64,000 bases of DNA, taken from assembly GCF_012769535.1 (NCBI RefSeq), contig NZ_CP046565.1, forward strand, positions 1,192,501 through 1,256,500. The letters are read 5' to 3'. The notes below the pieces were generated by a model. It did not search any database, was not told where the DNA came from, and saw nothing but the letters and a program-made list of their open reading frames with translations. The stretch is from Methylococcus geothermalis. GTDB lineage: Bacteria > Pseudomonadota > Gammaproteobacteria > Methylococcales > Methylococcaceae. Of this stretch, positions 1 to 64,000 are shown piece by piece. The translations under genes were made by a program, and so were the position numbers. Each line of letters opens with the position of its first letter. Within the stretch, counting starts at the first letter, position 1.

Positions 1-35
1 GGGATTTCGCTGCAACGGTGAGGACCATGTCATGA
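1..35 (+). CDS. murD: UDP-N-acetylmuramoylalanine-D-glutamate ligase, C-terminal end only
   Basis: Only the last ten codons or so are present. One frame reads DFAATVRTMS and then stops with TGA at 33-35, overlapping the ftsW ATG in an ATGA junction. Such an overlap is what the murD-ftsW boundary of a dcw cluster often shows, and the tail resembles MurD ends. Assignment rests on position more than on sequence; another frame ends at 21 (GISLQR) and cannot be excluded. Confidence 0.5.
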   Translation, partial: DFAATVRTMS

Positions 36-1228
36 CTACGCGAGCGATTCGCGGCAGCCGGGGTCTGGTGCTGAAATGGGGCCCCAACCGCTTTTATCTG
101 GACACCATCCTGCTTTCGGTATCCTTGGGGTTGATGCTTTTCGGTTTCGTCATGGTGTCCTCCGCCTCGCTGCATCTCGGCGAAAAAATGGCGAGCGACA
201 GCTTCTACTTTCCGAAGCACCAGCTCGCGCATATCGTGCTGGGGCTGGTGGCGGGATGGGCGGCGGCGAAGGTCCGGCTGGACACGCTGGAGCGGCATTC
301 CAGGTCGCTGTTCTGGGTGGGCATCGCCTTGCTGGTCCTGGTTCTCATTCCGGGCATCGGCAAATCGGTGAACGGCAGCGTGCGCTGGATCAACCTGTTC
401 GGGCTTCGTGTCCAGGTGTCCGAGGTTTTCAAACTGGTGGCCGCGATCTACGTGGCCGGTTATATCAGCCGCCATCTGGAAACCGTCAGGACCTCGGTGA
501 AAGGCATGCTTTTCCCGTTGAGCCTGCTCGCCATCGGCGCGGTCCTGCTGCTTAAGGAGCCCGATTTCGGCGCTACCGCGGTGGTCATGGCGACGGCCTT
601 GGGGATGCTGTTTCTGGCGGGGGCTCGGCTTTGGCCCTTCGCCCTGCTGTTGGGCCTGGTCGCCTGTGCCGGCACGTTGTTGATCTGTACGGCCGAGTAC
701 CGGCTCAAGCGGGTGCTCAGCTTTCTCGATCCCTGGGCCGACCCGCTCAACTCGGGGTTTCAGCTGACCCAGGCGTTGATCGCTTTCGGCCGGGGTGACT
801 GGCAGGGGGTGGGGCTGGGGTCCAGCGTCCAGAAACTGTTCTATTTGCCCGAAGCCCATACCGATTTCCTGTTTTCGGTCATCGGCGAGGAATTGGGGCT
901 CTGGGGGGCGACGACCGTCATCGTGCTGTTCGCCATCGTAGTCTGGCGGGCACTGGCGATCGGCCGGCTGGCCGAGCGCAGCGGCAAGCTGTTCGCCGCC
1001 TTCCTCGCATACGGCATCGGCATCTGGCTGGGCCTTCAGGCCTTCATCAATATGGGGGTAAACATGGGAATGCTCCCGACCAAGGGTCTGACCCTGCCCC
1101 TGATGAGCTACGGCGGCGGCAGCATGATGGTGGTCTGCGCCGCGATCGGATTGCTGTTCCGGATCCGCAGCGAGGCGGTGGCGAGCTTCCTGGGCAACGG
1201 CCGGAAGGGTGTATGGCCAAGCGAGTAA
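32..1228 (+). CDS. ftsW: Peptidoglycan glycosyltransferase FtsW (SEDS family)
   Basis: Septal peptidoglycan polymerase of the SEDS family, acting in the inner membrane with the class B PBP FtsI. The 398-residue product is very hydrophobic with about ten membrane spans. The SEDS signature PEAHTDFLFSVIGEELG is present, with the putative catalytic Asp at residue 278, as is the conserved PTKGLTLPLMSYGGGS stretch at 349-364. Length fits FtsW (about 400). The start is coupled to the preceding stop by ATGA, and the 3' end overlaps murG by 16 bp, so the two are translated as one unit. FtsW rather than RodA is chosen from the dcw context. Confidence 0.95.
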   Translation: MTTRAIRGSRGLVLKWGPNRFYLDTILLSVSLGLMLFGFVMVSSASLHLGEKMASDSFYFPKHQLAHIVLGLVAGWAAAKVRLDTLERHSRSLFWVGIALLVLVLIPGIGKSVNGSVRWINLFGLRVQVSEVFKLVAAIYVAGYISRHLETVRTSVKGMLFPLSLLAIGAVLLLKEPDFGATAVVMATALGMLFLAGARLWPFALLLGLVACAGTLLICTAEYRLKRVLSFLDPWADPLNSGFQLTQALIAFGRGDWQGVGLGSSVQKLFYLPEAHTDFLFSVIGEELGLWGATTVIVLFAIVVWRALAIGRLAERSGKLFAAFLAYGIGIWLGLQAFINMGVNMGMLPTKGLTLPLMSYGGGSMMVVCAAIGLLFRIRSEAVASFLGNGRKGVWPSE

Positions 1229-2277
1229 CGATCCTGGCCGGGGGGACCGGCGGGCACGTGTTTCCCGCGCTCGCGGTCGCGGACAAGCTTCGCGGTGCGG
1301 GCGCCGAAGTCTCCTGGATGGGGACCCGAGCCGGCCTGGAGGCCAGGGTGGTGCCGGCGGCCGGCTATCCGATCGATTGGCTCAGCGTCAGCGGAATACG
1401 CGGCAAGGGCCTGGCTGCCAAGATCAAGGCGCCGGCCATGCTGGGCTTGGCCTGCCTGCAGGCACTGCGTATACTTCGCCGCAGAAGGCCGGACGTCGTA
1501 CTGGGCATGGGCGGCTTCGTCGCCGGTCCGGGCGGACTCATGGCCCGGGTGCTCGGAATGCCGCTGGTGATCCACGAACAGAACCGCATTCCCGGTACCA
1601 CCAATCGCCTCTTGTCCCGCATTGCAAACCGGGTGCTGGAAGCATTTCCAGGCGCCTTTCCCGAATCCGCCGGAGCGGTCTGCACCGGCAATCCTCTGCG
1701 GCAGACGATCGAATCGTTTCAGGAGAGTGGGCCCGTCCGGCACGGGCGGCGTGTGCTGGTCCTGGGCGGCAGCCTGGGCGCTCAGGCTTTGAACCGGGTC
1801 GTTCCACGGGCTTTGGCGGCTCTGGGCGAGGAGCCGGTCGAGATTCGGCATCAAACCGGGCAGGCCATGCTCGAGGAAACCAAAGACTTGTATCAACGGC
1901 TCGAATTACCGGCGAAAGTGGACGCCTTCATCGAGGATATGGAAGAGGCCTACGGCTGGGCCGACGTCGCGGTGTGCCGCGCCGGTGCCATGACCGTGAG
2001 CGAGCTGGCGGCGGCGGGGCTGCCTGCCATCCTCGTGCCGTTTCCCCATGCCATCGACGATCACCAGACCGCGAACGGCGGCTATCTGGCGGAGGCGGGT
2101 GCGGCGGTGCTGATGCCCCAGTCGGCGCTCGACGAAGAATCGCTGGCGGAGGAGCTCCGCGTCTTGCTGGACGAGCGCGGCCGGCTGCAGGCGATGAGCG
2201 CGGCGGCGCGGAATCTGGCCCGCTATGATGCGGCTGAGCGCGTCGCGCGGATCTGCCTGGAGGAGGCCGGCGCATGA
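1213..2277 (+). CDS. murG: UDP-N-acetylglucosamine-N-acetylmuramyl-(pentapeptide) pyrophosphoryl-undecaprenol GlcNAc transferase
   Basis: Adds GlcNAc to lipid I to give lipid II on the cytoplasmic face of the membrane. The 354-residue protein begins with the N-terminal G loop [18 protein letters not shown] (residues 6-23). It has the second glycine loop [13 protein letters not shown] and the UDP-GlcNAc binding stretch [20 protein letters not shown] followed by [14 protein letters not shown]. Length is normal for the GT28 family. The start is inside the end of ftsW and the stop is shared with the murC start (ATGA), so the gene is embedded in the dcw operon. Confidence 0.97.
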
Positions 2278-3701
2278 CGCCTCGAACCGAAGGCATGAAA
2301 AAAATCACCCGCATCCATTTCGTCGGGGTAGGCGGCGCCGGCATGAGCGGGATCGCCGAGGTGCTGCTGCACTTGGGCTACCGGGTGTCGGGTTCCGATT
2401 TGCAGCAGAACGCCAACACCCGCCGCTTGCAGGAGCGCGGCGCGGTGATTTCGATCGGGCACCAGGCCCGGCATGTCGAGGCGGTGGATGTGGTCGTCGT
2501 CTCCAGCGCGGTGGACCAGACCAACGTGGAAGTCGATGCCGCCCGGGCCGCCCGGATTCCCGTCATCTCGCGCGCGGAAATGCTGGCGGAGCTGATGCGC
2601 TTCCGCTACGGCGTGGCGGTGGCCGGTACCCATGGCAAGACCACGACGACCAGCCTGACCGCCAGCATCCTGGCCGAGGGCGGCCTCGACCCGACCTTCG
2701 TCATCGGTGGCCGGCTGAACAGCGTGGGGGCAAACGCCCAGTTGGGAAAAGGCGAGTATCTGGTCGCCGAAGCCGACGAGAGCGACGCCTCGTTCCTGCA
2801 CCTGCAGCCCATGATCGCCGTGGTGACCAACATCGACCAGGACCACATGGGCACCTACGGCAACGATTTCGGCAGGCTCAAGGACGCGTTCGTCGAATTT
2901 CTGCACCATGTGCCGTTCTATGGCGTGGCGGTGCTGTGCGCCGAAGATCCGGGCGTTTGCGACATCCTGCCGCGGCTGAGCAAGCCGTATCGCACCTACG
3001 GTGAGCGGGAGGGCGTCGACATTCGCGCGGTCGGCATCCAGCGTCTCGGCCTGCAAAGCCGGTTCAGCGTGCTGCGGCTGGGCGCCGATCCGCTGGAGAT
3101 CACGCTCAATCTGCCGGGCTACCACAATATTCTCAACGCGCTGGCAGCGATCGGCGTCGCCACCGAGCTGGGCGTCGCCGACGCGGTGATCCAGCGGGCG
3201 CTGGCGGGATTCGGCGGCATCGGACGGCGGTTCCAGATCAATGCTCGCCTACCGTTCGGCGGCGGCGAAATCACCTTCGTCGACGACTATGGCCATCACC
3301 CGAGCGAATTGGCGGCGACGCTGGATTCCGCCCGCAATGCCTGGCCGGCCCGGCGATTGGTCGTGGTGTTCCAGCCCCATCGCTATACCCGGACTCACGA
3401 TTTGTTCGAGGATTTCGTGCAGGTGTTATCCCGGGTCGACGTACTGGTATTGCTGGACGTTTATTCCGCCGGCGAAGCGCCCATAGCGGGCGCCGACGGG
3501 CGCGCCTTGAGCCGAGCCATCCGCGTGCGGGGGCAGATCGACCCCATCTTCGTGGAAACCCCGGATGAGGTCTTCGATATCCTGCCGAACATTTTGAAGC
3601 CGGGCGACGTCGTAATGACGTTGGGCGCAGGCAGCGTCGGCGCTCTCGCTCAGCAGTTGCCCGAGCGCCTGGGCGCGGAGCCGGCACGTGACTGTCCGTG
3701 A
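2274..3701 (+). CDS. murC: UDP-N-acetylmuramate-L-alanine ligase
   Basis: First Mur ligase, adding L-Ala to UDP-MurNAc with ATP in the cytoplasm. The 475-residue product has the N-terminal UDP-binding glycine motif [17 protein letters not shown], the ATP P-loop [10 protein letters not shown] at 118-127, the [10 protein letters not shown] segment and the C-terminal [12 protein letters not shown] motif, all typical of MurC. The ATG at 2274 makes an ATGA overlap with murG; a second ATG at 2295 (MKKITRIHF) also fits the family start, so the N-terminus could be seven residues shorter. It overlaps murB by 14 bp. Confidence 0.97.
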
Positions 3702-4593
3702 ACTCGCCGCCGCGTCCTTGCGCGGAATCCGGCTCGAACGGGAGCCGCTGGCCAGGCACACCAGCTGGCGGGTGGGCGGTCCGGCCGAGCGTTTCTACCA
3801 GCCGGCCGACCTCGACGATCTGGTTGAATTCCTGCGCGCTCTGCCGTCCGACGAGCCGCTGTTCTGGCTGGGGCTGGGCAGCAACGTGCTGGTCAGGGAT
3901 GGCGGCATCCGCGGCACCGTCATCTGCACCAAGAACCGGCTGCGGACCATTGAAGCCCATGATCCCCATTGCGTCTACGCCGAAGCCGGCGTTCCCTGCG
4001 CCCACATCGCCCGCTTCTGCACCGACCGTGACTGGGTGGGCGCCGAATTCCTGGCCGGGATTCCCGGCACCCTGGGCGGTGCCCTGGCGATGAATGCCGG
4101 GGCGTTCGGGGGCGAGACCTGGAGCCTGGTGCGGCGCGTGCTCACGGTGAATCGCGCCGGCCGGACGATCTGGCGGGCGCCCGACGAATTCGAGGTGGGC
4201 TACCGCCATGTGCACGGTCCGGAAGGTGAGTGGTTCCTGGCCGCCGAGCTTGAGCTTGCGCCCGGCGACGGGCGCGCTGGGCGAGAGCGCATCAAGGCCC
4301 TGCTGGCGCGGCGCTCGGCCACCCAACCGACTCATCAGCCGAGCTGCGGCTCGGTGTTCCGGAATCCGCCCGGCGATTTCGCGGCGCGCCTGATCGAAGC
4401 CTGCGGGCTCAAGGGGCATGCCGTTGGCGGAGCCCAAGTGTCAGCGAAGCACGCCAATTTCATCGTCAACTCAGGGAACGCGACTGCGGCCGACATCGAG
4501 ACGTTGATCTCGGCGGTGCGGAACCGGGTAGCCCTGCAGTCCGGTGTATGGCTCGAGCCCGAAGTCCGGATCGTGGGCGAATCCCTAGTGTAG
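3688..4593 (+). CDS. murB: UDP-N-acetylenolpyruvoylglucosamine reductase
   Basis: FAD enzyme that reduces UDP-GlcNAc-enolpyruvate to UDP-MurNAc with NADPH. Begins at GTG 3688 inside the end of murC, giving 301 residues. Motifs: N-terminal [15 protein letters not shown], the FAD-binding [43 protein letters not shown], and the substrate-binding [26 protein letters not shown] containing the catalytic Ser. The size and the short form of the loop fit type II MurB, as seen in many proteobacteria outside the enterics. Member of the dcw operon. Confidence 0.96.
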
Positions 4594-4620
4594 AACCCTT
4601 CTTAAAGAAAGAGGAACTGA

Positions 4621-5550
4621 GTGGAAAAACGGATTCAGCAGGCATCGGAGTTCGGCAGGGTGGCGGTCCTGATGGGCGGCGCCGCGGCCGAACGGGAGAT
4701 TTCGCTGAAAAGCGGCAAGGCCGTCCTGGAAGCGTTGCAGGCCGGCGGGATCGATGCCGAAGGTTTCGATGTCGGGCGCGACATGATCGCCCCGTTGCTG
4801 GAGCGCCGCTTCGATCGCGTGTTCAACATCATCCACGGCCGCGGCGGCGAGGACGGCGTGCTGCAGGGGGCATTGGCCTGCTTGGGCCTCCCCTGCACGG
4901 GCAGCGGCGTCCTGGCCTCTGCGCTGAGCATGGACAAACTGCGCACCAAGCTGTGCTGGATGGGAGCCGGCCTGCCGACTCCGCCCTGGCTGCGGCTGGA
5001 TTCGTCCGCCGATCTCGATCGCTGCCGGCAAGCCTTGGGCTTTCCGGTGATCGTCAAGCCGGCGGAGGAAGGGTCGAGCATAGGCATGAGTCGCGCGGCC
5101 ACGGCCGAAGAACTGGCGCAGGCCTGGGAGCGCGCGTCCGGCTATGGCTGCGCCGTCTTCGCCGAACGCTGGATCGAGGGTGTGGAATACACCGGCGGCA
5201 TGCTCAAGGGGATGCCGCTGCCCCTCATTCGCCTGGAGACCCCGCACGCTTTCTATGATTTCGACGCCAAATACCGCGCCGAAACCACCCGTTACCTCTG
5301 CCCTTGCGGACTGGATGCCGAGCGGGAGGCCGAGTTGCAGGCGCTGGTGCTGCGCGCTTGCCAGATCGTCGGCGTCAGCGGGTGGGGTCGGGTCGATCTG
5401 CTGGTGGACCGCAGCGGCCAGCCCTGGCTGATCGAGGTCAACACCGTGCCCGGAATGACGGACCACAGCCTCGTACCGATGGCCGCGAAGGCCGCCGGCA
5501 TCGATTTTCAGGAGCTGGTGTGGCATATCCTGGAAACCAGCTTGGCGTGA
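4621..5550 (+). CDS. ddl: D-alanine-D-alanine ligase
   Basis: ATP-grasp ligase making the D-Ala-D-Ala dipeptide for the pentapeptide stem. The start is GTG at 4621, preceded by an AGAGGAA ribosome site; 309 residues, the DdlB length. Recognisable segments are VLMGGAAAEREISLKSG (N-terminal), the central FPVIVKPAEEGSSIGMS with the ATP-binding Lys, and the C-terminal metal and substrate loop GWGRVDLLVDRSGQPWLIEVNTVPGMTDHS (quoted in pieces: VDLLVDRSG, IEVNTVPGMT). The stop shares GTGA with the ftsQ start, the common ddlB-ftsQ arrangement. Confidence 0.96.
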   Translation: MEKRIQQASEFGRVAVLMGGAAAEREISLKSGKAVLEALQAGGIDAEGFDVGRDMIAPLLERRFDRVFNIIHGRGGEDGVLQGALACLGLPCTGSGVLASALSMDKLRTKLCWMGAGLPTPPWLRLDSSADLDRCRQALGFPVIVKPAEEGSSIGMSRAATAEELAQAWERASGYGCAVFAERWIEGVEYTGGMLKGMPLPLIRLETPHAFYDFDAKYRAETTRYLCPCGLDAEREAELQALVLRACQIVGVSGWGRVDLLVDRSGQPWLIEVNTVPGMTDHSLVPMAAKAAGIDFQELVWHILETSLA

Positions 5551-6344
5551 GCTCGGACGGGCGGAATCGCGCCGGGAGCAGGCCTGCTCCCGGCGCCGGT
5601 GGCAAATTCCGCGCGTCCTTTGAGGCGCTGCTGATGCTTTGCCTGATATGGGCTACGGTCGCCTGGGGGGTGCAATGGTTTGCCGAACGGCAAGTGCAGA
5701 CCGTGCGCGTGAAGGGCGTCTTCCGGTATATCGATCCGGCGGCGGTGGAAAGTCTCGTCAGAGAAGAACTGGCGAGCGCCAACACTTATTTCGGCATCCC
5801 CCTGGCCGGAATAAGAGAGGCGGTCGCGACGATTCCCTGGGTGGCCGACGTTTCGGTGGAACGCCGGTGGCCGGACCGCATCGAGGTGGAAGTCCTGGAG
5901 CATCGCCCCATCGCCCGTTGGGGGGATGCCGACTTCATCGATGACAGGATGAACCGCTTCCATATCGGAAGCACCCAAGGGTTCGAGCATCTGCCGTTGC
6001 TGACGGGGCCGGACGGGCAGGAGCGCCGGCTGGTCAAGGTGTTGGTCGGACTGAATGACCGGTTCGAAACCTGGGGAACGCGAGTCGCCGAACTCAAATT
6101 GACCGACCGCTGGTCATGGTCGCTGCGTTTGGAATCGGATGTCCGGATCGAGTTCGGGCGCCAGGAGCCGGTCGAGGCGATCGCCCATCTGCTGGGGCTT
6201 CTGCCGCTCCTGGGAAAAGAACGCATGGCCCTGCTCCAAAGTATCGATTTGAGGTATCCTTATGGCTTCGCGGTGGTTTGGAAACCGCATCCGCCCGACG
6301 CGGAGGTTCCCCCGGAGCAGTCCCGGGAGCTTTCTCCCGCATGA
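5547..6344 (+). CDS. ftsQ: Cell division protein FtsQ
   Basis: Bitopic inner-membrane protein that links early and late divisome parts (FtsBL partners). Taking the GTG at 5547, which forms a GTGA overlap with ddl, gives 265 residues. Order: short basic cytoplasmic tail, one membrane span (LLMLCLIWATVAWGVQWF), the POTRA domain (VQTVRVKGVFRYIDPAAVE), then the FtsQ domain with IPWVADVSVERRWPDRIEVEV and EHRPIARWGD. The open frame extends further upstream inside ddl, but the coupled GTG gives the expected N-terminus. A 136-bp gap to ftsA follows, longer than the other junctions in this cluster. Confidence 0.92.
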   Translation: MSSDGRNRAGSRPAPGAGGKFRASFEALLMLCLIWATVAWGVQWFAERQVQTVRVKGVFRYIDPAAVESLVREELASANTYFGIPLAGIREAVATIPWVADVSVERRWPDRIEVEVLEHRPIARWGDADFIDDRMNRFHIGSTQGFEHLPLLTGPDGQERRLVKVLVGLNDRFETWGTRVAELKLTDRWSWSLRLESDVRIEFGRQEPVEAIAHLLGLLPLLGKERMALLQSIDLRYPYGFAVVWKPHPPDAEVPPEQSRELSPA

Positions 6345-6480
6345 TGAGGAGGCGGCCGCGCATGACGATAGGGACTATTTTTTTCCGCACAACGCGCCCG
6401 GTCGGGCGGGGAACGGCAGATTCGGCTATTGAACGCAATAAGCTGGGCATGCCTCTGAAACATCCTTCGAATATGACTCC

Positions 6481-7716
6481 ATGGGCAAAAAGTCAGACAA
6501 GAACGTAATCGTAGGGCTGGACATCGGCACTTCCAAAGTGGCGTGCCTCGTGGGCGAAGTCAACGAGGATGGTCAGATCGAAATCGTCGGCCTGGGCACT
6601 CACCCCTCGCGCGGACTCAAGAAAGGTGTCGTCGTCAATCTCGAAACCACCGTTCACTCCATTCAGAGGGCGGTCGAGGAAGCGGAGCTGATGGCCGGTT
6701 TCCGGATCCACTCGGTCTACGCGGGCATTGCCGGCAGCCACATCAGCAGCATGAATTCGCACGGCATCGTGGCGATCCGGGACAAGGAGGTCACCCAGGG
6801 GGACGTCGACCGCGTCATCGACTCGGCGCGGGCGGTCGCCATTCCCGCCGATCAGAAAATCCTGCATATCCTGCCCCAGGAGTTCGTCATCGACCGGCAG
6901 GAAGGCGTCAAGGAACCCATCGGCATGTCGGGCATCCGCCTCGAGGCCCGGGTGCATATCGTCACAGGCGCGGTGAGCGCGGCCCAGAACATCCAGAAGT
7001 GCATCCAGCGCTGCGGGCTGGAGGTCGATGACATCGTGCTCGAACAACTGGCGTCGAGCCAGGCCGTGCTGACCGACGACGAGAAGGAGCTCGGCGTGTG
7101 CTTGGTGGACATCGGCGGCGGTACCACGGACATCGCGGTGTTCACCAACGGTGCCATCCGCCATACCGCAGTGATCCCCATCGCCGGCGACCAGGTGACC
7201 AACGACATCGCCGTGGCGCTCCGCACGCCCACGCCCCATGCCGAGACGCTGAAGCTCAAGCATGCCTGCGCGCTGACCCAGCTCGCCGACATCGAGGACA
7301 CGATCGAAGTGCCCAGCATCGGCGACCGGCCGTCCCGGCAGATTTCCAGGCTCAATCTCGCGGAGATCGTGGAGCCGCGCTACGAAGAGTTGCTGCTGCT
7401 GGTGCAGTCGGAACTGCGCAGGGCAGGTTTCGACGATCTGATCGCGGCCGGCATCGTGCTGAGCGGCGGCAGCTCGCGGGTCGAAGGGCTGGCGGAGCTG
7501 GCGGAGGAGATTTTCCATATGCCGGTGCGGCTGGGCGTGCCGTATACGGTCTCCGGCCTCAACGACGTGATTCGCAACCCGGCCTATGCTACGGGGGTGG
7601 GGTTGTTGTTGCATGGGCGGCAGCATTTGTTTTCCGGGGAGCGCCCGATGCTGGGAGGCGGCGGCTTCAGGAGCATCTGGCTGCGCATGAAGAATTGGTT
7701 TCAGGGAAATTTTTGA
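6481..7716 (+). CDS. ftsA: Cell division protein FtsA
   Basis: Actin-like ATPase that tethers FtsZ filaments to the membrane and recruits later divisome proteins. 411 residues, normal length. N-terminal phosphate loop VGLDIGTSKVACLVGE, the 1C subdomain, then the second phosphate loop CLVDIGGGTTDIAVF and the adenosine motif GIVLSGGSSRVEGL. The C-terminal amphipathic helix that binds membrane is evident (FRSIWLRMKNWFQGNF). No clear Shine-Dalgarno is seen before the ATG at 6481, unlike ftsZ downstream. Confidence 0.97.
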   Translation: MGKKSDKNVIVGLDIGTSKVACLVGEVNEDGQIEIVGLGTHPSRGLKKGVVVNLETTVHSIQRAVEEAELMAGFRIHSVYAGIAGSHISSMNSHGIVAIRDKEVTQGDVDRVIDSARAVAIPADQKILHILPQEFVIDRQEGVKEPIGMSGIRLEARVHIVTGAVSAAQNIQKCIQRCGLEVDDIVLEQLASSQAVLTDDEKELGVCLVDIGGGTTDIAVFTNGAIRHTAVIPIAGDQVTNDIAVALRTPTPHAETLKLKHACALTQLADIEDTIEVPSIGDRPSRQISRLNLAEIVEPRYEELLLLVQSELRRAGFDDLIAAGIVLSGGSSRVEGLAELAEEIFHMPVRLGVPYTVSGLNDVIRNPAYATGVGLLLHGRQHLFSGERPMLGGGGFRSIWLRMKNWFQGNF

Positions 7717-7767
7717 AATCTTCGGTTTGTTTTTCCGGATAGCCCGTATTCAGAAGGGGATGGGAAC

Positions 7768-8916
7768 ATGAAATTTGAACTTGTAGATTCGTTTAGCCCG
7801 AACGCGGTCATCAAAGTGATCGGCGTCGGTGGCGGCGGCGGCAATGCCGTCAATCACATGGTAAGCAGCCAGATCGAGGGCGTCGATTTCATTTGTGCCA
7901 ATACCGATGCCCAGGCGCTACGGAATCTCGGTGCACGTACCGTCATCCAGTTGGGCAACAATTTGACGAAGGGGCTGGGCGCCGGGGCGAATCCGGACAT
8001 CGGCCGGCAGGCCGCGCTCGACGACCGCGAGCGCATCCTCGAAGTGCTGGACGGCGCCGACATGGTGTTCATCACCGCCGGCATGGGTGGCGGCACCGGC
8101 ACCGGCGCGGCCCCCGTCATCGCCGAAATCGCCAAGGAAGCCGGCATCCTCACCGTGGCGGTGGTCACCAAGCCGTTCCCCTTCGAAGGCCGCAAGCGCC
8201 GTCTGGTCGCCGACAAGGGCATCGCGGAGCTGAGCCAGTTCGTGGACTCCCTCATCACCATTCCGAACGAGAAGCTCCTGCCCGTGCTGGGCAAGGACGT
8301 GAGCCTGATGGCCGCGTTCGCGGCGGCGAACGACGTGCTGCTCGGCGCGGTGCAGGGCATCGCCGAGCTGATTACCCGTCCGGGTCTGATCAACGTGGAC
8401 TTCGCCGACGTGCGCACCGTCATGTCGGAAATGGGCGTTGCGATGATGGGCACCGGCGTCGGCAGCGGTCCGACCCGCGCCCGGGACGCCGCCGAACGGG
8501 CCATCGCCAGCCCGCTGCTGGAGGACATCAGCCTCTCCGGCGCGAAGGGCATCCTGGTCAACATCACCGGCGGTCTCGATCTCGCCATCGGCGAATTCGA
8601 CGAGGTGGGTAATGCGGTCAAGGACTACGCCTCCGACGAGGCGATGGTCGTCATCGGCACCGTGATCGATCCCGAGATGCAGGACGAAGTCCGCGTCACC
8701 GTGGTGGCGACCGGCCTCAGCGGCCAGTCCCAGATGGTCTCCGAAGCGCCGCTGAAGCTGGTCCACAAGCAGACCGGCGAAATCGACTACGAACAGATGC
8801 AGCGCCCCACGGTGCTGCGCAAACAGCCCAAGCATGAGTCGCGTGGCGAACCCAGCAAGGAAATGGATCTCGAATATCTCGATATCCCTGCATTCCTGCG
8901 CCGCCAGGCCGACTGA
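7768..8916 (+). CDS. ftsZ: Cell division protein FtsZ
   Basis: Tubulin-like GTPase forming the Z-ring. 382 residues. N-terminal nucleotide loop IGVGGGGGNAVNHM, the tubulin signature GGGTGTG at residues 107-113, the T7 catalytic loop in INVDFADVRTVMSEMG, a short variable linker, and the conserved C-terminal peptide EYLDIPAFLRRQAD that binds FtsA, ZipA and MinC. A strong ribosome site (GAAGGGG) precedes the ATG. The 51-bp gap to ftsA and 131-bp gap to lpxC leave room for its own control. Confidence 0.98.
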   Translation: MKFELVDSFSPNAVIKVIGVGGGGGNAVNHMVSSQIEGVDFICANTDAQALRNLGARTVIQLGNNLTKGLGAGANPDIGRQAALDDRERILEVLDGADMVFITAGMGGGTGTGAAPVIAEIAKEAGILTVAVVTKPFPFEGRKRRLVADKGIAELSQFVDSLITIPNEKLLPVLGKDVSLMAAFAAANDVLLGAVQGIAELITRPGLINVDFADVRTVMSEMGVAMMGTGVGSGPTRARDAAERAIASPLLEDISLSGAKGILVNITGGLDLAIGEFDEVGNAVKDYASDEAMVVIGTVIDPEMQDEVRVTVVATGLSGQSQMVSEAPLKLVHKQTGEIDYEQMQRPTVLRKQPKHESRGEPSKEMDLEYLDIPAFLRRQAD

Positions 8917-9007
8917 GTTTCCGATACCGGCTCTTTCTCCACTCTATTCTCATCCGGGAAACACGCGGACCGTGGCCCGGATGACGCATCGATCGACCTA
9001 CCGGATT

Positions 9008-9025
9008 GGCCGCCGCGCGGCGGCC
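9008..9025. other. 18-bp perfect GC palindrome between ftsZ and lpxC
   Basis: The sequence ggccgccgcgcggcggcc is its own reverse complement and can form a stem of up to 9 bp in DNA or a shorter hairpin in RNA. It is followed by CCCCTTT and lies 22 bp before the lpxC ATG, next to the lpxC ribosome site (GAAGGGGG). It could weaken read-through from ftsZ or mask the lpxC ribosome site; there is too little of a T tract to call a terminator. Confidence 0.4.
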
Positions 9026-9047
9026 CCTTTAGAAGGGGGACACCTGC

Positions 9048-9962
9048 ATGATCAAACAAAGAACCTTGAAAAACGTCATCCGCGCCACCGGCGTGGGGCT
9101 TCACACCGGCGAAAAGGTTTATCTCACGCTCAGACCGGCGGCACCCAATTCAGGCATCAAGTTCAGGCGGATCGATCTGGCCGAGCCGGTGGTGATCGAC
9201 GCCCGGCCCGACAATGTCGGCGACACCACCCTGTCGACGACGCTGGTGAAGGGCGACGTGCGCATCTCGACGGTGGAACATCTGCTTTCCGCCTTCGCCG
9301 GCTTAGGGATCGATAACGCCTACGTCGACGTCAGCGCGCCGGAAGTGCCGATCATGGACGGCAGCGCCGGGCCCTTCGTGTTCCTGATCCAGTCGGCCGG
9401 CGTGCAGGAACAGGAGGCGCCGAAGCAGTTCATCCGCATCAAGCGCCCGCTGCAGGTCGAGGATGGCGACAAGTGGGCCCGGTTCGAACCCCACGACGGT
9501 TTCAAGGTGACTTTTACCATCGCTTTCGATCATCCGGTGTTCGACAAGGATTCGCAGACCGCCAGCGTCGAGTTTTCCTCGACCAGTTTCGTCAAGGAGA
9601 TCGCCCGCGCCCGCACCTTCGGCTTCATGCGCGACATCGAGATGCTGCGCAAGAACCGTCTGGCCCTGGGCGGTTCCATGGACAACGCCATCGTCGTGGA
9701 CAAGTTCCGGGTGCTCAACGAGGATGGCCTGCGCAGCGGCGACGAGTTCGTCAAGCACAAGATCCTCGACGCCATCGGCGATCTCTATCTCCTGGGGCAC
9801 AGCCTGATCGGCTCGTTCACCGGCTACAAGTCCGGCCACGGCCTCAACAATCACCTGCTGCGCGAACTCCTGAAGACGCGCGATGCCTGGGAAATGGTGA
9901 GCTTCGAGGACGAAGGGTACGCCCCGATTTCCTATATGCGGACGGCGCCGGTGGCGCGCTGA
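9048..9962 (+). CDS. lpxC: UDP-3-O-acyl-N-acetylglucosamine deacetylase
   Basis: Zinc deacetylase that commits precursor to lipid A. 304 residues, the usual length. The first zinc histidine lies in [17 protein letters not shown], and the second histidine and aspartate ligands in [20 protein letters not shown]; the catalytic-side segment [15 protein letters not shown] and the loop [15 protein letters not shown] are present. ATG at 9048 has a good upstream GAAGGGGGAC. Following ftsZ is the standard gammaproteobacterial order. It ends 4 bp from the convergent dciA gene. Confidence 0.97.
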
Positions 9963-9966
9963 CCAT

Positions 9967-10422
9967 TCAGCGCGGCAAGCGGCGCAGGGTGCCGCACAAA
10001 CGAACCAGGGCGGCGCCGATTTCGCCTTCGCTTGCCCGCGCCGCCGCTTCGAGCGCAGCGATCGTTGCCGGAACGGGCCGGTTCGGGCCTGGCCGCGGCG
10101 GTGCGGCACGTGGGGCCGCCAAGGCCAGGGGCAGGGTCTTGACCTTGCCTTGGCGGAACCGGCCCTGGCCTTCCTTCGCCAGTTCTTCGATGATCCGAGG
10201 CAGGTAGAAGCGCAGCTGCGAAGCCCAGGCCGCCGACTCGGCATAAAGCACCAGGGTGCCGTCGCTGGCCACGCAGTCCAGGCAATGGGTGGCCAATGGC
10301 GGGGGCAGCCCCCGCCGTATCGTTTCCAACAGTTTCCGGTGGTTTTCGAGGCGTACCAGACAGGCGCCCAGAGCTTTGCGCGGGATGAGTTCGGAAACAC
10401 GGTTGGGCTGAGAATGGCTCAT
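9967..10422 (-). CDS. dciA: DciA-like DUF721 protein (replicative helicase loader family)
   Basis: 151 residues with the DUF721 core: LIPRKALGACLVRLENHRKLLETIRRGLP, then HCLDCVASDGTLVLYAESAAWASQLRF. The family is known as DciA, a loader or operator of DnaB helicase in bacteria without DnaC/DnaI. The C-terminal half is rich in Ala, Pro and Arg and is probably disordered. In other gammaproteobacteria a DUF721 gene sits beside lpxC; here it lies opposite and convergent. Assignment to the family is good; helicase loading in this organism is inferred. Confidence 0.75.
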   Translation of the reverse strand: MSHSQPNRVSELIPRKALGACLVRLENHRKLLETIRRGLPPPLATHCLDCVASDGTLVLYAESAAWASQLRFYLPRIIEELAKEGQGRFRQGKVKTLPLALAAPRAAPPRPGPNRPVPATIAALEAAARASEGEIGAALVRLCGTLRRLPR

Positions 10423-10427
10423 GGGCC

Positions 10428-13106
10428 TTACAGGGTCCGGTGCACTTGCACGACGGAAGCATCGTCCGCCGCAGGGTTCGCCGAGAATCCGAGCGCTTCC
10501 ATGAACCGCAGCATCTTGCCGTTGCCGGCCAGAACTTCACCCTGCAATTTTTGAATCCCCATTTCGCGCGCGGCATCGGCCAGCATGGCCATGAGGCGCG
10601 CGCCGATGCCGCGGCGCTGCCAGGCGTCGGCGACGACGATGGCGAATTCGGCGGTTTCTCCCCCCGGATCGCTGAAAAAGCGCGCGACCGCCACTTCGGT
10701 CTCCCGCCCTTCCGCCTCGACGGTCGCGATCAGGGCCAATTCCCGGTGGTAATCGAGCTGGGTCAGGCGTACCAGCATGTCCGGGCTCAATTCCTGGACC
10801 GACTGCATGAAGCGGAAATACTTGGCCTCCTCCGACAGGCCACGGACGAATTCCTGCTCCATCGCCGCGTCCTCGGGCCGAATCGGGCGGATGGTGACGG
10901 AGGTGCCATCATGGAGCTGGAGCCGGCTGACCCACTGCGCGGGATAGGGATGGATCGCCATGTGATCGTAGCGCCTGCGTCCGGGCGGCGGGTGGCGCAC
11001 GACGATGCGGGCGTCCAGCGCATAAACCCCGGTTTCGTCGGCCACCAGCGGATTGATGTCCATTTCGCGGATCTGCGGCAGCTCGCACACCATTTCCGAC
11101 ACCCGCTGCAGAATCTGGACCAGCGCTTCCATACGGACCGGCGGCAGGTTGCGAAAAGGCCCGAGGGCGGCGGAGATGCGGGTCTGGCCGATCAGCGTGC
11201 GGGCGATAGGGGCGTTGATCGGCGGCAGGCCGATCGCCCGGTCGCGGTTGATCTCCACCGCCGTGCCGCCTGCGCCGAAGCCGATCACCGGCCCGAAAAC
11301 CGGATCGTCGATCACGCCCACCAGCAGTTCACGCCCGTTCCGCCCCGTGTACATTTTTTCCACCGACACCCCGTCGAGGCGGGCATCCGGCTTGCGCAGG
11401 CCGACCCGCGCCAGCAGTGCGTTGTAGGCCTGCCGCACCGATTCGGCATGCGTCACGTTGAGCATCACCCCGTCCACGTCGGACTTGTGGGTGATGTCCG
11501 GCGACAGCACCTTCAGGGCGACCGGAAATCCCAGGCACTCCGCCGCCGCCAGGGCTTCGTTGGGGGAATGGGCGGAAAGGGCCGGCAGCATGGGGATGCG
11601 GAAAGCGCCGAGGATGGCGCGCGTTTCCAGCGGGGAAAGCAGGCTGCGCTTGTCCCCCAGCGCGCCTTCGACGATCAGGTGGGCACCGGCGACGTCGGGC
11701 GGTTCGAGTTCGGCCAGGGGGCCGGGTGCCTGCAGCAGCATGTGCTGGTTGCGATGGTGTTCGGCGAGGAAGCCGAAGGCTTCGGTGGCGCTTTCGGGGT
11801 TGGGGAAGGAGGGGATGCCATGTTCGGTGAACAGCGCCCGGCCCTCCCGGACCTGGGTTTCGCCGAGCCAACAGGCCAGCACCGGCTTTTTCGAATCGCC
11901 GATCGCCGCGATGGTTCGCTGGGCCGCTCCGGTGGGATCGGTCATGGCCTGCGGCGTGAGCATCACCAGCAGGCCGTCCACCCCGGGATCACCCAGGCAG
12001 GCTTCGACCGCCGAGGCATAGCGCTCCGGCGTGGCGTCGCCGAGAATGTCGATCGGATTGCCGTGAGACCAGAACGCCGGCAGGGCCTGGTCGAGGCGCT
12101 GCAGCGTGCTCTGGGACAGTTCCGCCAGGCGTAGCCGCCGTTCGACCGCGGCGTCGGTCGCCATCACGCCGGGGCCTCCGGCATTGGTGACGATGGCCAG
12201 ACGCTCCCCCTGGACGGGGTGGGCGCCTGCGAGCAACTGGGCGGCGGCGAACAACTGCTCGATCGTCTTGGCACGGACCACGCCGGCGCGTTTCAGGGCG
12301 GCGTCGAATACGTCGTCGGCGCCCACCAGGGCGCCGGTGTGGGAGACCGCCGCGCGCGAGCCTTCGGCGTAGCGGCCGGCCTTGATGACGATGACGGGCT
12401 TGAGTCGCGCCGCCGCCCGCAATCCGCTCATGAAGCGGCGGGCGTCGCGGATGCCTTCCACATACAGCAAGATACTGCGGGTCTCCTGATCCAGTGCCAA
12501 ATAATCCAGGATGTCGCCGAAATCGAGGTCGTAAGCCGAACCGATGGACGCGACCACGGAAAACCCGATGCGGTGGGCGCTGGCCCAATCGACGATCGCC
12601 GTGCATAGCGCACCGGACTGGGACACCAGGGCGAGCCCACCCGGCAGGGCCACATTATTGCTGAAGGTGGCGTTGAGATTCAGGCTGGGCCGCATCAGCC
12701 CCAGGCAGTTCGGCCCGAGCAGCCTTATGCCATGATTTCTGGCTTCCGCGAGAAGCGACTGGGATAGGCGGCGGCCCTGGCTGTCGCCGTCCCCGAAACC
12801 GGCGGAGAACACGATCGCGGCCCGGACGTTCTGCTCGCCGCAGTCCCTGAAAATGGCCGGCACGGTCGGCGCCGGCGTGGCGATCAGGGCCAAGTCGACG
12901 GCGCCTTCGACTTCGCTCAGCGACTTGTAGCAGCGCTGGCCCAGGATCTGTTCGTGCTTGGGATTGACGGGATAGACCGGGCCGCGGAAACCGCCTTCGA
13001 GCAGATTGCCGAAGATACGGAATCCCACCGAATCAGGGCGCTCGCTGGCGCCGAACACGGCGACGGCGCGGGGCTGAAAGAGTGTGTCGAGGTAGGGGCC
13101 GGCCAT
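10428..13106 (-). CDS. Protein lysine acyltransferase / ADP-forming acyl-CoA synthetase-like fusion (Pat/YfiQ type)
   Basis: Starting at ATG 13106, 4 bp after the pcm stop, gives 892 residues. Order: CoA-binding domain (AVAVFGASERPDSVGFRIFGNLLEGGF), succinyl-CoA-ligase-like domain (ALVSQSGALCTAIVDWA), an ATP-grasp part with FPVALKVLSPDITHKSDVDGV, and a C-terminal GNAT acetyltransferase domain (QRRGIGARLMAMLADAAREM). This is the architecture of E. coli PatZ/YfiQ, which acetylates lysines of acetyl-CoA synthetase and other proteins; catalysis is then by the GNAT part. A longer reading to 13169 would overlap pcm and is less likely. Confidence 0.85.
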   Translation of the reverse strand: MAGPYLDTLFQPRAVAVFGASERPDSVGFRIFGNLLEGGFRGPVYPVNPKHEQILGQRCYKSLSEVEGAVDLALIATPAPTVPAIFRDCGEQNVRAAIVFSAGFGDGDSQGRRLSQSLLAEARNHGIRLLGPNCLGLMRPSLNLNATFSNNVALPGGLALVSQSGALCTAIVDWASAHRIGFSVVASIGSAYDLDFGDILDYLALDQETRSILLYVEGIRDARRFMSGLRAAARLKPVIVIKAGRYAEGSRAAVSHTGALVGADDVFDAALKRAGVVRAKTIEQLFAAAQLLAGAHPVQGERLAIVTNAGGPGVMATDAAVERRLRLAELSQSTLQRLDQALPAFWSHGNPIDILGDATPERYASAVEACLGDPGVDGLLVMLTPQAMTDPTGAAQRTIAAIGDSKKPVLACWLGETQVREGRALFTEHGIPSFPNPESATEAFGFLAEHHRNQHMLLQAPGPLAELEPPDVAGAHLIVEGALGDKRSLLSPLETRAILGAFRIPMLPALSAHSPNEALAAAECLGFPVALKVLSPDITHKSDVDGVMLNVTHAESVRQAYNALLARVGLRKPDARLDGVSVEKMYTGRNGRELLVGVIDDPVFGPVIGFGAGGTAVEINRDRAIGLPPINAPIARTLIGQTRISAALGPFRNLPPVRMEALVQILQRVSEMVCELPQIREMDINPLVADETGVYALDARIVVRHPPPGRRRYDHMAIHPYPAQWVSRLQLHDGTSVTIRPIRPEDAAMEQEFVRGLSEEAKYFRFMQSVQELSPDMLVRLTQLDYHRELALIATVEAEGRETEVAVARFFSDPGGETAEFAIVVADAWQRRGIGARLMAMLADAAREMGIQKLQGEVLAGNGKMLRFMEALGFSANPAADDASVVQVHRTL

Positions 13107-13110
13107 GCCG

Positions 13111-13770
13111 TCACGCCGTGCCGGGCAGTAGCGGAACGAACACGGCCGGTTCCACGGACTGCGCGGCAAAGCCCGAGTCGGTACGGACGATGCGTTGCAG
13201 CATCTGCTCCCGGCCTGCTCCGACGGGGGCGACCAGCACGCCGCCGGGGTTGAGCTGGTCCAGCAGCGCGTCTGGCAGGCGGATCGGGGCGGCGGTCACG
13301 ATGACGCCGTCGAATGGCCCGCATTCGCGCCAGCCCAGGGAGCCGTCGCCGTGTTTCAGCCGCACGTTTCCAAGCTTCAGGTCGGCCAGACTGCGGATGG
13401 CCCGTTCCTGCAGGGCCTGGATGCGCTCCACCGAATAGACGGTGCCGACCAGCCGGGCCAGGACGGCGGTCTGGTAGCCGGAGCCGGTCCCCACTTCCAG
13501 CACGCGCCGCAGCGGGCCGGCCTCGACCAGCAATTCGGTCATGCGGGCGACCGTGTAGGGCTGCGAGATGGTCTGGCCGAATCCGATCGGCAGGGCCATG
13601 TCCTCGTAGGCCCGGCTGGCGAAGGCTTCTTCGACGAAGATGTGGCGGGGGACGTTCAGCATGGCATCCAGCACCCGCTCGTGGCGAATGCCCAGTTCCT
13701 GCAGCCGGTTGACCATGCGCTCGCGGGTGCGCGGCGATGTCATGCCGATGCCCCGCAGACGGACATTCAT
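13111..13770 (-). CDS. pcm: Protein-L-isoaspartate O-methyltransferase
   Basis: SAM-dependent repair enzyme methylating isoaspartyl residues of damaged proteins. The start at 13770 ([10 protein letters not shown]) overlaps the surE stop in ATGA, giving 219 residues; a start at 13743 is possible. Motifs: [41 protein letters not shown], and SAM motif [18 protein letters not shown]. Stays in the widespread surE-pcm pair. The usual gammaproteobacterial followers nlpD and rpoS are replaced here by the lysine acyltransferase gene. Confidence 0.95.
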
Positions 13771-14522
13771 GCGGCGACTCCGCCGGGCAGCCAAGTCCCC
13801 AGTTGGCTGAGTCGCTCGTAGCGGGTGAGGTCGATCTGCAGTGGCGTGACCGACACGCATTTCTCGCGGATGGCGTGGAAGTCGGTGCCGGGCCCGGCGT
13901 CGGCCTCGGGACCGGCGCAGCCCACCCAGAAAATCTCCCTCCCACGGGGGTCGCGGCTGCGGATGACCGCTTCCGCCTTGTGGCGGGCGCCCAGCCGCGT
14001 GGCCTGGTAGCCGCGAAGCTCCTCCAGGGGGATGTCGGGGACGTTGACGTTCAGTATGGTGTCCGCCGGCAGCGGCTTTTCGCGGATGCGCCGCAAGAGT
14101 TCGACGGCTACCTGGGCCGCCGTCTCGAAGTGCTCCGGATTGTGGGCGGCCAGCGAGATCGCCACGGCCGGCAGTCCGAGGAAGCGGCCTTCGGTGGCCG
14201 CTGCGACAGTGCCGGAGTAAATGACGTCGTCGCCCAGATTGGCGCCGTGATTGATGCCGGCGAACACCATGTCCGGCTCGCTGTCCAGCAGCCCGGTGAT
14301 GGCCAGGTGCACGCAGTCCGTGGGGGTGCCGTCGACCCGGATGAAGCCGTTCTCGGCGCGCGAGGCGCGCAAGGGGCGCTCCAGGGTCAGGGAGTTGCTG
14401 GCGCCGCTGCGGTTGCGTTCCGGCGCGACGACCGTGATCTTCGCCAGCGGGGAAAGGGCGGCTGCCAGCGCGCGGAGACCGGGAGCGGCATAGCCGTCGT
14501 CGTTGCTCAGGAGTATATGCAT
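13767..14522 (-). CDS. surE: 5'/3'-nucleotidase SurE
   Basis: Metal-dependent nucleoside monophosphate phosphatase, 251 residues from the ATG at 14522. The start chosen places the strictly N-terminal motif [11 protein letters not shown] with metal ligands Asp8 and Asp9 at the beginning, as in the family; the open frame runs 22 codons further without family support. Other motifs: [25 protein letters not shown] and [21 protein letters not shown] (the last in the Asn/Ser metal loop). First gene of the surE-pcm-acyltransferase operon, coupled by ATGA. Confidence 0.95.
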
Positions 14523-14580
14523 GGAGGGCGGAAGGATCGAACCAATGCCCGTCATTCTACCCAGAAAACGCACAAGCCGG

Positions 14581-14607
14581 TTGAGCATCCTGGCATGAAG
14601 GTATAAT
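14581..14607 (+). promoter_or_regulatory. Candidate sigma-70 promoter for the ZIP transporter
   Basis: TTGAGC at 14581-14586 and a perfect TATAAT at 14602-14607, spaced 15 bp (short), ending 77 bp before the ATG at 14685. It lies in the 162-bp divergent region between surE and the transporter gene. The -10 is strong, the -35 spacing is below optimum. Confidence 0.5.
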
Positions 14608-14684
14608 CCGCGGGAAACCGGGGCAGGGTCCGTCGGGACCGTGGTTCGGCGTCAAACATTTTTCGGCATCGGGCGGGAGCGAGC

Positions 14685-15608
14685 ATGGCGGCGACTGTTT
14701 TCAAGCAACTGAGTGAGCGGATCGGTACTTGGCCCCTGACGCAGCGGTACCTCGCCCTGCCGCCGCTGATGCAGCGGTTGGTCGCGGTCGCTTCGACGGT
14801 CATCTCGCTTACCCTGGCTCTGGCCTTGGTCTACATCTACGTCAGTCCGGTGATCGCCGCCGGGATTCTCGCCAGCATCCTGGCGGGACTTGCGACCGGG
14901 GCGGGGGCGTTGCCCGCGCTGTTCGTCCGCGACTTTTCCCACCGCACCCTCTACATCATGCTGGGCGGGGCTGCCGGCGTCATGCTGGCGGCGACGGCGT
15001 TTTCCCTGATCGTCCCGGGCATCCAGTACGGCAACCAGATCTGGCCCGGAAAAGGCATCTTCGCGGTGGCGCTCGGCATGATGATCGGCGCCCTGTTTCT
15101 GGAGGCGGCGGACCGCCTGCTGCCCTATGAGCGCTTTCTGGCGGAGAAGGGCGAATTGATCGGTTCGCTCCGGAAGATCTGGCTTTTCATCGTCGCCATC
15201 ACCTTGCACAACTTTCCCGAAGGCATGGCGGTCGGCGTCAGCTTCGGCGGCGGCGACTGGCACAACGGCGCCACCCTGGCGATCGCCGTCGGTCTGCAGA
15301 ACATTCCCGAAGGGCTGGCGGTCGCCATGCCCCTGGTCGGCATGGGATACGACCGCAGGCAGGCCGTGCTGATCGCGACGCTGACCGGGCTGGTGGAGCC
15401 GATCGGCGGGGCCGTGGGACTGGGCATGGTCTCGGCCTTTTTCCCGCTGCTGCCGCTAGGCATGGCGTTCGCCGCCGGGGCGATGCTGTTCGTAATCAGC
15501 GACGACATCATTCCCGAGACCCAGTCCCGCGGCAAGATGCGCGCGGCGACCTTCGCCGTCATGATCGGCTTCATCGTCATGATGATCCTGGATAACCTGT
15601 TCAGTTGA
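14685..15608 (+). CDS. ZIP family metal permease
   Basis: Membrane transporter for zinc or related divalent metals, 307 residues, eight or more hydrophobic segments. The two family metal-binding helices are clear: ITLHNFPEGMAVGVSFGGG (TM4) and VGLQNIPEGLAVAMPL (TM5). A ZupT/GufA-like subgroup is likely; the N-terminal 35 residues before the first span are longer than in ZupT. It ends 1 bp before the start of the Gdt1-like gene, so the two metal transporters probably form one operon driven by the promoter at 14581. Direction and metal are not determined by sequence. Confidence 0.88.
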   Translation: MAATVFKQLSERIGTWPLTQRYLALPPLMQRLVAVASTVISLTLALALVYIYVSPVIAAGILASILAGLATGAGALPALFVRDFSHRTLYIMLGGAAGVMLAATAFSLIVPGIQYGNQIWPGKGIFAVALGMMIGALFLEAADRLLPYERFLAEKGELIGSLRKIWLFIVAITLHNFPEGMAVGVSFGGGDWHNGATLAIAVGLQNIPEGLAVAMPLVGMGYDRRQAVLIATLTGLVEPIGGAVGLGMVSAFFPLLPLGMAFAAGAMLFVISDDIIPETQSRGKMRAATFAVMIGFIVMMILDNLFS

Positions 15609-15609
15609 C

Positions 15610-16278
15610 ATGTCCTGTTTCTGGTCCTGGAGCCTGCCCGAGTGGGCGAACTCACCTTCGCTGCCGTCCGGTGCCCTGGCATGGGCCACGGCCTCCGCCA
15701 CCACTTTCGCCCTGATCGCCGCCGCCGAGATCGGCGACAAGAGCCAGTTGGTCTGCATGACGCTGGCGGCACGCCACCGCGGCCTGCCGGTGCTGCTGGG
15801 CGCAACGGCCGCCTTCGGGCTGCTCAACCTGGCGGCGGTGCTGTTCGGCGCGGCCCTGGTCCACTGGGTTCCGCGGCCCGTCGTGGCCGGGGTGGTGGCC
15901 CTCCTGTTCCTGGGCTTCGGCCTGAAATCGGTGCTGGCGCGGGAAGAAGCGGCGGATGAATCGGTCGAGGAAAAGCCCGGACACGGCGTCTTCGTCACGA
16001 CCTTCCTGATGATCGTGTTCGCCGAGTTCGGCGACAAGACCCAGCTGGCCGTGGCCGGGCTGGGCACTTCGGTCTCGCCTTCCGCGGTGTGGACCGGGGC
16101 TTCGCTCGCCCTGGTCCTCACTTCCGTGCTGGGGATCTGGGCCGGGCGCACCGTCTTCCAGAAGATCCCGCTGGTCTGGCTGCACCGGCTCAGCGGCGTT
16201 CTGTTTCTGGCGCTGGCGGTTTACGCGGGCATGGAGGCCCTGCCGGCGTTGCCGGAGATCATCCGCGCCTTCCGCTGA
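15610..16278 (+). CDS. TMEM165/Gdt1 family (UPF0016) cation transporter, probable Mn2+ exporter
   Basis: 222 residues with two homologous halves, each with the family signature: AAAEIGDKSQLVCMTLAAR and IVFAEFGDKTQLAVAGLG (E-x-G-D-K-S/T). About six membrane spans. Bacterial relatives (MneA/MntX-like) export manganese; that role is known for the family and inferred here. The ATG at 15610 follows the ZIP gene stop by 1 bp, suggesting translational coupling of an importer-like and an exporter-like protein. The first 25 residues (SCFWSWSLPEWANSP) are not family-like, so a later start is possible. Confidence 0.85.
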   Translation: MSCFWSWSLPEWANSPSLPSGALAWATASATTFALIAAAEIGDKSQLVCMTLAARHRGLPVLLGATAAFGLLNLAAVLFGAALVHWVPRPVVAGVVALLFLGFGLKSVLAREEAADESVEEKPGHGVFVTTFLMIVFAEFGDKTQLAVAGLGTSVSPSAVWTGASLALVLTSVLGIWAGRTVFQKIPLVWLHRLSGVLFLALAVYAGMEALPALPEIIRAFR

Positions 16279-16298
16279 AGGCTGAGCGGATTGCCCTC

Positions 16299-17423
16299 AT
16301 GCAGACGCTTGCCAGCGGATCCCGCCACATCGTCCTGTTCGGTCCGAGCTTCGGCGAAGGGGGCGTCGCGCGCGACATCGTCAATCTCGCCAATGGCTTC
16401 GTCCGGGCCGGCATGGAAGTCAGCGTCCTGGTGAACCGTCCGAACGAGCTGTTCATGGAACAGTTGTATCCGCAGGTGCGCCAGGTGGTGCTGCCGAGCC
16501 GGAGCGACAGGGGCTTGGCGCGCGAGCTGCTGGCCTTCATTCGGGCGCATTGGCCGGATGTCGTCCTGACGACCGAAGAGCGCGACGACGGCATCGCCGT
16601 GGCCGTGCGCGACGAACTCAAGGATGCGCGGGTGCGTTTCTTCCTGCGTATGGTCACGACGCTGTCGGTGCGGCTGGCGAACCAGTACCGGTTCCGGCTG
16701 AACCGGGCGCTATACCGCCGCAAACTCCGGCAGATCTACACCCATTGCGACGGCGTGATCTGCAATTCCGAAGGGGTGGCGGACGATCTGGTGGCGTTTC
16801 TGGACCTGCCCCGCGACGAGATCGCTGTGCTGCCGAATCCCACCCTAACGCCCGAGCTGCTGGCGGCGGCCCTGGAGCCCATCGAGCATCCCTGGTTCGC
16901 GCCTGGCGAGCCGCCGGTGATTCTCGGCGCAGGCCGTTTGGGGCGGGCCAAGGATTTCGGGACGCTGCTCAAGGCCTTCGCCTTGCTGCGGCGCAACCGC
17001 CCTTGCCGGCTGATGATCCTCGGCCAGGGGCGTCAGAAGGAGCGCCTGGAGGCCCAAGCCGGGGAACTGGGGGTCGAGGCGGATTTCGAGTTGCCGGGTT
17101 TCGTGTCCAACCCTTACGCCTACATGGCGCGGGCCGGGCTGTTCGTGCTGTCCTCGCTATGGGAGGGCTGCCCGAACGTGCTCATCGAGGCGATGGCGGT
17201 CGGTACGCCGGTGGTCGCCACCGACTGCCGTAGCGGACCTAGGGAGATTCTGCGGGGCGGGCGGTTCGGCCCGCTGGTGCCGCTGCGCGACGCGGAAGCG
17301 ATGGCCGAGGCGATGGCGGCGACGCTCGCTCGTCCTTTGCCGCCTGACATGCTTCGGCAGGCCGTGCAGGGGTATACCCTGGACAACAGTATTCGGCTGC
17401 ATCTGCAAACGTTCTTTCCCTGA
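16299..17423 (+). CDS. Family 4 glycosyltransferase
   Basis: 374 residues, GT-B fold. N-terminal HIVLFGPSFGEGGVARDIVNLANGF is a typical acceptor-domain glycine loop; the C-terminal donor site reads LSSLWEGCPNVLIEAMAVG with the E-x7-E motif, preceded by ILGAGRLGRAKDFGTLLKAF. The start at 16299 (MQTLASGSRHIVLFG) lies 20 bp after the transporter gene; the open frame continues upstream inside it but without similarity. Acceptor unknown. It faces the second glycosyltransferase gene end to end (7 bp apart), so the two probably serve the same surface glycan. Confidence 0.85.
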   Translation: MQTLASGSRHIVLFGPSFGEGGVARDIVNLANGFVRAGMEVSVLVNRPNELFMEQLYPQVRQVVLPSRSDRGLARELLAFIRAHWPDVVLTTEERDDGIAVAVRDELKDARVRFFLRMVTTLSVRLANQYRFRLNRALYRRKLRQIYTHCDGVICNSEGVADDLVAFLDLPRDEIAVLPNPTLTPELLAAALEPIEHPWFAPGEPPVILGAGRLGRAKDFGTLLKAFALLRRNRPCRLMILGQGRQKERLEAQAGELGVEADFELPGFVSNPYAYMARAGLFVLSSLWEGCPNVLIEAMAVGTPVVATDCRSGPREILRGGRFGPLVPLRDAEAMAEAMAATLARPLPPDMLRQAVQGYTLDNSIRLHLQTFFP

Positions 17424-17430
17424 CCGGCCG

Positions 17431-18513
17431 TCACAGCCAGCCGCAGACCCGAGCGATGTTTTCTTCCCGTTTCTCCCAGGAAAAATCGCGAGCGTGTTCC
17501 GCGGCGGCATGGGCGAGCCGGACGGCCAAGTCGCGGTCGGTCTGCAGCCGCCGGACGGCGGCGATCCAGGCTTCCACGTCTTCCGGGTCGACCATCAGGG
17601 CGGTCTTCTCGTGTTCCAACAGTTCCCGCAGTACCGGCAGGTCGCTGGCGATGATGGGCCTTCCCGCCGCCAGCGCCTCGAACAGCTTCATCGGGCTCAT
17701 GGAATCGGCGGTGGCGAGCTGCGGTGGGTAAGGCAGCAGGGTGATGTCGGTGCGGCCGTACCAGCCCGGCACCTCGTGGTGCGGCACGAAGGGGTGGGAT
17801 TCCACGCTGTCCGGCACGGCGAAATCGGAGCCCGGTTCGACCTCGCCGATCAGCATGGCTTTGCCGATGCCGCGCCGCGCCAGGGCGTCGAAGATAGGCA
17901 GTCCGCGATCCGCGGCCAGCGTTCCCAGATAGACGAAAGTCGGGTGATCGAGCCGGGCCGGGTCGAATTTCGGCAGTCTGGCATAGGCTTTCAAGTCGAC
18001 CGCGTTGGGTGCGACCAGCACGCGTTCCGGATCGGCGCCGGATTCTATCAGTACCTTGGCGGCGGCGCGGCTGACCGGCACCAGCCAGTCGATGATCCGG
18101 CTGCGGTGGCAGCCCACCACGTGATCCATCCAGCCGCCCTGGATCAGATCGCGGTCGGCGTCGTGGATTTCCAGTACGTGGCGCAGCCCGAACCGCGCCA
18201 GCCAGCGGCTGACGATCAGGTTGTGGGTAAAGATGCCGCGGGCCCTGCGCAGTTCGCCCAGACGGCGGACGAAGAACGGCCATAGGCCGAAGCGGGTGTG
18301 CAGCCAGGGGTCCAGCCTCAGGTCGATCTCTTCGTCGATCCCGAAGTCGCGCAGGCGCGCCGTCACCTCGACGCCTTTGGCCGGCGGCAGGTACAGCCGG
18401 GTCGGCACGCCAATCCGGTCGAAGCTTTCGACCACATGCAGCGCCTGGATCAGGTTGGCGCCGTTGCGGTGCAAACGGCAGCGGGCGACATAGATCAAAG
18501 GCGTGTCGTTCAT
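17431..18513 (-). CDS. Family 4-like glycosyltransferase
   Basis: 360 residues from the ATG at 18513, which overlaps the sulfotransferase stop by ATGA. Donor-binding half: HPTFVYLGTLAADRGLPIF and MSPMKLFEALAAGRPIIASD with E-x7-E, followed by VLRELLEHEKTALMVDPED. N-terminal half starts IYVARCRLHRNGANLIQALHVVE. Last gene of a three-gene - strand unit (amidotransferase, sulfotransferase, glycosyltransferase). Acceptor and donor are not deducible; a sulfated glycolipid or exopolysaccharide is a guess. Confidence 0.82.
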   Translation of the reverse strand: MNDTPLIYVARCRLHRNGANLIQALHVVESFDRIGVPTRLYLPPAKGVEVTARLRDFGIDEEIDLRLDPWLHTRFGLWPFFVRRLGELRRARGIFTHNLIVSRWLARFGLRHVLEIHDADRDLIQGGWMDHVVGCHRSRIIDWLVPVSRAAAKVLIESGADPERVLVAPNAVDLKAYARLPKFDPARLDHPTFVYLGTLAADRGLPIFDALARRGIGKAMLIGEVEPGSDFAVPDSVESHPFVPHHEVPGWYGRTDITLLPYPPQLATADSMSPMKLFEALAAGRPIIASDLPVLRELLEHEKTALMVDPEDVEAWIAAVRRLQTDRDLAVRLAHAAAEHARDFSWEKREENIARVCGWL

Positions 18514-19349
18514 CGAGAGGACTTCCGTTGCCGGCGGCGGGTGCGCAGTTTGTAGAGCGGCCGGGTCAGAGCCGGCTGTCGGGTGAGCCAATAGACCGCC
18601 GCGCGCCAGTAAAGGTCCAGCCGCTTGCCCAGATGCCAATACCAGGGGCGCGCCGGCAGCACCAGGGCGCCGCTGTCGTCGGGCGTCACGCCTTCCAGCT
18701 CGGCCAGCCAAGCCTTATCCTTTTCGTAGCCGAGTTCGATCAGAAGATCGGAAATGTCGCCGTACTTCGCCATCTGCGCCGCCAGATGCGGCTTGTGCTG
18801 GCGCCAATTGCCGACGCTGCCGGGATCGATCGGCCGCAGACTCCCTAAGGCATCGAGCGAATCCTGGGAGGGCCGGGCATGGCGATGGAATTCGCTGAAG
18901 GGATGGCGCAGGCGCAGGAACGGCATGCGTTCCATCAGGCTCCGCTGCACCGCGTCCGGATCGGACACCAGATCCTCGTAACGCACGGTGAGGAAGCGGG
19001 GATGGCGCATAAGCCGGGTTCCCGCGCCATGGAGTTCGCGCCAGAGGCCGAGGTTGCTCCAGTAGCGCCGGGTGTCCTTGCGGTGGCTGCGGCTGGAGAC
19101 GGCGTCGCGCGGATCGCGCAGCAGGTAGATCACCCACAGGGCAGGGTCGACCGCCAGGAACGGGGCGATCACGGTGGTCTGCAGCGGATACTTGGTCAGC
19201 AGGATCTCGTCGCTGTAGTCGTACGGCTTGTAGATGCTCTGCTCGTGCTCGGCATAGCCGCCGATCTCGAAGCAGGTCACCATGAGTTCGTTGAGCAGGG
19301 TCGTGCCGCTGCGGGGCGAGCAGCCGACGATGTGGATGCGATGGGTCAT
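18510..19349 (-). CDS. Sulfotransferase family protein
   Basis: 279 residues from ATG 19349, which overlaps the amidotransferase stop (ATGA). The 5'-phosphosulfate loop for PAPS is present at the N-terminus (IVGCSPRSGTTLLNELM) and the 3'-phosphate motif in VIYLLRDPRDAVSSRSHRKD; FLTVRYEDLVSDPDAVQ is the usual third block. Family known to move sulfate from PAPS to carbohydrate, lipid or protein acceptors. Placed between a glycosyltransferase and an amidotransferase and coupled to both. The basic C-terminus (RTRRRQRKSSR) is unusual. Confidence 0.85.
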   Translation of the reverse strand: MTHRIHIVGCSPRSGTTLLNELMVTCFEIGGYAEHEQSIYKPYDYSDEILLTKYPLQTTVIAPFLAVDPALWVIYLLRDPRDAVSSRSHRKDTRRYWSNLGLWRELHGAGTRLMRHPRFLTVRYEDLVSDPDAVQRSLMERMPFLRLRHPFSEFHRHARPSQDSLDALGSLRPIDPGSVGNWRQHKPHLAAQMAKYGDISDLLIELGYEKDKAWLAELEGVTPDDSGALVLPARPWYWHLGKRLDLYWRAAVYWLTRQPALTRPLYKLRTRRRQRKSSR

Positions 19350-20131
19350 TCGAGGTCTCGGGTCGGAAAAGCCACCGGCGCCCCGTCCTTGAACACGATC
19401 AATTCGCCCGGCGCCATGGCGGTCCAGGTTTCGTTGTCGGTCAGTGGTTGGGTCGCGATGACCGATACCCGGTCGTCCGGGGTGGTGAGATCGGCGAAAT
19501 CGACCGTGAGGTCGTCGTCGACCAAATGGGCATGGCTGAACGGCGCCTGCCTGACGATGTAGTGCAGCTGGCTGGCGCAATGGACGAGCATCAGCTCGCC
19601 GTCGGACAGGATGTAGTTGAAGGTGCCGTGTCCGGCGATTTCGCGCGTCACCTCCACGATCGTGCGGACCAGATCGGTGCTGCCGGGCGGCTCGGGATAA
19701 CGTTCGCGTAGGGTTTCCAGGATCAGGCAGAAGGCGTGCTCGCTGTCGGTGGTGCCGACCGGGCGGTAGTAGCGCTGGCGCAAGGGAGGCAGATTTTCCA
19801 GGTTGCCGTTGTGCGCGAAGATCCAGTTCCGCCCCCACATCTCCCGTTGGAACGGGTGGCAGTTGGCGAGCGTGGTCTCGCCGACCGTGGCCTTGCGGAT
19901 GTGGGCGATGACGTTGGTCGATTTGATCGGATAGTTCCGGATCAGCTCGGCGATCGGCGATCCGGCGGAGGGCTCGTAGTCCAGGAACACCCGGCAGCCC
20001 CGCTCCTCGAAGAAGGCGATGCCGAAGCCGTCGGTATGATGGCCGGTGCGCCCGCCGCGCAGGGTGAAGCCGCGGAACGAGAAGCAGATGTCCGTCGGCA
20101 CGTTGCAATTCATGCCCAGTAATTCGCACAT
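19346..20131 (-). CDS. Class II glutamine amidotransferase (YafJ-like)
   Basis: 261 residues with the N-terminal nucleophile at Cys2 (MCELLGMNCNVP), followed by GGRTGHHTDGFGIAFFEERG, NVIAHIRKATVGETTLANCHPF and WIFAHNGNLE, the glutaminase signature of the YafJ/GAT-II group. It would release ammonia from glutamine; the acceptor is unknown, as for E. coli YafJ. First gene of the coupled set with the sulfotransferase and glycosyltransferase. No dedicated synthetase domain is fused. Confidence 0.88.
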   Translation of the reverse strand: MCELLGMNCNVPTDICFSFRGFTLRGGRTGHHTDGFGIAFFEERGCRVFLDYEPSAGSPIAELIRNYPIKSTNVIAHIRKATVGETTLANCHPFQREMWGRNWIFAHNGNLENLPPLRQRYYRPVGTTDSEHAFCLILETLRERYPEPPGSTDLVRTIVEVTREIAGHGTFNYILSDGELMLVHCASQLHYIVRQAPFSHAHLVDDDLTVDFADLTTPDDRVSVIATQPLTDNETWTAMAPGELIVFKDGAPVAFPTRDLE

Positions 20132-20337
20132 GAGGTGGGGGAGTCCGCCAGTTCTGAAGGGACGTATTCTACTTCAGACGCCGATCCTGCATCGGCAGAG
20201 GCCACCCGCTCCCCCACCTGAGGCTTGGCAGCCGGAACCGACGGTCAGGGAGGGCGGGTTTGGGGAGGGCACAGACCCGGTACAGAACGGCGGTGGTTTC
20301 CGGCGGGAATGAGTGCGGCATGACAGCAATCTTTGAC

Positions 20338-21264
20338 TCACTTTTCAAACCCAGCCTGTCTTGCGTTCGCTGCCAGTTGGCCAACGCGACCCTCCCCATC
20401 CATCCACAACGCCGGCAGCCCCAGGGTCCGCAGCCATTCGGGGCCGTCGGCTGCCTTCAGCATGGCGATGGTGCAGGCGCTGCCGGCGACGAGGGCGTGC
20501 GGGGCGGCCACGCTCACCGAGGCCAATCCTTCGACCGGCCAGCCGGTCCTGGGGTTGAGGATATGGCCGTAGCGTTTGCCGTCCACGACGATGCAGCGCT
20601 CGTAGTCGCCGCTGGTGGTCACCGCGCCGGAGCGGACGCTGAGGGTGGCAAGGAGCTTTCCGGGTTCGCGCGGGTGGTTGATGCCGACCTCCCAGGCCGC
20701 GCCGTCCGGGTGCGGGCCGATCACCCGCAGGTCGCCGCCGAAATTGACCACGCCGGCCGTGATGCCGCGTTCGAGGCAGCGCGTCGACGCCCGGTCGGCC
20801 GCGTATTCCTTGCCGATGCCGCCGAAATCCAACTCCATGCCGGGCACCTCGAATTTCAGCACCGGCCGTTCCCACCTGAGCTTGTCCCAGCCGACCCGTT
20901 CCAGCAGGGCATCGATGTCGCGCTGCTCGGGCAGCCGGTCGCTCGAGAAATTCCAGGCTTGGCGCAGGATGCCGGAGGTCACGTCGAATAGCCCGTCGCT
21001 CTGTTCGTAGCAGGTCCGGGCATAGTCGAGCAGGGCCGCCAATTCTTCATCGACAGCCACCCCGCCTTTCCGGCCGGCTAGGCGATTGACCCTGGACAGC
21101 AGGCTGTCCGGCCGGTAGCGCGAGTAGCGGGCTTCCAGGGCTTGCACATCCTCGATCACTTCCCTTGCCACGGACTGCGCCTCGGTTTCGCTTGCGGCGT
21201 AGAGGATCAGATGGCAGGGCGAACCCATCGCCCGGAACGGGAAGCGGAAGGGATGCAGGTCCAA
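20338..21264 (-). CDS. apbE: FAD:protein FMN transferase (ApbE family)
   Basis: Transfers FMN from FAD onto a Thr of target flavoproteins. 308 residues. Family blocks: ALEARYSRYRPDSLLSRVNR, ELDFGGIGKEYAADRAS, GVVNFGGDLRVIGPHP, and HILNPRTGWPVEGLASVSVAAP with the metal site. Unlike most ApbE proteins there is no evident signal peptide or lipobox: the start MDLHPFRFPFRAMGSPCHLIL goes straight into the domain. Last gene of the thioredoxin-like / DUF4266 / DUF3570 / ApbE set, 7 bp after DUF3570. Its flavin target is not in the window. Confidence 0.92.
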   Translation of the reverse strand: MDLHPFRFPFRAMGSPCHLILYAASETEAQSVAREVIEDVQALEARYSRYRPDSLLSRVNRLAGRKGGVAVDEELAALLDYARTCYEQSDGLFDVTSGILRQAWNFSSDRLPEQRDIDALLERVGWDKLRWERPVLKFEVPGMELDFGGIGKEYAADRASTRCLERGITAGVVNFGGDLRVIGPHPDGAAWEVGINHPREPGKLLATLSVRSGAVTTSGDYERCIVVDGKRYGHILNPRTGWPVEGLASVSVAAPHALVAGSACTIAMLKAADGPEWLRTLGLPALWMDGEGRVGQLAANARQAGFEK

Positions 21265-21271
21265 CGGCTCG

Positions 21272-22723
21272 TCAGAACTTCAGGCTCAGGTTGACCGAAT
21301 ACAGGGCGAAGCTGAAATTGTCCACGTGGCTGCCGGTGCCGCCCATGAATCCCATGCCCTGGGTGCGCTGGTACAGGTCCACCCCGCCGCCGATCTGCAG
21401 CATCCCGAAGAAGGTCTTGTTCAACTGGAGCCCGCCGCCGACCGCGCCGAAGCTGGCGAGCCGATAGTCGGAGGAATACAGGCCGTCGGCGGTCGGGTTG
21501 TCGTAGACGGTTTGATAGAAGTACGAAGAGCGCTGGGTGTAATACCTGAGGCGGAACGTCAGCATCGTCTCGTAGGGCAGCGGCTGCAGCCAGCCGGCTT
21601 CGAAGGTGTGCGAGTCGATGTTCCAGTTGTCCGAATAGAAGCGGTAATCCAGGTGCAGCGCGGCCGCATCCAGCTCCGGAATGTTCCGCACATAGCGCAG
21701 CAGCACCGCGGACTGGATGCGCGATCCGGGGCGGGTGTCGGCGCAGAGGTTGGCCTGGAAGGAAAAGGGCACGCTCTGCCGGCAAAAAGTGTTGACCGGT
21801 GTTTCGGGAACCTCGACCGGCTGGTCGGGCGAGGGACCTGGCGTCGGCGACGGCTCAGGGTTTCCGCCGCTGGCCCCGCTGCGCGTCGACATGTCCGGAG
21901 CGTTTTGCGCCGATGCGGAGCGGGTGGAGGACGAGCGGGCCGCGGGAACGTTGTTCACCCAGGCCGACTTGTACGGATCGGACAAAAAGCCGGAACTGTT
22001 GCTGACGGTCAGATTGACCTGGATCAGCGAGTTCTTGTCCAGCACCTGGGTCAGGCCCAGCAGCCCCTGGTAGGTGTTCTTGTCGCCGCCGATCACCGTG
22101 CCGTCGGTGTATTGCTGGTGAATGCGGCCCTGGTGGCCGCCGTCCGCCCAGACGGTGTCGGAGGCATAGCCGAAGCCGGCGGCGAGGGTCGTCGCCTTCC
22201 GGTTGAGGTCCCAGCGCGCGTCCAGGTTGAAGAAGTTGGAGAGGTAGTCCCACTCCGTGGAGTTGCCACCGGCGACGCCCAGCGTCAGGTCGTCCAGCGC
22301 CACACTCAGGGCGCCGTCGATGGCCAGACGCTGGTCGTGGATCCCGCCCTGCCGGCCCTGCTGCGGGCCCTGGGTGGCCTGCGACAGCTCCAGTTCGCCG
22401 TATTTTCTGCCGTAGTCGTTGTTCCGCCCCCAGTAGAAAGTGGGGGAGGCGCCTCCGATCTGGTTCAGGTTCATCGGATTCGAGCCGCCGCCGATGAAGT
22501 CCAGCGTACTGTTCACCCGGAAATGGACGTCTTCGCCCAGCCGGAGCGCCGCGTCGTTCTGGAACGCCTGCACCGACATCCGCCCGTTGCTTTCCTGGTA
22601 ATTCGAATAGCTGCCGTCGATCGCCAGGGCTTCCGGGGTGAGCTCCATCCCTTGCGCGGCCGCCATGCCCGGCAGGGCCAGGGCCGCCGCCGTGAAGGCC
22701 GCCAGCCGGTCAGTTGCAGCCAC
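21272..22723 (-). CDS. DUF3570 outer-membrane beta-barrel protein
   Basis: About 483 residues from GTG 22723, which puts a good signal peptide first (AATDRLAAFTAAALALPGMAAAQG); further GTG codons at 22732 and 22750 are alternatives. The body is rich in alternating aromatic strands typical of a barrel (FYWGRNNDYGRKYGELELSQ; ALYSVNLSLKF ends with aromatic Phe). A Pro/Ser-rich insert around residue 290 (EPSPTPGPSPDQP) is followed by two Cys in FCRQSVPFSFQANLC. Overlaps the DUF4266 gene by 14 bp. Function unknown; DUF3570 proteins commonly accompany DUF4266, a thioredoxin-like protein and ApbE. Confidence 0.8.
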   Translation of the reverse strand: MAATDRLAAFTAAALALPGMAAAQGMELTPEALAIDGSYSNYQESNGRMSVQAFQNDAALRLGEDVHFRVNSTLDFIGGGSNPMNLNQIGGASPTFYWGRNNDYGRKYGELELSQATQGPQQGRQGGIHDQRLAIDGALSVALDDLTLGVAGGNSTEWDYLSNFFNLDARWDLNRKATTLAAGFGYASDTVWADGGHQGRIHQQYTDGTVIGGDKNTYQGLLGLTQVLDKNSLIQVNLTVSNSSGFLSDPYKSAWVNNVPAARSSSTRSASAQNAPDMSTRSGASGGNPEPSPTPGPSPDQPVEVPETPVNTFCRQSVPFSFQANLCADTRPGSRIQSAVLLRYVRNIPELDAAALHLDYRFYSDNWNIDSHTFEAGWLQPLPYETMLTFRLRYYTQRSSYFYQTVYDNPTADGLYSSDYRLASFGAVGGGLQLNKTFFGMLQIGGGVDLYQRTQGMGFMGGTGSHVDNFSFALYSVNLSLKF

Positions 22724-22922
22724 AGCCCCCACCGCCCACGCCGTAGCCACCCGACGAGGTCTCCTTGGAACTGTAGGTATGCAGCATGAGCGCCGAATGC
22801 TGGACGTCCGGCACCAGCGCCATCTGCGGTTTGGCGAGCGTGCCGCGCTCCCAGGGGGCGACCGTCTGTAGGCAGCCGGACAGGAAGGCGAGGTGGCAGG
22901 ACAAAAGCATCACCCGTTTCAT
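22710..22922 (-). CDS. DUF4266 small lipoprotein
   Basis: 70 residues from ATG 22922. A short signal with a lipobox (LSGC, lipid Cys17) leads to APWERGTLAKPQMALVPD and the family C-terminus SSKETSSGGYGVGGGGCGCN. The ending with two cysteines in a Gly-rich tail is characteristic of DUF4266. It lies between the thioredoxin-like gene and DUF3570, overlapping the latter. A role as a redox or metal partner of the neighbouring thioredoxin-like protein is inference only. Confidence 0.82.
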   Translation of the reverse strand: MKRVMLLSCHLAFLSGCLQTVAPWERGTLAKPQMALVPDVQHSALMLHTYSSKETSSGGYGVGGGGCGCN

Positions 22923-22987
22923 CCAGGTGTCCCACCCTTGCCGTCGAACTCGGCAAGGGCTTCGTTGTCGTATCCTGAGGAGAGCGG

Positions 22988-23470
22988 TCACGGCTCGTTG
23001 AGCAGCGCTTCGATCTGGGCGCGGATTTCCGCCTTGTCCTTTTCCCGGAACCCCAAGTGGACATGGCGGATGTTGCCCTTCCGGTCGATGAGGAACGATG
23101 ATGGCATCGCCTGGACGTCGAACTGTCTGGGACAATCGCCCTCCGGGTCGGACGCGATGGTGAAGTCGACAGGCTGTTTCGCCAGGAAAGCATCCGCGCC
23201 CTCCCGCTCCTCGTCGAGGTTGACCGCGATCAGCTCGAAGCCTTTCGGCTTGAAATCCTTGTAGGTTTCGGCCATGAACGGGAACGACTGCAGACAGGGG
23301 CCGCACCAGGAGGCCCAGAAGTCGACATAGGCCACTTTGCCCTTGAAACCGGCGATATTCAGGGGTGCTCCGTCCTGGTACCGGCTCAGCCGGCAGTCCG
23401 GCGCGGGGTTGGCTGAGACCGTGGCGGCGAAAAAGGCGGCGAGAAATCCGGAAACGAGGTGTCTGTTCAT
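22988..23470 (-). CDS. Exported TlpA-like thioredoxin-fold protein
   Basis: 160 residues from ATG 23470. Signal peptide to about residue 20 (AAFFAATVSA), then a thioredoxin fold with the active site FWASWCGPC, Cys56 and Cys59, and the cis-Pro region VQAMPSSFLIDRKGNIRHVH. Resembles periplasmic TlpA/ResA reductants. First gene of the DUF4266/DUF3570/ApbE set; the longer open frame upstream has no support. A 65-bp gap precedes DUF4266. Confidence 0.88.
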   Translation of the reverse strand: MNRHLVSGFLAAFFAATVSANPAPDCRLSRYQDGAPLNIAGFKGKVAYVDFWASWCGPCLQSFPFMAETYKDFKPKGFELIAVNLDEEREGADAFLAKQPVDFTIASDPEGDCPRQFDVQAMPSSFLIDRKGNIRHVHLGFREKDKAEIRAQIEALLNEP

Positions 23471-23584
23471 GGTATTCAAGGCACGGAAAAAGCGGGGCGC
23501 GGAATTTGAGGGTGAGTAGCCTGAACCATTTTGCGGCAGGGCGCAATTGCCGCCAAGGTTACGCCCAGAACCATAGGAGATGTA

Positions 23585-23971
23585 ATGAAAAAGAGCGGAA
23601 CAAACGGCTGGCTCGTGGCGACGGGTATCGCCGGTTTTACCGGCGTCGCGATGGGAGCCTTCGGCGCCCATGGCCTCAAGGCCGTCATCGCCCCGGAGAT
23701 GCTGGCGGTCTACCAGACCGGCGTGCAGTACCATGTCTGGCATGCGCTGGGGTTGGGCTTGGTCACCCTCTTGAGGCGTCAGGCTCCCCCATCCCGGCCG
23801 TTGGCCTGGGCGGCATGGCTGATGCTCGCGGGTATCGTCCTGTTCTCCGGCAGCCTGTACCTGCTGGCTGTCTCCGGCATCCGCTGGCTGGGCATGATTA
23901 CGCCCTTCGGCGGCATGGCTTTTCTCGCAGCCTGGGCCTGTGTATCGGTTCATGGCTGGCGGCAACCGTGA
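23585..23971 (+). CDS. DUF423 membrane protein (YgdD family)
   Basis: 128 residues from ATG 23585, preceded by AGGAGA. Four hydrophobic segments. The family hallmark GVAMGAFGAHGLK near the N-terminus and YQTGVQYHVWHALGLGLV in the middle, then LFSGSLYLLAVSGIRWLGMITPFGGMAFLAAW (in pieces). Widespread, function unknown. Divergent from the TlpA-like gene with 114 bp between. Confidence 0.88.
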   Translation: MKKSGTNGWLVATGIAGFTGVAMGAFGAHGLKAVIAPEMLAVYQTGVQYHVWHALGLGLVTLLRRQAPPSRPLAWAAWLMLAGIVLFSGSLYLLAVSGIRWLGMITPFGGMAFLAAWACVSVHGWRQP

Positions 23972-24032
23972 GCCGGGATTCCAGAGCCCGCTGACGGAAT
24001 TTGCATAAAACCACGATTTAAGAGGTCGTTCG

Positions 24033-24629
24033 ATGTCACGATCAATGCATATCAGGCGCTTGTGGATGCCCCTGAGCGGCGCGGCTGCGTTGTTGGCCGT
24101 GGTAGGCACATTGCAAGCAGAATTCCTGGCTTACGACGCCGTCGCCCGTGCCACGACTCCCGTGGCGACGCCGACGCCCCAGCCGCAAGCCCAGCCCTTG
24201 GTGACCCTGGCCAAACAGAAGCAGGATGGCGCCGTGCTGACGGTGAAGCGAACCTGGTGGTCCGCCAAGAAGGACCAGATCGAGGCTTCCCTCACCGTCA
24301 AAATACCGAACGGGGCTTTGAGCCTCGCGACAGCCGATGATGCGAAGAATCGCCATGACTTCCTGCTGGAATTCCGGCACTCCGATGGAACCGCGTTTGC
24401 CGAATGCGACCTCGACGTCAAACGGGTCAAGAAGAAACAGGCGGTTTTCGCCGCCAAGGAAATCTATCGGCGCGGAATACTGCAGATCAAGTCCGGTGTA
24501 TGTGATCCGGATACGGCGACCGAAGTCGCCGAGCAGACGATACCCGACGTGAGGCCTGGCGACGTCGTGATATTGAAAGATGCCACCGGCAGCGAATTGC
24601 TCAGCGCAACGTTCATTAAGACTAAATGA
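24033..24629 (+). CDS. Exported or membrane-anchored protein of unknown function
   Basis: 198 residues. Basic N-terminus and hydrophobic stretch (LWMPLSGAAALLAVVGTLQA), then a Pro/Thr/Gln linker (TTPVATPTPQPQAQP), then a soluble domain of about 140 residues with alternating strands (GAVLTVKRTWWSAKKDQIEA; DFLLEFRHSDGTAFAECDLD) and two Cys (C122-like and C157-like positions). I do not recognise the domain. It is preceded by AAGAGG and ends 72 bp before the CRISPR array; no reason to think it belongs to the Cas locus. Confidence 0.6.
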   Translation: MSRSMHIRRLWMPLSGAAALLAVVGTLQAEFLAYDAVARATTPVATPTPQPQAQPLVTLAKQKQDGAVLTVKRTWWSAKKDQIEASLTVKIPNGALSLATADDAKNRHDFLLEFRHSDGTAFAECDLDVKRVKKKQAVFAAKEIYRRGILQIKSGVCDPDTATEVAEQTIPDVRPGDVVILKDATGSELLSATFIKTK

Positions 24630-26174
24630 TGATGGGACTTGATTTGGGTTGTTGAGACTGAAGATACCCTCATTTATGTTGGTAGCTAACCCGTGTTGCC
24701 GGTTTCTATCCGCTCCCGGCTATTGAGCCGGGAGATACTCCCATCCCGGGTCCGGATAGGCAAGCGAACCATCAGGTTTCAATCCACTCCCGGCTATTGA
24801 GCCGGGAGATACTCGTCCATACCAGCCGCGGGGCGCGGTCATTGATGTTTCAATCCACTCCCGGCTATTGAGCCGGGAGATACCTTTGATCGCCGTTTCG
24901 GCAATCAATTTTCCCGCGTTTCAATCCACTCCCGGCTATTGAGCCGGGAGATACCGCTCTGGGTGGCTCCGGTGTTATCGGTATAGGTGTTTCAATCCAC
25001 TCCCGGCTATTGAGCCGGGAGATACGTTGATGGTGCCGTTGACGTCGAGCGCAACCTCGGTTTCAATCCACTCCCGGCTATTGAGCCGGGAGATACCCTT
25101 GTTGATCTGCCAGCCTGATGCGCCGCCGCTCGTTTCAATCCACTCCCGGCTATTGAGCCGGGAGATACGACGACGAGCCGGTCGACGTCCCGTTTTTGGC
25201 GGTTTCAATCCACTCCCGGCTATTGAGCCGGGAGATACAGCCTATCGGCCTGCTCGGCAGTAGCATCGATAGTGTTTCAATCCACTCCCGGCTATTGAGC
25301 CGGGAGATACGTCTTGGGGTTGATATGGAAATGAAGGTAGTAAAGTTTCAATCCACTCCCGGCTATTGAGCCGGGAGATACCCACCGCCACCAGGTTGAG
25401 CATCAGCCCCATGAGCCGTTTCAATCCACTCCCGGCTATTGAGCCGGGAGATACGCTACTGATGTTTTCGCGGCTACTGACTATACGCCGTTGTTTCAAT
25501 CCACTCCCGGCTATTGAGCCGGGAGATACGCTTTACATTGATCCGGCGGGCAATCAATCAACCGTTTCAATCCACTCCCGGCTATTGAGCCGGGAGATAC
25601 ACCCACAGGACACGTGTTACCAGTACCATACCAGTGTTTCAATCCACTCCCGGCTATTGAGCCGGGAGATACAGGAACCAGCCAGGTACTTGCCCGGCTC
25701 ACGCAAGTTTCAATCCACTCCCGGCTATTGAGCCGGGAGATACGATGGCGGTACGTGTCCTATTTATACTATTTCAAGTTTCAATCCACTCCCGGCTATT
25801 GAGCCGGGAGATACGCACCTTCGCCGTCGCCTTCTCCGGTCGCTGTGTCGTTTCAATCCACTCCCGGCTATTGAGCCGGGAGATACAGCTTTACATTGAT
25901 CCGGCGGGCAATCAATCAACCGTTTCAATCCACTCCCGGCTATTGAGCCGGGAGATACGTCCAACTTTTTATACGGCGACTTATCTTTCCCCGTTTCAAT
26001 CCACTCCCGGCTATTGAGCCGGGAGATACGGGCAGCATCATGCTGAAACGCCTACTCTTTAGCATGTTTCAATCCACTCCCGGCTATTGAGCCGGGAGAT
26101 ACATGTGCATCGCCATTTACAACCACCTGAAACGGTTGTTTCAATCCACTCCCGGCTATTGAGCCGGGAGATAC

Positions 26175-26279
26175 ATTCACGCAACGATCTAATAACAGCC
26201 ATTTTTACGTTTCAATCCACTCCCGGCTATTGAGCCGGGAGATACATTCACGCAACGATCTAATAACAGCCATTTTTAC
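26175..26279. repeat. Adjacent duplicate spacer
   Basis: The spacer beginning ATTCACGCAA at 26175-26208 is repeated exactly at 26246-26279, with one repeat between. A single-unit version of the block duplication further along. Confidence 0.95.
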
Positions 26280-26604
26280 GTTTCAATCCACTCCCGGCTA
26301 TTGAGCCGGGAGATACGTCGACACGAACGTTTTATCGACCAAATTACGCACAGTTTCAATCCACTCCCGGCTATTGAGCCGGGAGATACTCCTCAGCTCG
26401 AACGCAGGATCATCAAGTACTACGTTTCAATCCACTCCCGGCTATTGAGCCGGGAGATACCGACACGCGCCGAGCGTACTGGGAGAGCATCTTCAGTTTC
26501 AATCCACTCCCGGCTATTGAGCCGGGAGATACCCTCGGAACTGGAACTCCGAGAAGGGCGTACCGTTGTTTCAATCCACTCCCGGCTATTGAGCCGGGAG
26601 ATAC

Positions 26605-27320
26605 CATGTCTGAGAGATACGTCGGGCACGTTTTAGCGGTTTCAATCCACTCCCGGCTATTGAGCCGGGAGATACGGATGATTCGCCATCGCATGGCTGC
26701 CCGAACTTCAGGTTTCAATCCACTCCCGGCTATTGAGCCGGGAGATACCGCCTACAACGAGCGCGAAGCCCTGCTGGACGCCGTTTCAATCCACTCCCGG
26801 CTATTGAGCCGGGAGATACCTCCAAGCATGGCGCCTGGTGCGAGTATCGGATTGTTTCAATCCACTCCCGGCTATTGAGCCGGGAGATACCGTTCAGCCT
26901 GGGAGGGCTGTTCCACATCCTGACCGTTTCAATCCACTCCCGGCTATTGAGCCGGGAGATACCATGTCTGAGAGATACGTCGGGCACGTTTTAGCGGTTT
27001 CAATCCACTCCCGGCTATTGAGCCGGGAGATACGGATGATTCGCCATCGCATGGCTGCCCGAACTTCAGGTTTCAATCCACTCCCGGCTATTGAGCCGGG
27101 AGATACCGCCTACAACGAGCGCGAAGCCCTGCTGGACGCCGTTTCAATCCACTCCCGGCTATTGAGCCGGGAGATACCTCCAAGCATGGCGCCTGGTGCG
27201 AGTATCGGATTGTTTCAATCCACTCCCGGCTATTGAGCCGGGAGATACCGTTCAGCCTGGGAGGGCTGTTCCACATCCTGACCGTTTCAATCCACTCCCG
27301 GCTATTGAGCCGGGAGATAC
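26605..27320. repeat. Tandem duplication of a five-spacer block inside the array
   Basis: The 358 bp at 26605-26962 (five spacers with five repeats) recur without a visible difference at 26963-27320. The spacers begin CATGTCTGAG, GGATGATTCG, CGCCTACAAC, CTCCAAGCAT and CGTTCAGCCT in both copies. This is best explained by unequal recombination between repeats. Confidence 0.97.
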
Positions 27321-28398
27321 CGCGCACCGTTTATCCTCGCTTCTGCCTCATCGAGGTTTCAATCCACTCCCGGCTATTGAGCCGGGAGATACGCGAAAAT
27401 CCCACGGCGGAATCGGATTGGGTTGTGTTTCAATCCACTCCCGGCTATTGAGCCGGGAGATACCCGATCACGTCATCCATATGAACGCAGATGAACAAGT
27501 TTCAATCCACTCCCGGCTATTGAGCCGGGAGATACCGATCGAGGAGGCCCGGCCAGCTCTACCAGGTGGAGTTTCAATCCACTCCCGGCTATTGAGCCGG
27601 GAGATACCGGCAAATCCGTCCTGGTCGCGCTTGGCATAGTCCGTTTCAATCCACTCCCGGCTATTGAGCCGGGAGATACCGACGGTGCCCAAACTCATTG
27701 TCCGCATTGCAGGCGTTTCAATCCACTCCCGGCTATTGAGCCGGGAGATACCGCACTGATGAAGGCGTTCGAAGGTGCCACGGAAGTTTCAATCCACTCC
27801 CGGCTATTGAGCCGGGAGATACACATCGATTCCTGCCGCATGCTGCATGTGATGGCGGGTTTCAATCCACTCCCGGCTATTGAGCCGGGAGATACTTGTC
27901 TTCATTCTTTGTTCTCCGCGATGTCGTTTGTTTCAATCCACTCCCGGCTATTGAGCCGGGAGATACTTCTGCGAACAGATGGCGCAAGAGGGCATCGGTG
28001 TGTTTCAATCCACTCCCGGCTATTGAGCCGGGAGATACGATAGTAGGCGGGATCATGGGCGTACTGGCGGTAGTTTCAATCCACTCCCGGCTATTGAGCC
28101 GGGAGATACCAAATTCGCTGTCGGTCAGGTTGGCCTTGAACGCTTCGTTTCAATCCACTCCCGGCTATTGAGCCGGGAGATACCCGCCATCGCCATCGTT
28201 CCGGCCGAGGGTCGATAGAGTTTCAATCCACTCCCGGCTATTGAGCCGGGAGATACGCCCAGTTCGGCATAGAGTTCCGCGAATTTCCCGGTTTCAATCC
28301 ACTCCCGGCTATTGAGCCGGGAGATACTGTAGGTATACCCGTAGCCCGTGCCGTCCACGATGTTTCAATCCACTCCCGGCTATTGAGCCGGGAGATAC

Positions 28399-28585
28399 AG
28401 CCTTTCGGCAACTCCATGATACATCGTCATTTTTCTGGCAAAAAGCGCGAGGTCCAGGAGAAAGCGGTCAGATGCTTGGCTGTGTTGGGCGGAAGCGGTG
28501 GTAGAGGTGAGAAAGAACAGAGGGTTGGCATGTGCGCGAACCTGCCGGGTGTTTCCCATCGCTCGAGGTTCGCGCGATTCGGCGG
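28399..28585 (-). promoter_or_regulatory. CRISPR leader
   Basis: The 187 bp between the cas2 stop and the leader-proximal repeat contain no gene. The 45 bp next to the first repeat are the AT-richer part. A weak promoter may be read on the - strand: TTGCCA (28441-28436) and TATCAT (28421-28416), spaced only 14 bp. Position and array polarity make this the leader; the promoter call itself is uncertain. Confidence 0.75.
28534..28575. other. 10-bp inverted repeat in the leader beside cas2
   Basis: GCGCGAACCT (28534-28543) and AGGTTCGCGC (28566-28575) are perfect complements around a 22-nt loop, starting 11 bp after the cas2 stop. It could end the cas transcript or be part of the leader used for integration. 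No T tract follows on the - strand, so an intrinsic terminator is doubtful. Confidence 0.6.
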
Positions 28586-28876
28586 TCATACGATGAGGGT
28601 GTCGTCGAAGTCGGTGGCGCGGAAGCGGCCGAATTCCATCACGTGTTTGCCCAGCGGTTCGGGAATCCGGTAGATCCTCAGGTTGTCTTCGGCCTCGTTG
28701 ATTTCGTCGAGCAACTGGAATTTGAGGGTCTCGAGCTGGGCCTGGTCGACTCGGCATTCAAAAACCGATTTTTGGACGCGTTGTCCATGGTTCAGGCAGA
28801 TTTTCGCAACCCGTCGCAGCCGGCGCCGGCCTGCGGAAGTTTCAGTCGATACGTCATAGGACACGAGTACCAGCAT
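28586..28876 (-). CDS. cas2: CRISPR-associated endonuclease Cas2
   Basis: 96 residues. Ferredoxin-like fold start [23 protein letters not shown] with the conserved Asp of YDV, then [19 protein letters not shown] and the closing strand LRIYRIPEP. Forms the scaffold of the Cas1-Cas2 integrase. Separated from cas1 by 9 bp; last gene of the operon and next to the leader, as expected for I-C. Confidence 0.97.
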
Positions 28877-28885
28877 GGGTTTTCT

Positions 28886-29920
28886 TCACCGCTGAAGATA
28901 AGGGACGTAGGCGCGAACGTCCTGCCGCAGGAAGCGCGCCAATAATCGGGCCTGGATGTGCGGCAGTAGGCCGATCGGTGTGTCCTGCTGGAGCAGGGGA
29001 TGAGTCAGGGTTTCCTGTTTGCGTTCCTGATAGGCGGTGATCACGGTTTTCCGTCCCTTGTCGTTCAGCAGGACGGCGCCGCCTTCGCGGCAGTCGAAAT
29101 CGCCGGGCTGGATCTGGCCGCGGTTGATGAGAGTGAGGGCAAGGCGGTCCGCCAGCGGGGCACGAAATTCTTCGAGCAGGTCGAGGGCCAACGCCGGACG
29201 GCCCGGTCGCACGGCGTGGAGAAAGCCGAGCTGGGGATCGAGCCCAACGGTTTCCAGCGCGGCGCGGCAATCCGCCAGCACCAGGGCATACAGAAAGGAA
29301 ATCAACGCATTGAAGGCATCGCGAGGTGGCCGCCGGCTGCGGGCTTCGAAGGGAAACTGCTCCCGAACGGGCTCGCGCATCACGGCGGGCAGCGATTCGA
29401 AATACAGCCGGGCTCCGTCCCCTTCGAAGCCGCGCAAAGCATCGAGGGTTTCCGCCTGGGGCAGCTTGCGAATCTGGATGGCCAGGAGGCGGGCGGCTTT
29501 CACCAAAGTGTCGCGGTCGGCGCCGGACTTGGCTTCCCGCGCGCCCCGCATCAGCACCTGCCGGCTGTTGCGCAATTTTCCCGCGACCGTGGCGCGGGCG
29601 AGGACGAGCGCGGCTCGGCCATCCTCGGCAGTTCGGAACTGCGCCTGCCGCAGCAGGATGTTGCCGTTCACCGGCCCTTCGAGCCTGGCTTGGAAGCGGC
29701 CCGAGCGGTTCAGCCAGACCACGGACCGGCCGTCCTCGGCGCAGCGCCCGAGCAGGGCGGGGCTGAGCATGACGTGATCGAACAGGACGAGCGCGCCCAG
29801 ATGATGCAGCGGCACTTGCAGGCGCCTCTGCTGTTCCACCATGACGCACACCGTTTCGCCTTCGAGGCGAAGATAGGCGTCTGGTGTGGTGACGTAGAGG
29901 GTGTTTTGCAGCAGCGTCAT
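28886..29920 (-). CDS. cas1: CRISPR-associated integrase Cas1
   Basis: 344 residues, type I-C Cas1 length. Beta-rich N-terminal domain (TLYVTTPDAYLRLEGETVCV; HHLGALVLFDHVMLSPALL), then the helical catalytic domain with the metal ligands Glu in LYFESLPAVM, His in LGFLHAVRPGRPAL and Asp in LALDLLEEFR. Inserts new spacers with Cas2. Its ATG overlaps the cas4 stop by 4 bp, and Cas4 cooperates in spacer trimming in this type. Confidence 0.97.
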   Translation of the reverse strand: MTLLQNTLYVTTPDAYLRLEGETVCVMVEQQRRLQVPLHHLGALVLFDHVMLSPALLGRCAEDGRSVVWLNRSGRFQARLEGPVNGNILLRQAQFRTAEDGRAALVLARATVAGKLRNSRQVLMRGAREAKSGADRDTLVKAARLLAIQIRKLPQAETLDALRGFEGDGARLYFESLPAVMREPVREQFPFEARSRRPPRDAFNALISFLYALVLADCRAALETVGLDPQLGFLHAVRPGRPALALDLLEEFRAPLADRLALTLINRGQIQPGDFDCREGGAVLLNDKGRKTVITAYQERKQETLTHPLLQQDTPIGLLPHIQARLLARFLRQDVRAYVPYLQR

Positions 29921-30567
29921 GGAAGCTCCTCTTCCGGTTCGAATAGAGTCTGTGACAACTGTTCGAGCTCACGGTCTGAACCAATCAACTCTGGCTGGCA
30001 AATGCCCCGCAGGGAACACTCGCCGCAGCGCCGCGCATCAATGCCGCACAAGGGCGGAGGGCAGGCTGCCGAGGACAACAAGGCTTGGACCGCCACGACT
30101 GCGGATTTCACGGCCCGACGCAAATTGTCGTCGAAAGCTACTTCCCGTCGCCGCTTCGACTGCTGGTGGAAGATCGCGCCCGTGGTTACTGGCTTGCCGG
30201 TCATTTCCTCCAGGCACAATGCTTGGGCCGTCAGTTGCAAGTCGTCGTTATCCCATTGCTTGCGTTTGCCATGTTTGTATTCGACCGGATAAATGGCTCC
30301 GTCCGGATGGAATTCCACCACGTCGCAACGGCCGCTCAAACCGAGTGCATCCGACCAGACTGGCAGGGCGTATTCCACCCTAACCCCAGCTTTGGATTCA
30401 CCGGCTTGCCGGTCGACTTGCTCGTGTTCAAGGGTGCCGCTGACGGTATGCACGTTGTCCCGGAATTCACCTTCGCCATGGATCAGAAAACAGCGCCGTG
30501 GACAATAGGCATATTGATTGAGGGCCGAAAGGGGGATTTGTAGTCTGTCATCGCTGGGCCGTTGCAT
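29917..30567 (-). CDS. cas4: CRISPR-associated exonuclease Cas4
   Basis: 216 residues from ATG 30567 (MQRPSDDRLQIPLSAL). RecB-type nuclease with a 4Fe-4S cluster: first Cys in QYAYCPRRCFLIHGEGEF, remaining Cys cluster in RRCGECSLRGICQPEL, catalytic block GRCDVVEFHPDGAIYPVEYKHGK with the Asp, Glu and Lys. Trims prespacers and selects those with a PAM. The frame is open to 30672 but that extension is not family-like. Preceded by a 274-bp interval holding a toxin-like remnant. Confidence 0.95.
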   Translation of the reverse strand: MQRPSDDRLQIPLSALNQYAYCPRRCFLIHGEGEFRDNVHTVSGTLEHEQVDRQAGESKAGVRVEYALPVWSDALGLSGRCDVVEFHPDGAIYPVEYKHGKRKQWDNDDLQLTAQALCLEEMTGKPVTTGAIFHQQSKRRREVAFDDNLRRAVKSAVVAVQALLSSAACPPPLCGIDARRCGECSLRGICQPELIGSDRELEQLSQTLFEPEEELP

Positions 30568-30595
30568 GCATTCTCCAGATTTGGCGTATTCGCGG

Positions 30596-30823
30596 CTATC
30601 GATGAATGCCCGACGGGTGGCAGCCCATCTTGCCGCGGATTGCCTGTCGCGCCTGCCGGATGACGTCTTCATTGGCTTCGCCGACGTTTTTGACCACCCG
30701 TGCCAGATTCAAAGTGAAAACTTTGTCCGTGCGTATCCAGATGGGTTTCGGCAGGCTTTCCGATTTCATCTTAGTCTGGGTCAAGGCGACGATCCTTGCA
30801 GTTCCCCCTCTGACTTCTGGGCA
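30596..30823 (-). pseudogene. Remnant resembling the C-terminal half of a PemK/MazF-type toxin
   Basis: Between cas7 and cas4 an open stretch of 76 codons reads ARIVALTQTKMKSESLPKP then IWIRTDKVFTLNLARVVKNV and ends in a short helix (EDVIRQARQAIRGKMG). The pattern KPxWIRTDKxFTL...V resembles the dimer-strand and C-terminal helix part of PemK/MazF RNases. The N-terminal half is missing, as the frame is closed by TGA at 30824-30826, and only a TTG (30784) or an internal ATG (30769) could start it. It may be a relic, or a short gene in its own right; the family call is by eye. Confidence 0.4.
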
Positions 30824-30841
30824 TCAGATCGCCGCAGGTCT

Positions 30842-31798
30842 TTAAATTTCGTGCCGTTTATGTAAACGAACGCCTGCCGGCAGTGGCTTGTCATCCCAAT
30901 CGCAGATCACACGATAGTCAGCGAATGATTCGGGAAACCCCTTGCTCCTTGCTTCGTCGGTGAGTTCGACTTTGATGCCGTCGAACAGCATGTGTGCATG
31001 GGCACATCCCAGCCGTGCTTCACGCCGATTCTGCTCGGCATTGTTTTCGTGCTGAGTGCCGACATGTTCGAAATCGTAGAGTCCCCGGACGACCATTTCG
31101 CCCCGTGCCGCCGAACGGTCGTGCTCGAACATATGAAGCAGGGCTTCGAACAGCAAATCCAGGTCGGCTTGAGTGAAGCCGGTGCGTTCGGCGAAGGCGG
31201 GTGAAACATACCCTTTGGCGGCATAGAGGGCATAGGGGACGATATATTTGTGACCCTGAATCCCGGTCTGCTGTTCGATTGGCTTACCTTCGAGGCGTGC
31301 CGCACAAACGGTCATTGTAATTTCCAGTGGATTCACTGGATGAAAGGACTGCCCGAAGGTGAATTGCGCAGGTCCTCTGACTTGGCCCCAAGCAGAACCT
31401 TTCATCACGTCGTCGCCCGTGGATAGCACGCCACCGAAGGTTCGGACATCGAAGAACTCCCGGCATAACCAGCGCATGGTAGCTTCGGCTTGTTTGTCCT
31501 TTTCCTTGTGTAACTGCTTTGCTGCCTCAATCCCCTTTTTCTGCTCCGTTTCGATCACCGCCCCCTGTTTGATCAGGATATTGAAGCCGTTTTCTTCCGC
31601 CGAAGTGCGCGCTGGTGGGAATAGTTCGATGTAATTCCTGATTTTCCGCTTCAAGCAGACATCAGAAACCAAACCCTTATTGGTGTTCGGATCAAAACGT
31701 GGCATGTTGCCGGCGTCCGGGTCGCCGTTGGGGTTACCGTTGGTGACTTCGAACAGAATCAGGAAGTCGTGACGGTTGGTCAGTGCGGTCTTGTTCAT
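30842..31798 (-). CDS. cas7: CRISPR-associated backbone protein Cas7 (Csd2), type I-C
   Basis: 318 residues. RRM-fold Cas7 of the I-C branch, recognised from the N-terminal FLILFEVTNGNPNGDPDAGN and NTNKGLVSDVCLKRKIRNYI, and from the middle blocks VRTFGGVLS and QVRGPAQFTFGQSFHPVNPL. Six or seven copies coat the crRNA in Cascade. Ribosome site GGAGAG precedes the ATG; 16 bp after cas8c. Confidence 0.97.
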   Translation of the reverse strand: MNKTALTNRHDFLILFEVTNGNPNGDPDAGNMPRFDPNTNKGLVSDVCLKRKIRNYIELFPPARTSAEENGFNILIKQGAVIETEQKKGIEAAKQLHKEKDKQAEATMRWLCREFFDVRTFGGVLSTGDDVMKGSAWGQVRGPAQFTFGQSFHPVNPLEITMTVCAARLEGKPIEQQTGIQGHKYIVPYALYAAKGYVSPAFAERTGFTQADLDLLFEALLHMFEHDRSAARGEMVVRGLYDFEHVGTQHENNAEQNRREARLGCAHAHMLFDGIKVELTDEARSKGFPESFADYRVICDWDDKPLPAGVRLHKRHEI

Positions 31799-31814
31799 AT
31801 TTCTCTCCTTGCTG

Positions 31815-32312
31815 TTAAAGTTGGCTGGATTCGTGGTTTGCGGTCAATTCCAGTTCGTCGTCAATGTCCTCGGGCTGAATTTCCCCCGCCTTTTTCCGGC
31901 GAACATACTCGTCGATGGCAGCTTTGCGTACCGCCATCTGCTGATAAAAGCCCAGCGCGAAGCGGCCTTGTTCCACCAGATTGAAATGCCGGGGGAATTG
32001 CGGAGCTTCGCCGGGATTTTCCGGTTGAAACAGGGCGACGGTCTCGGTAATGGTGTTCTTGATCTTGTTGGCGGCTGCCTTGCCCTTCTCCCCCTGCTGG
32101 CGCAGTTTTTTAAGATGGTGGGTATGCAGTTTCCACAGCAGCGAGAAAGCGGTGTTCGGCGTCGTCGAAGCCGAACCGAAGTAACGCTCGGAAACCGTGG
32201 CGCCATCGAATCCGGCGCCGTGCGCCGAACGCTGCAGACTGTCGAAAATGGCGAGCAGCCGGCCGCAGTTGTAGGCGGGATCGCTGGTCTCGAAAATTTG
32301 GGGTTCGATCAT
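31815..32312 (-). CDS. cas11c: Likely internal translation product Cas11c (small subunit) within cas8c
   Basis: In type I-C systems the small subunit is known to be translated from an internal site in cas8c. Here the in-frame ATG at 32312 (MIEPQIFETSDPAYN) lies 10 nt after AAAGGA, and a GTG two codons earlier (32318) also has the AGGA at close range. The product would be 165 residues, nearly all helical, with a basic helix HHLKKLRQQGEKGKAAANK, in keeping with Cas11. Seen: start codon and ribosome site. Inferred: that it is used. Confidence 0.5.
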   Translation of the reverse strand: MIEPQIFETSDPAYNCGRLLAIFDSLQRSAHGAGFDGATVSERYFGSASTTPNTAFSLLWKLHTHHLKKLRQQGEKGKAAANKIKNTITETVALFQPENPGEAPQFPRHFNLVEQGRFALGFYQQMAVRKAAIDEYVRRKKAGEIQPEDIDDELELTANHESSQL

Positions 32313-33788
32313 GGGCACATCATCCTTTCGATTACGGTTGACAATTAAACGCATCAGGGCAAACCGGGAAGGATTCGCCAGTACACTCAACCCATGCTTG
32401 GGCAGATCGACTTGTAGCCGGTACAACATGGGTTTCAGCAGCATGGAGGAAAGCGATGCGCCTTCCAGGGCAGCGCGGTAAAGTTGGGTCAGTGTTTCGG
32501 ACTGCAAGTCCTTGGGATCACGTACGGTGCTGCAAGCCAGACGGAATAAAGCCAAAGGCGGCATCGAATCCTTATCCTTGGTTTTGCGCTTGCCGTTGTC
32601 ATAGACGCTTGGATCGCCATAGGGCGTGACTTCAAGATCCTTGAACCATCGCTGGAAGTTTTCCATCGCTTGTTCCAAAGTGATGTGCAGCCAGTGACGC
32701 ACGACGATTCGCCCGGCGTTACCGGAAAGCGTGACGCTGTAGAACCGGTCCCTCTTCACCAACTCCCTATCGATCCCTGCCCATGGCGCGGCAAGAAATC
32801 CTCTGATACTGGCCGGATCAGGACGGTTGAACATTTTCGCGATCAATGTCGAAGCCTGGCGGGTTTCCTTGGCCCAGAAACACACGCTGGTTTGGCCGAT
32901 ACGGAGATAGTGGTCATCCTGTTTCAACAGATAGTTGAGCGCGTTACAGTAGGCCGTGGCCGCCTTGGTCGAACTCGGCGCGTTCTGACTTTGATCGAAA
33001 CCGTAAGAAGTAAACGCAGGCTTGTCGAAAGACACGATCGCGGCCCCGAAGGACTGGGTATTAGGAACCCCTTTAATTTTCTCGCTATGAGTGGCGGCTA
33101 TGGGTACATCGGTATCGCCGGTGATGAGGCAGGTTCCCCGTTTGGCGGTCGTGTCCCGATCGTCTATTTCCTTCTGGTAGACCCGGCGCCAATAGGGGCG
33201 CAACTGGGTTTCGTCATTCAGTAATAACCCGTCGAAACCTTCGACTTCGAAGCTAAAATTATCCAGCCCGAGCTTGGTTTCCGTGCCTACGGCTGTGGTC
33301 AACCACCATGCGGGCTTTTCGTTAGGCTTTTGCTCGGCGGCCACTCCCCAGCGCAAAAAAGGTGGTGGGATTTGCGTTTTTTCGTGGTAACGCAGTAATG
33401 CGTGTAATGCAGGGCATTGGGTGGCATCGAACGCTTTCACGATTTGCCGCCAGAAATCCATACATTTGGCTTGATTGTTGGCATCGCGCTCCCGCCTCTT
33501 TTGGGTGTTCTCCTTGTCCTTTTCGGGGTCGGTATCCAATCCGAATAAACCGGTCAGATTGTCTGCCAAGAATTCCGCAACGCCCCCAGCGTTTTTCACC
33601 CGGCTGGTTTGCGGCGCGGAATACTCCTTGCCCCGGTTCTTCTCGCCAATAGTTTCCCTTGGCCCAGCACCAATCAGGTTGCCGTCGACGTCTAGGGAAA
33701 TGATCCAGCGTACGGCCTTGGGCGAGAACGCCAGATCGTCCAATAAATTGCGCGACTCCGCGAAATCGTTCAGCAGTTTCAGCAGCAT
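31815..33788 (-). CDS. cas8c: CRISPR-associated large subunit Cas8c (Csd1)
   Basis: 657 residues, somewhat longer than typical Csd1 (about 570-610). N-terminal MLLKLLNDFAESRNLLDDL and WIISLDVDGNLIG, then the block GTCLITGDTDVPIAATHSEKIKG and SFGAAIVSFDKPAFTSYG, which mark the family, and a helical C-terminal third. Recognises the PAM and holds the target strand in the I-C Cascade. The C-terminal third is also likely to be made separately as Cas11c (see the internal start). Starts 2 bp from the cas5 stop. Confidence 0.95.
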   Translation of the reverse strand: MLLKLLNDFAESRNLLDDLAFSPKAVRWIISLDVDGNLIGAGPRETIGEKNRGKEYSAPQTSRVKNAGGVAEFLADNLTGLFGLDTDPEKDKENTQKRRERDANNQAKCMDFWRQIVKAFDATQCPALHALLRYHEKTQIPPPFLRWGVAAEQKPNEKPAWWLTTAVGTETKLGLDNFSFEVEGFDGLLLNDETQLRPYWRRVYQKEIDDRDTTAKRGTCLITGDTDVPIAATHSEKIKGVPNTQSFGAAIVSFDKPAFTSYGFDQSQNAPSSTKAATAYCNALNYLLKQDDHYLRIGQTSVCFWAKETRQASTLIAKMFNRPDPASIRGFLAAPWAGIDRELVKRDRFYSVTLSGNAGRIVVRHWLHITLEQAMENFQRWFKDLEVTPYGDPSVYDNGKRKTKDKDSMPPLALFRLACSTVRDPKDLQSETLTQLYRAALEGASLSSMLLKPMLYRLQVDLPKHGLSVLANPSRFALMRLIVNRNRKDDVPMIEPQIFETSDPAYNCGRLLAIFDSLQRSAHGAGFDGATVSERYFGSASTTPNTAFSLLWKLHTHHLKKLRQQGEKGKAAANKIKNTITETVALFQPENPGEAPQFPRHFNLVEQGRFALGFYQQMAVRKAAIDEYVRRKKAGEIQPEDIDDELELTANHESSQL

Positions 33789-33790
33789 GG

Positions 33791-34630
33791 CTATGCCTCC
33801 ATTGCCGGCTTGACGGCGAACTGGGCGCGGCTGGGATGGCAGTCGAGTTTGCCGTCACGGACGTCGGCGAAAAAGAACAAAGCCTCTGGTCTCACCAGAA
33901 CTCCGGTGGAGCGCGGCGTCAATGCCTTCGACTTGCGCTTCTTCGCAGGTTCCAGACGGATAGGAGAATCCACCGCCGCATTATCTTCCTGCAGCCAACG
34001 AAAACCGTGCGCTCGTAATTCCGGAGCAAAAACGTCATACAGCATCAGTCCGATGTTTTCGTCGTAACGGCGCCACTCCGAGCCGAGTTCCTGTTGACGC
34101 CGTTCGAATGCGGCTTCGGCATCCTCCTCCCACTCGAAATCGCAGGCGAACTCGCGCACGCCCAAATATGGCCGGTGATAACACTTACCATTGCGCGCCC
34201 GGCGCCGGATTTCCTCGACATAGGTCTTGATGCCGTGGCGGCTGCCAAGTCCGCTGGGCCTCACCTCGGCGGTGATCAGATATTCCACCTCCTGCAAGGC
34301 CAGCATGTTGCGCTGGGTTCCGTCCGGCGCGCCGCCGCCCGCCTGGATAGGCGACACCTCCTCCGGCGACGTCATCCAGGTTTTCGCGCTGACCAGGCTG
34401 ATGACGCTGATGACTTCATTGCGACGGAAGGAAAACCAGTTTCCGCGTCGTATCACATGTATGGCGTCGATCAGGTAATAAATTTCCGGTTCCCAGAACA
34501 CGGCTTCGAGCACGCCGCGCGCAGCGGACGGCGTCATGACGGGATAGCTCACCCGCTCCACCTTCATTTCCGGACGGGTGAAGCAGGCGTAATCGCCCCA
34601 GACCCGGAGCGTGATACGGTTGTCGGTCAT
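33791..34630 (-). CDS. cas5c: CRISPR-associated protein Cas5 (type I-C, crRNA-processing)
   Basis: 279 residues from ATG 34630, which overlaps the cas3 stop in ATGA. Starts ITLRVWGDYACFTRPEMKVE, then SYPVMTPSAARGVLEAVFW, the family Cas5 signature, with WFSFRRNEV and SRHGIKTYVEEI downstream. In I-C the Cas5 protein cuts pre-crRNA at the repeat stem in place of Cas6; consistent with this no cas6 is present. A longer frame to 34690 lies inside cas3 and is not needed. Confidence 0.95.
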   Translation of the reverse strand: MTDNRITLRVWGDYACFTRPEMKVERVSYPVMTPSAARGVLEAVFWEPEIYYLIDAIHVIRRGNWFSFRRNEVISVISLVSAKTWMTSPEEVSPIQAGGGAPDGTQRNMLALQEVEYLITAEVRPSGLGSRHGIKTYVEEIRRRARNGKCYHRPYLGVREFACDFEWEEDAEAAFERRQQELGSEWRRYDENIGLMLYDVFAPELRAHGFRWLQEDNAAVDSPIRLEPAKKRKSKALTPRSTGVLVRPEALFFFADVRDGKLDCHPSRAQFAVKPAMEA

Positions 34631-36924
34631 AGCAGGAAATCCTCCGTGGGGCGCTGATCGATGAGTACGCCGAGGTGGTCGTGATACCAACCTTCCTCCA
34701 GCACTGGAATATCAAGGTTGGGGAGCAAGGGCCGTATGGCCTTGAGGGATAGCAAACGCTGGTGATCGCGCGTATGCAGATTGACCATGTAGCGCTGCAG
34801 TGCGCGGAGGTCGTCGCGGCTAATGCGGGGCTTCCCGGGCTCGACTGGCCGCTCGCGGATGGTGCGAACAATATCTATCGCTTTTCCATAAGGCACGACG
34901 GCCGCTTGGGTATCATCCTCGATGACCCGGGCCAATCCGGCGACTTTGCGAAAATGCAGCTTTTCGCGCTCCTCCTGAATTTTACGGTCGGTCGGGACCA
35001 GTTGATAGAGCTGATCGAAATAGCGATCGAACAAGGCGGGGTCCGTCGTCAGTTTTTCCATGTCCATTCCATCCAAAAGCGTTGCCGTCAAACCGGTGGC
35101 CGTTTTGTAGATTCCGGCAGGAAGGCTGTGAGTTTCAGGCCGGAAGACGATGACTTTTCCTGGTATGGCATTACCGTTTTCATCCGTCAACAAGTTCTCC
35201 CGGTTGCAGCGCCCCGCCGTTTGCACGATGGAATCCATGGGAGCCAGCGCCCGCCAGACGGCAGGAAAGTCCACGTCGACCCCGGCTTCGATCAATTGGG
35301 TAGATACCAAACGGCAAGGCTGCCGGTTACGCAAGCGCCAGCGGATGGTGCCGGGTGCGGGATCGCGGTCTTCGCCCAGTATCGCCAGCCGATGCTCGGC
35401 GCACATGGCCGAGGAGAGATGAAACACCGAATCCTTGTCCCCGACCGAGTTACGCAGTTTCTCCCAGAGTTCGAAGGCATGGCGGCGCACGTTGACCACG
35501 CAGAGCACCTGATCGCACTCGGCCATGCTTTCAGCCAAGGTTTCCCAAGCCAAGGTTTCGTCGGGACGCGGAAACGGCTTGAAGGCAACCCGATTGAGCC
35601 GCCGGAAAACCGCCTTGGCAACGTCGTCATCAAGGATCGGCTTGATTTCATCCGGCGAAAATCCTTCCGTCAGCGACAGAGGCCGGCGGCGGAATGCGGG
35701 CTGGGTCGCGGTCGAAAACACGAAACTGGTTCCGTAGTGTTGGCGCAATTCGCGGAACACGTTCAGCAAGGGGTTGAGCAGGTGCGAAGGCAGGGTTTGC
35801 ACTTCGTCGAAGATCACCACGGAACGGGCGATATTGTGCAGCTTGCGGCAGCGGGAGGTGCGGCTGGCGAACAGGGTTTCGATGAATTGCACCGAGGTCG
35901 TGACGATAACCGGCGCATCCCAGTTCTCCACCGCGTATTCCGCCGGGTGTTTCTCGAAAGGGGACAGTGGCCGCGATTCGTCCACGTCTTCCGGCACGGG
36001 TATGGCGGAATGGTGCTCCACGACGATGCCTTCGTCATCCGGGTCGAGAATGCGCCGATACTGTGCGGCGTTCTGCTCGATGATGCTCAGGTACGGGATG
36101 ACTACGATGACCCGTCGTAGCTGGTGGTGCGCGGCGTGGGCCAAGGCGAAAGCCATCCCCGAGAGTGTCTTGCCTCCACCGGTAGGTACCGTCAAGGAGA
36201 AAAAGCCCGGAGCTTCGTTAGCGCGATCAAGGCACGCCTGAAAAATGCGGTGCCGCAAGGCGTTGAGTTCACCTTCGCTGGATTTTGCGTTCTTTTCGTC
36301 CATCAGGCGCTGCAACAGTCCAGCGGCATCCAGTTTGGGAGCCAAACGGCAGAATCCATTGGCATGCGCTTCGGTATCGAGCCGGTCCGCGTCGATCAGC
36401 AGGGAGAACAACATGCGGATGTAGAACTCGACAGAATATGGGCTTGTTTGTATGAAGTCGGGGTCGGCGATGCGCTCCGGTAGTTTTCCCAATTCACGCT
36501 CGAAGCGGGTCAGCAACGGAGGAACACGCGTTTCCGCCTGGTATTTGGACCCGAGCAACAGTTCTTGCAGGGCATCGCGATCATGTAGACCCGCATGATG
36601 TCCGGCGATGGCGAAAGCCGGCCCATTACTTTCCCGCTGAAATGCCGCTGCCGCACCGTAGACGGCGTGATGGGTTTCGGTGCTGCTATCGCGCTGATTT
36701 CGCAAGTAAGACTGAAACTCGTCCCGGTACTTGCCCAGGTCATGCAGCCGCCCTGCCCAATCGGCCGATTCATTTAAAGCCGGACATGCCTTTTCGGAAA
36801 AATGCCGAGCCAACTTACCGACGAAATAGAGATGCTCTCGCAGCAAGTGCGGTACGCCGGAAGCGTTTTCCGTATGAGCTAAATAAGTAGTTTCTAATTT
36901 TTCTTGCACCATCAAAGACGCCAT
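34627..36924 (-). CDS. cas3: CRISPR-associated nuclease-helicase Cas3
   Basis: 765 residues. HD nuclease domain first (GRLHDLGKY, His61-Asp62; IAGHHAGLHDRDAL), then SF2 helicase: Walker A VPTGGGKTLSGMAFA near residue 250, DEAD-like VVIFDEVQTLP, motif STATQPAF, then VSTQLIEAGVDVDFP and QTAGRCNREN. Degrades target DNA after Cascade binding. First confirmed cas gene; the two in-frame ATG (36924, 36912) are nearly equivalent. About 400 bp without a confirmed gene lie upstream, to the WYL regulator. Confidence 0.97.
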   Translation of the reverse strand: MASLMVQEKLETTYLAHTENASGVPHLLREHLYFVGKLARHFSEKACPALNESADWAGRLHDLGKYRDEFQSYLRNQRDSSTETHHAVYGAAAAFQRESNGPAFAIAGHHAGLHDRDALQELLLGSKYQAETRVPPLLTRFERELGKLPERIADPDFIQTSPYSVEFYIRMLFSLLIDADRLDTEAHANGFCRLAPKLDAAGLLQRLMDEKNAKSSEGELNALRHRIFQACLDRANEAPGFFSLTVPTGGGKTLSGMAFALAHAAHHQLRRVIVVIPYLSIIEQNAAQYRRILDPDDEGIVVEHHSAIPVPEDVDESRPLSPFEKHPAEYAVENWDAPVIVTTSVQFIETLFASRTSRCRKLHNIARSVVIFDEVQTLPSHLLNPLLNVFRELRQHYGTSFVFSTATQPAFRRRPLSLTEGFSPDEIKPILDDDVAKAVFRRLNRVAFKPFPRPDETLAWETLAESMAECDQVLCVVNVRRHAFELWEKLRNSVGDKDSVFHLSSAMCAEHRLAILGEDRDPAPGTIRWRLRNRQPCRLVSTQLIEAGVDVDFPAVWRALAPMDSIVQTAGRCNRENLLTDENGNAIPGKVIVFRPETHSLPAGIYKTATGLTATLLDGMDMEKLTTDPALFDRYFDQLYQLVPTDRKIQEEREKLHFRKVAGLARVIEDDTQAAVVPYGKAIDIVRTIRERPVEPGKPRISRDDLRALQRYMVNLHTRDHQRLLSLKAIRPLLPNLDIPVLEEGWYHDHLGVLIDQRPTEDFLL

Positions 36925-37018
36925 GACGGATTCCTGGCTATGGAAACGAATGATTTTCTAATTGCGCCAAAAATCAAAGAGCTAATCCTGGGGGATCGCC
37001 ATATCGGCGCAGATCCGC

Positions 37019-37237
37019 TCACATTGGCGAGCCTCTCGTTCTGTGTTGTGTTCCCACTTCACGCCACGCCGGCCTGGTCCCACGCCTGATGAACGTCGGG
37101 ATGTCGTAGTCATTCCAGCGATCGGTGAAATTCGTGCCTCGGGGACTGGAAGCTGCGCAGGCCTGGGCGCAACAGGGAAGGGGGGTCCGACGGTACGGCG
37201 GGACATGCGTTTCATGGCCGCAAGACATTGCTTTCAT
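37019..37237 (-). CDS. Possible small protein with an FtsZ C-terminal-peptide-like motif
   Basis: In the 398 bp between the WYL gene and cas3 (36925-37322), a 72-codon frame starts at ATG 37237 with AGGAG at 37249-37245, 7 nt before it, the best ribosome site in this interval. It contains FTDRWNDYDIPTFIRRG. DIPTFIRR closely resembles the conserved FtsZ tail DIPAFLRR seen in this window at the end of ftsZ. The rest (MSCGHETHVPPYR; four Cys near the N-terminus) is not recognised, and the last 19 residues look non-protein-like. It would be the first gene of the cas transcript. Could be chance. Confidence 0.35.
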   Translation of the reverse strand: MKAMSCGHETHVPPYRRTPLPCCAQACAASSPRGTNFTDRWNDYDIPTFIRRGTRPAWREVGTQHRTRGSPM

Positions 37238-37287
37238 CGTTCTGCTCCTGGTTCAAGGAAAGCGGCAGGATGGAAGATACGGCGCCT

Positions 37288-37310
37288 ACTGCCTCATGGC
37301 GTGAGGCAGT
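37288..37310. promoter_or_regulatory. 9-bp inverted repeat at the WYL gene end
   Basis: ACTGCCTCA (37288-37296) and TGAGGCAGT (37302-37310) are perfect complements around TGGCG, next to a GAAAAATTTTTTT tract at 37311-37323 that runs into the WYL stop. It may be an operator in front of the cas transcript or a weak terminator for + strand reading; the T tract lies about 6 nt off the stem. Confidence 0.45.
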
Positions 37311-37322
37311 GAAAAATTTTTT

Positions 37323-38294
37323 TCAATCCCGGTAGAGCGATGCCATGTCGGCGATGGCTTCTTGAACCTTCTGGCGCAGGGGGGGTGGTTCGAGCACTTC
37401 CACTTCGGCGCCGTGCTTGAGAATGTCCATGACCAGCTCGCGGTCGTCGGCATAAGGAACCGTCAGCAGATAGCGTCCGGCCTCGTCCCATTCGCCGTGC
37501 TGCCGGGGATGCCAGGTTTCTCGGCTGACCCATTGGGCCCGTTGGGGCGTGAAGCGCAGCCGGGCGTATTGTCCGGCCGGGCCGGAGAAGATGCCGTAGC
37601 CGCTGTCCAGATGGGCGTCGAGTCTGGCCGGGTCGATGTCCACGGCCGGCTCGGGGAGCGCTTCGACGGTGGTCAAGGCATCGATTGCGAAGCGGCGGAG
37701 GGCGTCGCGCAGGTGGCACCAGCCGTCGAGGTACCAGGCGCCGCGGTGATGGGTGAGGCGCTGGGGCGAGACGACGCGGCTGAGGGTGGCACCGGTTTCC
37801 CGATTGAAATGGCCGATGTTCAGCCGGCGGCGTTCGAAGAGGGCGGTGGCGACCGGCTCGAAGTGGCGCAGCTCGACGGCGCGCTGAGCGGTCTGGATGA
37901 TGCGGACCCGCTTTTCGATTTCGCCCACGCTGCGATCGCCCTGTTCCAGCAGGCCGTTGAGGCGGTCGAGCAGCGGGCGCACGTGTGGTTCGAGCAGGCC
38001 GGGCTGGATCTCGGCCAGCAGCCGGCGCATGGTGAGGAGGGCATGGATTTCCGAGGCGTTGAACCACAGGCCGGGCAGTTCGTGGCCGGTCCGTTCGCCG
38101 GGTTCGCCGAGCCGGTAGCCGCGCCGTTCGCGGTCCCATTCGATGGGGGCGTTGAGCCGCTCGCGGAGATATTCGAGATCGCGGACGAAGGTGGCGCGCG
38201 AGACGCCGAGGACGTCGAGAAACTCCCCGAGCGGCACGGTGCGCCGCTCGCGCAGCATCTGTTCGATCCGGTAGAAGCGCTCGGTGCGGTCCAT
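37323..38294 (-). CDS. WYL-domain transcriptional regulator (YafY/DeoR-like)
   Basis: 323 residues. N-terminal winged helix (RTERFYRIEQMLRERRTVPL; FLDVLGVSRATFVRDLEYL), then the WYL domain with VSPQRLTHHRGAWYLDGWCH and the C-terminal WCX part (VPYADDRELVMDILKHGAEV). WYL regulators often sit beside CRISPR-Cas and other defence loci and sense nucleic-acid or nucleotide ligands. Same strand as, and upstream of, cas3, so control of the cas operon is a reasonable inference; it may also be cotranscribed. Confidence 0.88.
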   Translation of the reverse strand: MDRTERFYRIEQMLRERRTVPLGEFLDVLGVSRATFVRDLEYLRERLNAPIEWDRERRGYRLGEPGERTGHELPGLWFNASEIHALLTMRRLLAEIQPGLLEPHVRPLLDRLNGLLEQGDRSVGEIEKRVRIIQTAQRAVELRHFEPVATALFERRRLNIGHFNRETGATLSRVVSPQRLTHHRGAWYLDGWCHLRDALRRFAIDALTTVEALPEPAVDIDPARLDAHLDSGYGIFSGPAGQYARLRFTPQRAQWVSRETWHPRQHGEWDEAGRYLLTVPYADDRELVMDILKHGAEVEVLEPPPLRQKVQEAIADMASLYRD

Positions 38295-38333
38295 GGGGTG
38301 GCCGGAGCCCGGGTCCGCGAAGGGTGCTTCGGC

Positions 38334-38609
38334 TCAGCCGAAGGTGTAGTGCTTTCTCACCGGCACGTGCACATCCCAGGTGCAGGACAGGCCGGCGGGG
38401 AACGTGACCAGGTCGCCCTTGCCGAAGCGGACCGGCTCGCCGCCGTTGGGGGTGACGGTGACCTCGCCTTCGAGGATGTAGCAGGTTTCGCTTTCGTCGT
38501 AGGTCCAGGGGAAGGACGAGACGCCGCAGCTCCAGGTCGGCCAGCGCCTGACACCCAGTTCGCCGAGGCGGGTTTCCGGGGGATTGTTTTCGACTTTGAT
38601 GGTGGACAT
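38334..38609 (-). CDS. Small cupin protein
   Basis: 91 residues from ATG 38609 (MSTIKVENNPPETRLGELGV). Single cupin barrel of the DUF861/(S)-ureidoglycine aminohydrolase-like group: SSFPWTYDESETCYILEGEV (metal-binding strand with the Glu of ETCYILEGEV) and GKGDLVTFPAGLSCTWDV. Short stand-alone cupins of this type have no assigned substrate. 39 bp before the WYL gene on the same strand. Confidence 0.82.
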   Translation of the reverse strand: MSTIKVENNPPETRLGELGVRRWPTWSCGVSSFPWTYDESETCYILEGEVTVTPNGGEPVRFGKGDLVTFPAGLSCTWDVHVPVRKHYTFG

Positions 38610-38700
38610 GGGGTCGGCTCCTGTCATCGAGTGGGACGGAGCGGAAAATCTAGCCCAAAGGTCAGGGGCTCGTCGAGATTTCAGAGGGCGCGCCGGGTTT

Positions 38701-39360
38701 TTAGCCTGCGGCCGATCGAGTGCTGATGCCCTCTCCCACGAAGGGGTTGGAGCGCCGCTCCTCGCCGAACGTCGAGGTCGGCCCGTGGCCGGGAATGAAG
38801 GTCACGTCGTCGCCCAGCGGGAACAGCCGCTCGCGGATGGAATGGATCAGGGTGTCGTAGTCGCCGCGGGGGAAGTCGGTGCGACCGATCGAGCCCTTGA
38901 ACAGGACGTCGCCGACCAAGGCCAGCCGCTGGCCACGATGGAAGAACACCACATGGCCGGGCGTGTGGCCGGGGCAGTGCAACACCGCCAGGGTCTCCGC
39001 GCCGAAGCTCACCGTGTCGCCGTGCTCCAGCCAGCGGTCGGGGGTGAAGACCGTGGCCCGCGGCAGGCCGAACATCAGGCATTGCTGGGGCAGGATTTCG
39101 ATCCAGAACGCATCGTCCCGATGCGGGCCTTCGATCGGGATGCCGAGGCGCGTGGCGAGGGCGGCGGCGCCGGCGGCGTGGTCGGCATGGGCGTGGGTCA
39201 GCAGGATCTTGCTCAGGGTGAAGCCGGCGTCCTCGGCCGCGGCCATGATCCGGTCCAGCTCGCCGCCGGGATCGACCACGGCGCCCAGGCCGGTGGCCTC
39301 GCAGCCGAGGATCGTGCAGTTCTGCTGGAACGGGGTGACGGGGATGACGACGGCTTTCAT
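38701..39360 (-). CDS. MBL-fold metallohydrolase (glyoxalase II-like, YcbL type)
   Basis: 219 residues from ATG 39360. Metal motif ILLTHAHADHAAGAAALATR (HxHxDH), then LHCPGHTPGHVVFFH, VGDVLFKGSIGRTDFPRGD and the last metal His in FIPGHGPTSTFGEER. Length and motif GSIGRTDFPRGD fit the YcbL type II glyoxalase-like subgroup; the substrate is probably a glutathione thioester but not shown. 115 bp from the divergent solute-binding gene. Confidence 0.88.
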   Translation of the reverse strand: MKAVVIPVTPFQQNCTILGCEATGLGAVVDPGGELDRIMAAAEDAGFTLSKILLTHAHADHAAGAAALATRLGIPIEGPHRDDAFWIEILPQQCLMFGLPRATVFTPDRWLEHGDTVSFGAETLAVLHCPGHTPGHVVFFHRGQRLALVGDVLFKGSIGRTDFPRGDYDTLIHSIRERLFPLGDDVTFIPGHGPTSTFGEERRSNPFVGEGISTRSAAG

Positions 39361-39475
39361 GCGGCTGTTTCCAGGCGGGTCCGAGGAAGCCATGGTAATC
39401 GAAAACGCGGCCGACATGGTTTCGATCCGGCGGTGCACGCATAATGCACGGTTTACTGGTCCTTGGAGCCTACGA

Positions 39476-40453
39476 ATGATCCTGAAGCGCCTGTCGTTCA
39501 TCGCCGGCTTGCTCGGCGCATCGTTTTCCCTCATCGCCGCCGAGCCGGCGACCGTCCGCATCGGTACCTTGGCGACCGGAACCGTCCACTGGGAAGTGGC
39601 GGCGATGCGCCATGGCGGGCTGGATAAAGCCAATGGCGTGGTGCTGGACGTGACGATGCTGGCAGGTCCTGATGCGGGCAAGATCGCCCTGCAGGGCGGC
39701 AGCCTCGATGTGATCGCGACCGACTGGATCTGGGTGGCGCGGCAGCGGGAGAAGGGGGCGGATTACAGTTTCGTGCCGTATTCCAGCCATCAGGGGGTGC
39801 TCATGGTGAAGGCGGATTCCGCCATCCGGACCCTGGCCGATCTCCAGGGCAAGCGGCTGGGCGTGGTCGGCGGCGGCCTGGACAAGAACTGGCTGCTGCT
39901 CAAAGGCGCGGCCCAGCAAAAATACGGCCTCGATCTGGCGGCCCAGGCCGAGCCGGTGTTCGGCGCCCCGCCGCTGCTGGCCCAACAGCTCAAGCAGGGG
40001 CGGCTCGATGCGCTGCTCACCTACTGGCATTTCGCTGCCAGGCTGGAAAGCGAGGGCTTCCGCCGCCTGATCGACGGCAGGGAAGTCCTGCGGGACCTCG
40101 GCGTCAATTCGGAGATGGCCAGCCTTGGCCTGGTATTCCGCGAAGGCTGGGTGCGCCGCAACCGGGCGGGGCTGGAGGGGCTGCTCAAGGGCATGGATGG
40201 CGCGCGGGAAGCGCTCTGCACCTCCGATGAAGCCTGGGCGACGGTCGCTCCCTTGAGCGGCGAAACCAGGCCGGAAGTGCTGGCGGCCTTGCGCCGGGGC
40301 TACTGCGAGGGTCGGATTACGGAAACCGGCGCGGCCCAGGCCGCCAGCGCGGAAAAGGTCTATGCGCTATTGCGCAGGTTCGGCGGAGCCGGGTTCGCAC
40401 AGGGTGGAGGCGGCCTGCCACCGGGAGTGTTCTGGTCCGCGCCGGCCCGGTAG
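39476..40453 (+). CDS. ABC-type substrate-binding protein (NMT1/SsuA-like), without permease genes
   Basis: 325 residues from ATG 39476. Signal peptide (LSFIAGLLGASFSLIAA), then the type 2 periplasmic binding fold: VRIGTLATGTVHWEVAAM, GSLDVIATDWIWVARQREKG, SSHQGVLMVKADSAIRTLADLQGKRLGVVGG (in pieces) and a hinge near QGRLDALLTYWHF. Relatives bind sulfonates, nitrate or thiamine precursors. No permease or ATPase follows; the next gene is opposite and 1 bp away. The ligand is unknown. Confidence 0.8.
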   Translation: MILKRLSFIAGLLGASFSLIAAEPATVRIGTLATGTVHWEVAAMRHGGLDKANGVVLDVTMLAGPDAGKIALQGGSLDVIATDWIWVARQREKGADYSFVPYSSHQGVLMVKADSAIRTLADLQGKRLGVVGGGLDKNWLLLKGAAQQKYGLDLAAQAEPVFGAPPLLAQQLKQGRLDALLTYWHFAARLESEGFRRLIDGREVLRDLGVNSEMASLGLVFREGWVRRNRAGLEGLLKGMDGAREALCTSDEAWATVAPLSGETRPEVLAALRRGYCEGRITETGAAQAASAEKVYALLRRFGGAGFAQGGGGLPPGVFWSAPAR

Positions 40454-40454
40454 T

Positions 40455-41357
40455 TCAGCGCTTCCACAGCCAGGCCGCTCCCCGTACCCCGCTGGAATCG
40501 CCATAGCGCGGCGGCACCAGCTTGGTATCGACCCGGTCGGAGAACACGTACTGTCCCCACAGCCGCGGTACGTTGGCGTACAGCCGCGAGCAGTTGGAAA
40601 GCCCGCCGCCCAGCACGATGACGTGCGGGTCCACGATGTTGATGACATGGGCCAGTGCGCGGGCCAGCCGGTCCTCGTACAGCGCCATGCTGCCGCGGCA
40701 GGTCGAATAGCCGACTTCCGCGCGTTCGGCGATGGTCTTGGCGTCCAGGGATTCGCCGGTTCGGCGCTCGTGGTCGCGGGCGAGTCCGGGGCCGGACAGG
40801 AAGGTTTCGATGCAGCCGCTCCTGCCGCAGTAGCAGGGCGGGCCGGGACGTTCGACGCCTTGCGGCCAGGGCAGCGGATTGTGGCCCCACTCTCCGGCGA
40901 TGGCGTTGGCGCCGTTGAGCAGCTTGCCCCGCACCACGATGCCGCCGCCCACGCCGGTGCCCAGGATCACCCCGAACACGATTTCGGCACGGGCCGCGGC
41001 GCCGTCCACGGCTTCGGACAGGGCGAAGCAGTCGGCGTCGTTCGCCAGCCGCACCGGCCGCCCCAGCGCCCGTGCCAAGTCTTCCCGCAGCGGCATGCCG
41101 TTCAAACATACCGAGTTGGAGTTCTTGAGCCGGCCGGTCGATGCCGACACCGCGCCCGGCGTGCCGATCCCCACCGTGCCTTTCTCGGCCAGCTCGTCTT
41201 CGGCCTCCTCGACCAGTTTCATGATGGTCCGGATGGTTTCCGGGTAATTGCCTTGGGGGGTGTCGGCGCGGCGCCGGAGCAGTTCCCGGCCGTGGGAGGT
41301 CAGGGCGATCAGTTCGACCTTCGTTCCCCCGAGGTCGATGCCCAGCAGCAAACTCAT
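40455..41357 (-). CDS. ROK-family sugar kinase (fructokinase Mak-like)
   Basis: 300 residues from ATG 41357. ATP phosphate loop LLGIDLGGTKVELIAL, sugar block TPGAVSASTGRLKNSNSVCLNG, catalytic Asp in LANDADCFALSEA, GTGVGGGIVV, and the ROK zinc site GPPCYCGRSGCIETFLSG. NSNSVCLNG is closest to E. coli Mak, so fructose or another hexose is the likely substrate. The 3' end faces the solute-binding gene. Confidence 0.88.
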   Translation of the reverse strand: MSLLLGIDLGGTKVELIALTSHGRELLRRRADTPQGNYPETIRTIMKLVEEAEDELAEKGTVGIGTPGAVSASTGRLKNSNSVCLNGMPLREDLARALGRPVRLANDADCFALSEAVDGAAARAEIVFGVILGTGVGGGIVVRGKLLNGANAIAGEWGHNPLPWPQGVERPGPPCYCGRSGCIETFLSGPGLARDHERRTGESLDAKTIAERAEVGYSTCRGSMALYEDRLARALAHVINIVDPHVIVLGGGLSNCSRLYANVPRLWGQYVFSDRVDTKLVPPRYGDSSGVRGAAWLWKR

Positions 41358-41516
41358 GCAGTCAACGGATCCGTCATACAAAAACCGTGAGAGTAGCCAT
41401 TAGGACCGCGCAAGCGCAAGCGGCACAGGAGAAGACGTAGCGGTCGTGTAGTACCATTCCGCTCAAATGCCCGGCGGGGCACACAAAATAACTACAAGAA
41501 CTTAAGGGAGGGGGAG

Positions 41517-42605
41517 ATGCAGCACTTGCGCGAATGGCTCAGCGACTGGTTCAGGCGGATACTTCCCAACGCCCAGGCCGTCTCGTTTGCGATTCTGCTG
41601 GTGGTCGGCTTCATCGTCGTGGTCAGCCTGGCCAAGATGCTGATGCCGGTGTTCGCCGCCGGCGTCATCGCCTACCTGCTGGAGGGCATCGTCGAGATCG
41701 GCGAGCAAAGGAAGCTCCCGCGGCTGGTCTCGGTCATCGTGGTTTATGTTCTGTTCCTGACGCTGCTGCTGGTCATTTTCATCGGACTGCTGCCGCTGCT
41801 GTACCAGCAGACCCTTCAATTGATCGAGCAGGCGCCGAGCTGGGTCAACCGCGGGCAGGTGCTGATCATGGAATTGCCGGAGCGCTATCCGGACTACGTC
41901 ACCCAGGAGCAGGTGAACGAGCTGATCGGCGTGATCCGGCAGGAGCTGATCTCGTACGGGCAATCCATGCTGACCTATTCCTATGCCTCGCTGGTCAGCC
42001 TCATCACCGTGGTGGTCTATTTCATCCTGGTGCCGCTCCTGGTGTTCTTCTTCCTCAAGGACAAGGATCGCATCCTGGGCTGGTTCACCCAGTACCTCCC
42101 GCGCGACCGCAACCTCTCCAACCGGGTGTGGAAGGAGGTCGACATGCAGATCGGGAACTATGTGCGGGGCAAGTTCGTCGAGATCGTCATCCTGTTCGCG
42201 GCGAGCTTCGTGACCTTTTCCCTGATGGGCCTGAACTACGCCCTGCTGCTGGCAGTGCTGATGGGACTTTCGGTCATCATCCCCTACGTCGGCGCGACCC
42301 TGGTGACCTTTCCGGTCATGATCGTCGCGTTCTTCCAGTGGGGCGTCTCCGACGATTTCTGGTACCTGATGCTGGCCTACGCCATCATCCAGGCATTGGA
42401 TGGGGTCATGCTGGTGCCGCTGCTGTTTTCAGAGGTCGTCAATCTCCACCCCGTGGCCATCATCGTGGCGATCCTGTTCTTCGGCGGCTGGTGGGGATTC
42501 TGGGGCGTGTTCTTTGCCATCCCGCTGGCCACGCTGGTGAAGGCGGTGCTCAGTGCGTGGCCGCGGTTGGGGGAAGGCGAAATGCCCGCCGCCGGTGGAC
42601 GGTAA
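41517..42605 (+). CDS. AI-2E family transporter (PerM-like)
   Basis: 362 residues, about eight membrane spans in the family pattern: an N-terminal pair (AVSFAILLVVGFIVVVSLA; MPVFAAGVIAYLLEGIVEIG), a soluble loop near residues 90-150, then VPLLVFFFLKDKDRILGWF, GNYVRGKFVEIVILF and the conserved LPYVG-like VIIPYVGATLVTFPV. A purine-rich ribosome site (GGGAGGGGGAG) precedes the ATG. Members export autoinducer-2, lipids or act as Na/H antiporters; substrate not predictable. Confidence 0.87.
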   Translation: MQHLREWLSDWFRRILPNAQAVSFAILLVVGFIVVVSLAKMLMPVFAAGVIAYLLEGIVEIGEQRKLPRLVSVIVVYVLFLTLLLVIFIGLLPLLYQQTLQLIEQAPSWVNRGQVLIMELPERYPDYVTQEQVNELIGVIRQELISYGQSMLTYSYASLVSLITVVVYFILVPLLVFFFLKDKDRILGWFTQYLPRDRNLSNRVWKEVDMQIGNYVRGKFVEIVILFAASFVTFSLMGLNYALLLAVLMGLSVIIPYVGATLVTFPVMIVAFFQWGVSDDFWYLMLAYAIIQALDGVMLVPLLFSEVVNLHPVAIIVAILFFGGWWGFWGVFFAIPLATLVKAVLSAWPRLGEGEMPAAGGR

Positions 42606-42614
42606 GTCCGGGGG

Positions 42615-44024
42615 TCAGAGCGTGTCCGAAGCGAAATCCGCCAGCCGCGAGCGTTCGCCACGGCGCAGCGTGATGTGGGCTGCATGCGGCCATTGCTTGA
42701 AGCGGTCGACGACATAGGTGAGGCCCGAGGTGGTGCCGGTGAGGTAGGGCGTGTCGATCTGGCCGATGTTGCCGAGGCAGACGATCTTGGTGCCGGGGCC
42801 GGCGCGGGTGATCAGGGTCTTCATCTGCTTCGAGGTCAGGTTCTGGGCCTCGTCGAGGATGATGTAGCGGTTCAGGAAGGTGCGGCCGCGCATGAAGTTG
42901 AGCGAACGCACCTTGACCCGGTTGAGCAGCAGGGTGTTGGTCGCCGCCCGTTCCCAGGCGCCGGCGTTCTCGTGGCTGCTGAGCAGTTCCAGGTTGTCGA
43001 GCAGCGCGCCCATCCAGGGCGTCATCTTCTCTTCCTCCGTGCCGGGCAGGAAGCCGATGTCCTCGCCCAGCGGAATCGTCTCCCGGCTCATGATGATCTC
43101 GCGGTACAGCTTCTGGTCCAGCGTCATGACCAGGCCGGCGGCCAGGGCCAGCAGGGTTTTGCCGGTGCCGGCGCTGCCGAGCAGGGTGACGAAGTCGATG
43201 TCCGGATCGAGCAGGACGTTGAGCGCGAAATTCTGTTCGCGGTTGCGGGCCTGGATGCCCCAGACGGCATGCTGCGGCGTGCGGAAGTCGCGGGCCAGCT
43301 CGATCACGGCGCTGCCGTTCTCGCGCCGGCGCACGATGGCTTCGAACTGGGATTCGTCGGCCAGATAGAGGTACTGGTTGGGGAAGAAGTCCTTCACCAG
43401 CGGGCCCTGGACCCGGTAGAAGGTGCGGCCTCGCTCCTGCCAGGACTCCATCTTGCCGCCGTGGGTGTCCCAGAAGTCGGGCGGAAGTTCGATAGCGCCG
43501 CTGTAGAGCAGGTTGACGTCGTCCAGCACCTGGTCGTTGTGGTAGTCCTCGGCCCGAAGGCCAAGCACCGTGGCCTTGATGCGCATGTTGATGTCTTTCG
43601 ACACCAGCACCACCTGCCGGTGGGGGCATTCTTCGGACAGCGCCAGGAGCGTCGCCAGGATCGAGTTGTCCGGAATGTCGCCGGGCAGGCTCACGGGGAG
43701 GGAGGCCGCGAGGCGGCGCGTCTGGAAGAACAGTCGGCCCTGGCAGCGCTCGTCGATGCGGCCGGCGTAGTCGGTCCGCGTCAGCGGGATGCCCTGGTCG
43801 ATGTCGTCCAGGGCGGTCAGGTGGACCAGTTCGTCGAGGAAGCGGCTGGCCTGGCGGGCGTTCCGCGCCACGTCGGACAAGCCCTTCTTGCCGTGATCGA
43901 GCTCTTCCAGCACGATCATCGGGATGAAGATGTCGTGTTCCTGGAAGCGGAACAGCGAGGCGGGATCGTGCATCAGCACATTGGTGTCGAGCACGAACAA
44001 CTTGCGATCGGCGGCGGACGTCAT
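42615..44024 (-). CDS. PIN domain-PhoH ATPase fusion (YlaK type)
   Basis: 469 residues from ATG 44024. N-terminal PIN nuclease domain (LFVLDTNVLMHDPASLFRF with Asp13; VVLVSKDINMRIKA), then the PhoH ATPase: Walker A LLGSAGTGKTLLALAAGLVM and Walker B IILDEAQNLTSKQMKTLIT. The family is thought to couple RNA unwinding to cleavage. Convergent with the AI-2E gene (9 bp), and 25 bp before it on the same strand is bcp. Confidence 0.92.
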   Translation of the reverse strand: MTSAADRKLFVLDTNVLMHDPASLFRFQEHDIFIPMIVLEELDHGKKGLSDVARNARQASRFLDELVHLTALDDIDQGIPLTRTDYAGRIDERCQGRLFFQTRRLAASLPVSLPGDIPDNSILATLLALSEECPHRQVVLVSKDINMRIKATVLGLRAEDYHNDQVLDDVNLLYSGAIELPPDFWDTHGGKMESWQERGRTFYRVQGPLVKDFFPNQYLYLADESQFEAIVRRRENGSAVIELARDFRTPQHAVWGIQARNREQNFALNVLLDPDIDFVTLLGSAGTGKTLLALAAGLVMTLDQKLYREIIMSRETIPLGEDIGFLPGTEEEKMTPWMGALLDNLELLSSHENAGAWERAATNTLLLNRVKVRSLNFMRGRTFLNRYIILDEAQNLTSKQMKTLITRAGPGTKIVCLGNIGQIDTPYLTGTTSGLTYVVDRFKQWPHAAHITLRRGERSRLADFASDTL

Positions 44025-44049
44025 GTGCGGTTTTCCCTTTCCGAAGGGG

Positions 44050-44535
44050 TCAAGCGGAGCTCTTCGCGGCGAGCCCTGCGACGGCCCGGAGCACCGCCTC
44101 GGCATGGCCTTTGACGCTGACCTTGCGCCATTCGGCGGCGAGCCGTCCTTCGGCATCGATCAGAAACGTGCTGCGCTGGATGCCTCGCACCTGTTTACCG
44201 TACAGGTTTTTCATGCGGATGACATCGAACATCTGGCACAGCGTTTCGTCGCCGTCGGAGAGCAGTTCGAACGGGAATTCGTACTTGCAGCGGAAGCGCT
44301 CGTGCGATTTCAGGCTGTCGCGGGAAACGCCCACGATGTCCGCGCCGAGCTTCTGGAATTCGGGATAAAGGTCGCGGAAATCCTGGCCCTCCTGGGTGCA
44401 TCCCGGCGTGCTGTCCTTGGGATAGAAATAAAGGACCAGGTAGCGGCCGCGCCGTTCGGACAGTTGGAACGGCCGGCCCGCGGTCGATTCGGCCCGGAAG
44501 TCCGGAACGGGCTGGCCGATCGTCGGTGTGCTCAT
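44050..44535 (-). CDS. bcp: Thioredoxin-dependent peroxiredoxin (Bcp/PrxQ)
   Basis: 161 residues from ATG 44535. Thiol peroxidase reducing hydroperoxides. Peroxidatic Cys in the motif YFYPKDSTPGCTQEG; the E. coli resolving Cys five residues later is absent (QEGQDF), so the partner Cys may be the one in RFRCKYEF or the enzyme may work as 1-Cys. VGVSRDSLKSHERF and YGKQVRGIQRSTFLID are other family blocks. 25 bp after gcvR, a gcvR-bcp adjacency also seen in enterics. Confidence 0.92.
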   Translation of the reverse strand: MSTPTIGQPVPDFRAESTAGRPFQLSERRGRYLVLYFYPKDSTPGCTQEGQDFRDLYPEFQKLGADIVGVSRDSLKSHERFRCKYEFPFELLSDGDETLCQMFDVIRMKNLYGKQVRGIQRSTFLIDAEGRLAAEWRKVSVKGHAEAVLRAVAGLAAKSSA

Positions 44536-44560
44536 GGGGAGGCTCCTGTGGGAAAACGGG

Positions 44561-45088
44561 TCAGCGTTTGACCGGCTCCAGGATGGCATCGAGGTTTTGC
44601 CGGTCGCAGAATTCGACGAATTCGTCCCGCAACGGGATGATTTTCAGGTCCGGCGGGATCATCACGGTGAGGTGGCCGATGAACATCGGCGTCCCGCTGT
44701 ACGGCGCGGGTGGACGGCTGGTGCTGACGTCCAGGATCTTGATGTTGCGGGCGACGAAGAAATCCGCGAGTTCGAAGAGGTGGCTGCCGTTCTCTCCGGC
44801 CACCACGTCCACGGCGTAAGGAATCGCGTCGTCTTCCCGCGGCTTGTCTTCGGGGGCCCGCAGCATGTGGATCTTGAGCGCATAGCGGGCGGCCAGGTTT
44901 TCCAGCGCGCTTTCGAACCGGGCAATGTGGTTCCAGTTGCCTTCCACCATCAGATGGCCGGCGAATTCGGTGCCGAGTTCGGTCATCCGGCTTTCGAGCA
45001 GGGTACATCGGCATTCGCTCACCACCTGGCTGATTTCGGCGATCAGGTTCAGGCGATAGGCGCCCAGTATGGTTGCGACGATTTGCAT
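44561..45088 (-). CDS. gcvR: Glycine cleavage system regulator-like ACT protein (GcvR)
   Basis: 175 residues, two ACT domains: IVATILGAYRLNLIAEISQVV with CTLLESRMTELGTEFAGHLMV, then AVDVVAGENGSHLFELADFF with NIKILDVSTSRPPAP. This matches the GcvR architecture, a glycine-binding antagonist of GcvA. No gcvA or gcvTHP genes lie nearby, so the regulatory target here is unproven. Confidence 0.85.
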   Translation of the reverse strand: MQIVATILGAYRLNLIAEISQVVSECRCTLLESRMTELGTEFAGHLMVEGNWNHIARFESALENLAARYALKIHMLRAPEDKPREDDAIPYAVDVVAGENGSHLFELADFFVARNIKILDVSTSRPPAPYSGTPMFIGHLTVMIPPDLKIIPLRDEFVEFCDRQNLDAILEPVKR

Positions 45089-45152
45089 TCGATGAGGACT
45101 GGGGTTGTTGGGCGGGAGTTTGGCGGAAAGTTTATCACGTCAGGCCCGGCGC

Positions 45153-45974
45153 TCAGGCGCTCCAGGCGACCAGCCCGTAATGGGCTGTAGCCAGCACGAC
45201 CAGGCCGAAGGCAATCCGGTACCAGGCGAAGGCGGTGAAATCATGTCCGCCGATGTAGCGCAGCAGCCCCCGCACGGCGAGGAAGGCGCTGACGAAGGCC
45301 GCCGCGAAGCCGATCCCGAAGGAAGAAAGGTCTTCCACGTGGAGGATTCCTCCGGTCTTGTAGAGGTCGTAGGCCGTGGCGATGAACAGCGTCGGGATGG
45401 CCAGGAAGAACGAGAATTCGGTGGCGGCCCGGCGCGAAAGCCCCAGCAGCAGGCCGCCGATGATGGTGGCGCCGGAGCGTGAGGTACCGGGGATCATCGC
45501 CAGGGTCTGGAACAGGCCCAGCTTGAGCGCCAGGCGCCAGTCGATGTCGTCGATGGATGCCACCCGCGGGGGGCGTTTGCGCCGTTCCACCCAAAGGATG
45601 ACCAGCCCGCCCAGGATGAAAGTGGTCGTCACCGTGGCGGAGTTGAAAAGGTGAGCCTTGATGGCCTTGCCGGCCAGGAATCCCACGACGCCGGCGGGGA
45701 CGAAGGCGATGATGAGGTTCATGACGAAGCGGCGGGCCTGCCGGCTGTGGCCGAGGCCGAACAGCAGCTCGACGAGCTTGCGCCGGTATTCCCAGCACAC
45801 GGCGAGGATCGCCCCGGATTGGATGACGACCTCGAAGAGTTTGCCGCGGTCGTCGTTGAATTCGAGCAACTCGCCCACGAGGATGAGATGGCCGGTGCTC
45901 GACACCGGCAGAAATTCGGTCAGGCCTTCGACGAGGCCGAGGATCAGGGCATTGAGCCAGTCGGGAAGCAGCAT
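45153..45974 (-). CDS. uppP: Undecaprenyl-diphosphatase UppP (BacA)
   Basis: 273 residues, eight membrane spans. Recycles the C55 lipid carrier to its monophosphate for peptidoglycan and glycan export, with bacitracin resistance as a side effect. Signature blocks: [20 protein letters not shown] near the N-terminus with the catalytic Glu and Ser region, and [19 protein letters not shown] with the catalytic Arg. Between gcvR and a DedA gene on the same strand. Confidence 0.96.
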
Positions 45975-46019
45975 GGGGGAACCAGATGGATGTGGAAGGG
46001 CGTGTCGAAATGACTTGGG

Positions 46020-46679
46020 TCAGCTTTTCCGGGCGGGTGCGGCTTGGGCCGAGCGCTCGCGCAGATAGCCGATCACGAGGGGGAGCACCGAGACGGCGAT
46101 GATGGACAGCACCACGACGCTGAAATTGTCCTTGACCCAGGGGATGTTGCCGAAGCCATAGCCCGCCCCAACCAGGAGGCCCACCCAGAGCAGGCCGCCG
46201 ATGATGTTGAAGGTGGCGAATACCACGTACCGCATGCTGCCGACGCCGGCCAGGAAAGGGGCGAAGGTCCGCACGATCGGCACGAAGCGGGCGATGATGA
46301 TGGTCATCTTGCCGTAGTGCTCGAAATAGCTGTGCGTGCGCTCGATGTGTTTCCGGTCGATGAAGCGCAGGAAATCGCGGTCGTGGAGCTTGTATCCGAA
46401 GAAATAGCCCACCAGGTAGTTGACGGCATCGCCCACGATCGCCGCCGTGGCGAGGACGAGGCCCAGGGTCGAAACGTCCATGGCGCCGGTAGCCGCCACC
46501 GCGCCGGCGGCGAACAGCAGCGAATCGCCGGGCAGGAAGGGGAGGACGATGAGGCCGGTTTCGCAGAACACGACCAGGAACAGGCTCAGGTAGATCCGGC
46601 TGCCGTGGGCCGCCGCCAGCTCCGGCAGATGCCGGTTGAGATGGAGGATGTAGTCCAGATAACTGGTCAATTCAGGCAT
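46020..46679 (-). CDS. DedA family membrane protein
   Basis: 219 residues. Family blocks FVVFCETGLIVLPFLPGDSLLFAAGA, then NYLVGYFFGYKLHDRDFLRF and ARFVPIVRTFAPFLAGVGSMRY. DedA proteins move undecaprenyl phosphate or phosphatidylethanolamine across the membrane and support proton homeostasis. Its placement 45 bp upstream of uppP on the same strand suggests a joint role in lipid-carrier recycling. Divergent from tonB, 111 bp apart. Confidence 0.9.
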   Translation of the reverse strand: MPELTSYLDYILHLNRHLPELAAAHGSRIYLSLFLVVFCETGLIVLPFLPGDSLLFAAGAVAATGAMDVSTLGLVLATAAIVGDAVNYLVGYFFGYKLHDRDFLRFIDRKHIERTHSYFEHYGKMTIIIARFVPIVRTFAPFLAGVGSMRYVVFATFNIIGGLLWVGLLVGAGYGFGNIPWVKDNFSVVVLSIIAVSVLPLVIGYLRERSAQAAPARKS

Positions 46680-46790
46680 GATGGTCCGAGTAGGGGTAAG
46701 GTCTTGAAGATAAGCTTGATACGGTGGATTTGCGGTGGGAGTCGCGACTAGGAATCGGTATCGGAGACCCTGTATGATAGTTCATCTCGT

Positions 46791-47525
46791 GTGGTTCCGA
46801 TCCTTCTCTTGTCCGTTCTCCGCCCCTTGCCCCCAACGACCGAATCCTTCTATCGACCGGGCGCGGTGATCCTGCTGCTGGTTTCCGTGGCGCATCTCGG
46901 CCTGTGGCTGGCCTGGCGGGAGATGAAGCGGCTGGAACCGGCGCGCGTGCCGCAGCAGGCCATCGAGGTTTCCCTGCAGATGCTGGCGCCGAAGGCACAG
47001 GAACCGGCGGCATCTCCCGCGCCGGCGCCGACCGCGCCGCCGAAGCCGGTGACTCCGCCCAAGCCGAAACCCGTCGCCAAGCCCAAACCGGTGGCCAAGA
47101 CTTTGCCCAAACCTTTGCCGGTCCGGCCCGCCGAAGAGGCGTCGGCCAAGAGCGAGCCCGCCAGCGCGCCGCCGCCCGAAAGCGCTCCGGCTGCGCGGGC
47201 CGAGGGAGGCGGCGCTGTGGGGGCGCCGGCCGTCCCGCCTTCGACGCCTGCGAACTTCAGCGCCAATTATTTGCACAATCCGCTGCCCGACTACCCGGTA
47301 TTCGCCAAGAAGCAGCGCTGGCAGGGCAAGGTCATGCTCAAGGTCCACGTCTTGCCGACGGGCCTGCCGGCCGAAGTCGAGCTGCAAGCCAGCAGCGGCC
47401 ACGACATCCTCGACGAGTCCGCGATGGAAACGGTCCGCCGCTGGCGCTTCGTCCCGGCGACCAAGGGCGGCAAGGCGGTGGCCAGCTGGGTCGTGGTACC
47501 GCTCGAATTCTCTCTGACTCATTGA
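46791..47525 (+). CDS. tonB: TonB energy-transducing protein
   Basis: 244 residues from GTG 46791. One N-terminal span (PGAVILLLVSVAHLGLWLAW), a long Pro/Lys region (TPPKPKPVAKPKPVAK) that spans the periplasm, then the TonB C-terminal domain (DYPVFAKKQRWQGKVMLKVH; SSGHDILDESAMETVRRWRF). Transmits proton motive force from ExbB-ExbD to outer-membrane receptors. Start codon is uncertain: TATGAT lies only 11 bp before this GTG. Operon with exbB and exbD. Confidence 0.93.
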   Translation: MVPILLLSVLRPLPPTTESFYRPGAVILLLVSVAHLGLWLAWREMKRLEPARVPQQAIEVSLQMLAPKAQEPAASPAPAPTAPPKPVTPPKPKPVAKPKPVAKTLPKPLPVRPAEEASAKSEPASAPPPESAPAARAEGGGAVGAPAVPPSTPANFSANYLHNPLPDYPVFAKKQRWQGKVMLKVHVLPTGLPAEVELQASSGHDILDESAMETVRRWRFVPATKGGKAVASWVVVPLEFSLTH

Positions 47526-47543
47526 CAGCACTCGGCAGGAATC

Positions 47544-48224
47544 ATGGTCACCGATACGTCCACCCTCATCATCAACGTCACCCTCTGGGTACTGATCTCG
47601 TTTTCCGTCCTCACCTGGACGCTCATCGTTCTCAAGGTCTGGCAATATTGGCGGCAGAGCCTCGCCAACCGGAGTTTCGAAGAACGGTTCTGGGGCGCCT
47701 CCAGCCTCGACGAGGCCCGCGGGGAAATCGCCGCCGGCAAGACCTCGCCCGTCGTCCGGCTCGCCAGCGCCGGCTTCGATGTGCTCGACAGCGCCAGCCA
47801 GAACCATCCGCCGGCCCTCAAATACAGAGGCGATCTACTCGCCACCCTGGAGCGCAAGCTCAAGCGGCAACTGGAGCGCGAATCGCGGCTGTCGGACATT
47901 GGGCTCACGGTCCTTGCCAGCATCGGGTCGACGGCGCCTTTCGTGGGCCTGTTCGGGACCGTCTGGGGCATCATGCATGCCTTGCAGGACATCAGCAAAA
48001 GCGGCAAGGCCAGCCTCGAGGTGGTGGCCGGTCCGATCGGCGAGGCGCTGATCGCCACCGCCATCGGCATCGCCGTCGCGGTGCCCGCCGTGCTGGCCTA
48101 CAACTTTTTGATGCGGCAATCGCGGCGCCGGCAGCAGGCGCTGGAAATCTTCGCCGAAGACTTCCTGCACCTGGTCAGCGCCGAGACCGCCCACCGCCCC
48201 GTCGGCTACGCTCAGGGCGAGTGA
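47544..48224 (+). CDS. exbB: Biopolymer transport protein ExbB
   Basis: 226 residues, three membrane spans. First span WVLISFSVLTWTLIVLKVWQYW, then a cytoplasmic domain (FEERFWGASSLDEARGEIAAG), and the MotA/TolQ/ExbB block LTVLASIGSTAPFVGLFGTVWGIM followed by GPIGEALIATAIGIAVAVPAVLAY. Stator of the TonB motor, with ExbD. 18 bp after tonB and 11 bp before exbD. Confidence 0.95.
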   Translation: MVTDTSTLIINVTLWVLISFSVLTWTLIVLKVWQYWRQSLANRSFEERFWGASSLDEARGEIAAGKTSPVVRLASAGFDVLDSASQNHPPALKYRGDLLATLERKLKRQLERESRLSDIGLTVLASIGSTAPFVGLFGTVWGIMHALQDISKSGKASLEVVAGPIGEALIATAIGIAVAVPAVLAYNFLMRQSRRRQQALEIFAEDFLHLVSAETAHRPVGYAQGE

Positions 48225-48235
48225 AGGAGACCGCC

Positions 48236-48646
48236 ATGGCCATGAAAACCGGGGGCGACAACGATGAAGTGATGAGCGAGATCAACGTCACCCCGCTGGT
48301 CGACGTCATGCTGGTGCTGGTGATCGTGTTCCTGGTGACGGCGCCGCTGCTGACCCAGAGCATGAACGTCAACCTGCCCAAGACCGGCGCGGTGGCCGCC
48401 TCGGACGACAACAAGTCGACCCCGATCGGCATCGACGCCCAGGGACGCATCGTGCTGGACAAGACCGAGATCGCCGATCTGGCGCAGCTGGAAGCCAGGC
48501 TCCGGGAAGCGGTGCAGCAGAATCCGGACGCCCTGTACATCGTCCATGCCGACCAGGCGGTGAGCTATGCCGTCGTCGCCAAGGTGCTGGCCACCGCCCA
48601 CAAGGCCGGGGTCAACCGGCTGTCCCTGGCGACGGTTCAGGAGTAG
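48236..48646 (+). CDS. exbD: Biopolymer transport protein ExbD
   Basis: 136 residues from ATG 48236, preceded by AAGGAG. One span with the proton-carrying Asp: NVTPLVDVMLVLVIVFLVTA; periplasmic domain SMNVNLPKTGAVA and YIVHADQAVSYAVVAKVLATA. Completes the TonB motor. The reading frame stays open upstream through exbB but that part is a shadow. Confidence 0.95.
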   Translation: MAMKTGGDNDEVMSEINVTPLVDVMLVLVIVFLVTAPLLTQSMNVNLPKTGAVAASDDNKSTPIGIDAQGRIVLDKTEIADLAQLEARLREAVQQNPDALYIVHADQAVSYAVVAKVLATAHKAGVNRLSLATVQE

Positions 48647-48666
48647 CGGTCTGGCGACGTCGTCCG

Positions 48667-48699
48667 GGGCATTTTCCAAGCCGTTCCGGAATGCCCTTT
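48667..48699 (+). terminator. Probable intrinsic terminator after exbD
   Basis: GGGCATT (48667-48673) pairs with AATGCCC (48690-48696) and is followed by TTTC. It lies 20 bp after the exbD stop and 62 bp before dapA. The loop is 16 nt and the T run short, so termination may be partial. Confidence 0.5.
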
Positions 48700-48760
48700 C
48701 CCGTGTTGTCAGTGATAGGGGCGACACGCTACCATCGACACTTTTTAGCGGATGCATCGA

Positions 48761-49636
48761 ATGATTCAAGGCAGTATCGTTGCCCTGGCAACTCCCATGG
48801 AGCCCGATGGGGGGCTGGACATCCCCGGCCTGAGGCGGCTCGTCGAGTTCCACATCGAACAGGGAACGGACGCCATCGTGGCGGTGGGGACGACCGGTGA
48901 ATCGGCGACGCTGGACGAGGAGGAGCACACCGAAGTCATCCGGCTGGTGGTGGAGCAGGTGGCCGGCCGCATTCCGGTCATTGCCGGTACCGGCGCGAAT
49001 GCAACCACCGAGGCCATCAGCCTGACCGCCAAGGCCAAGGCCGTCGGCGCGGATGCCTGTCTGCTCGTCACACCCTATTACAACAAGCCGACTCAGGAGG
49101 GCCTCTACCGGCATCACCGGGCGGTCGCCGAGGCGGTGGACATTCCGCAGATTCTTTACAATGTGCCCGGCCGTACCGGCTGCGACATGCTGCCGGCCAC
49201 GGTGGGGAGGCTGGCCGAAGTTCCAGGCATCGTCGGCATCAAGGAAGCGACCGGCAAGCTCGAACGGCTGGCCGAGATCCGGGCGCTGTGTCCCGAGGGC
49301 TTCGCCCTGTATTCCGGTGATGACGCGACGGCTTGCGAGTTCTGTCTGAGGGGCGGGAGCGGGGTGATTTCCGTCACGGCCAACGTGGCGCCCCGGCTCA
49401 TGCACGAAATGTGTCGGGCAGCCATCGCCGGAGACCGGACCAGCGCCGAGGCTTTCAACCGGCGGCTCGAAGCCTTGCACCGCGAGCTGTTCATCGAGTC
49501 CAACCCCATACCCGTGAAATGGGCATTGTGCGAGATGGGGCTGATCAAGGAGGGTATCCGCCTGCCGCTGACCTGGCTGGACGAGTCGTGCCGGGAGCCG
49601 GTGCGCCAGGCGCTGCGCCAAGCCGGCGCGATCTGA
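48761..49636 (+). CDS. dapA: 4-hydroxy-tetrahydrodipicolinate synthase
   Basis: Condenses pyruvate with aspartate semialdehyde in lysine and meso-DAP synthesis. Taking ATG 48761 gives [13 protein letters not shown] and 291 residues, the family start and length; ATG 48752 is also possible. Active-site blocks: [17 protein letters not shown], the Tyr in [13 protein letters not shown] and the Schiff-base Lys in [15 protein letters not shown]. Followed by bamC after 10 bp, the standard dapA-bamC pair. Confidence 0.96.
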
Positions 49637-49646
49637 GGATCATCCC

Positions 49647-50366
49647 ATGGGCAAAGCATTCAGGTGGCTGGCTCTCGGCGGCGGGTTCTGGCTGCTGGCC
49701 GGCTGTACTTATATCGCCAGTTTCTTTCCGGACAAGCAGAAGCAGTACCGCTATCATTCGGAAATTCCGCCGCTGGAAATTCCGCCGGATTTGAGCTCGT
49801 CGACCATCGAGGGAGCGGTCGCCTCCGCAGCCCAGACGGAAGCCCTTCAAGCGAAAGAGGATCAGGATCGAGCTCCTCGGGCGGTTTCCGAGCCCGAGCC
49901 CGAGTCCGACGCGCCCGATCCGAAGACCACGCTGGCCCAGGACTTGAGCGACGTGCCCCTGATCGAGGTGGAGGCGCCGTTCGAGGACGCGTGGCGCTCG
50001 GTCAACCGTGCGCTGGGCCGCGCCAAGCTCGAGGTGGTCGGGGAGGACCAGGCGAAAGGCATATTCGAGGTCTATTACAACGGCACCGGCCAGCGCGCTC
50101 CGGAAGACGTGGGGCTGTTCTCCGGCTTGTTCGGCGGCGGCAGCGACAGCACGGCTTCGGCGTTCCGGGTCCATGTCGAGCAGAAAGGCAAGATTACCCA
50201 GGTTTTCGTGACCGATGGCCGGGATGATCCACAGCAATCCGGGCTGGGGCTCGAACTGCTGAAAACGATACACGCGCAGTTCCAGAAATCCGCAAGCGCT
50301 CCGCCGGCGTCCGGCAAGGAGAATGACGCCGGGCAGCCGGAAGAATCCGCCCAGCCCGCCGAATAA
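49647..50366 (+). CDS. bamC: Outer-membrane assembly lipoprotein BamC-like
   Basis: 239 residues. Lipoprotein signal [17 protein letters not shown] with the lipid Cys, an unstructured region ([19 protein letters not shown], the BamD-binding type of N-terminus), an acidic stretch, then one helix-grip domain ([39 protein letters not shown]). Shorter than E. coli BamC (344), with one rather than two C-terminal domains. Identity is supported by dapA next door. Confidence 0.85.
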
Positions 50367-50407
50367 GGCGGTTTTCGAACTTTTTCCACAGTCTGCGAGC
50401 CATAGCC

Positions 50408-53400
50408 ATGGTTGTCTGTATTCCGGGGCCATCGGCCTTGTCCGTATTTCGTGCCAATCGCCTGCTGGCTTCCTTGCGCGCCGCCGCTCCGATCGTCCGC
50501 AAGGTCGACGCCAGATTCATCCATTTCGGGGAACTGGCGCGCGACCTGGACGAGGCCGAGAACCGGCTGCTGCGGCAAGTCTTGCATTACGGCGCAATCG
50601 AGAGCGAGGCGGAGGCGGGAGAAACCTTCCTGGTGACGCCGCGGATCGGGACGATTTCGCCCTGGTCCAGCAAAGCGACCGAGATCGTTCGCCGCTGCGG
50701 GTTGGAAGCGGTCTGCCGGGTCGAGCGAGGCATCGCCTACGCGCTGCAGCTCGACGGCGAGCTGTCCGCCATGCAGCGCGATGCCGTCAAGGCCCTCCTG
50801 CACGATCGCATGACCCAGACCGTCCTCAGCCGCGGGCAGGAAGAGATGCTGTTCCGCCACCGCGAGCCGGAGCCGCTGCAATACGTTCCGCTCATGCAGG
50901 AGGGCCGGTGGGCGTTGGTCAAGGCCAATGCCGGTCTGGGGCTGGCGCTCTCGGAAGACGAACTGGACTACCTGGAAACGAGCTACAGGGCGATGTCGCG
51001 CAATCCCAGCGACATCGAGCTGATGATGTTCGCCCAGGCGAATTCCGAGCACTGCCGCCACAAGATATTCAACGCGCAATGGCGGATCGACGGCGAGGCG
51101 CAGGATCAGACCCTGTTCGGCATGATCCGCCACACCAGCAAGGCGAGTCCCGAGGGCATCGTCTCGGCCTACAGCGACAACGCCGCGGTCGTCCGAGGGG
51201 CGCGGGCCGAGGTGCTGCTCCGCGAGCCCGACGGCTTCGCCTACGGCTACCGGGAAGAGCCGGCGCATCTGGTGATGAAGGTGGAGACCCACAATCATCC
51301 GACCGCGATCTCGCCCTTCCCTGGCGCCGCCACCGGCGTCGGCGGCGAGATTCGCGACGAGGGCGCCACCGGGCGCGGTTCGCACAGCAAGGCCGGACTC
51401 ACCGGATTCTCGGTCTCGCATCTGCGCATCCCGGATTTCGTCCAGCCTTGGGAGATCGACAGCGGCAAGCCGGGCCGCATCGCCTCTCCCCTGCAGATCA
51501 TGCTGGAGGGGCCGATCGGCGGCGCGGCATTCAACAACGAATTCGGCCGCCCCAACCTGTGCGGCTATTTCCGCACCTTCCAGCAGCTTTCGCCGGATGG
51601 CGCGAGCCTGTACGGTTACCACAAGCCGATCATGCTGGCCGGCGGCATGGGCAACATCCGCGAAGTCAACCTGGGCAAGAGGGACATTCCGCCGGGCGCG
51701 CCCATCGTGGTACTGGGCGGGCCGGCCATGCTGATCGGCCTGGGCGGCGGGGCGGCATCGTCGGTGGCTTCCGGCGAAAGCGCCGAGGATCTCGATTTCG
51801 CCTCGGTCCAGCGCGACAACCCGGAAATGCAGCGGCGCTGCCAGGAGGTCATCAACCATTGCGTCGCCCTCGGCGAAGACAACCCGATCCTGTCGATTCA
51901 TGACGTCGGCGCCGGAGGGCTGTCCAACGCCGTGCCGGAAATCATCCACGACAGCGGCCGGGGCGGGCGTTTCGAGCTGCGGAACATCCCTAGCGCAGAA
52001 CCGGGGCTGTCACCGATGCAGCTCTGGTGCAACGAGTCCCAGGAGCGTTACGTGCTGGCCCTGCGCCCCGAACTGCTGGAACGCTTCCAATCCCTGTGCG
52101 AACGCGAGCGCTGCCCGTTCGCGGTGATCGGTCATGCGACGGCGGACGAAGACCTGGTGGTCAACGACTTGCGATTCGCCAACCATCCGGTGGCGATCCC
52201 GATGTCCCTGCTGTTCGGCAAACCGCCCAGGATGCTGCGCGATGTCCGCCGGCTCCGCCCGGCCTTGAAACCGCTGGACTTCCCCGGCTTCGACTGGCGC
52301 GACGCCGTCAAGCGGGTGCTGCGCCTGCCCGCGGTGGCGGACAAGAGCTTCCTGATCCACATCGGCGACCGGTCGGTGGGCGGGCTGGTGGCGCGGGACC
52401 AGCTGGTGGGTCCGTGGCAGGTGCCGGTGGCTGACGTCGCGGTGACCGCATCGGGCTTCCGCGCCGTGACCGGTGAAGCCATGGCCATGGGCGAGCGCTC
52501 GCCCATCGCCGTCATCGACGCGCCGGCATCCGGCCGCATGGCGGTGGGCGAGGCGCTGACCAACATCCTCGCGGCCCCGATCGCTGCGCTGCACGACGTG
52601 AAGCTGTCGGCCAACTGGATGGCAGCGGCCGGCGCCCCCGGTGAGGATGCCCGTTTGTTCGACACGGTGCGCGCCGTGGGCCTGGAGCTGTGCCCGGCGC
52701 TGGGTGTCGCCATTCCCGTCGGCAAGGACTCTCTGTCGATGCGCACCGTCTGGCGGGAGAGCGGCAAGGACGTGGCCATGACATCGCCGCTGTCTCTGAT
52801 CGTGTCGGCGTTCGCTCCGGTGACCGACGTGAGGCGGACGCTGACGCCGGAGCTGCGCCTTGACGTCGGCGACTCGGTGCTGGTCCTGATCGATCTGGGC
52901 CAGGGGCGCAACCGTTTGGGTGGCTCGGCGCTGGCCCAGGTTTATGGGCAAATGGGCGAGACTTGCCCGGATCTCGACGACCCGGCCCTGTTCCGGGCAT
53001 TTTTCGGCGTGGTTCAGTCGCTCAACGCGGACGGACTGATCCTCGCCTATCACGACCGGTCCGACGGCGGCCTTTTCGTCACGGTCGCGGAGATGGCCTT
53101 CGCCGCGAGGACCGGTGTCGACCTGCAGCTCGATCATCTCGGCGATCCCGTGGCGGCCTCCTTCGCCGAAGAGCTGGGTGCGGTCATCCAGGTGGCCAGC
53201 GAGGATCTGCCCGCCGTGATGGTGCGGCTGGAGGATGCCGGGCTGGGTGCCTGCAGCCAGGTGATCGGGGCGCCGCGCTCCGACAGCCGGATCGTGGTGC
53301 ATCACGGCGGCGTACCGGTGTTCAGTGCCGGCCGCGCCGAACTGCAGGGCATCTGGTCCGAGACCAGCTACCGTATGCAGGCGTTGCGGGACAATCCGGA

Positions 53401-54274
53401 ATGCGCGCGGCAGCAGTACGAGGCCCTGTTCGATGACGGCGACCCGGGTTTGCATGCCAAGCTAAGTTTCGATTTGAACGCCGATGTGGCAGCGCCCTAT
53501 CTCAACCTCGCCCGGCCACGGATGGCGATCCTGCGGGAGCAGGGCGTCAACGGCCACATGGAAATGGCCGCGGCGTTCGACGCCGCCGGCTTCGCCTGCG
53601 TCGACGTGCACATGAGCGATCTGGCGGAAGGCCGGCTCGACCTGGCGGGCTTCCGGGGGCTGGCGGCCTGCGGCGGGTTCTCCTACGGCGATGTGCTCGG
53701 GGCGGGTGGCGGCTGGGCCAAGTCGATCCTCTACAACCCGCGGCTGCGGGAGGCGTTCTCGGCCTTCTTCCACAGGGAGGACACGTTCGGGCTCGGCGTC
53801 TGCAACGGCTGTCAGATGCTTTCGCAACTGCACGATCTGATCCCCGGGGCGGAGAACTGGCCCCGTTTCGTCCGCAACCGGTCCGAGCAGTACGAGGCGC
53901 GGGTCGCCATGGTGGAAATTCAGCCGTCCCGTTCGATTTTCTTCGACGGCATGGCGGGGTCGAGGCTGCCGGTCGTGGTCTCGCACGGCGAGGGCCGGGT
54001 CGAATACCGTGCCGGAGCGGGCGATGCGCGCCAGCTGGTGGCGGCGGCCTTCGTCGACAACTACGGCAGGATTGCCGAGGTCTTTCCGTTCAATCCCAAC
54101 GGCTCTCCCCACGGCATCACCGGACTGACCACGCCGGACGGGCGTTTCACCATCATGATGCCGCATCCGGAACGCTGTTTCCGCAGCGTGCAGAACTCCT
54201 GGCGGGCCAGGGATTGGGGGGATTATGGCCCGTGGATGCGAATGTTCCGCAACGCCAGACGTTGGGTGGGTTAG
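50408..54274 (+). CDS. purL: Phosphoribosylformylglycinamidine synthase
   Basis: 1288 residues, the large proteobacterial form. Converts FGAR to FGAM with glutamine and ATP in purine synthesis. Order: N-terminal adaptor domain, linker, two AIRS-like ATP halves ([50 protein letters not shown]), and a C-terminal glutaminase with the nucleophile in [13 protein letters not shown] and the His-Glu in [13 protein letters not shown]. Start [20 protein letters not shown]. 41 bp after bamC. Confidence 0.97.
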
Positions 54275-54299
54275 CGCGGCTTCGGTTCATCATCCGGCA

Positions 54300-54327
54300 T
54301 TGAAAAGGTCTCACACGACGGTATAAT
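54300..54327 (+). promoter_or_regulatory. Sigma-70 promoter for tpiA-secG
   Basis: TTGAAA at 54300-54305 and TATAAT at 54322-54327, spaced 16 bp, ending 29 bp before the tpiA ATG with a following CGAGGAG ribosome site. Near consensus at both boxes. Confidence 0.75.
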
Positions 54328-54356
54328 CGACCAATTTTTCCGAGGAGTCGGGATTG

Positions 54357-55109
54357 ATGCGTCGTCCTCTGGTGATTGGAAACTGGAAGATGAACGGCAG
54401 GAGCGCGAGCGTGGCTCGCCTGCTGAACGACATTCTGGCCGGCATCGGAGATTGCAAGGCGGAAGTCGGGGTGTGCGTCCCGTTCGTCTACATTCCCCAG
54501 GCATCCGAGATACTCAAGGGAACCAAGGTAATGCTCGGCGCCCAGAACGTCGCGGACCACAACTCCGGGGCCTTCACCGGCGAGATTTCGGCCGGCATGC
54601 TGCGCGAGTTCGGCTGCGAGATCGTCATCGTCGGACACTCGGAGCGGCGGCTGCTCTACGGAGAGTCCAACGAACTGGTGGCTTCCCGTTATGAGCAGGC
54701 CATCCAGGGGCATCTGAAGCCGATCCTCTGCGTCGGCGAAACGCTGGAGCAGAGGGAGCATGGCAGGACTCTCGCGGTGATCGGGGCGCAGATCGATACG
54801 GTGTTCGAATTCGCCGGCGTCCAGTCCCTGGAGCATGCTGTGATTGCCTACGAGCCCGTTTGGGCGGTAGGGACGGGCCACAGCGCGACCACCGGGCAGG
54901 CCCAGGAAGTGCATTACCACATCCGGAGCCTCATCGGCCGGTGGAACCCGGAGGTGGCTCAGGCGGTACAGATTATCTATGGCGGAAGCGTCAAGCCGGA
55001 AAATGCCGCCGAATTGTTTGCGATGCCCGATATCGACGGCGGCCTGATCGGTGGCGCCTCGCTCGATGCGCGGGCATTCCTGTCGATCTGTCATTCAGTT
55101 TCAGTTTAG
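54357..55109 (+). CDS. tpiA: Triosephosphate isomerase
   Basis: 250 residues from ATG 54357. Interconverts dihydroxyacetone phosphate and glyceraldehyde 3-phosphate. Active site: GNWKMNG (Asn9, Lys11), the His in [12 protein letters not shown], and the catalytic Glu with the flexible loop [15 protein letters not shown]; phosphate loop [16 protein letters not shown] directly upstream is unlikely to be the start. 8 bp before secG, a common pairing. Confidence 0.97.
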
Positions 55110-55117
55110 GTATTTTT

Positions 55118-55471
55118 ATGATTCAAGCGTTGACTGTCTTTCATGTTCTGCTCGCCTTGAGCATCGTCGGATTGGTGCTGCTGCAGCAGGGGCGGGGGGC
55201 GGATGCCGGTGCCGGTTTCGGCGGCGGTTCGTCCGGCAGCCTGTTCGGCGCGCGCGGCGCGGCGTCGTTCCTGTCGCGGACCACGGCCATTCTGGCCACT
55301 CTGTTTTTCGGGACGAGCCTTACCCTTGCTTATTTATCGGGCCATGTGGATAATAAACGGCTCGACATCATGGACGTACCCGCGGCGCAGCAGTCCCAGC
55401 CGGACATGCCCGTGATAGCTCCGGAACCGGCCAAGAGTGAGTCCGACGTGCCGGGACAACCCGCGCCGTAA
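55118..55471 (+). CDS. secG: Protein translocase subunit SecG
   Basis: 117 residues from ATG 55118, two spans. First span [19 protein letters not shown], Gly/Ser loop [21 protein letters not shown], second span [20 protein letters not shown], then an acidic Pro-rich tail. Auxiliary part of SecYEG. The [10 protein letters not shown] and GSLFGARG blocks identify the family. Followed by a tRNA after 20 bp. Confidence 0.94.
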
Positions 55472-55491
55472 TGTCCGTTCCCGAATACCCA

Positions 55492-56763
<1,272 letters not shown>

Positions 56764-56808
56764 TAATGCGCAACTTTGAATTCGTCAAATAAGAACTAGA
56801 GGTTGACC

Positions 56809-57162
56809 ATGAGTTTCTTTATTGCCGACGCCTTGGCGGAGGCCGCTCCCGCGGCGGCGCAGGAACCCGGCGCCGCCGGCTTGATTCTGCCCATGGCCGT
56901 TCTCGCCGTGTTCTTCCTGCTGTTCGTGCTGCCGCAGAACCGCCGCCAGAGGGAACACAAGAAGCTGCTGCAGTCGCTCGTCAAGGGGGTTGAAGTGGTC
57001 ACGACGGGGGGGGTTCTGGGCCGGGTGGTCGAGGTCGACGATAATTTCGTCACGCTGGAAGTGGCCGAAAATGTTCAGATCTGCGTACAGCGCAACGCCG
57101 TCGCTTCGCTGATGCCCAAGGGCACTTACAAAGCGGCGAAGCGCAAACCCGAATCCAAGTAA
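56809..57162 (+). CDS. yajC: Preprotein translocase subunit YajC
   Basis: 117 residues from ATG 56809 after AGAGG. One N-terminal span (LILPMAVLAVFFLLFVLPQN) and a cytoplasmic domain with SLVKGVEVVTTGGVLGRVVEVDDNFV. Partner of SecD-SecF. Part of the common tgt-yajC-secD-secF order. Confidence 0.95.
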   Translation: MSFFIADALAEAAPAAAQEPGAAGLILPMAVLAVFFLLFVLPQNRRQREHKKLLQSLVKGVEVVTTGGVLGRVVEVDDNFVTLEVAENVQICVQRNAVASLMPKGTYKAAKRKPESK

Positions 57163-57163
57163 A

Positions 57164-57196
57164 CCCGCCTCTCCGGCGGGCCTGCAAACCCGCCGG
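57164..57196 (+). promoter_or_regulatory. Mutually exclusive hairpins between yajC and secD
   Basis: Three short blocks: A CCCGCC (57164-57169), B CCGGCGGG (57173-57180), C CCCGCCGG (57189-57196). B can pair with A (6 bp, 5-nt loop) or with C (8 bp, 8-nt loop) but not both. No T tract follows. May simply stabilise the message; could also tune secD expression. Sits 30 bp before the secD ATG. Confidence 0.35.
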
Positions 57197-57225
57197 AAAC
57201 TCCCGTTTCCAAATAGGTTCCGAGC

Positions 57226-59076
57226 ATGCGAAACCGTTTTCCCTTATGGAAAAACCTGATGGTCGCGGCCGTGTTGATCCTCGGGATCATTTACGCGCTG
57301 CCCAATTTCTTCGGTGAAGACCCCTCCGTCCAGTTGTCGGCGGTTCGTGCGGCGAAAGTCGACGACCGCCTGAAAGTACAGGTGCAGAGCCTGCTGGATG
57401 CCGCCGGGCTCAAGGCGAAAGCCGTGGAGATGGCCGATAAGCGGATGCTGGTCCGGTTCGGCGATACCGATTCGCAGCTCAAGGCATCCGACATCCTGAA
57501 CGAGAGGCTGGGGGATGCCTACACGGTGGCCCTGAACCTGGCGCCGTCGACGCCGTCGTGGCTGCGCGCCTTCGGCGCCAAGCCGATGTATCTGGGGCTC
57601 GACCTGCGGGGTGGCGTGCATTTCCTGCTCCAGGTCGATATGGATGCCGCCGTCAAACAGGCGGAAGACCGCTACGCGGAAGACGCCCGCAGCCTGCTGC
57701 GCGAAAACAAGATCCGCTACCAGTCGGTGGAAAAACAGAACGGCGTGATCCAGGTGCGCCTGCCGGATTCAAACACCCTGTCCCAGGCGCAGGTGCTGCT
57801 GAAGCGGGAACTGCGCGGCTTGCAAATCGATGTCAAGGGCAGCGAAAACCTGATCGAAGGGCGCTTGTCCGAAGTCGAGCGGCGCGAAATCAAGCGCTTC
57901 GCCGTCGCCCAGAACATCACGACGCTACGCAACCGCGTCAACGAGCTCGGGGTGGCGGAGCCCGTGATCCAACAACAGGGCGAGGACCGTATCGTGGTCC
58001 AGTTGCCCGGCGTCCAGGACACCGCGCGGGCCAAGGAAATTCTCGGCGCCACGGCGACCCTGGAATTCCGGCTGGTCGACAACGAACATCCGGTGCCGGC
58101 CGAGGGCGAGAAAGCGCCTCTGGGCTCGCACCTCTATCGCGACCGCCAGAACCGTCCGGTCCTGCTGGAACGCAAGATCATCGTCACCGGCGATCAGGTC
58201 GTGGATGCGGCTTCCGGCATCGACCAGCAGAGCGGTGCGCCCGCGGTGTACGTCACCCTCAACAGCGTGGGTGCCAAGAAGATGGGCGACATCACCCGCG
58301 AAAACGTCGGCCGCGCCATGGCAGTGGTTTATATCGAGAACAAGTCCGAGACCAAGGAAGTCGGGGGCCAAAAGGTGACGACCAAGAAAAAGGTCGAGGA
58401 AGTCATCAACATCGCGACCATCCGCGACCGCTTCAGCAAGCGCTTCCAGATCACCGGATTGGACAGCACCGAGGAAGCGCGGAACCTGGCCCTGCTGCTG
58501 CGCGCCGGTGCCCTGGCCGCACCGGTGGACATCGTCGAGGAGCGCACCGTCGGCCCCAGCATGGGCAAGGAGAACATCGACCGCGGCATCAAGTCCAACG
58601 GCTACGGGTTCGTCGCCATCGCGGTATTCATGATCCTTTATTACCGGGCATTCGGGGTGTTTTCGGTCCTGGCGCTGGGGGCCAACGTGCTGTTGCTGGT
58701 GGCCGTGCTGTCGCTGCTGCAGGCGACCCTGACCTTGCCGGGCCTGGCCGGTATCGCTCTGACCGTCGGCATGGCGATCGACGCCAACGTGCTCATCAAC
58801 GAACGCATACGCGAGGAGCTACGGGCCGGGAGTACTCCCCATGCGGCCATCCATGCCGGCTATGAGCGCGCGTTCTCGACGATTCTGGACTCCAACGTCA
58901 CCACCTTCGTGGCCGGTATCGCGCTGTTCCTGCTGGGCGCCGGTCCGGTCCGTGGTTTCGCGCTGGTGCTGTGCATCGGCATCCTGACCTCCATGTTCAG
59001 CGCCGTCCTGGTCTCCAGGGCGCTCGTCAACTTCACCTACGGCCGGCAGCGCAAGCTGGTCAAGATCGCAGTCTGA
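57226..59076 (+). CDS. secD: Protein translocase subunit SecD
   Basis: 616 residues, six spans with a large periplasmic region after the first. Uses the proton gradient to pull proteins out of SecYEG. Blocks: KPMYLGLDLRGGVHFLLQVD, RNRVNELGVAEPVIQQQGED, QRFQIT-like KRFQITGLDSTEEARNLALL, then LPGLAGIALTVGMAIDANVL and GYERAFSTILDSNVTTFVAG in the membrane part. Coupled to secF 11 bp later. Confidence 0.97.
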   Translation: MRNRFPLWKNLMVAAVLILGIIYALPNFFGEDPSVQLSAVRAAKVDDRLKVQVQSLLDAAGLKAKAVEMADKRMLVRFGDTDSQLKASDILNERLGDAYTVALNLAPSTPSWLRAFGAKPMYLGLDLRGGVHFLLQVDMDAAVKQAEDRYAEDARSLLRENKIRYQSVEKQNGVIQVRLPDSNTLSQAQVLLKRELRGLQIDVKGSENLIEGRLSEVERREIKRFAVAQNITTLRNRVNELGVAEPVIQQQGEDRIVVQLPGVQDTARAKEILGATATLEFRLVDNEHPVPAEGEKAPLGSHLYRDRQNRPVLLERKIIVTGDQVVDAASGIDQQSGAPAVYVTLNSVGAKKMGDITRENVGRAMAVVYIENKSETKEVGGQKVTTKKKVEEVINIATIRDRFSKRFQITGLDSTEEARNLALLLRAGALAAPVDIVEERTVGPSMGKENIDRGIKSNGYGFVAIAVFMILYYRAFGVFSVLALGANVLLLVAVLSLLQATLTLPGLAGIALTVGMAIDANVLINERIREELRAGSTPHAAIHAGYERAFSTILDSNVTTFVAGIALFLLGAGPVRGFALVLCIGILTSMFSAVLVSRALVNFTYGRQRKLVKIAV

Positions 59077-59087
59077 GGACAGCACCC

Positions 59088-60017
59088 ATGGAATTTTTCA
59101 AAATCAAGCGTGACATCCCGTTCATGCGCTATGGGAAGCTCACGACGACCATCTCCCTGGTGACCTTCATTCTCGCCGTCCTGGCTTTGGGATTCAAAGG
59201 ACTCAATCTCGGCATCGACTTTACCGGCGGCATCCTGATGGAGGTCAGCTACCCTCAGACGGCGGATCTCGAAGCCATCCGCAAGACGTTGGAGGAAGAG
59301 CGGATCACCGAAGCCGCCGTGCAGAATTTCGGCACCTCCCGCGACGTACTGATTCGCCTGCCGCTACGGGAGGATACCGGCGCCAAGCAGAGCGACGAGA
59401 TATTCTCGGCGCTGAAGGCGCAGAACCGCGCGGCCGAGCTTAAGCGTGTGGAATTCGTCGGACCTCAGGTCGGCAAGGAAATGTATGAAAGCGGTGGATT
59501 GGCCCTCATGCTGGTGGCCGCCGGCATCATGGCCTATCTGGCGATGCGCTTCGCCTGGCGATTCGCCGTCGCCGCGATGATCGCCAACATGCACGACATC
59601 GTCATCATCCTGGGAATGTTCGCGTTCTTCGAATGGGAGTTCACCCTCAGCGTACTGGCCGGCGTGCTGGCGATCCTGGGTTATTCGGTGAACGAGTCCG
59701 TGGTGGTGTTCGACCGGGTGCGCGAGAACTTCCGCAAGATGCGGAAGGCGGCGGTGACCGAGGTCATCGACAACGCCATCACCGCCACCATGTCCCGCAC
59801 GATCATCACCCATTCCATGACCCAGTTGATGGTGCTGGCGATGTTCTTCTTCGGCGGTGACGCCCTCCACAATTTCGCCCTGGCGTTGACCATCGGTATC
59901 GTGTTCGGCATCTATTCCTCGGTGCTGGTCGCCTGTCCCGTCGTGCTGGCGCTGGGCGTGAGCCGGGCCGATCTGCTGCTGCCGGAGAAGGAAGGACTGG
60001 TCGATAACCGGCCCTGA
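59088..60017 (+). CDS. secF: Protein translocase subunit SecF
   Basis: 309 residues from ATG 59088, six spans. Motifs GLNLGIDFTGGILMEVSYP, FVGPQVGKEMYESGGLALML, and LAILGYSVNESVVVFDRVREN with SMTQLMVLAMFFFGGDAL. Pairs with SecD. A terminator follows within 50 bp. Confidence 0.97.
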   Translation: MEFFKIKRDIPFMRYGKLTTTISLVTFILAVLALGFKGLNLGIDFTGGILMEVSYPQTADLEAIRKTLEEERITEAAVQNFGTSRDVLIRLPLREDTGAKQSDEIFSALKAQNRAAELKRVEFVGPQVGKEMYESGGLALMLVAAGIMAYLAMRFAWRFAVAAMIANMHDIVIILGMFAFFEWEFTLSVLAGVLAILGYSVNESVVVFDRVRENFRKMRKAAVTEVIDNAITATMSRTIITHSMTQLMVLAMFFFGGDALHNFALALTIGIVFGIYSSVLVACPVVLALGVSRADLLLPEKEGLVDNRP

Positions 60018-60039
60018 AGCCCGGTCGTCCCCCCTGCCG

Positions 60040-60063
60040 GAGGCCGCCTTGCGCGGCCTCTTT
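60040..60063 (+). terminator. Intrinsic terminator after secF
   Basis: GAGGCCGC (60040-60047) pairs with GCGGCCTC (60053-60060), loop CTTGC, followed by TTT. It separates secF from the convergent L,D-transpeptidase, whose stop is at 60068; it may serve only the + strand. Confidence 0.72.
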
Positions 60064-60067
60064 ACCG

Positions 60068-60937
60068 TCAGAAGATGTCGAGATAGTTGACCGGCGGCTC
60101 GGGCGTGTCCTTCTCCTCGGGTTCGGTCGGTTGCTCGGCGCCGGCGGGTTTTGCGGGCTGGCTGGATTCAGGGATCTCGCCGGCCTGTGAAAAGCGGGCC
60201 GTCGGTGCGACGATGATGAGCGTCCGGTAACCGTTGATCTTCTTCCTGGTTTTTCCCGCCATCAGGGGGCGTCCGCTCCGGCGGTCGATCCGGTCGATCA
60301 AGCCGTAGCCGCTCTGGCCGATCAGGTGGTACAGCTCTTCTGCGCGATGGTCCTCGATATGGACGCAGCCGTGCGAGTCGGCGGCCCGCCCCAACTGGTG
60401 CAGCGCATCGCGATCCAGCGAAGAATGCAGGGCGATGCCGCCATTGAAGAAGACCGACCACAGCATTGGCGCATCGTAAGGGCCGGACCAATGGCGGTAG
60501 GAGAAGCCCTGAGGGATGAAGTAGCCGGAAGGCGTTTCGAACCCCGGTACCCCCGTCGATATCAGCCAGTAATAGAGCAGCCCCTCTCCCTGCCGGTACA
60601 CCCGCAGAGTCTGGCCTCTGCCCCAGAATGCATCATCCGATTTGTTGACGATGACGATCAGCCGGTAGCTGCTGAAGGCGGGATCGAGCAGCGGATTGGG
60701 CAGCGATTCGGCTTCGCTTCTGTCCGGGTCCCGGTAGGGCGTAAAGGCTTCGTGCACCCCGAATCTATACTGGAAATCCGCTCCTTCGTCCTGTTCATAG
60801 CGGGGCTTGGGCACGCTGCGGCCATAGCCTTCCCAGGCATCGGACCGGGCTTCCGGTGGCGTGGCCGATCCAGCCCAAGCTAGCAGGACCAGAGCCCCGG
60901 CACGGAGGATGCCTGGAACGAAGGGCCTCATTCTCAT
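60068..60937 (-). CDS. L,D-transpeptidase (YkuD domain), exported
   Basis: 289 residues from ATG 60937 (MRMRPFVPGILRAG), which starts a signal peptide (AGALVLLAWAGSATPPEA). The YkuD catalytic block is present: FNGGIALHSSLDRD and RAADSHGCVHIEDHRAEELY with the active Cys. Makes 3-3 cross-links in peptidoglycan or anchors lipoproteins. The tail (60068-60220) is Pro/Glu rich. The long frame upstream to 61030 overlaps the neighbour and is not supported. Confidence 0.88.
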   Translation of the reverse strand: MRMRPFVPGILRAGALVLLAWAGSATPPEARSDAWEGYGRSVPKPRYEQDEGADFQYRFGVHEAFTPYRDPDRSEAESLPNPLLDPAFSSYRLIVIVNKSDDAFWGRGQTLRVYRQGEGLLYYWLISTGVPGFETPSGYFIPQGFSYRHWSGPYDAPMLWSVFFNGGIALHSSLDRDALHQLGRAADSHGCVHIEDHRAEELYHLIGQSGYGLIDRIDRRSGRPLMAGKTRKKINGYRTLIIVAPTARFSQAGEIPESSQPAKPAGAEQPTEPEEKDTPEPPVNYLDIF

Positions 60938-61019
60938 GATGTGCTCCCTGGCAGGGGGGAACTTCCTGGGGGCTATGTTAGCCCATGCGGGGGAACGTTG
61001 CTCAAGGCATCGGGCGGGA

Positions 61020-61286
61020 TCAGTCCTCACAGGCCGGCAGAGTGGCCCGCTCGAGCCATGTCAGCGAAGCCATGGCATACAAACGGTCGTCTCCGCACAT
61101 TTCGGCGGAAGGCCGGAGCCCGGAACAACAGCCGGGACGCTCGGGTTTGCCGAAAATGGAGCATTCCATGTTGTCGCGGAGCTGGATGCAGGGAGTCCCG
61201 GCGGGTTTGCCCTGGGGCATGCCCGGTATCGGACTGGAAATCGAGATGGCGATGCAGCAGGCGCCGCAGCCCGGCCGGCAGTTCAC
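61020..61286 (-). CDS. YkgJ family Cys-cluster protein
   Basis: 88 residues with many Cys: [53 protein letters not shown]. This is the YkgJ/UPF0153 zinc- or iron-chelating fold; no function is assigned. Its ATG overlaps the HIT gene stop (ATGA), and that gene in turn overlaps queA, so the three are one unit. Confidence 0.82.
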
Positions 61287-61726
61287 GGAAGCGGATTTGC
61301 CTCGAACCGGGGCAACCGTTCCAGCAGTTCCCGCAGTCTGTCATCGAAGGGATCGGCGTAGGGCACCGGATCGAAACGGCCCCAAACGACGCCGGGCCAG
61401 GCGCGGTCGTCCCGGTAGCGCAAGACGTGGTGCAGATGGAGCTGCGGAACGAGGTTGCCGATCGCCGCGATGTTGAGCTTGTCCGGGCGGTAGATGTCGG
61501 CCAGCAGTGTGGACAGCTGGGTCGATTCCTCCCACAGGCGCACCTGGTCAGCTTCGGCAAGCTGGAATATCTCGCGGATGCCGTTGCGCTCCGGCACCAG
61601 GATGAACCAAGGATAACTGCTGTCGTTCATCAACAGCAGCCGACACAGAGGGAACCGGCCCAGCGAAAGGCAGTCCTGCGCCAAGCGCTCGTGCAGGGCG
61701 AAATGAGGAGCGTATTCGTCCGTCAC
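61283..61726 (-). CDS. HIT-family nucleotide-binding protein
   Basis: 147 residues. N-terminal half [25 protein letters not shown]; histidine motif [20 protein letters not shown], followed by [14 protein letters not shown]. The motif spacing HLHH departs from the usual H-x-H-x-H, but the block [12 protein letters not shown] marks a recognised HIT subgroup. Probably hydrolyses a dinucleotide polyphosphate. Coupled to queA upstream and YkgJ downstream by ATGA. Confidence 0.8.
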
Positions 61727-62766
61727 GGGCCGACGTTCGGTTTCTTAGGGGTGACGAACATGGCGTCGCCGTAACTGAAAAAGCGGTAGGCTTGCGCCAC
61801 CGCATGGCGGTAGGCGGCGAGCGTTTCGCGATAGCCCGCGAAGGCACAGACGAGGACGAGCAGGGTCGACTCGGGCAGGTGAAAGTTGGTTATGAGCGCA
61901 TCGACACAGTTGAACTGGAAGCCCGGCTTGATGAACAGACGGGTATCGCCGGCATAGGGCCGCAGCTCTCCGCTGCTGGCGGCGGTTTCCAGGGTACGCA
62001 TCGAGGTGGTGCCCACCGCGATCACCCGGCCGCCCCGGCTGCGGGTGCGCCGCACGGCATCGACGACGTCCACCCCTACTTCGCAGAATTCGGCATGCAT
62101 CCGGTGATCCTCGAGGTTTTCGGCACGCATCGGTTGGAACGTGCCGGCCCCGACGTGCAGGGTCACTCGCGCCATGGCCACGCCGGCATCGCCGAGCCGT
62201 TCCAGCATGGCGGCATCGAAATGCAGACCGGCGGTCGGGGCGGCCACTGCCCCCGGCTTAGCCGCATACACCGTTTGATAACGCTCCAGGTCGGCCGGCG
62301 TGTCGGCACGGCTGATATAGGGCGGAAGTGGCATATGGCCGATCCGCTCGAGCACGGTTTGAAGTGACTCTTCGCCTTCCATTTCGAGATGGAAAAGATC
62401 GCCCTCGCGGCCGAGCACCGTTACGCGGTGGCCTTCGTCCAAAAAAATCGTGGTGCCGGCCTTTGGCGACTTGCTGGCCCGCACGTGTGCCAGCATGTGC
62501 CGCGCACCGAGGAGGCGCTCCAGCAATATCTCCACGCCGCCGCCGGTATCCTTGCGGCCGAAAAGGCGCGCGGGAAGGACGCGGGTATCGTTGAATATCA
62601 GGAGGTCCCCAGGGCGCAGAAGCGCATCCAGGTCGCGGAAGAGCCTGTCTTCCAGGGCGCCGGTCGCGCCATCGAGGCAGAGCAGACGGCTGGCGGAACG
62701 TTCCGCCAGTGGTGACTGGGCGATCAGCGTTTCGGGCAGATCATAGCGGAACTCGCTTTTCAACAT
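61723..62766 (-). CDS. queA: S-adenosylmethionine:tRNA ribosyltransferase-isomerase
   Basis: 347 residues. Adds the epoxycyclopentane ring to preQ1 in tRNA, with SAM as ribosyl donor. Motifs: [85 protein letters not shown]-like [20 protein letters not shown]. Start [12 protein letters not shown] is family-like. Divergent from the tRNA-Leu(CAA). Confidence 0.97.
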
Positions 62767-62844
62767 CGCCGCATGTTAACAGAAATCGGGCGGAACCAGA
62801 CCATCAGCAATGGCTGCAAGCTGGCGCCGGCGCCGGAATTTCCT

Positions 62845-62850
62845 TATACT
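62845..62850 (+). promoter_or_regulatory. -10 box for tRNA-Leu(CAA)
   Basis: TATACT 14 bp before the tRNA 5' end, followed by a GC-rich stretch (AAGCCGCCCTGATT). A clear -35 is not visible at the expected place (TGGCGC). Confidence 0.45.
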
Positions 62851-62864
62851 AAGCCGCCCTGATT

Positions 62865-62951
62865 GCCGGGATGGCGAAACTGGTAGACGCGCCAGACTCA
62901 AAATCTGGTAGTGGAAACACTGTGTCGGTTCGATTCCGACTCCCGGCACCA
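62865..62951 (+). tRNA. tRNA-Leu (anticodon CAA)
   Basis: 87 nt. Acceptor GCCGGGA pairs with TCCCGGC, followed by ACCA. Anticodon stem CCAGA/TCTGG with loop CTCAAAA gives CAA. Class II variable arm (TAGTGGAAACACTGTG) and T loop GGTTCGATTCC. A decayed integrase starts 55 bp downstream, so the 3' end is a likely attachment site. Confidence 0.95.
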
Positions 62952-63006
62952 TCGCCTATAGGAATTGCATGCCTTCCGGCGGATCGTACACCGCTGAGTT
63001 TGGGCC

Positions 63007-63378
63007 ATGGCAACTTGTCCGAAACGCCACGGCGCCGTCGTCCGCATTTCCGGGCGCACCCGCACCACCACATTCATACCGAAACCGAGGCCCGCGACTG
63101 GGCGGCCCGGGTCGAAGCCAGGCTGCGCCGATCATCTCCCAAGCAGGTCGCGGCCTACAACATCCGCACCATGCACGAGCCGTTCGAGCGCTATCGCTAC
63201 GAGATCGCCCCGACGGAGCGCGGGCAGAGGTTCGAGGTCATCCGTCTCGATGCATCATGCCGTGGCTCGCTGGCCGAGTTCGATCCGGTGACGCTGGATG
63301 CCGGTCATATCCGGGCCTAGCGTGACGAGCGCCTGGAGTCGGTAAGCACCGGGACAGTGCTCCGCGAGCTGACATAGA
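63007..63378 (+). pseudogene. Tyrosine-type integrase, N-terminal remnant
   Basis: Reads like the first 130 or so residues of a phage/island integrase with SAM-like domain. ATG 63007 starts MATCPKRHGAVVRISGRTRTTTF; the match then moves by one frame to HTETEARDWAARVEARL, then FERYRYEIAPTERGQRFEVI, DPVTLDAGHIRA, a TAG (63318-63320) where Tyr or Trp would be expected, RDERLESVSTGTVLRELT, and a second TAG at 63375-63377. One frameshift and two stops; the catalytic C-terminal domain is not found. Integrase type inferred from blocks such as RDERL...VS.GTV.REL. Confidence 0.75.
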
Positions 63379-63809
63379 TCAGTTCCGTCATCAGCCCACC
63401 CGGTTGCGGAGACTCGCAAGCCGTCCGCGCCGCTGCCGGGTCCCACGCCCAGGTTCCTTGCTCCGGCCGCAGGCCAGGGCTGCACCGCCCGTTCCGAGGC
63501 CGGCGGGGTGTGTTGCGCGGGTTCGTGGGCCCAGGGGCATCCTCGAAGGCCCATTCGCTGTCGAGTGATCCGAAACTGACAGCCTTGCAATTTGGCGGGA
63601 TCGCTCTTGCAGGTATGCGTAGGGGACGAAAAAACGACAAATTCAGGACCGCGTCGGTGTGTTGGTTGGTGTGTTGACACGACGACCTGGCTGGAACAGC
63701 CATTCGAGCGGCCTTACTCTTTGGAGAGATTCTTGCTTATCCAACAATCAAGGCAAGCGATCGCGTTGATAACGCCCGCTGCAGTTTTGTCCGGATGGAG
63801 AGCAGCATC
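63379..63809 (+). other. 430 bp without a recognisable gene, between integrase remnant and next CDS
   Basis: No convincing frame on either strand. The stretch is GC-rich to about 63560, then falls in GC content to 63800. The duplication TGTTGGTTGGTGTGTTG at 63660-63676 is the only local repeat seen. Probably further decay of the integrated element. No copy of the tRNA-Leu(CAA) 3' end was seen here. Confidence 0.5.
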
Positions 63810-64000
63810 ATGACTCAGAACACCGAAAGCACGGCCATCATCCTCGCAAATGTGTTGAATTTGTCCGCCGACGCAGTCGCCAGTATTTCGGAGCGAGAGC
63901 AGCTCAGTCTCGCCACGAAGTCGTTAGAAATGTTCACCGAACAAGCCAGGCGCGCGCAAGATCTGGCCAACAAGGCCCAGGATCAGACCGACGCTGTGCT
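63810..64000 (+). CDS. Unrecognised protein, 5' part only
   Basis: ATG 63810, preceded by GGAGAG, opens a frame of at least 63 codons running off the window. It starts MTQNTESTAIILANVLNLSA and goes on as SISEREQLSLATKSLEMFTE and ARRAQDLANKAQDQTDAV: helical, charged, with heptad-like spacing that suggests a coiled coil. I do not recognise the family. It lies beyond the integrase remnant and may be cargo of the same element. Confidence 0.5.
   Translation, partial: MTQNTESTAIILANVLNLSADAVASISEREQLSLATKSLEMFTEQARRAQDLANKAQDQTDAV

Follow-up and report, generated by a model that had tools for sequence, protein, structure and literature searches.

The closest described systems are the flavinylation gene clusters of Meheust et al. 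2021 (PMC8238504), which include the gene set considered here, with or without DsbD (316 such clusters were counted without it). Within them DUF3570 is a demonstrated ApbE substrate: the Chlorobium luteolum protein was flavinylated, even though the construct, obtained by a cloning 'similar' to that of a signal-peptide-truncated one, was found in E. coli mostly in the insoluble pellet (PMC8238504). Because this pellet-located construct was flavinylated, attachment of flavin to a precursor that has not yet folded is plausible on chemical grounds. The initial annotation of the present locus had proposed an undescribed pathway, a view that the earlier description refutes. It had also seen no obvious flavoprotein target; since the C. 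luteolum DUF3570 has been shown to be flavinylated, this reading is rejected at the family level (PMC8238504), although at this locus the canonical motif is missing from the conserved place. The operon almost certainly belongs to the same relay class.

Operon layout and gene families

Pfam profiles and open reading frames place four genes at 20338-23470 of the window (the whole 64,000-nucleotide stretch of Methylococcus geothermalis DNA that was analyzed). As first annotated, the four are neighbors on one strand, the minus strand, and they form a single compact operon (Table 1). The gene order is TlpA-like thioredoxin, DUF4266 lipoprotein, DUF3570 barrel and ApbE. The DUF4266 and DUF3570 genes share 41 bp, and 7 bp separate the end of DUF3570 from the start of ApbE. 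The Pfam matches bear out the families originally assigned: an exported thioredoxin-like protein, a small lipoprotein with a GGGGCGCN end, a barrel and a flavin transferase. No gene for an electron acceptor is present in the operon.

Table 1. Genes and candidate flavinylation motifs of the operon, in positions of the window
Feature	Position	Strand	Assignment or conservation
TlpA/ResA-like exported thioredoxin, 160 aa, WCGPC	22988-23470	-	PF08534, E 6.8e-31
DUF4266 lipoprotein, 70 aa, ATG at 22922, lipobox LSGC	22710-22922	-	PF14086, E 1.9e-22
DUF3570, predicted beta barrel of the outer membrane, listed at 492 aa, uncertain start codon	21272-22750	-	PF12094, E 8.3e-112
ApbE, 308 aa, TTG start, GKEY motif, triad Asp replaced by Gly	20338-21264	-	PF02424, E 2.6e-76
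DFIGGGS, DUF3570 codons 84-90	22481-22501	-	homologous to the flavinylation site (107-sequence alignment)
GGAS, DUF3570 codons 99-102, candidate second acceptor Ser102	22445-22456	-	conserved in Methylococcus-type sequences
SGAS, DUF3570 codons 291-294, Pro-rich species-variable loop	21869-21880	-	only SGAS of the protein

The TlpA-like protein, with cysteines at positions 26, 56, 59 and 113, matches PF08534, PF00578, PF13905, PF00085 and PF13098; the Pfam search gave no match to PF13899, and the NCBIfam ResA/TlpA/DsbE matches all fall under their cut-offs. It is presumed to be the thiol donor to DUF4266. The C-terminus of the latter carries a CXC, and GCGC lies inside the final six residues in 54/54 of the DUF4266 frames listed. 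DUF4266 itself is presumed to act as a thiol/disulfide shuttle or a Cu(I) ligand.

Linkage across genomes

Across 274 Gammaproteobacteria genomes, DUF4266 lies within 3 kb of DUF3570 at 87/98 DUF3570 places and DUF3570 within 3 kb of DUF4266 at 88/89 DUF4266 places, counts that exclude 14 weak fragment rows representing pieces of places already counted. All 66 genomes with DUF4266 fall among the 71 with DUF3570. This neighborhood survey for non-linkage instead found recurrent linkage, which supports the idea of a linked extracytoplasmic redox module put forward in the initial annotation; a chance neighborhood is ruled out by the DUF3570-DUF4266 linkage.

Same-strand neighbors within 4 kb were also counted for 105 DUF3570s: DUF4266 was found at 97, TlpA at 78, ApbE at 55 and DsbD at 8. 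The 100 underlying loci were hand-chosen (the window, two stretches of its own genome, 57 class places and 40 order regions), with L206 and L207, two further Methylococcus-type loci, left out. The class places amount to 58 of the 98 when that of the window is included, strong matches being favored, and the order regions were drawn from among the matches listed in the Methylococcales survey. DsbD adjoins the cluster in an uncultured Methylococcus (L206). In the window genome, the best DsbD_TM match lies at C1:2762994 and the cluster at C1:1.21 Mb, so the two are not adjacent. ApbE is absent within 4 kb of 10/13 SSAS-type DUF3570s, and no ApbE was aligned from the loci of 12 short canonical-site DUF3570s, some of which end at contig ends; a linked ApbE, or the flavin itself, may therefore be dispensable to the relay.

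The same data bear on a different role for TlpA and DUF4266, namely disulfide maturation, in which the two would help the barrel to fold by thiol chemistry on DUF3570 cysteines, with no electron relay. The window barrel would suit such a pair, as it has Cys 323 and 336 in a long loop, an arrangement shared by L205-L207. However, 44 of 107 DUF3570 stretches contain no cysteine and 34 contain one, while TlpA and DUF4266 are linked in most, which makes this role very improbable.

DUF3570 barrel and its candidate flavinylation site

DUF3570 matches PF12094 at 374.5 bits over domain positions 2-426 of 427 (curated cut-off 25 bits). Structurally, the AlphaFold model predicts 16 strands at low confidence (mean pLDDT 55.5) in an even-stranded closed barrel, and the last residue of the protein is aromatic (...NLSLKF). 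Comparison of the model with the solved barrels OmpF, OprB, FhaC and others gives Z of 17-20. Two models were built on overlapping alignments, both with a mean pLDDT <56, and structure modeling covered the sequences of the window and related loci. Foldseek/VIA matches comprise many porins and other barrels, which indicate a barrel, not a function.

By alignment, Ser90 occupies the acceptor position, which is Ser or Thr in 104/107 aligned DUF3570s. The canonical [ST]GA[ST] is replaced by GGGS in 7/7 Methylococcus-type sequences (DFIGGGS of the window and six relatives), and GGAT sites, in which the first S/T has become Gly, account for 14/107 rows; a remnant locus (L073) was left out of the site and linkage counts. 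In both low-confidence models, the putative flavin site opens a 47-residue loop on the long-loop side, directly past strand 3. The SGAS at codons 291-294 was dropped as a flavinylation site: 3/7 Methylococcus-type sequences lack it (L162, which is the L205 contig, L206 and L207), so it is probably not functional.

A distinct ApbE type

The cluster ApbE matches PF02424 at 257.1 bits. ApbEs usually, though not always, carry a signal peptide or a lipobox. That it has no signal peptide, as initially annotated, is correct: only 12 residues from the TTG start, or 17 from the last upstream stop, precede the Pfam domain, and the hydropathy test agrees, with slight overlap (maximum of 57, 2.07; minimum of the 8 signal-peptide types, 2.0). 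Among the relatives compared, this absence is common to the clade of the cluster ApbE.

The ApbE triad consists of Ser241, His257 and Asp285 in V. cholerae and of Ser257, His273 and Asp301 in FmnB (PMC12052999). In the 7esa chain it is S237, H253 and D281, each 20 under the FmnB numbering, and 7esa is taken to be FmnB because of this uniform offset. Aligned with 7esa and other solved ApbEs, the cluster ApbE keeps the Ser and His but has Gly at the Asp position. With pieces of ≤240 residues left out, the position is Gly in 56/56 complete relatives and Asp in 8/8 signal-peptide types, and the Asp-to-Gly change is accompanied by Gly-to-Glu in 55/56 cluster-type ApbEs.

FMN transfer in Methylococcus is thus not assured, since GGGS departs from the consensus at 2/4 residues and the triad Asp is missing from the ApbE. 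The flavin may have been lost in this genus, with DUF3570 unflavinylated, ApbE serving another substrate or persisting as an FAD-processing relic, and TlpA, DUF4266 and the barrel forming a thiol-only relay. The uniform GGGS of the Methylococcus-type sequences, the triad Gly and the ApbE-less sets elsewhere, such as those of the SSAS type, would all fit such a loss. Nevertheless, ApbE is retained beside DUF3570 in L206, L207 and the five Methylococcus genomes whose operon is complete; the site still has its Asp and its acceptor Ser, and the ApbE triad its Ser and His. The Gly-to-Glu change alongside Asp-to-Gly also looks as if the active site had been rebuilt, not lost, and the GGAT sites likewise have Gly for the first S/T. 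We consider loss of the flavin unlikely and flavinylation of DUF3570 in M. geothermalis somewhat more probable than not.

The flavin could also come from a second ApbE encoded at C1:637953, which has an Asp-type triad, a lipobox and a lipoprotein-like N-terminus. This exported enzyme would flavinylate DUF3570 in the periplasm, leaving the cluster ApbE to act otherwise. Set against this are the 55/105 DUF3570s with ApbE linked within 4 kb, only 3 of which are SSAS-type clusters with an Asp-type ApbE, and we regard a periplasmic route through the second enzyme as quite unlikely.

Fused second barrel and copper-like neighbors in Methylococcales

In Methylococcales, many DUF3570 proteins carry a fused second domain, a putative barrel rich in Met and His, which is present in 157/251 genomes of the order; the same query finds it in 0/6 Methylococcus genomes and has no match in the window genome. 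PF13557 (Phenol_MetA_deg), an outer-membrane channel family, matches 2/20 C-terminal domains of long DUF3570 proteins (best E 1e-8). Unlike PF13557 alone, the domain is fused to DUF3570, rich in Met and His, and absent from Methylococcus.

Next to the fused DUF3570 lie predicted secreted proteins whose mature form would begin with His. A cleavage-like site followed by His occurs in 27/27 members of a 311-aa neighbor family and in 33/41 of a second such family, as judged by a sequence pattern, not SignalP, with a control rate of 72/554. Neither family gave a DUF1775 match (0 in 20 members of the 311-aa family) or another convincing Pfam match. PDB sequence searches returned no match for one of the two families and nothing convincing for the other (two matches, E 0.24 and 0.75). 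A 158-aa family lies within 5 kb of the fused domain at 96/150 places among the matches listed; its query is positive in 113/251 order genomes and has no match in the window genome. Because the Met/His-rich barrel stands beside N-terminal-His secreted proteins, copper is suggested, and together they hint at copper uptake.

Alternatively, the function may be Fe(III) reduction and iron assimilation, as PMC8238504 suggests, where 25 clusters contain VIT1. However, there is no iron transporter among the 10 neighbor families scanned with Pfam, out of 42 clusters listed from crude gene calls (longest open frames), 4 of which are the operon's own families, and the recurrent neighbors in Methylococcales look copper-like. 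Iron assimilation therefore appears a doubtful explanation.

Proposed mechanism

We lean slightly towards a DsbD-type DUF3570 redox relay that would carry electrons outward to a flavinylated outer-membrane barrel. An inner-membrane DsbD, encoded elsewhere in the genome, would reduce the TlpA-like thioredoxin, which in turn would reduce the C-terminal CGC thiol pair of DUF4266, a protein predicted to be lipid-anchored at the outer membrane. Electrons could then pass from DUF4266 to DUF3570, modeled as a 16-stranded outer-membrane barrel, whose putative FMN, on the Ser just past strand 3, would sit at the outer mouth. The acceptor reduced by the flavin, on the cell surface or beyond it, would most likely be a metal ion: Cu(II) in methanotrophs and Fe(III) elsewhere. 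Given that the cluster ApbE has no signal peptide, FMN would probably be attached in the cytosol, prior to Sec export, while the barrel precursor is still unfolded. Outward electron flow is the rather more probable direction, metal reduction as the function of the relay is an even call, and the choice of copper over iron is tentative and falls short of one.

A fuller scheme of reductive copper acquisition in methanotrophs would run from DsbD through TlpA and the DUF4266 CGC to a surface flavin that reduces Cu(II), with Cu(I) passing through the fused barrel and handed over by the N-terminal-His proteins. Methylococcus would then possess the reductase without the fused channel, and the precursor would be flavinylated by the cytosolic, triad-Asp-less ApbE before export. 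As a whole, this scheme is speculative and rather improbable.

Methane oxidation depends on copper, and to our knowledge the copper route across the outer membrane in gammaproteobacterial methanotrophs is not settled. If the scheme is true, a thiol-fed surface flavin reductase, together with the fused barrel rich in Met and His, would offer a specific candidate for copper import. If a cytosolic ApbE acts on an outer-membrane substrate, the Sec machinery would have to pass a polypeptide that already carries flavin, and a triad that has no Asp would put present models of FMN transfer to the test.

Comparison with known systems

The kind of cluster is already described (PMC8238504). A search of the open-access literature, with most subscription-journal papers outside it, returned PMC8238504 as the only paper on DUF3570 or DUF4266, and none on a signal-peptide-less, triad-Gly cluster ApbE, on GGGS replacement at the DUF3570 site or on DUF3570 fused to a Met/His-rich barrel. 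By term search, 'copper' and 'barrel' are both absent from the main text of PMC8238504, ApbE and thioredoxin are absent from that of PMC4831470 (Methylococcus capsulatus copper regulation), and methanotrophs go unmentioned in the searched text of the 'signal-strapping' paper PMC12537917.

YcnI (DUF1775) and other N-terminal-His copper proteins (PMC8424229) offer a functional analogy only to the neighbors found in the order, and these N-terminal-His families are not adjacent to the window operon. The cytosolic ApbE of Klebsiella pneumoniae (PMC12052999), like that of the window, has no signal peptide, but its substrate is a soluble fumarate reductase, whereas the linked substrate here is a predicted exported barrel. 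Relative to the clusters of Meheust et al. 2021 (PMC8238504), the window has a Redoxin/TlpA-type thioredoxin (PF08534) in place of PF13899, GGGS in place of [S/T]GA[S/T], and an ApbE with neither a signal peptide nor the triad Asp. Common to both are ApbE, DUF3570, a thioredoxin-like protein and a DUF4266 with a C-terminal CXC.

Operon architecture and genomic linkage

The four genes lie on one strand, and Pfam assigns all four proteins as initially annotated: a TlpA-like thioredoxin, a DUF4266 lipoprotein, a DUF3570 barrel and an ApbE flavin transferase. DUF4266 overlaps DUF3570 by 41 bases, and a gap of 7 bases separates DUF3570 from ApbE, so that, judged by this layout, the genes form a single transcriptional unit. 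A CRISPR-like array with 52 exact copies of the 24-mer CTCCCGGCTATTGAGCCGGGAGAT (first 15 spacings, 70-75) adjoins the operon.

Genomic neighborhood analysis of 274 genomes of the class bears out a recurrent linkage of DUF4266 with DUF3570. DUF3570 was found in 71 genomes and DUF4266 in 66, all of them within the 71; with fragments merged, DUF4266 lies within 3 kb of 87 of the 98 DUF3570 places, and DUF3570 within 3 kb of 88 of the 89 DUF4266 places. Loci drawn from 58 of these 98 places and from 40 order regions contain 105 DUF3570s. Counting same-strand genes within 4 kb, at least 97 of them have DUF4266, at least 78 TlpA, at least 55 ApbE and at least 8 DsbD; these are lower bounds, since for 27 of the DUF3570s the locus ends no more than 4 kb away. 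These counts define a TlpA-DUF4266-DUF3570 core, to which ApbE is frequently but not constantly linked. No DsbD is encoded beside the window operon, though one is encoded elsewhere in the same genome; in an uncultured Methylococcus (L206), DsbD adjoins the operon.

In Methylococcus genome G136, the TlpA frame is open, DUF3570 survives only as a fragment, followed by what is probably the end of an ApbE, and DUF4266 has no match, so the system is probably dispensable in the genus. A second, SSAS-type DUF3570 (L113, L114, L116-L125, L128) lacks an ApbE within 4 kb in 10 of 13 loci. All 13 contain a member of a family whose representative has HZS_alpha/PD40 domains, and an SH3 and small-barrel gene pair has members in 11 and 10 of them, respectively. 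Tandem DUF3570 arrays comprise at least five genes on G373:C18 (L177, L178) and four in a stretch of G367:C92 (L192), most genes carrying the fused domain described below, with some DUF4266 copies between them.

Coordinates of the features discussed
Feature	Location	Strand	Remark
Four-gene operon	C1:1212838 to 1215970 (window start = C1:1192501)	minus	Genome of 3.37 Mb, single contig
CRISPR-like array	window 24713-28396		
Decayed operon, G136	L073:8189-9194 (L073 = G136:C1:683000-701000)		
HZS_alpha/PD40 representative, SSAS-type loci	L123:9667-12438		
N-terminal-His neighbor family, example	L166:4299-5069	+	
Other N-terminal-His neighbor family, example	L180:10012-10449	-	
Stretches with the 311-aa family, window genome	L203:8835-9593 and 11269-12300; L202:8099-8842	-, -; +	Two members in all

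DUF3570 as the likely flavin target

The initial annotation saw no obvious flavoprotein target. DUF3570 is itself the likely target, but the site at its conserved place is degenerate in the window (GGGS). Across 107 aligned DUF3570s, the site reads [ST]GA[ST] in 62, [ST]SA[ST] in 13, GGGS in 7, [ST]GS[ST] in 5 and otherwise in 20 (14 of them GGAT), while the acceptor column holds Ser/Thr in 104. The GGGS sequences are those of the window, four genomes of the genus, L206 and L207, the last a MAG named to class only and almost identical to L206. Loss of the acceptor is reported to abolish flavinylation, whereas Asp-to-Ala has a minor effect and changes of Gly or Ala reduce it to about half (PMC12052999). 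An SGAS at residues 291-294 of the window protein is probably not the site, as it lies in a Pro-rich loop and 3 of the 7 Methylococcus-type sequences lack the loop or the motif.

DUF3570 was modeled with AlphaFold for the window and for L206, with one set of eight sequences aligned for both; mean confidence is low (55.5 and 52.9, respectively). The two models agree in having 16 strands (one split in L206), with long loops after strands 3, 7, 9 and 13, all on one side, and VIA-align yields Z 17 to 20 with barrels of known structure, among them OmpF, OprB and FhaC. The modeled acceptor (Ser90 in the window, Ser96 in L206) directly follows strand 3 and opens a loop of 47 residues that is modeled with very low confidence. 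If both termini are periplasmic, the long-loop side would face outward, which would place the flavin at the outer mouth of the barrel.

A distinct ApbE clade

The ApbE was also said to lack a signal peptide, and this holds: the domain of the cluster ApbE starts with F-x-A-M-x-[ST]-P-C or similar, both in the window and in relatives, and in the window this leaves no room for one. Of 65 aligned ApbEs, 57 form one clade (support 0.94). At the place of the triad Asp in the solved reference 7esa, all 56 clade members complete there have Gly, and 55 of the 56 have Glu where others have Gly (GKEY versus GKGY and similar). The reference is taken to be FmnB, its S237, H253 and D281 each lying 20 below the FmnB residues of a review (PMC12052999). 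The eight other ApbEs, namely the genome's second ApbE, four from SSAS-type clusters and three from Flavobacterium, all have both Asp and Gly. A crude N-terminal hydropathy test separates the groups almost completely (clade median 0.07, maximum 2.07; others 2.0 to 3.11). The paired Asp-to-Gly and Gly-to-Glu change suggests a rebuilt metal site rather than a dead enzyme. If the enzyme is cytosolic and the barrel exported, ApbE would have to flavinylate DUF3570 before export, unless it has another role. Modification before export fits the Methods of PMC8238504, where C. luteolum DUF3570 produced in E. coli is mostly in the pellet and flavinylated.

A Met/His-rich domain and N-terminal-His neighbors

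In the order, 167 of 251 genomes have a DUF3570 match, and many of these proteins carry a barrel-like domain of ∼340 residues at the C-terminal side (L074, L081, L163-L175, L177-L182, L184-L195, L197, L198). In 40 proteins, Met and His make up 5.3% and 5.5% of this domain and 0.7% and 2.2% of the DUF3570 part; in the stretch MHM...M.AP.DW...M.MP....M.M, Met and His are invariant (20 sequences). The domain has a match in 157 of the 251 genomes (six weaker than 1e-12) and in none of the six of the window's genus. Open frames of at least 840 residues contain 147 of the 150 listed places; 2 of 20 members match Phenol_MetA_deg. The DUF3570 tree puts the Methylococcus sequences inside the 53-leaf clade of the order (support 1.0), alongside three short forms that adjoin DsbD (support 0.78).

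Two secreted families without a Pfam match recur beside the long DUF3570s, one of ∼311 aa (27 members, 23 loci) and one of ∼158 aa (41 members, 30 loci). All of these loci contain the Met/His-rich domain, found in 35 of 100 loci overall. Among the places listed in the order survey, 121 of 150 for the 158-aa family have the fused domain at most 5 kb away, and 96 of 150 for the fused domain have the 158-aa family at such a distance. His directly follows a signal-cleavage-like A-x-A in 27/27 and 33/41 members, respectively, versus 72/554 other genes of the same loci. The window's genome has two 311-aa members elsewhere, one match spanning two frames and the other interrupted by a stop codon; one of the two members lies near an ORF with two CXXCH, presumably cytochrome c peroxidase-like. 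The surface protein MCA0347 (PMC4257694) may be a counterpart of these members. In YcnI, CopC, LPMO and PmoF, copper is bound by an N-terminal His (PMC8424229). As the window's genome has neither a match to the fused domain nor a 158-aa member, support for a link to copper comes from relatives, and for the window such a link would be an extrapolation.

Comparison with the described system

The open-access literature searched yielded no paper on DUF3570 or DUF4266 besides PMC8238504, and no description of the barrel topology of the flavin site, of an ApbE clade without triad Asp and signal peptide, of the degenerate Methylococcus site, or of the Met/His-rich fusion with N-terminal-His neighbors in the order. 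The module itself, initially called undescribed, is a described system, since Meheust et al. (eLife 2021, PMC8238504) report these ApbE/DUF3570/DUF4266/thioredoxin-like clusters and the flavinylation of C. luteolum DUF3570 by its own ApbE at two [S/T]GA[S/T] sites. Of their 285 DsbD clusters, 227 contain DUF3570, 183 a thioredoxin-like protein and 221 DUF4266; VIT1 is present in 25 clusters, and the other four genes occur without DsbD in 316. DsbD is proposed there as the origin of electron flow. The reading of the operon as a redox module is partly right; the observation stands, and the system it belongs to was already known.
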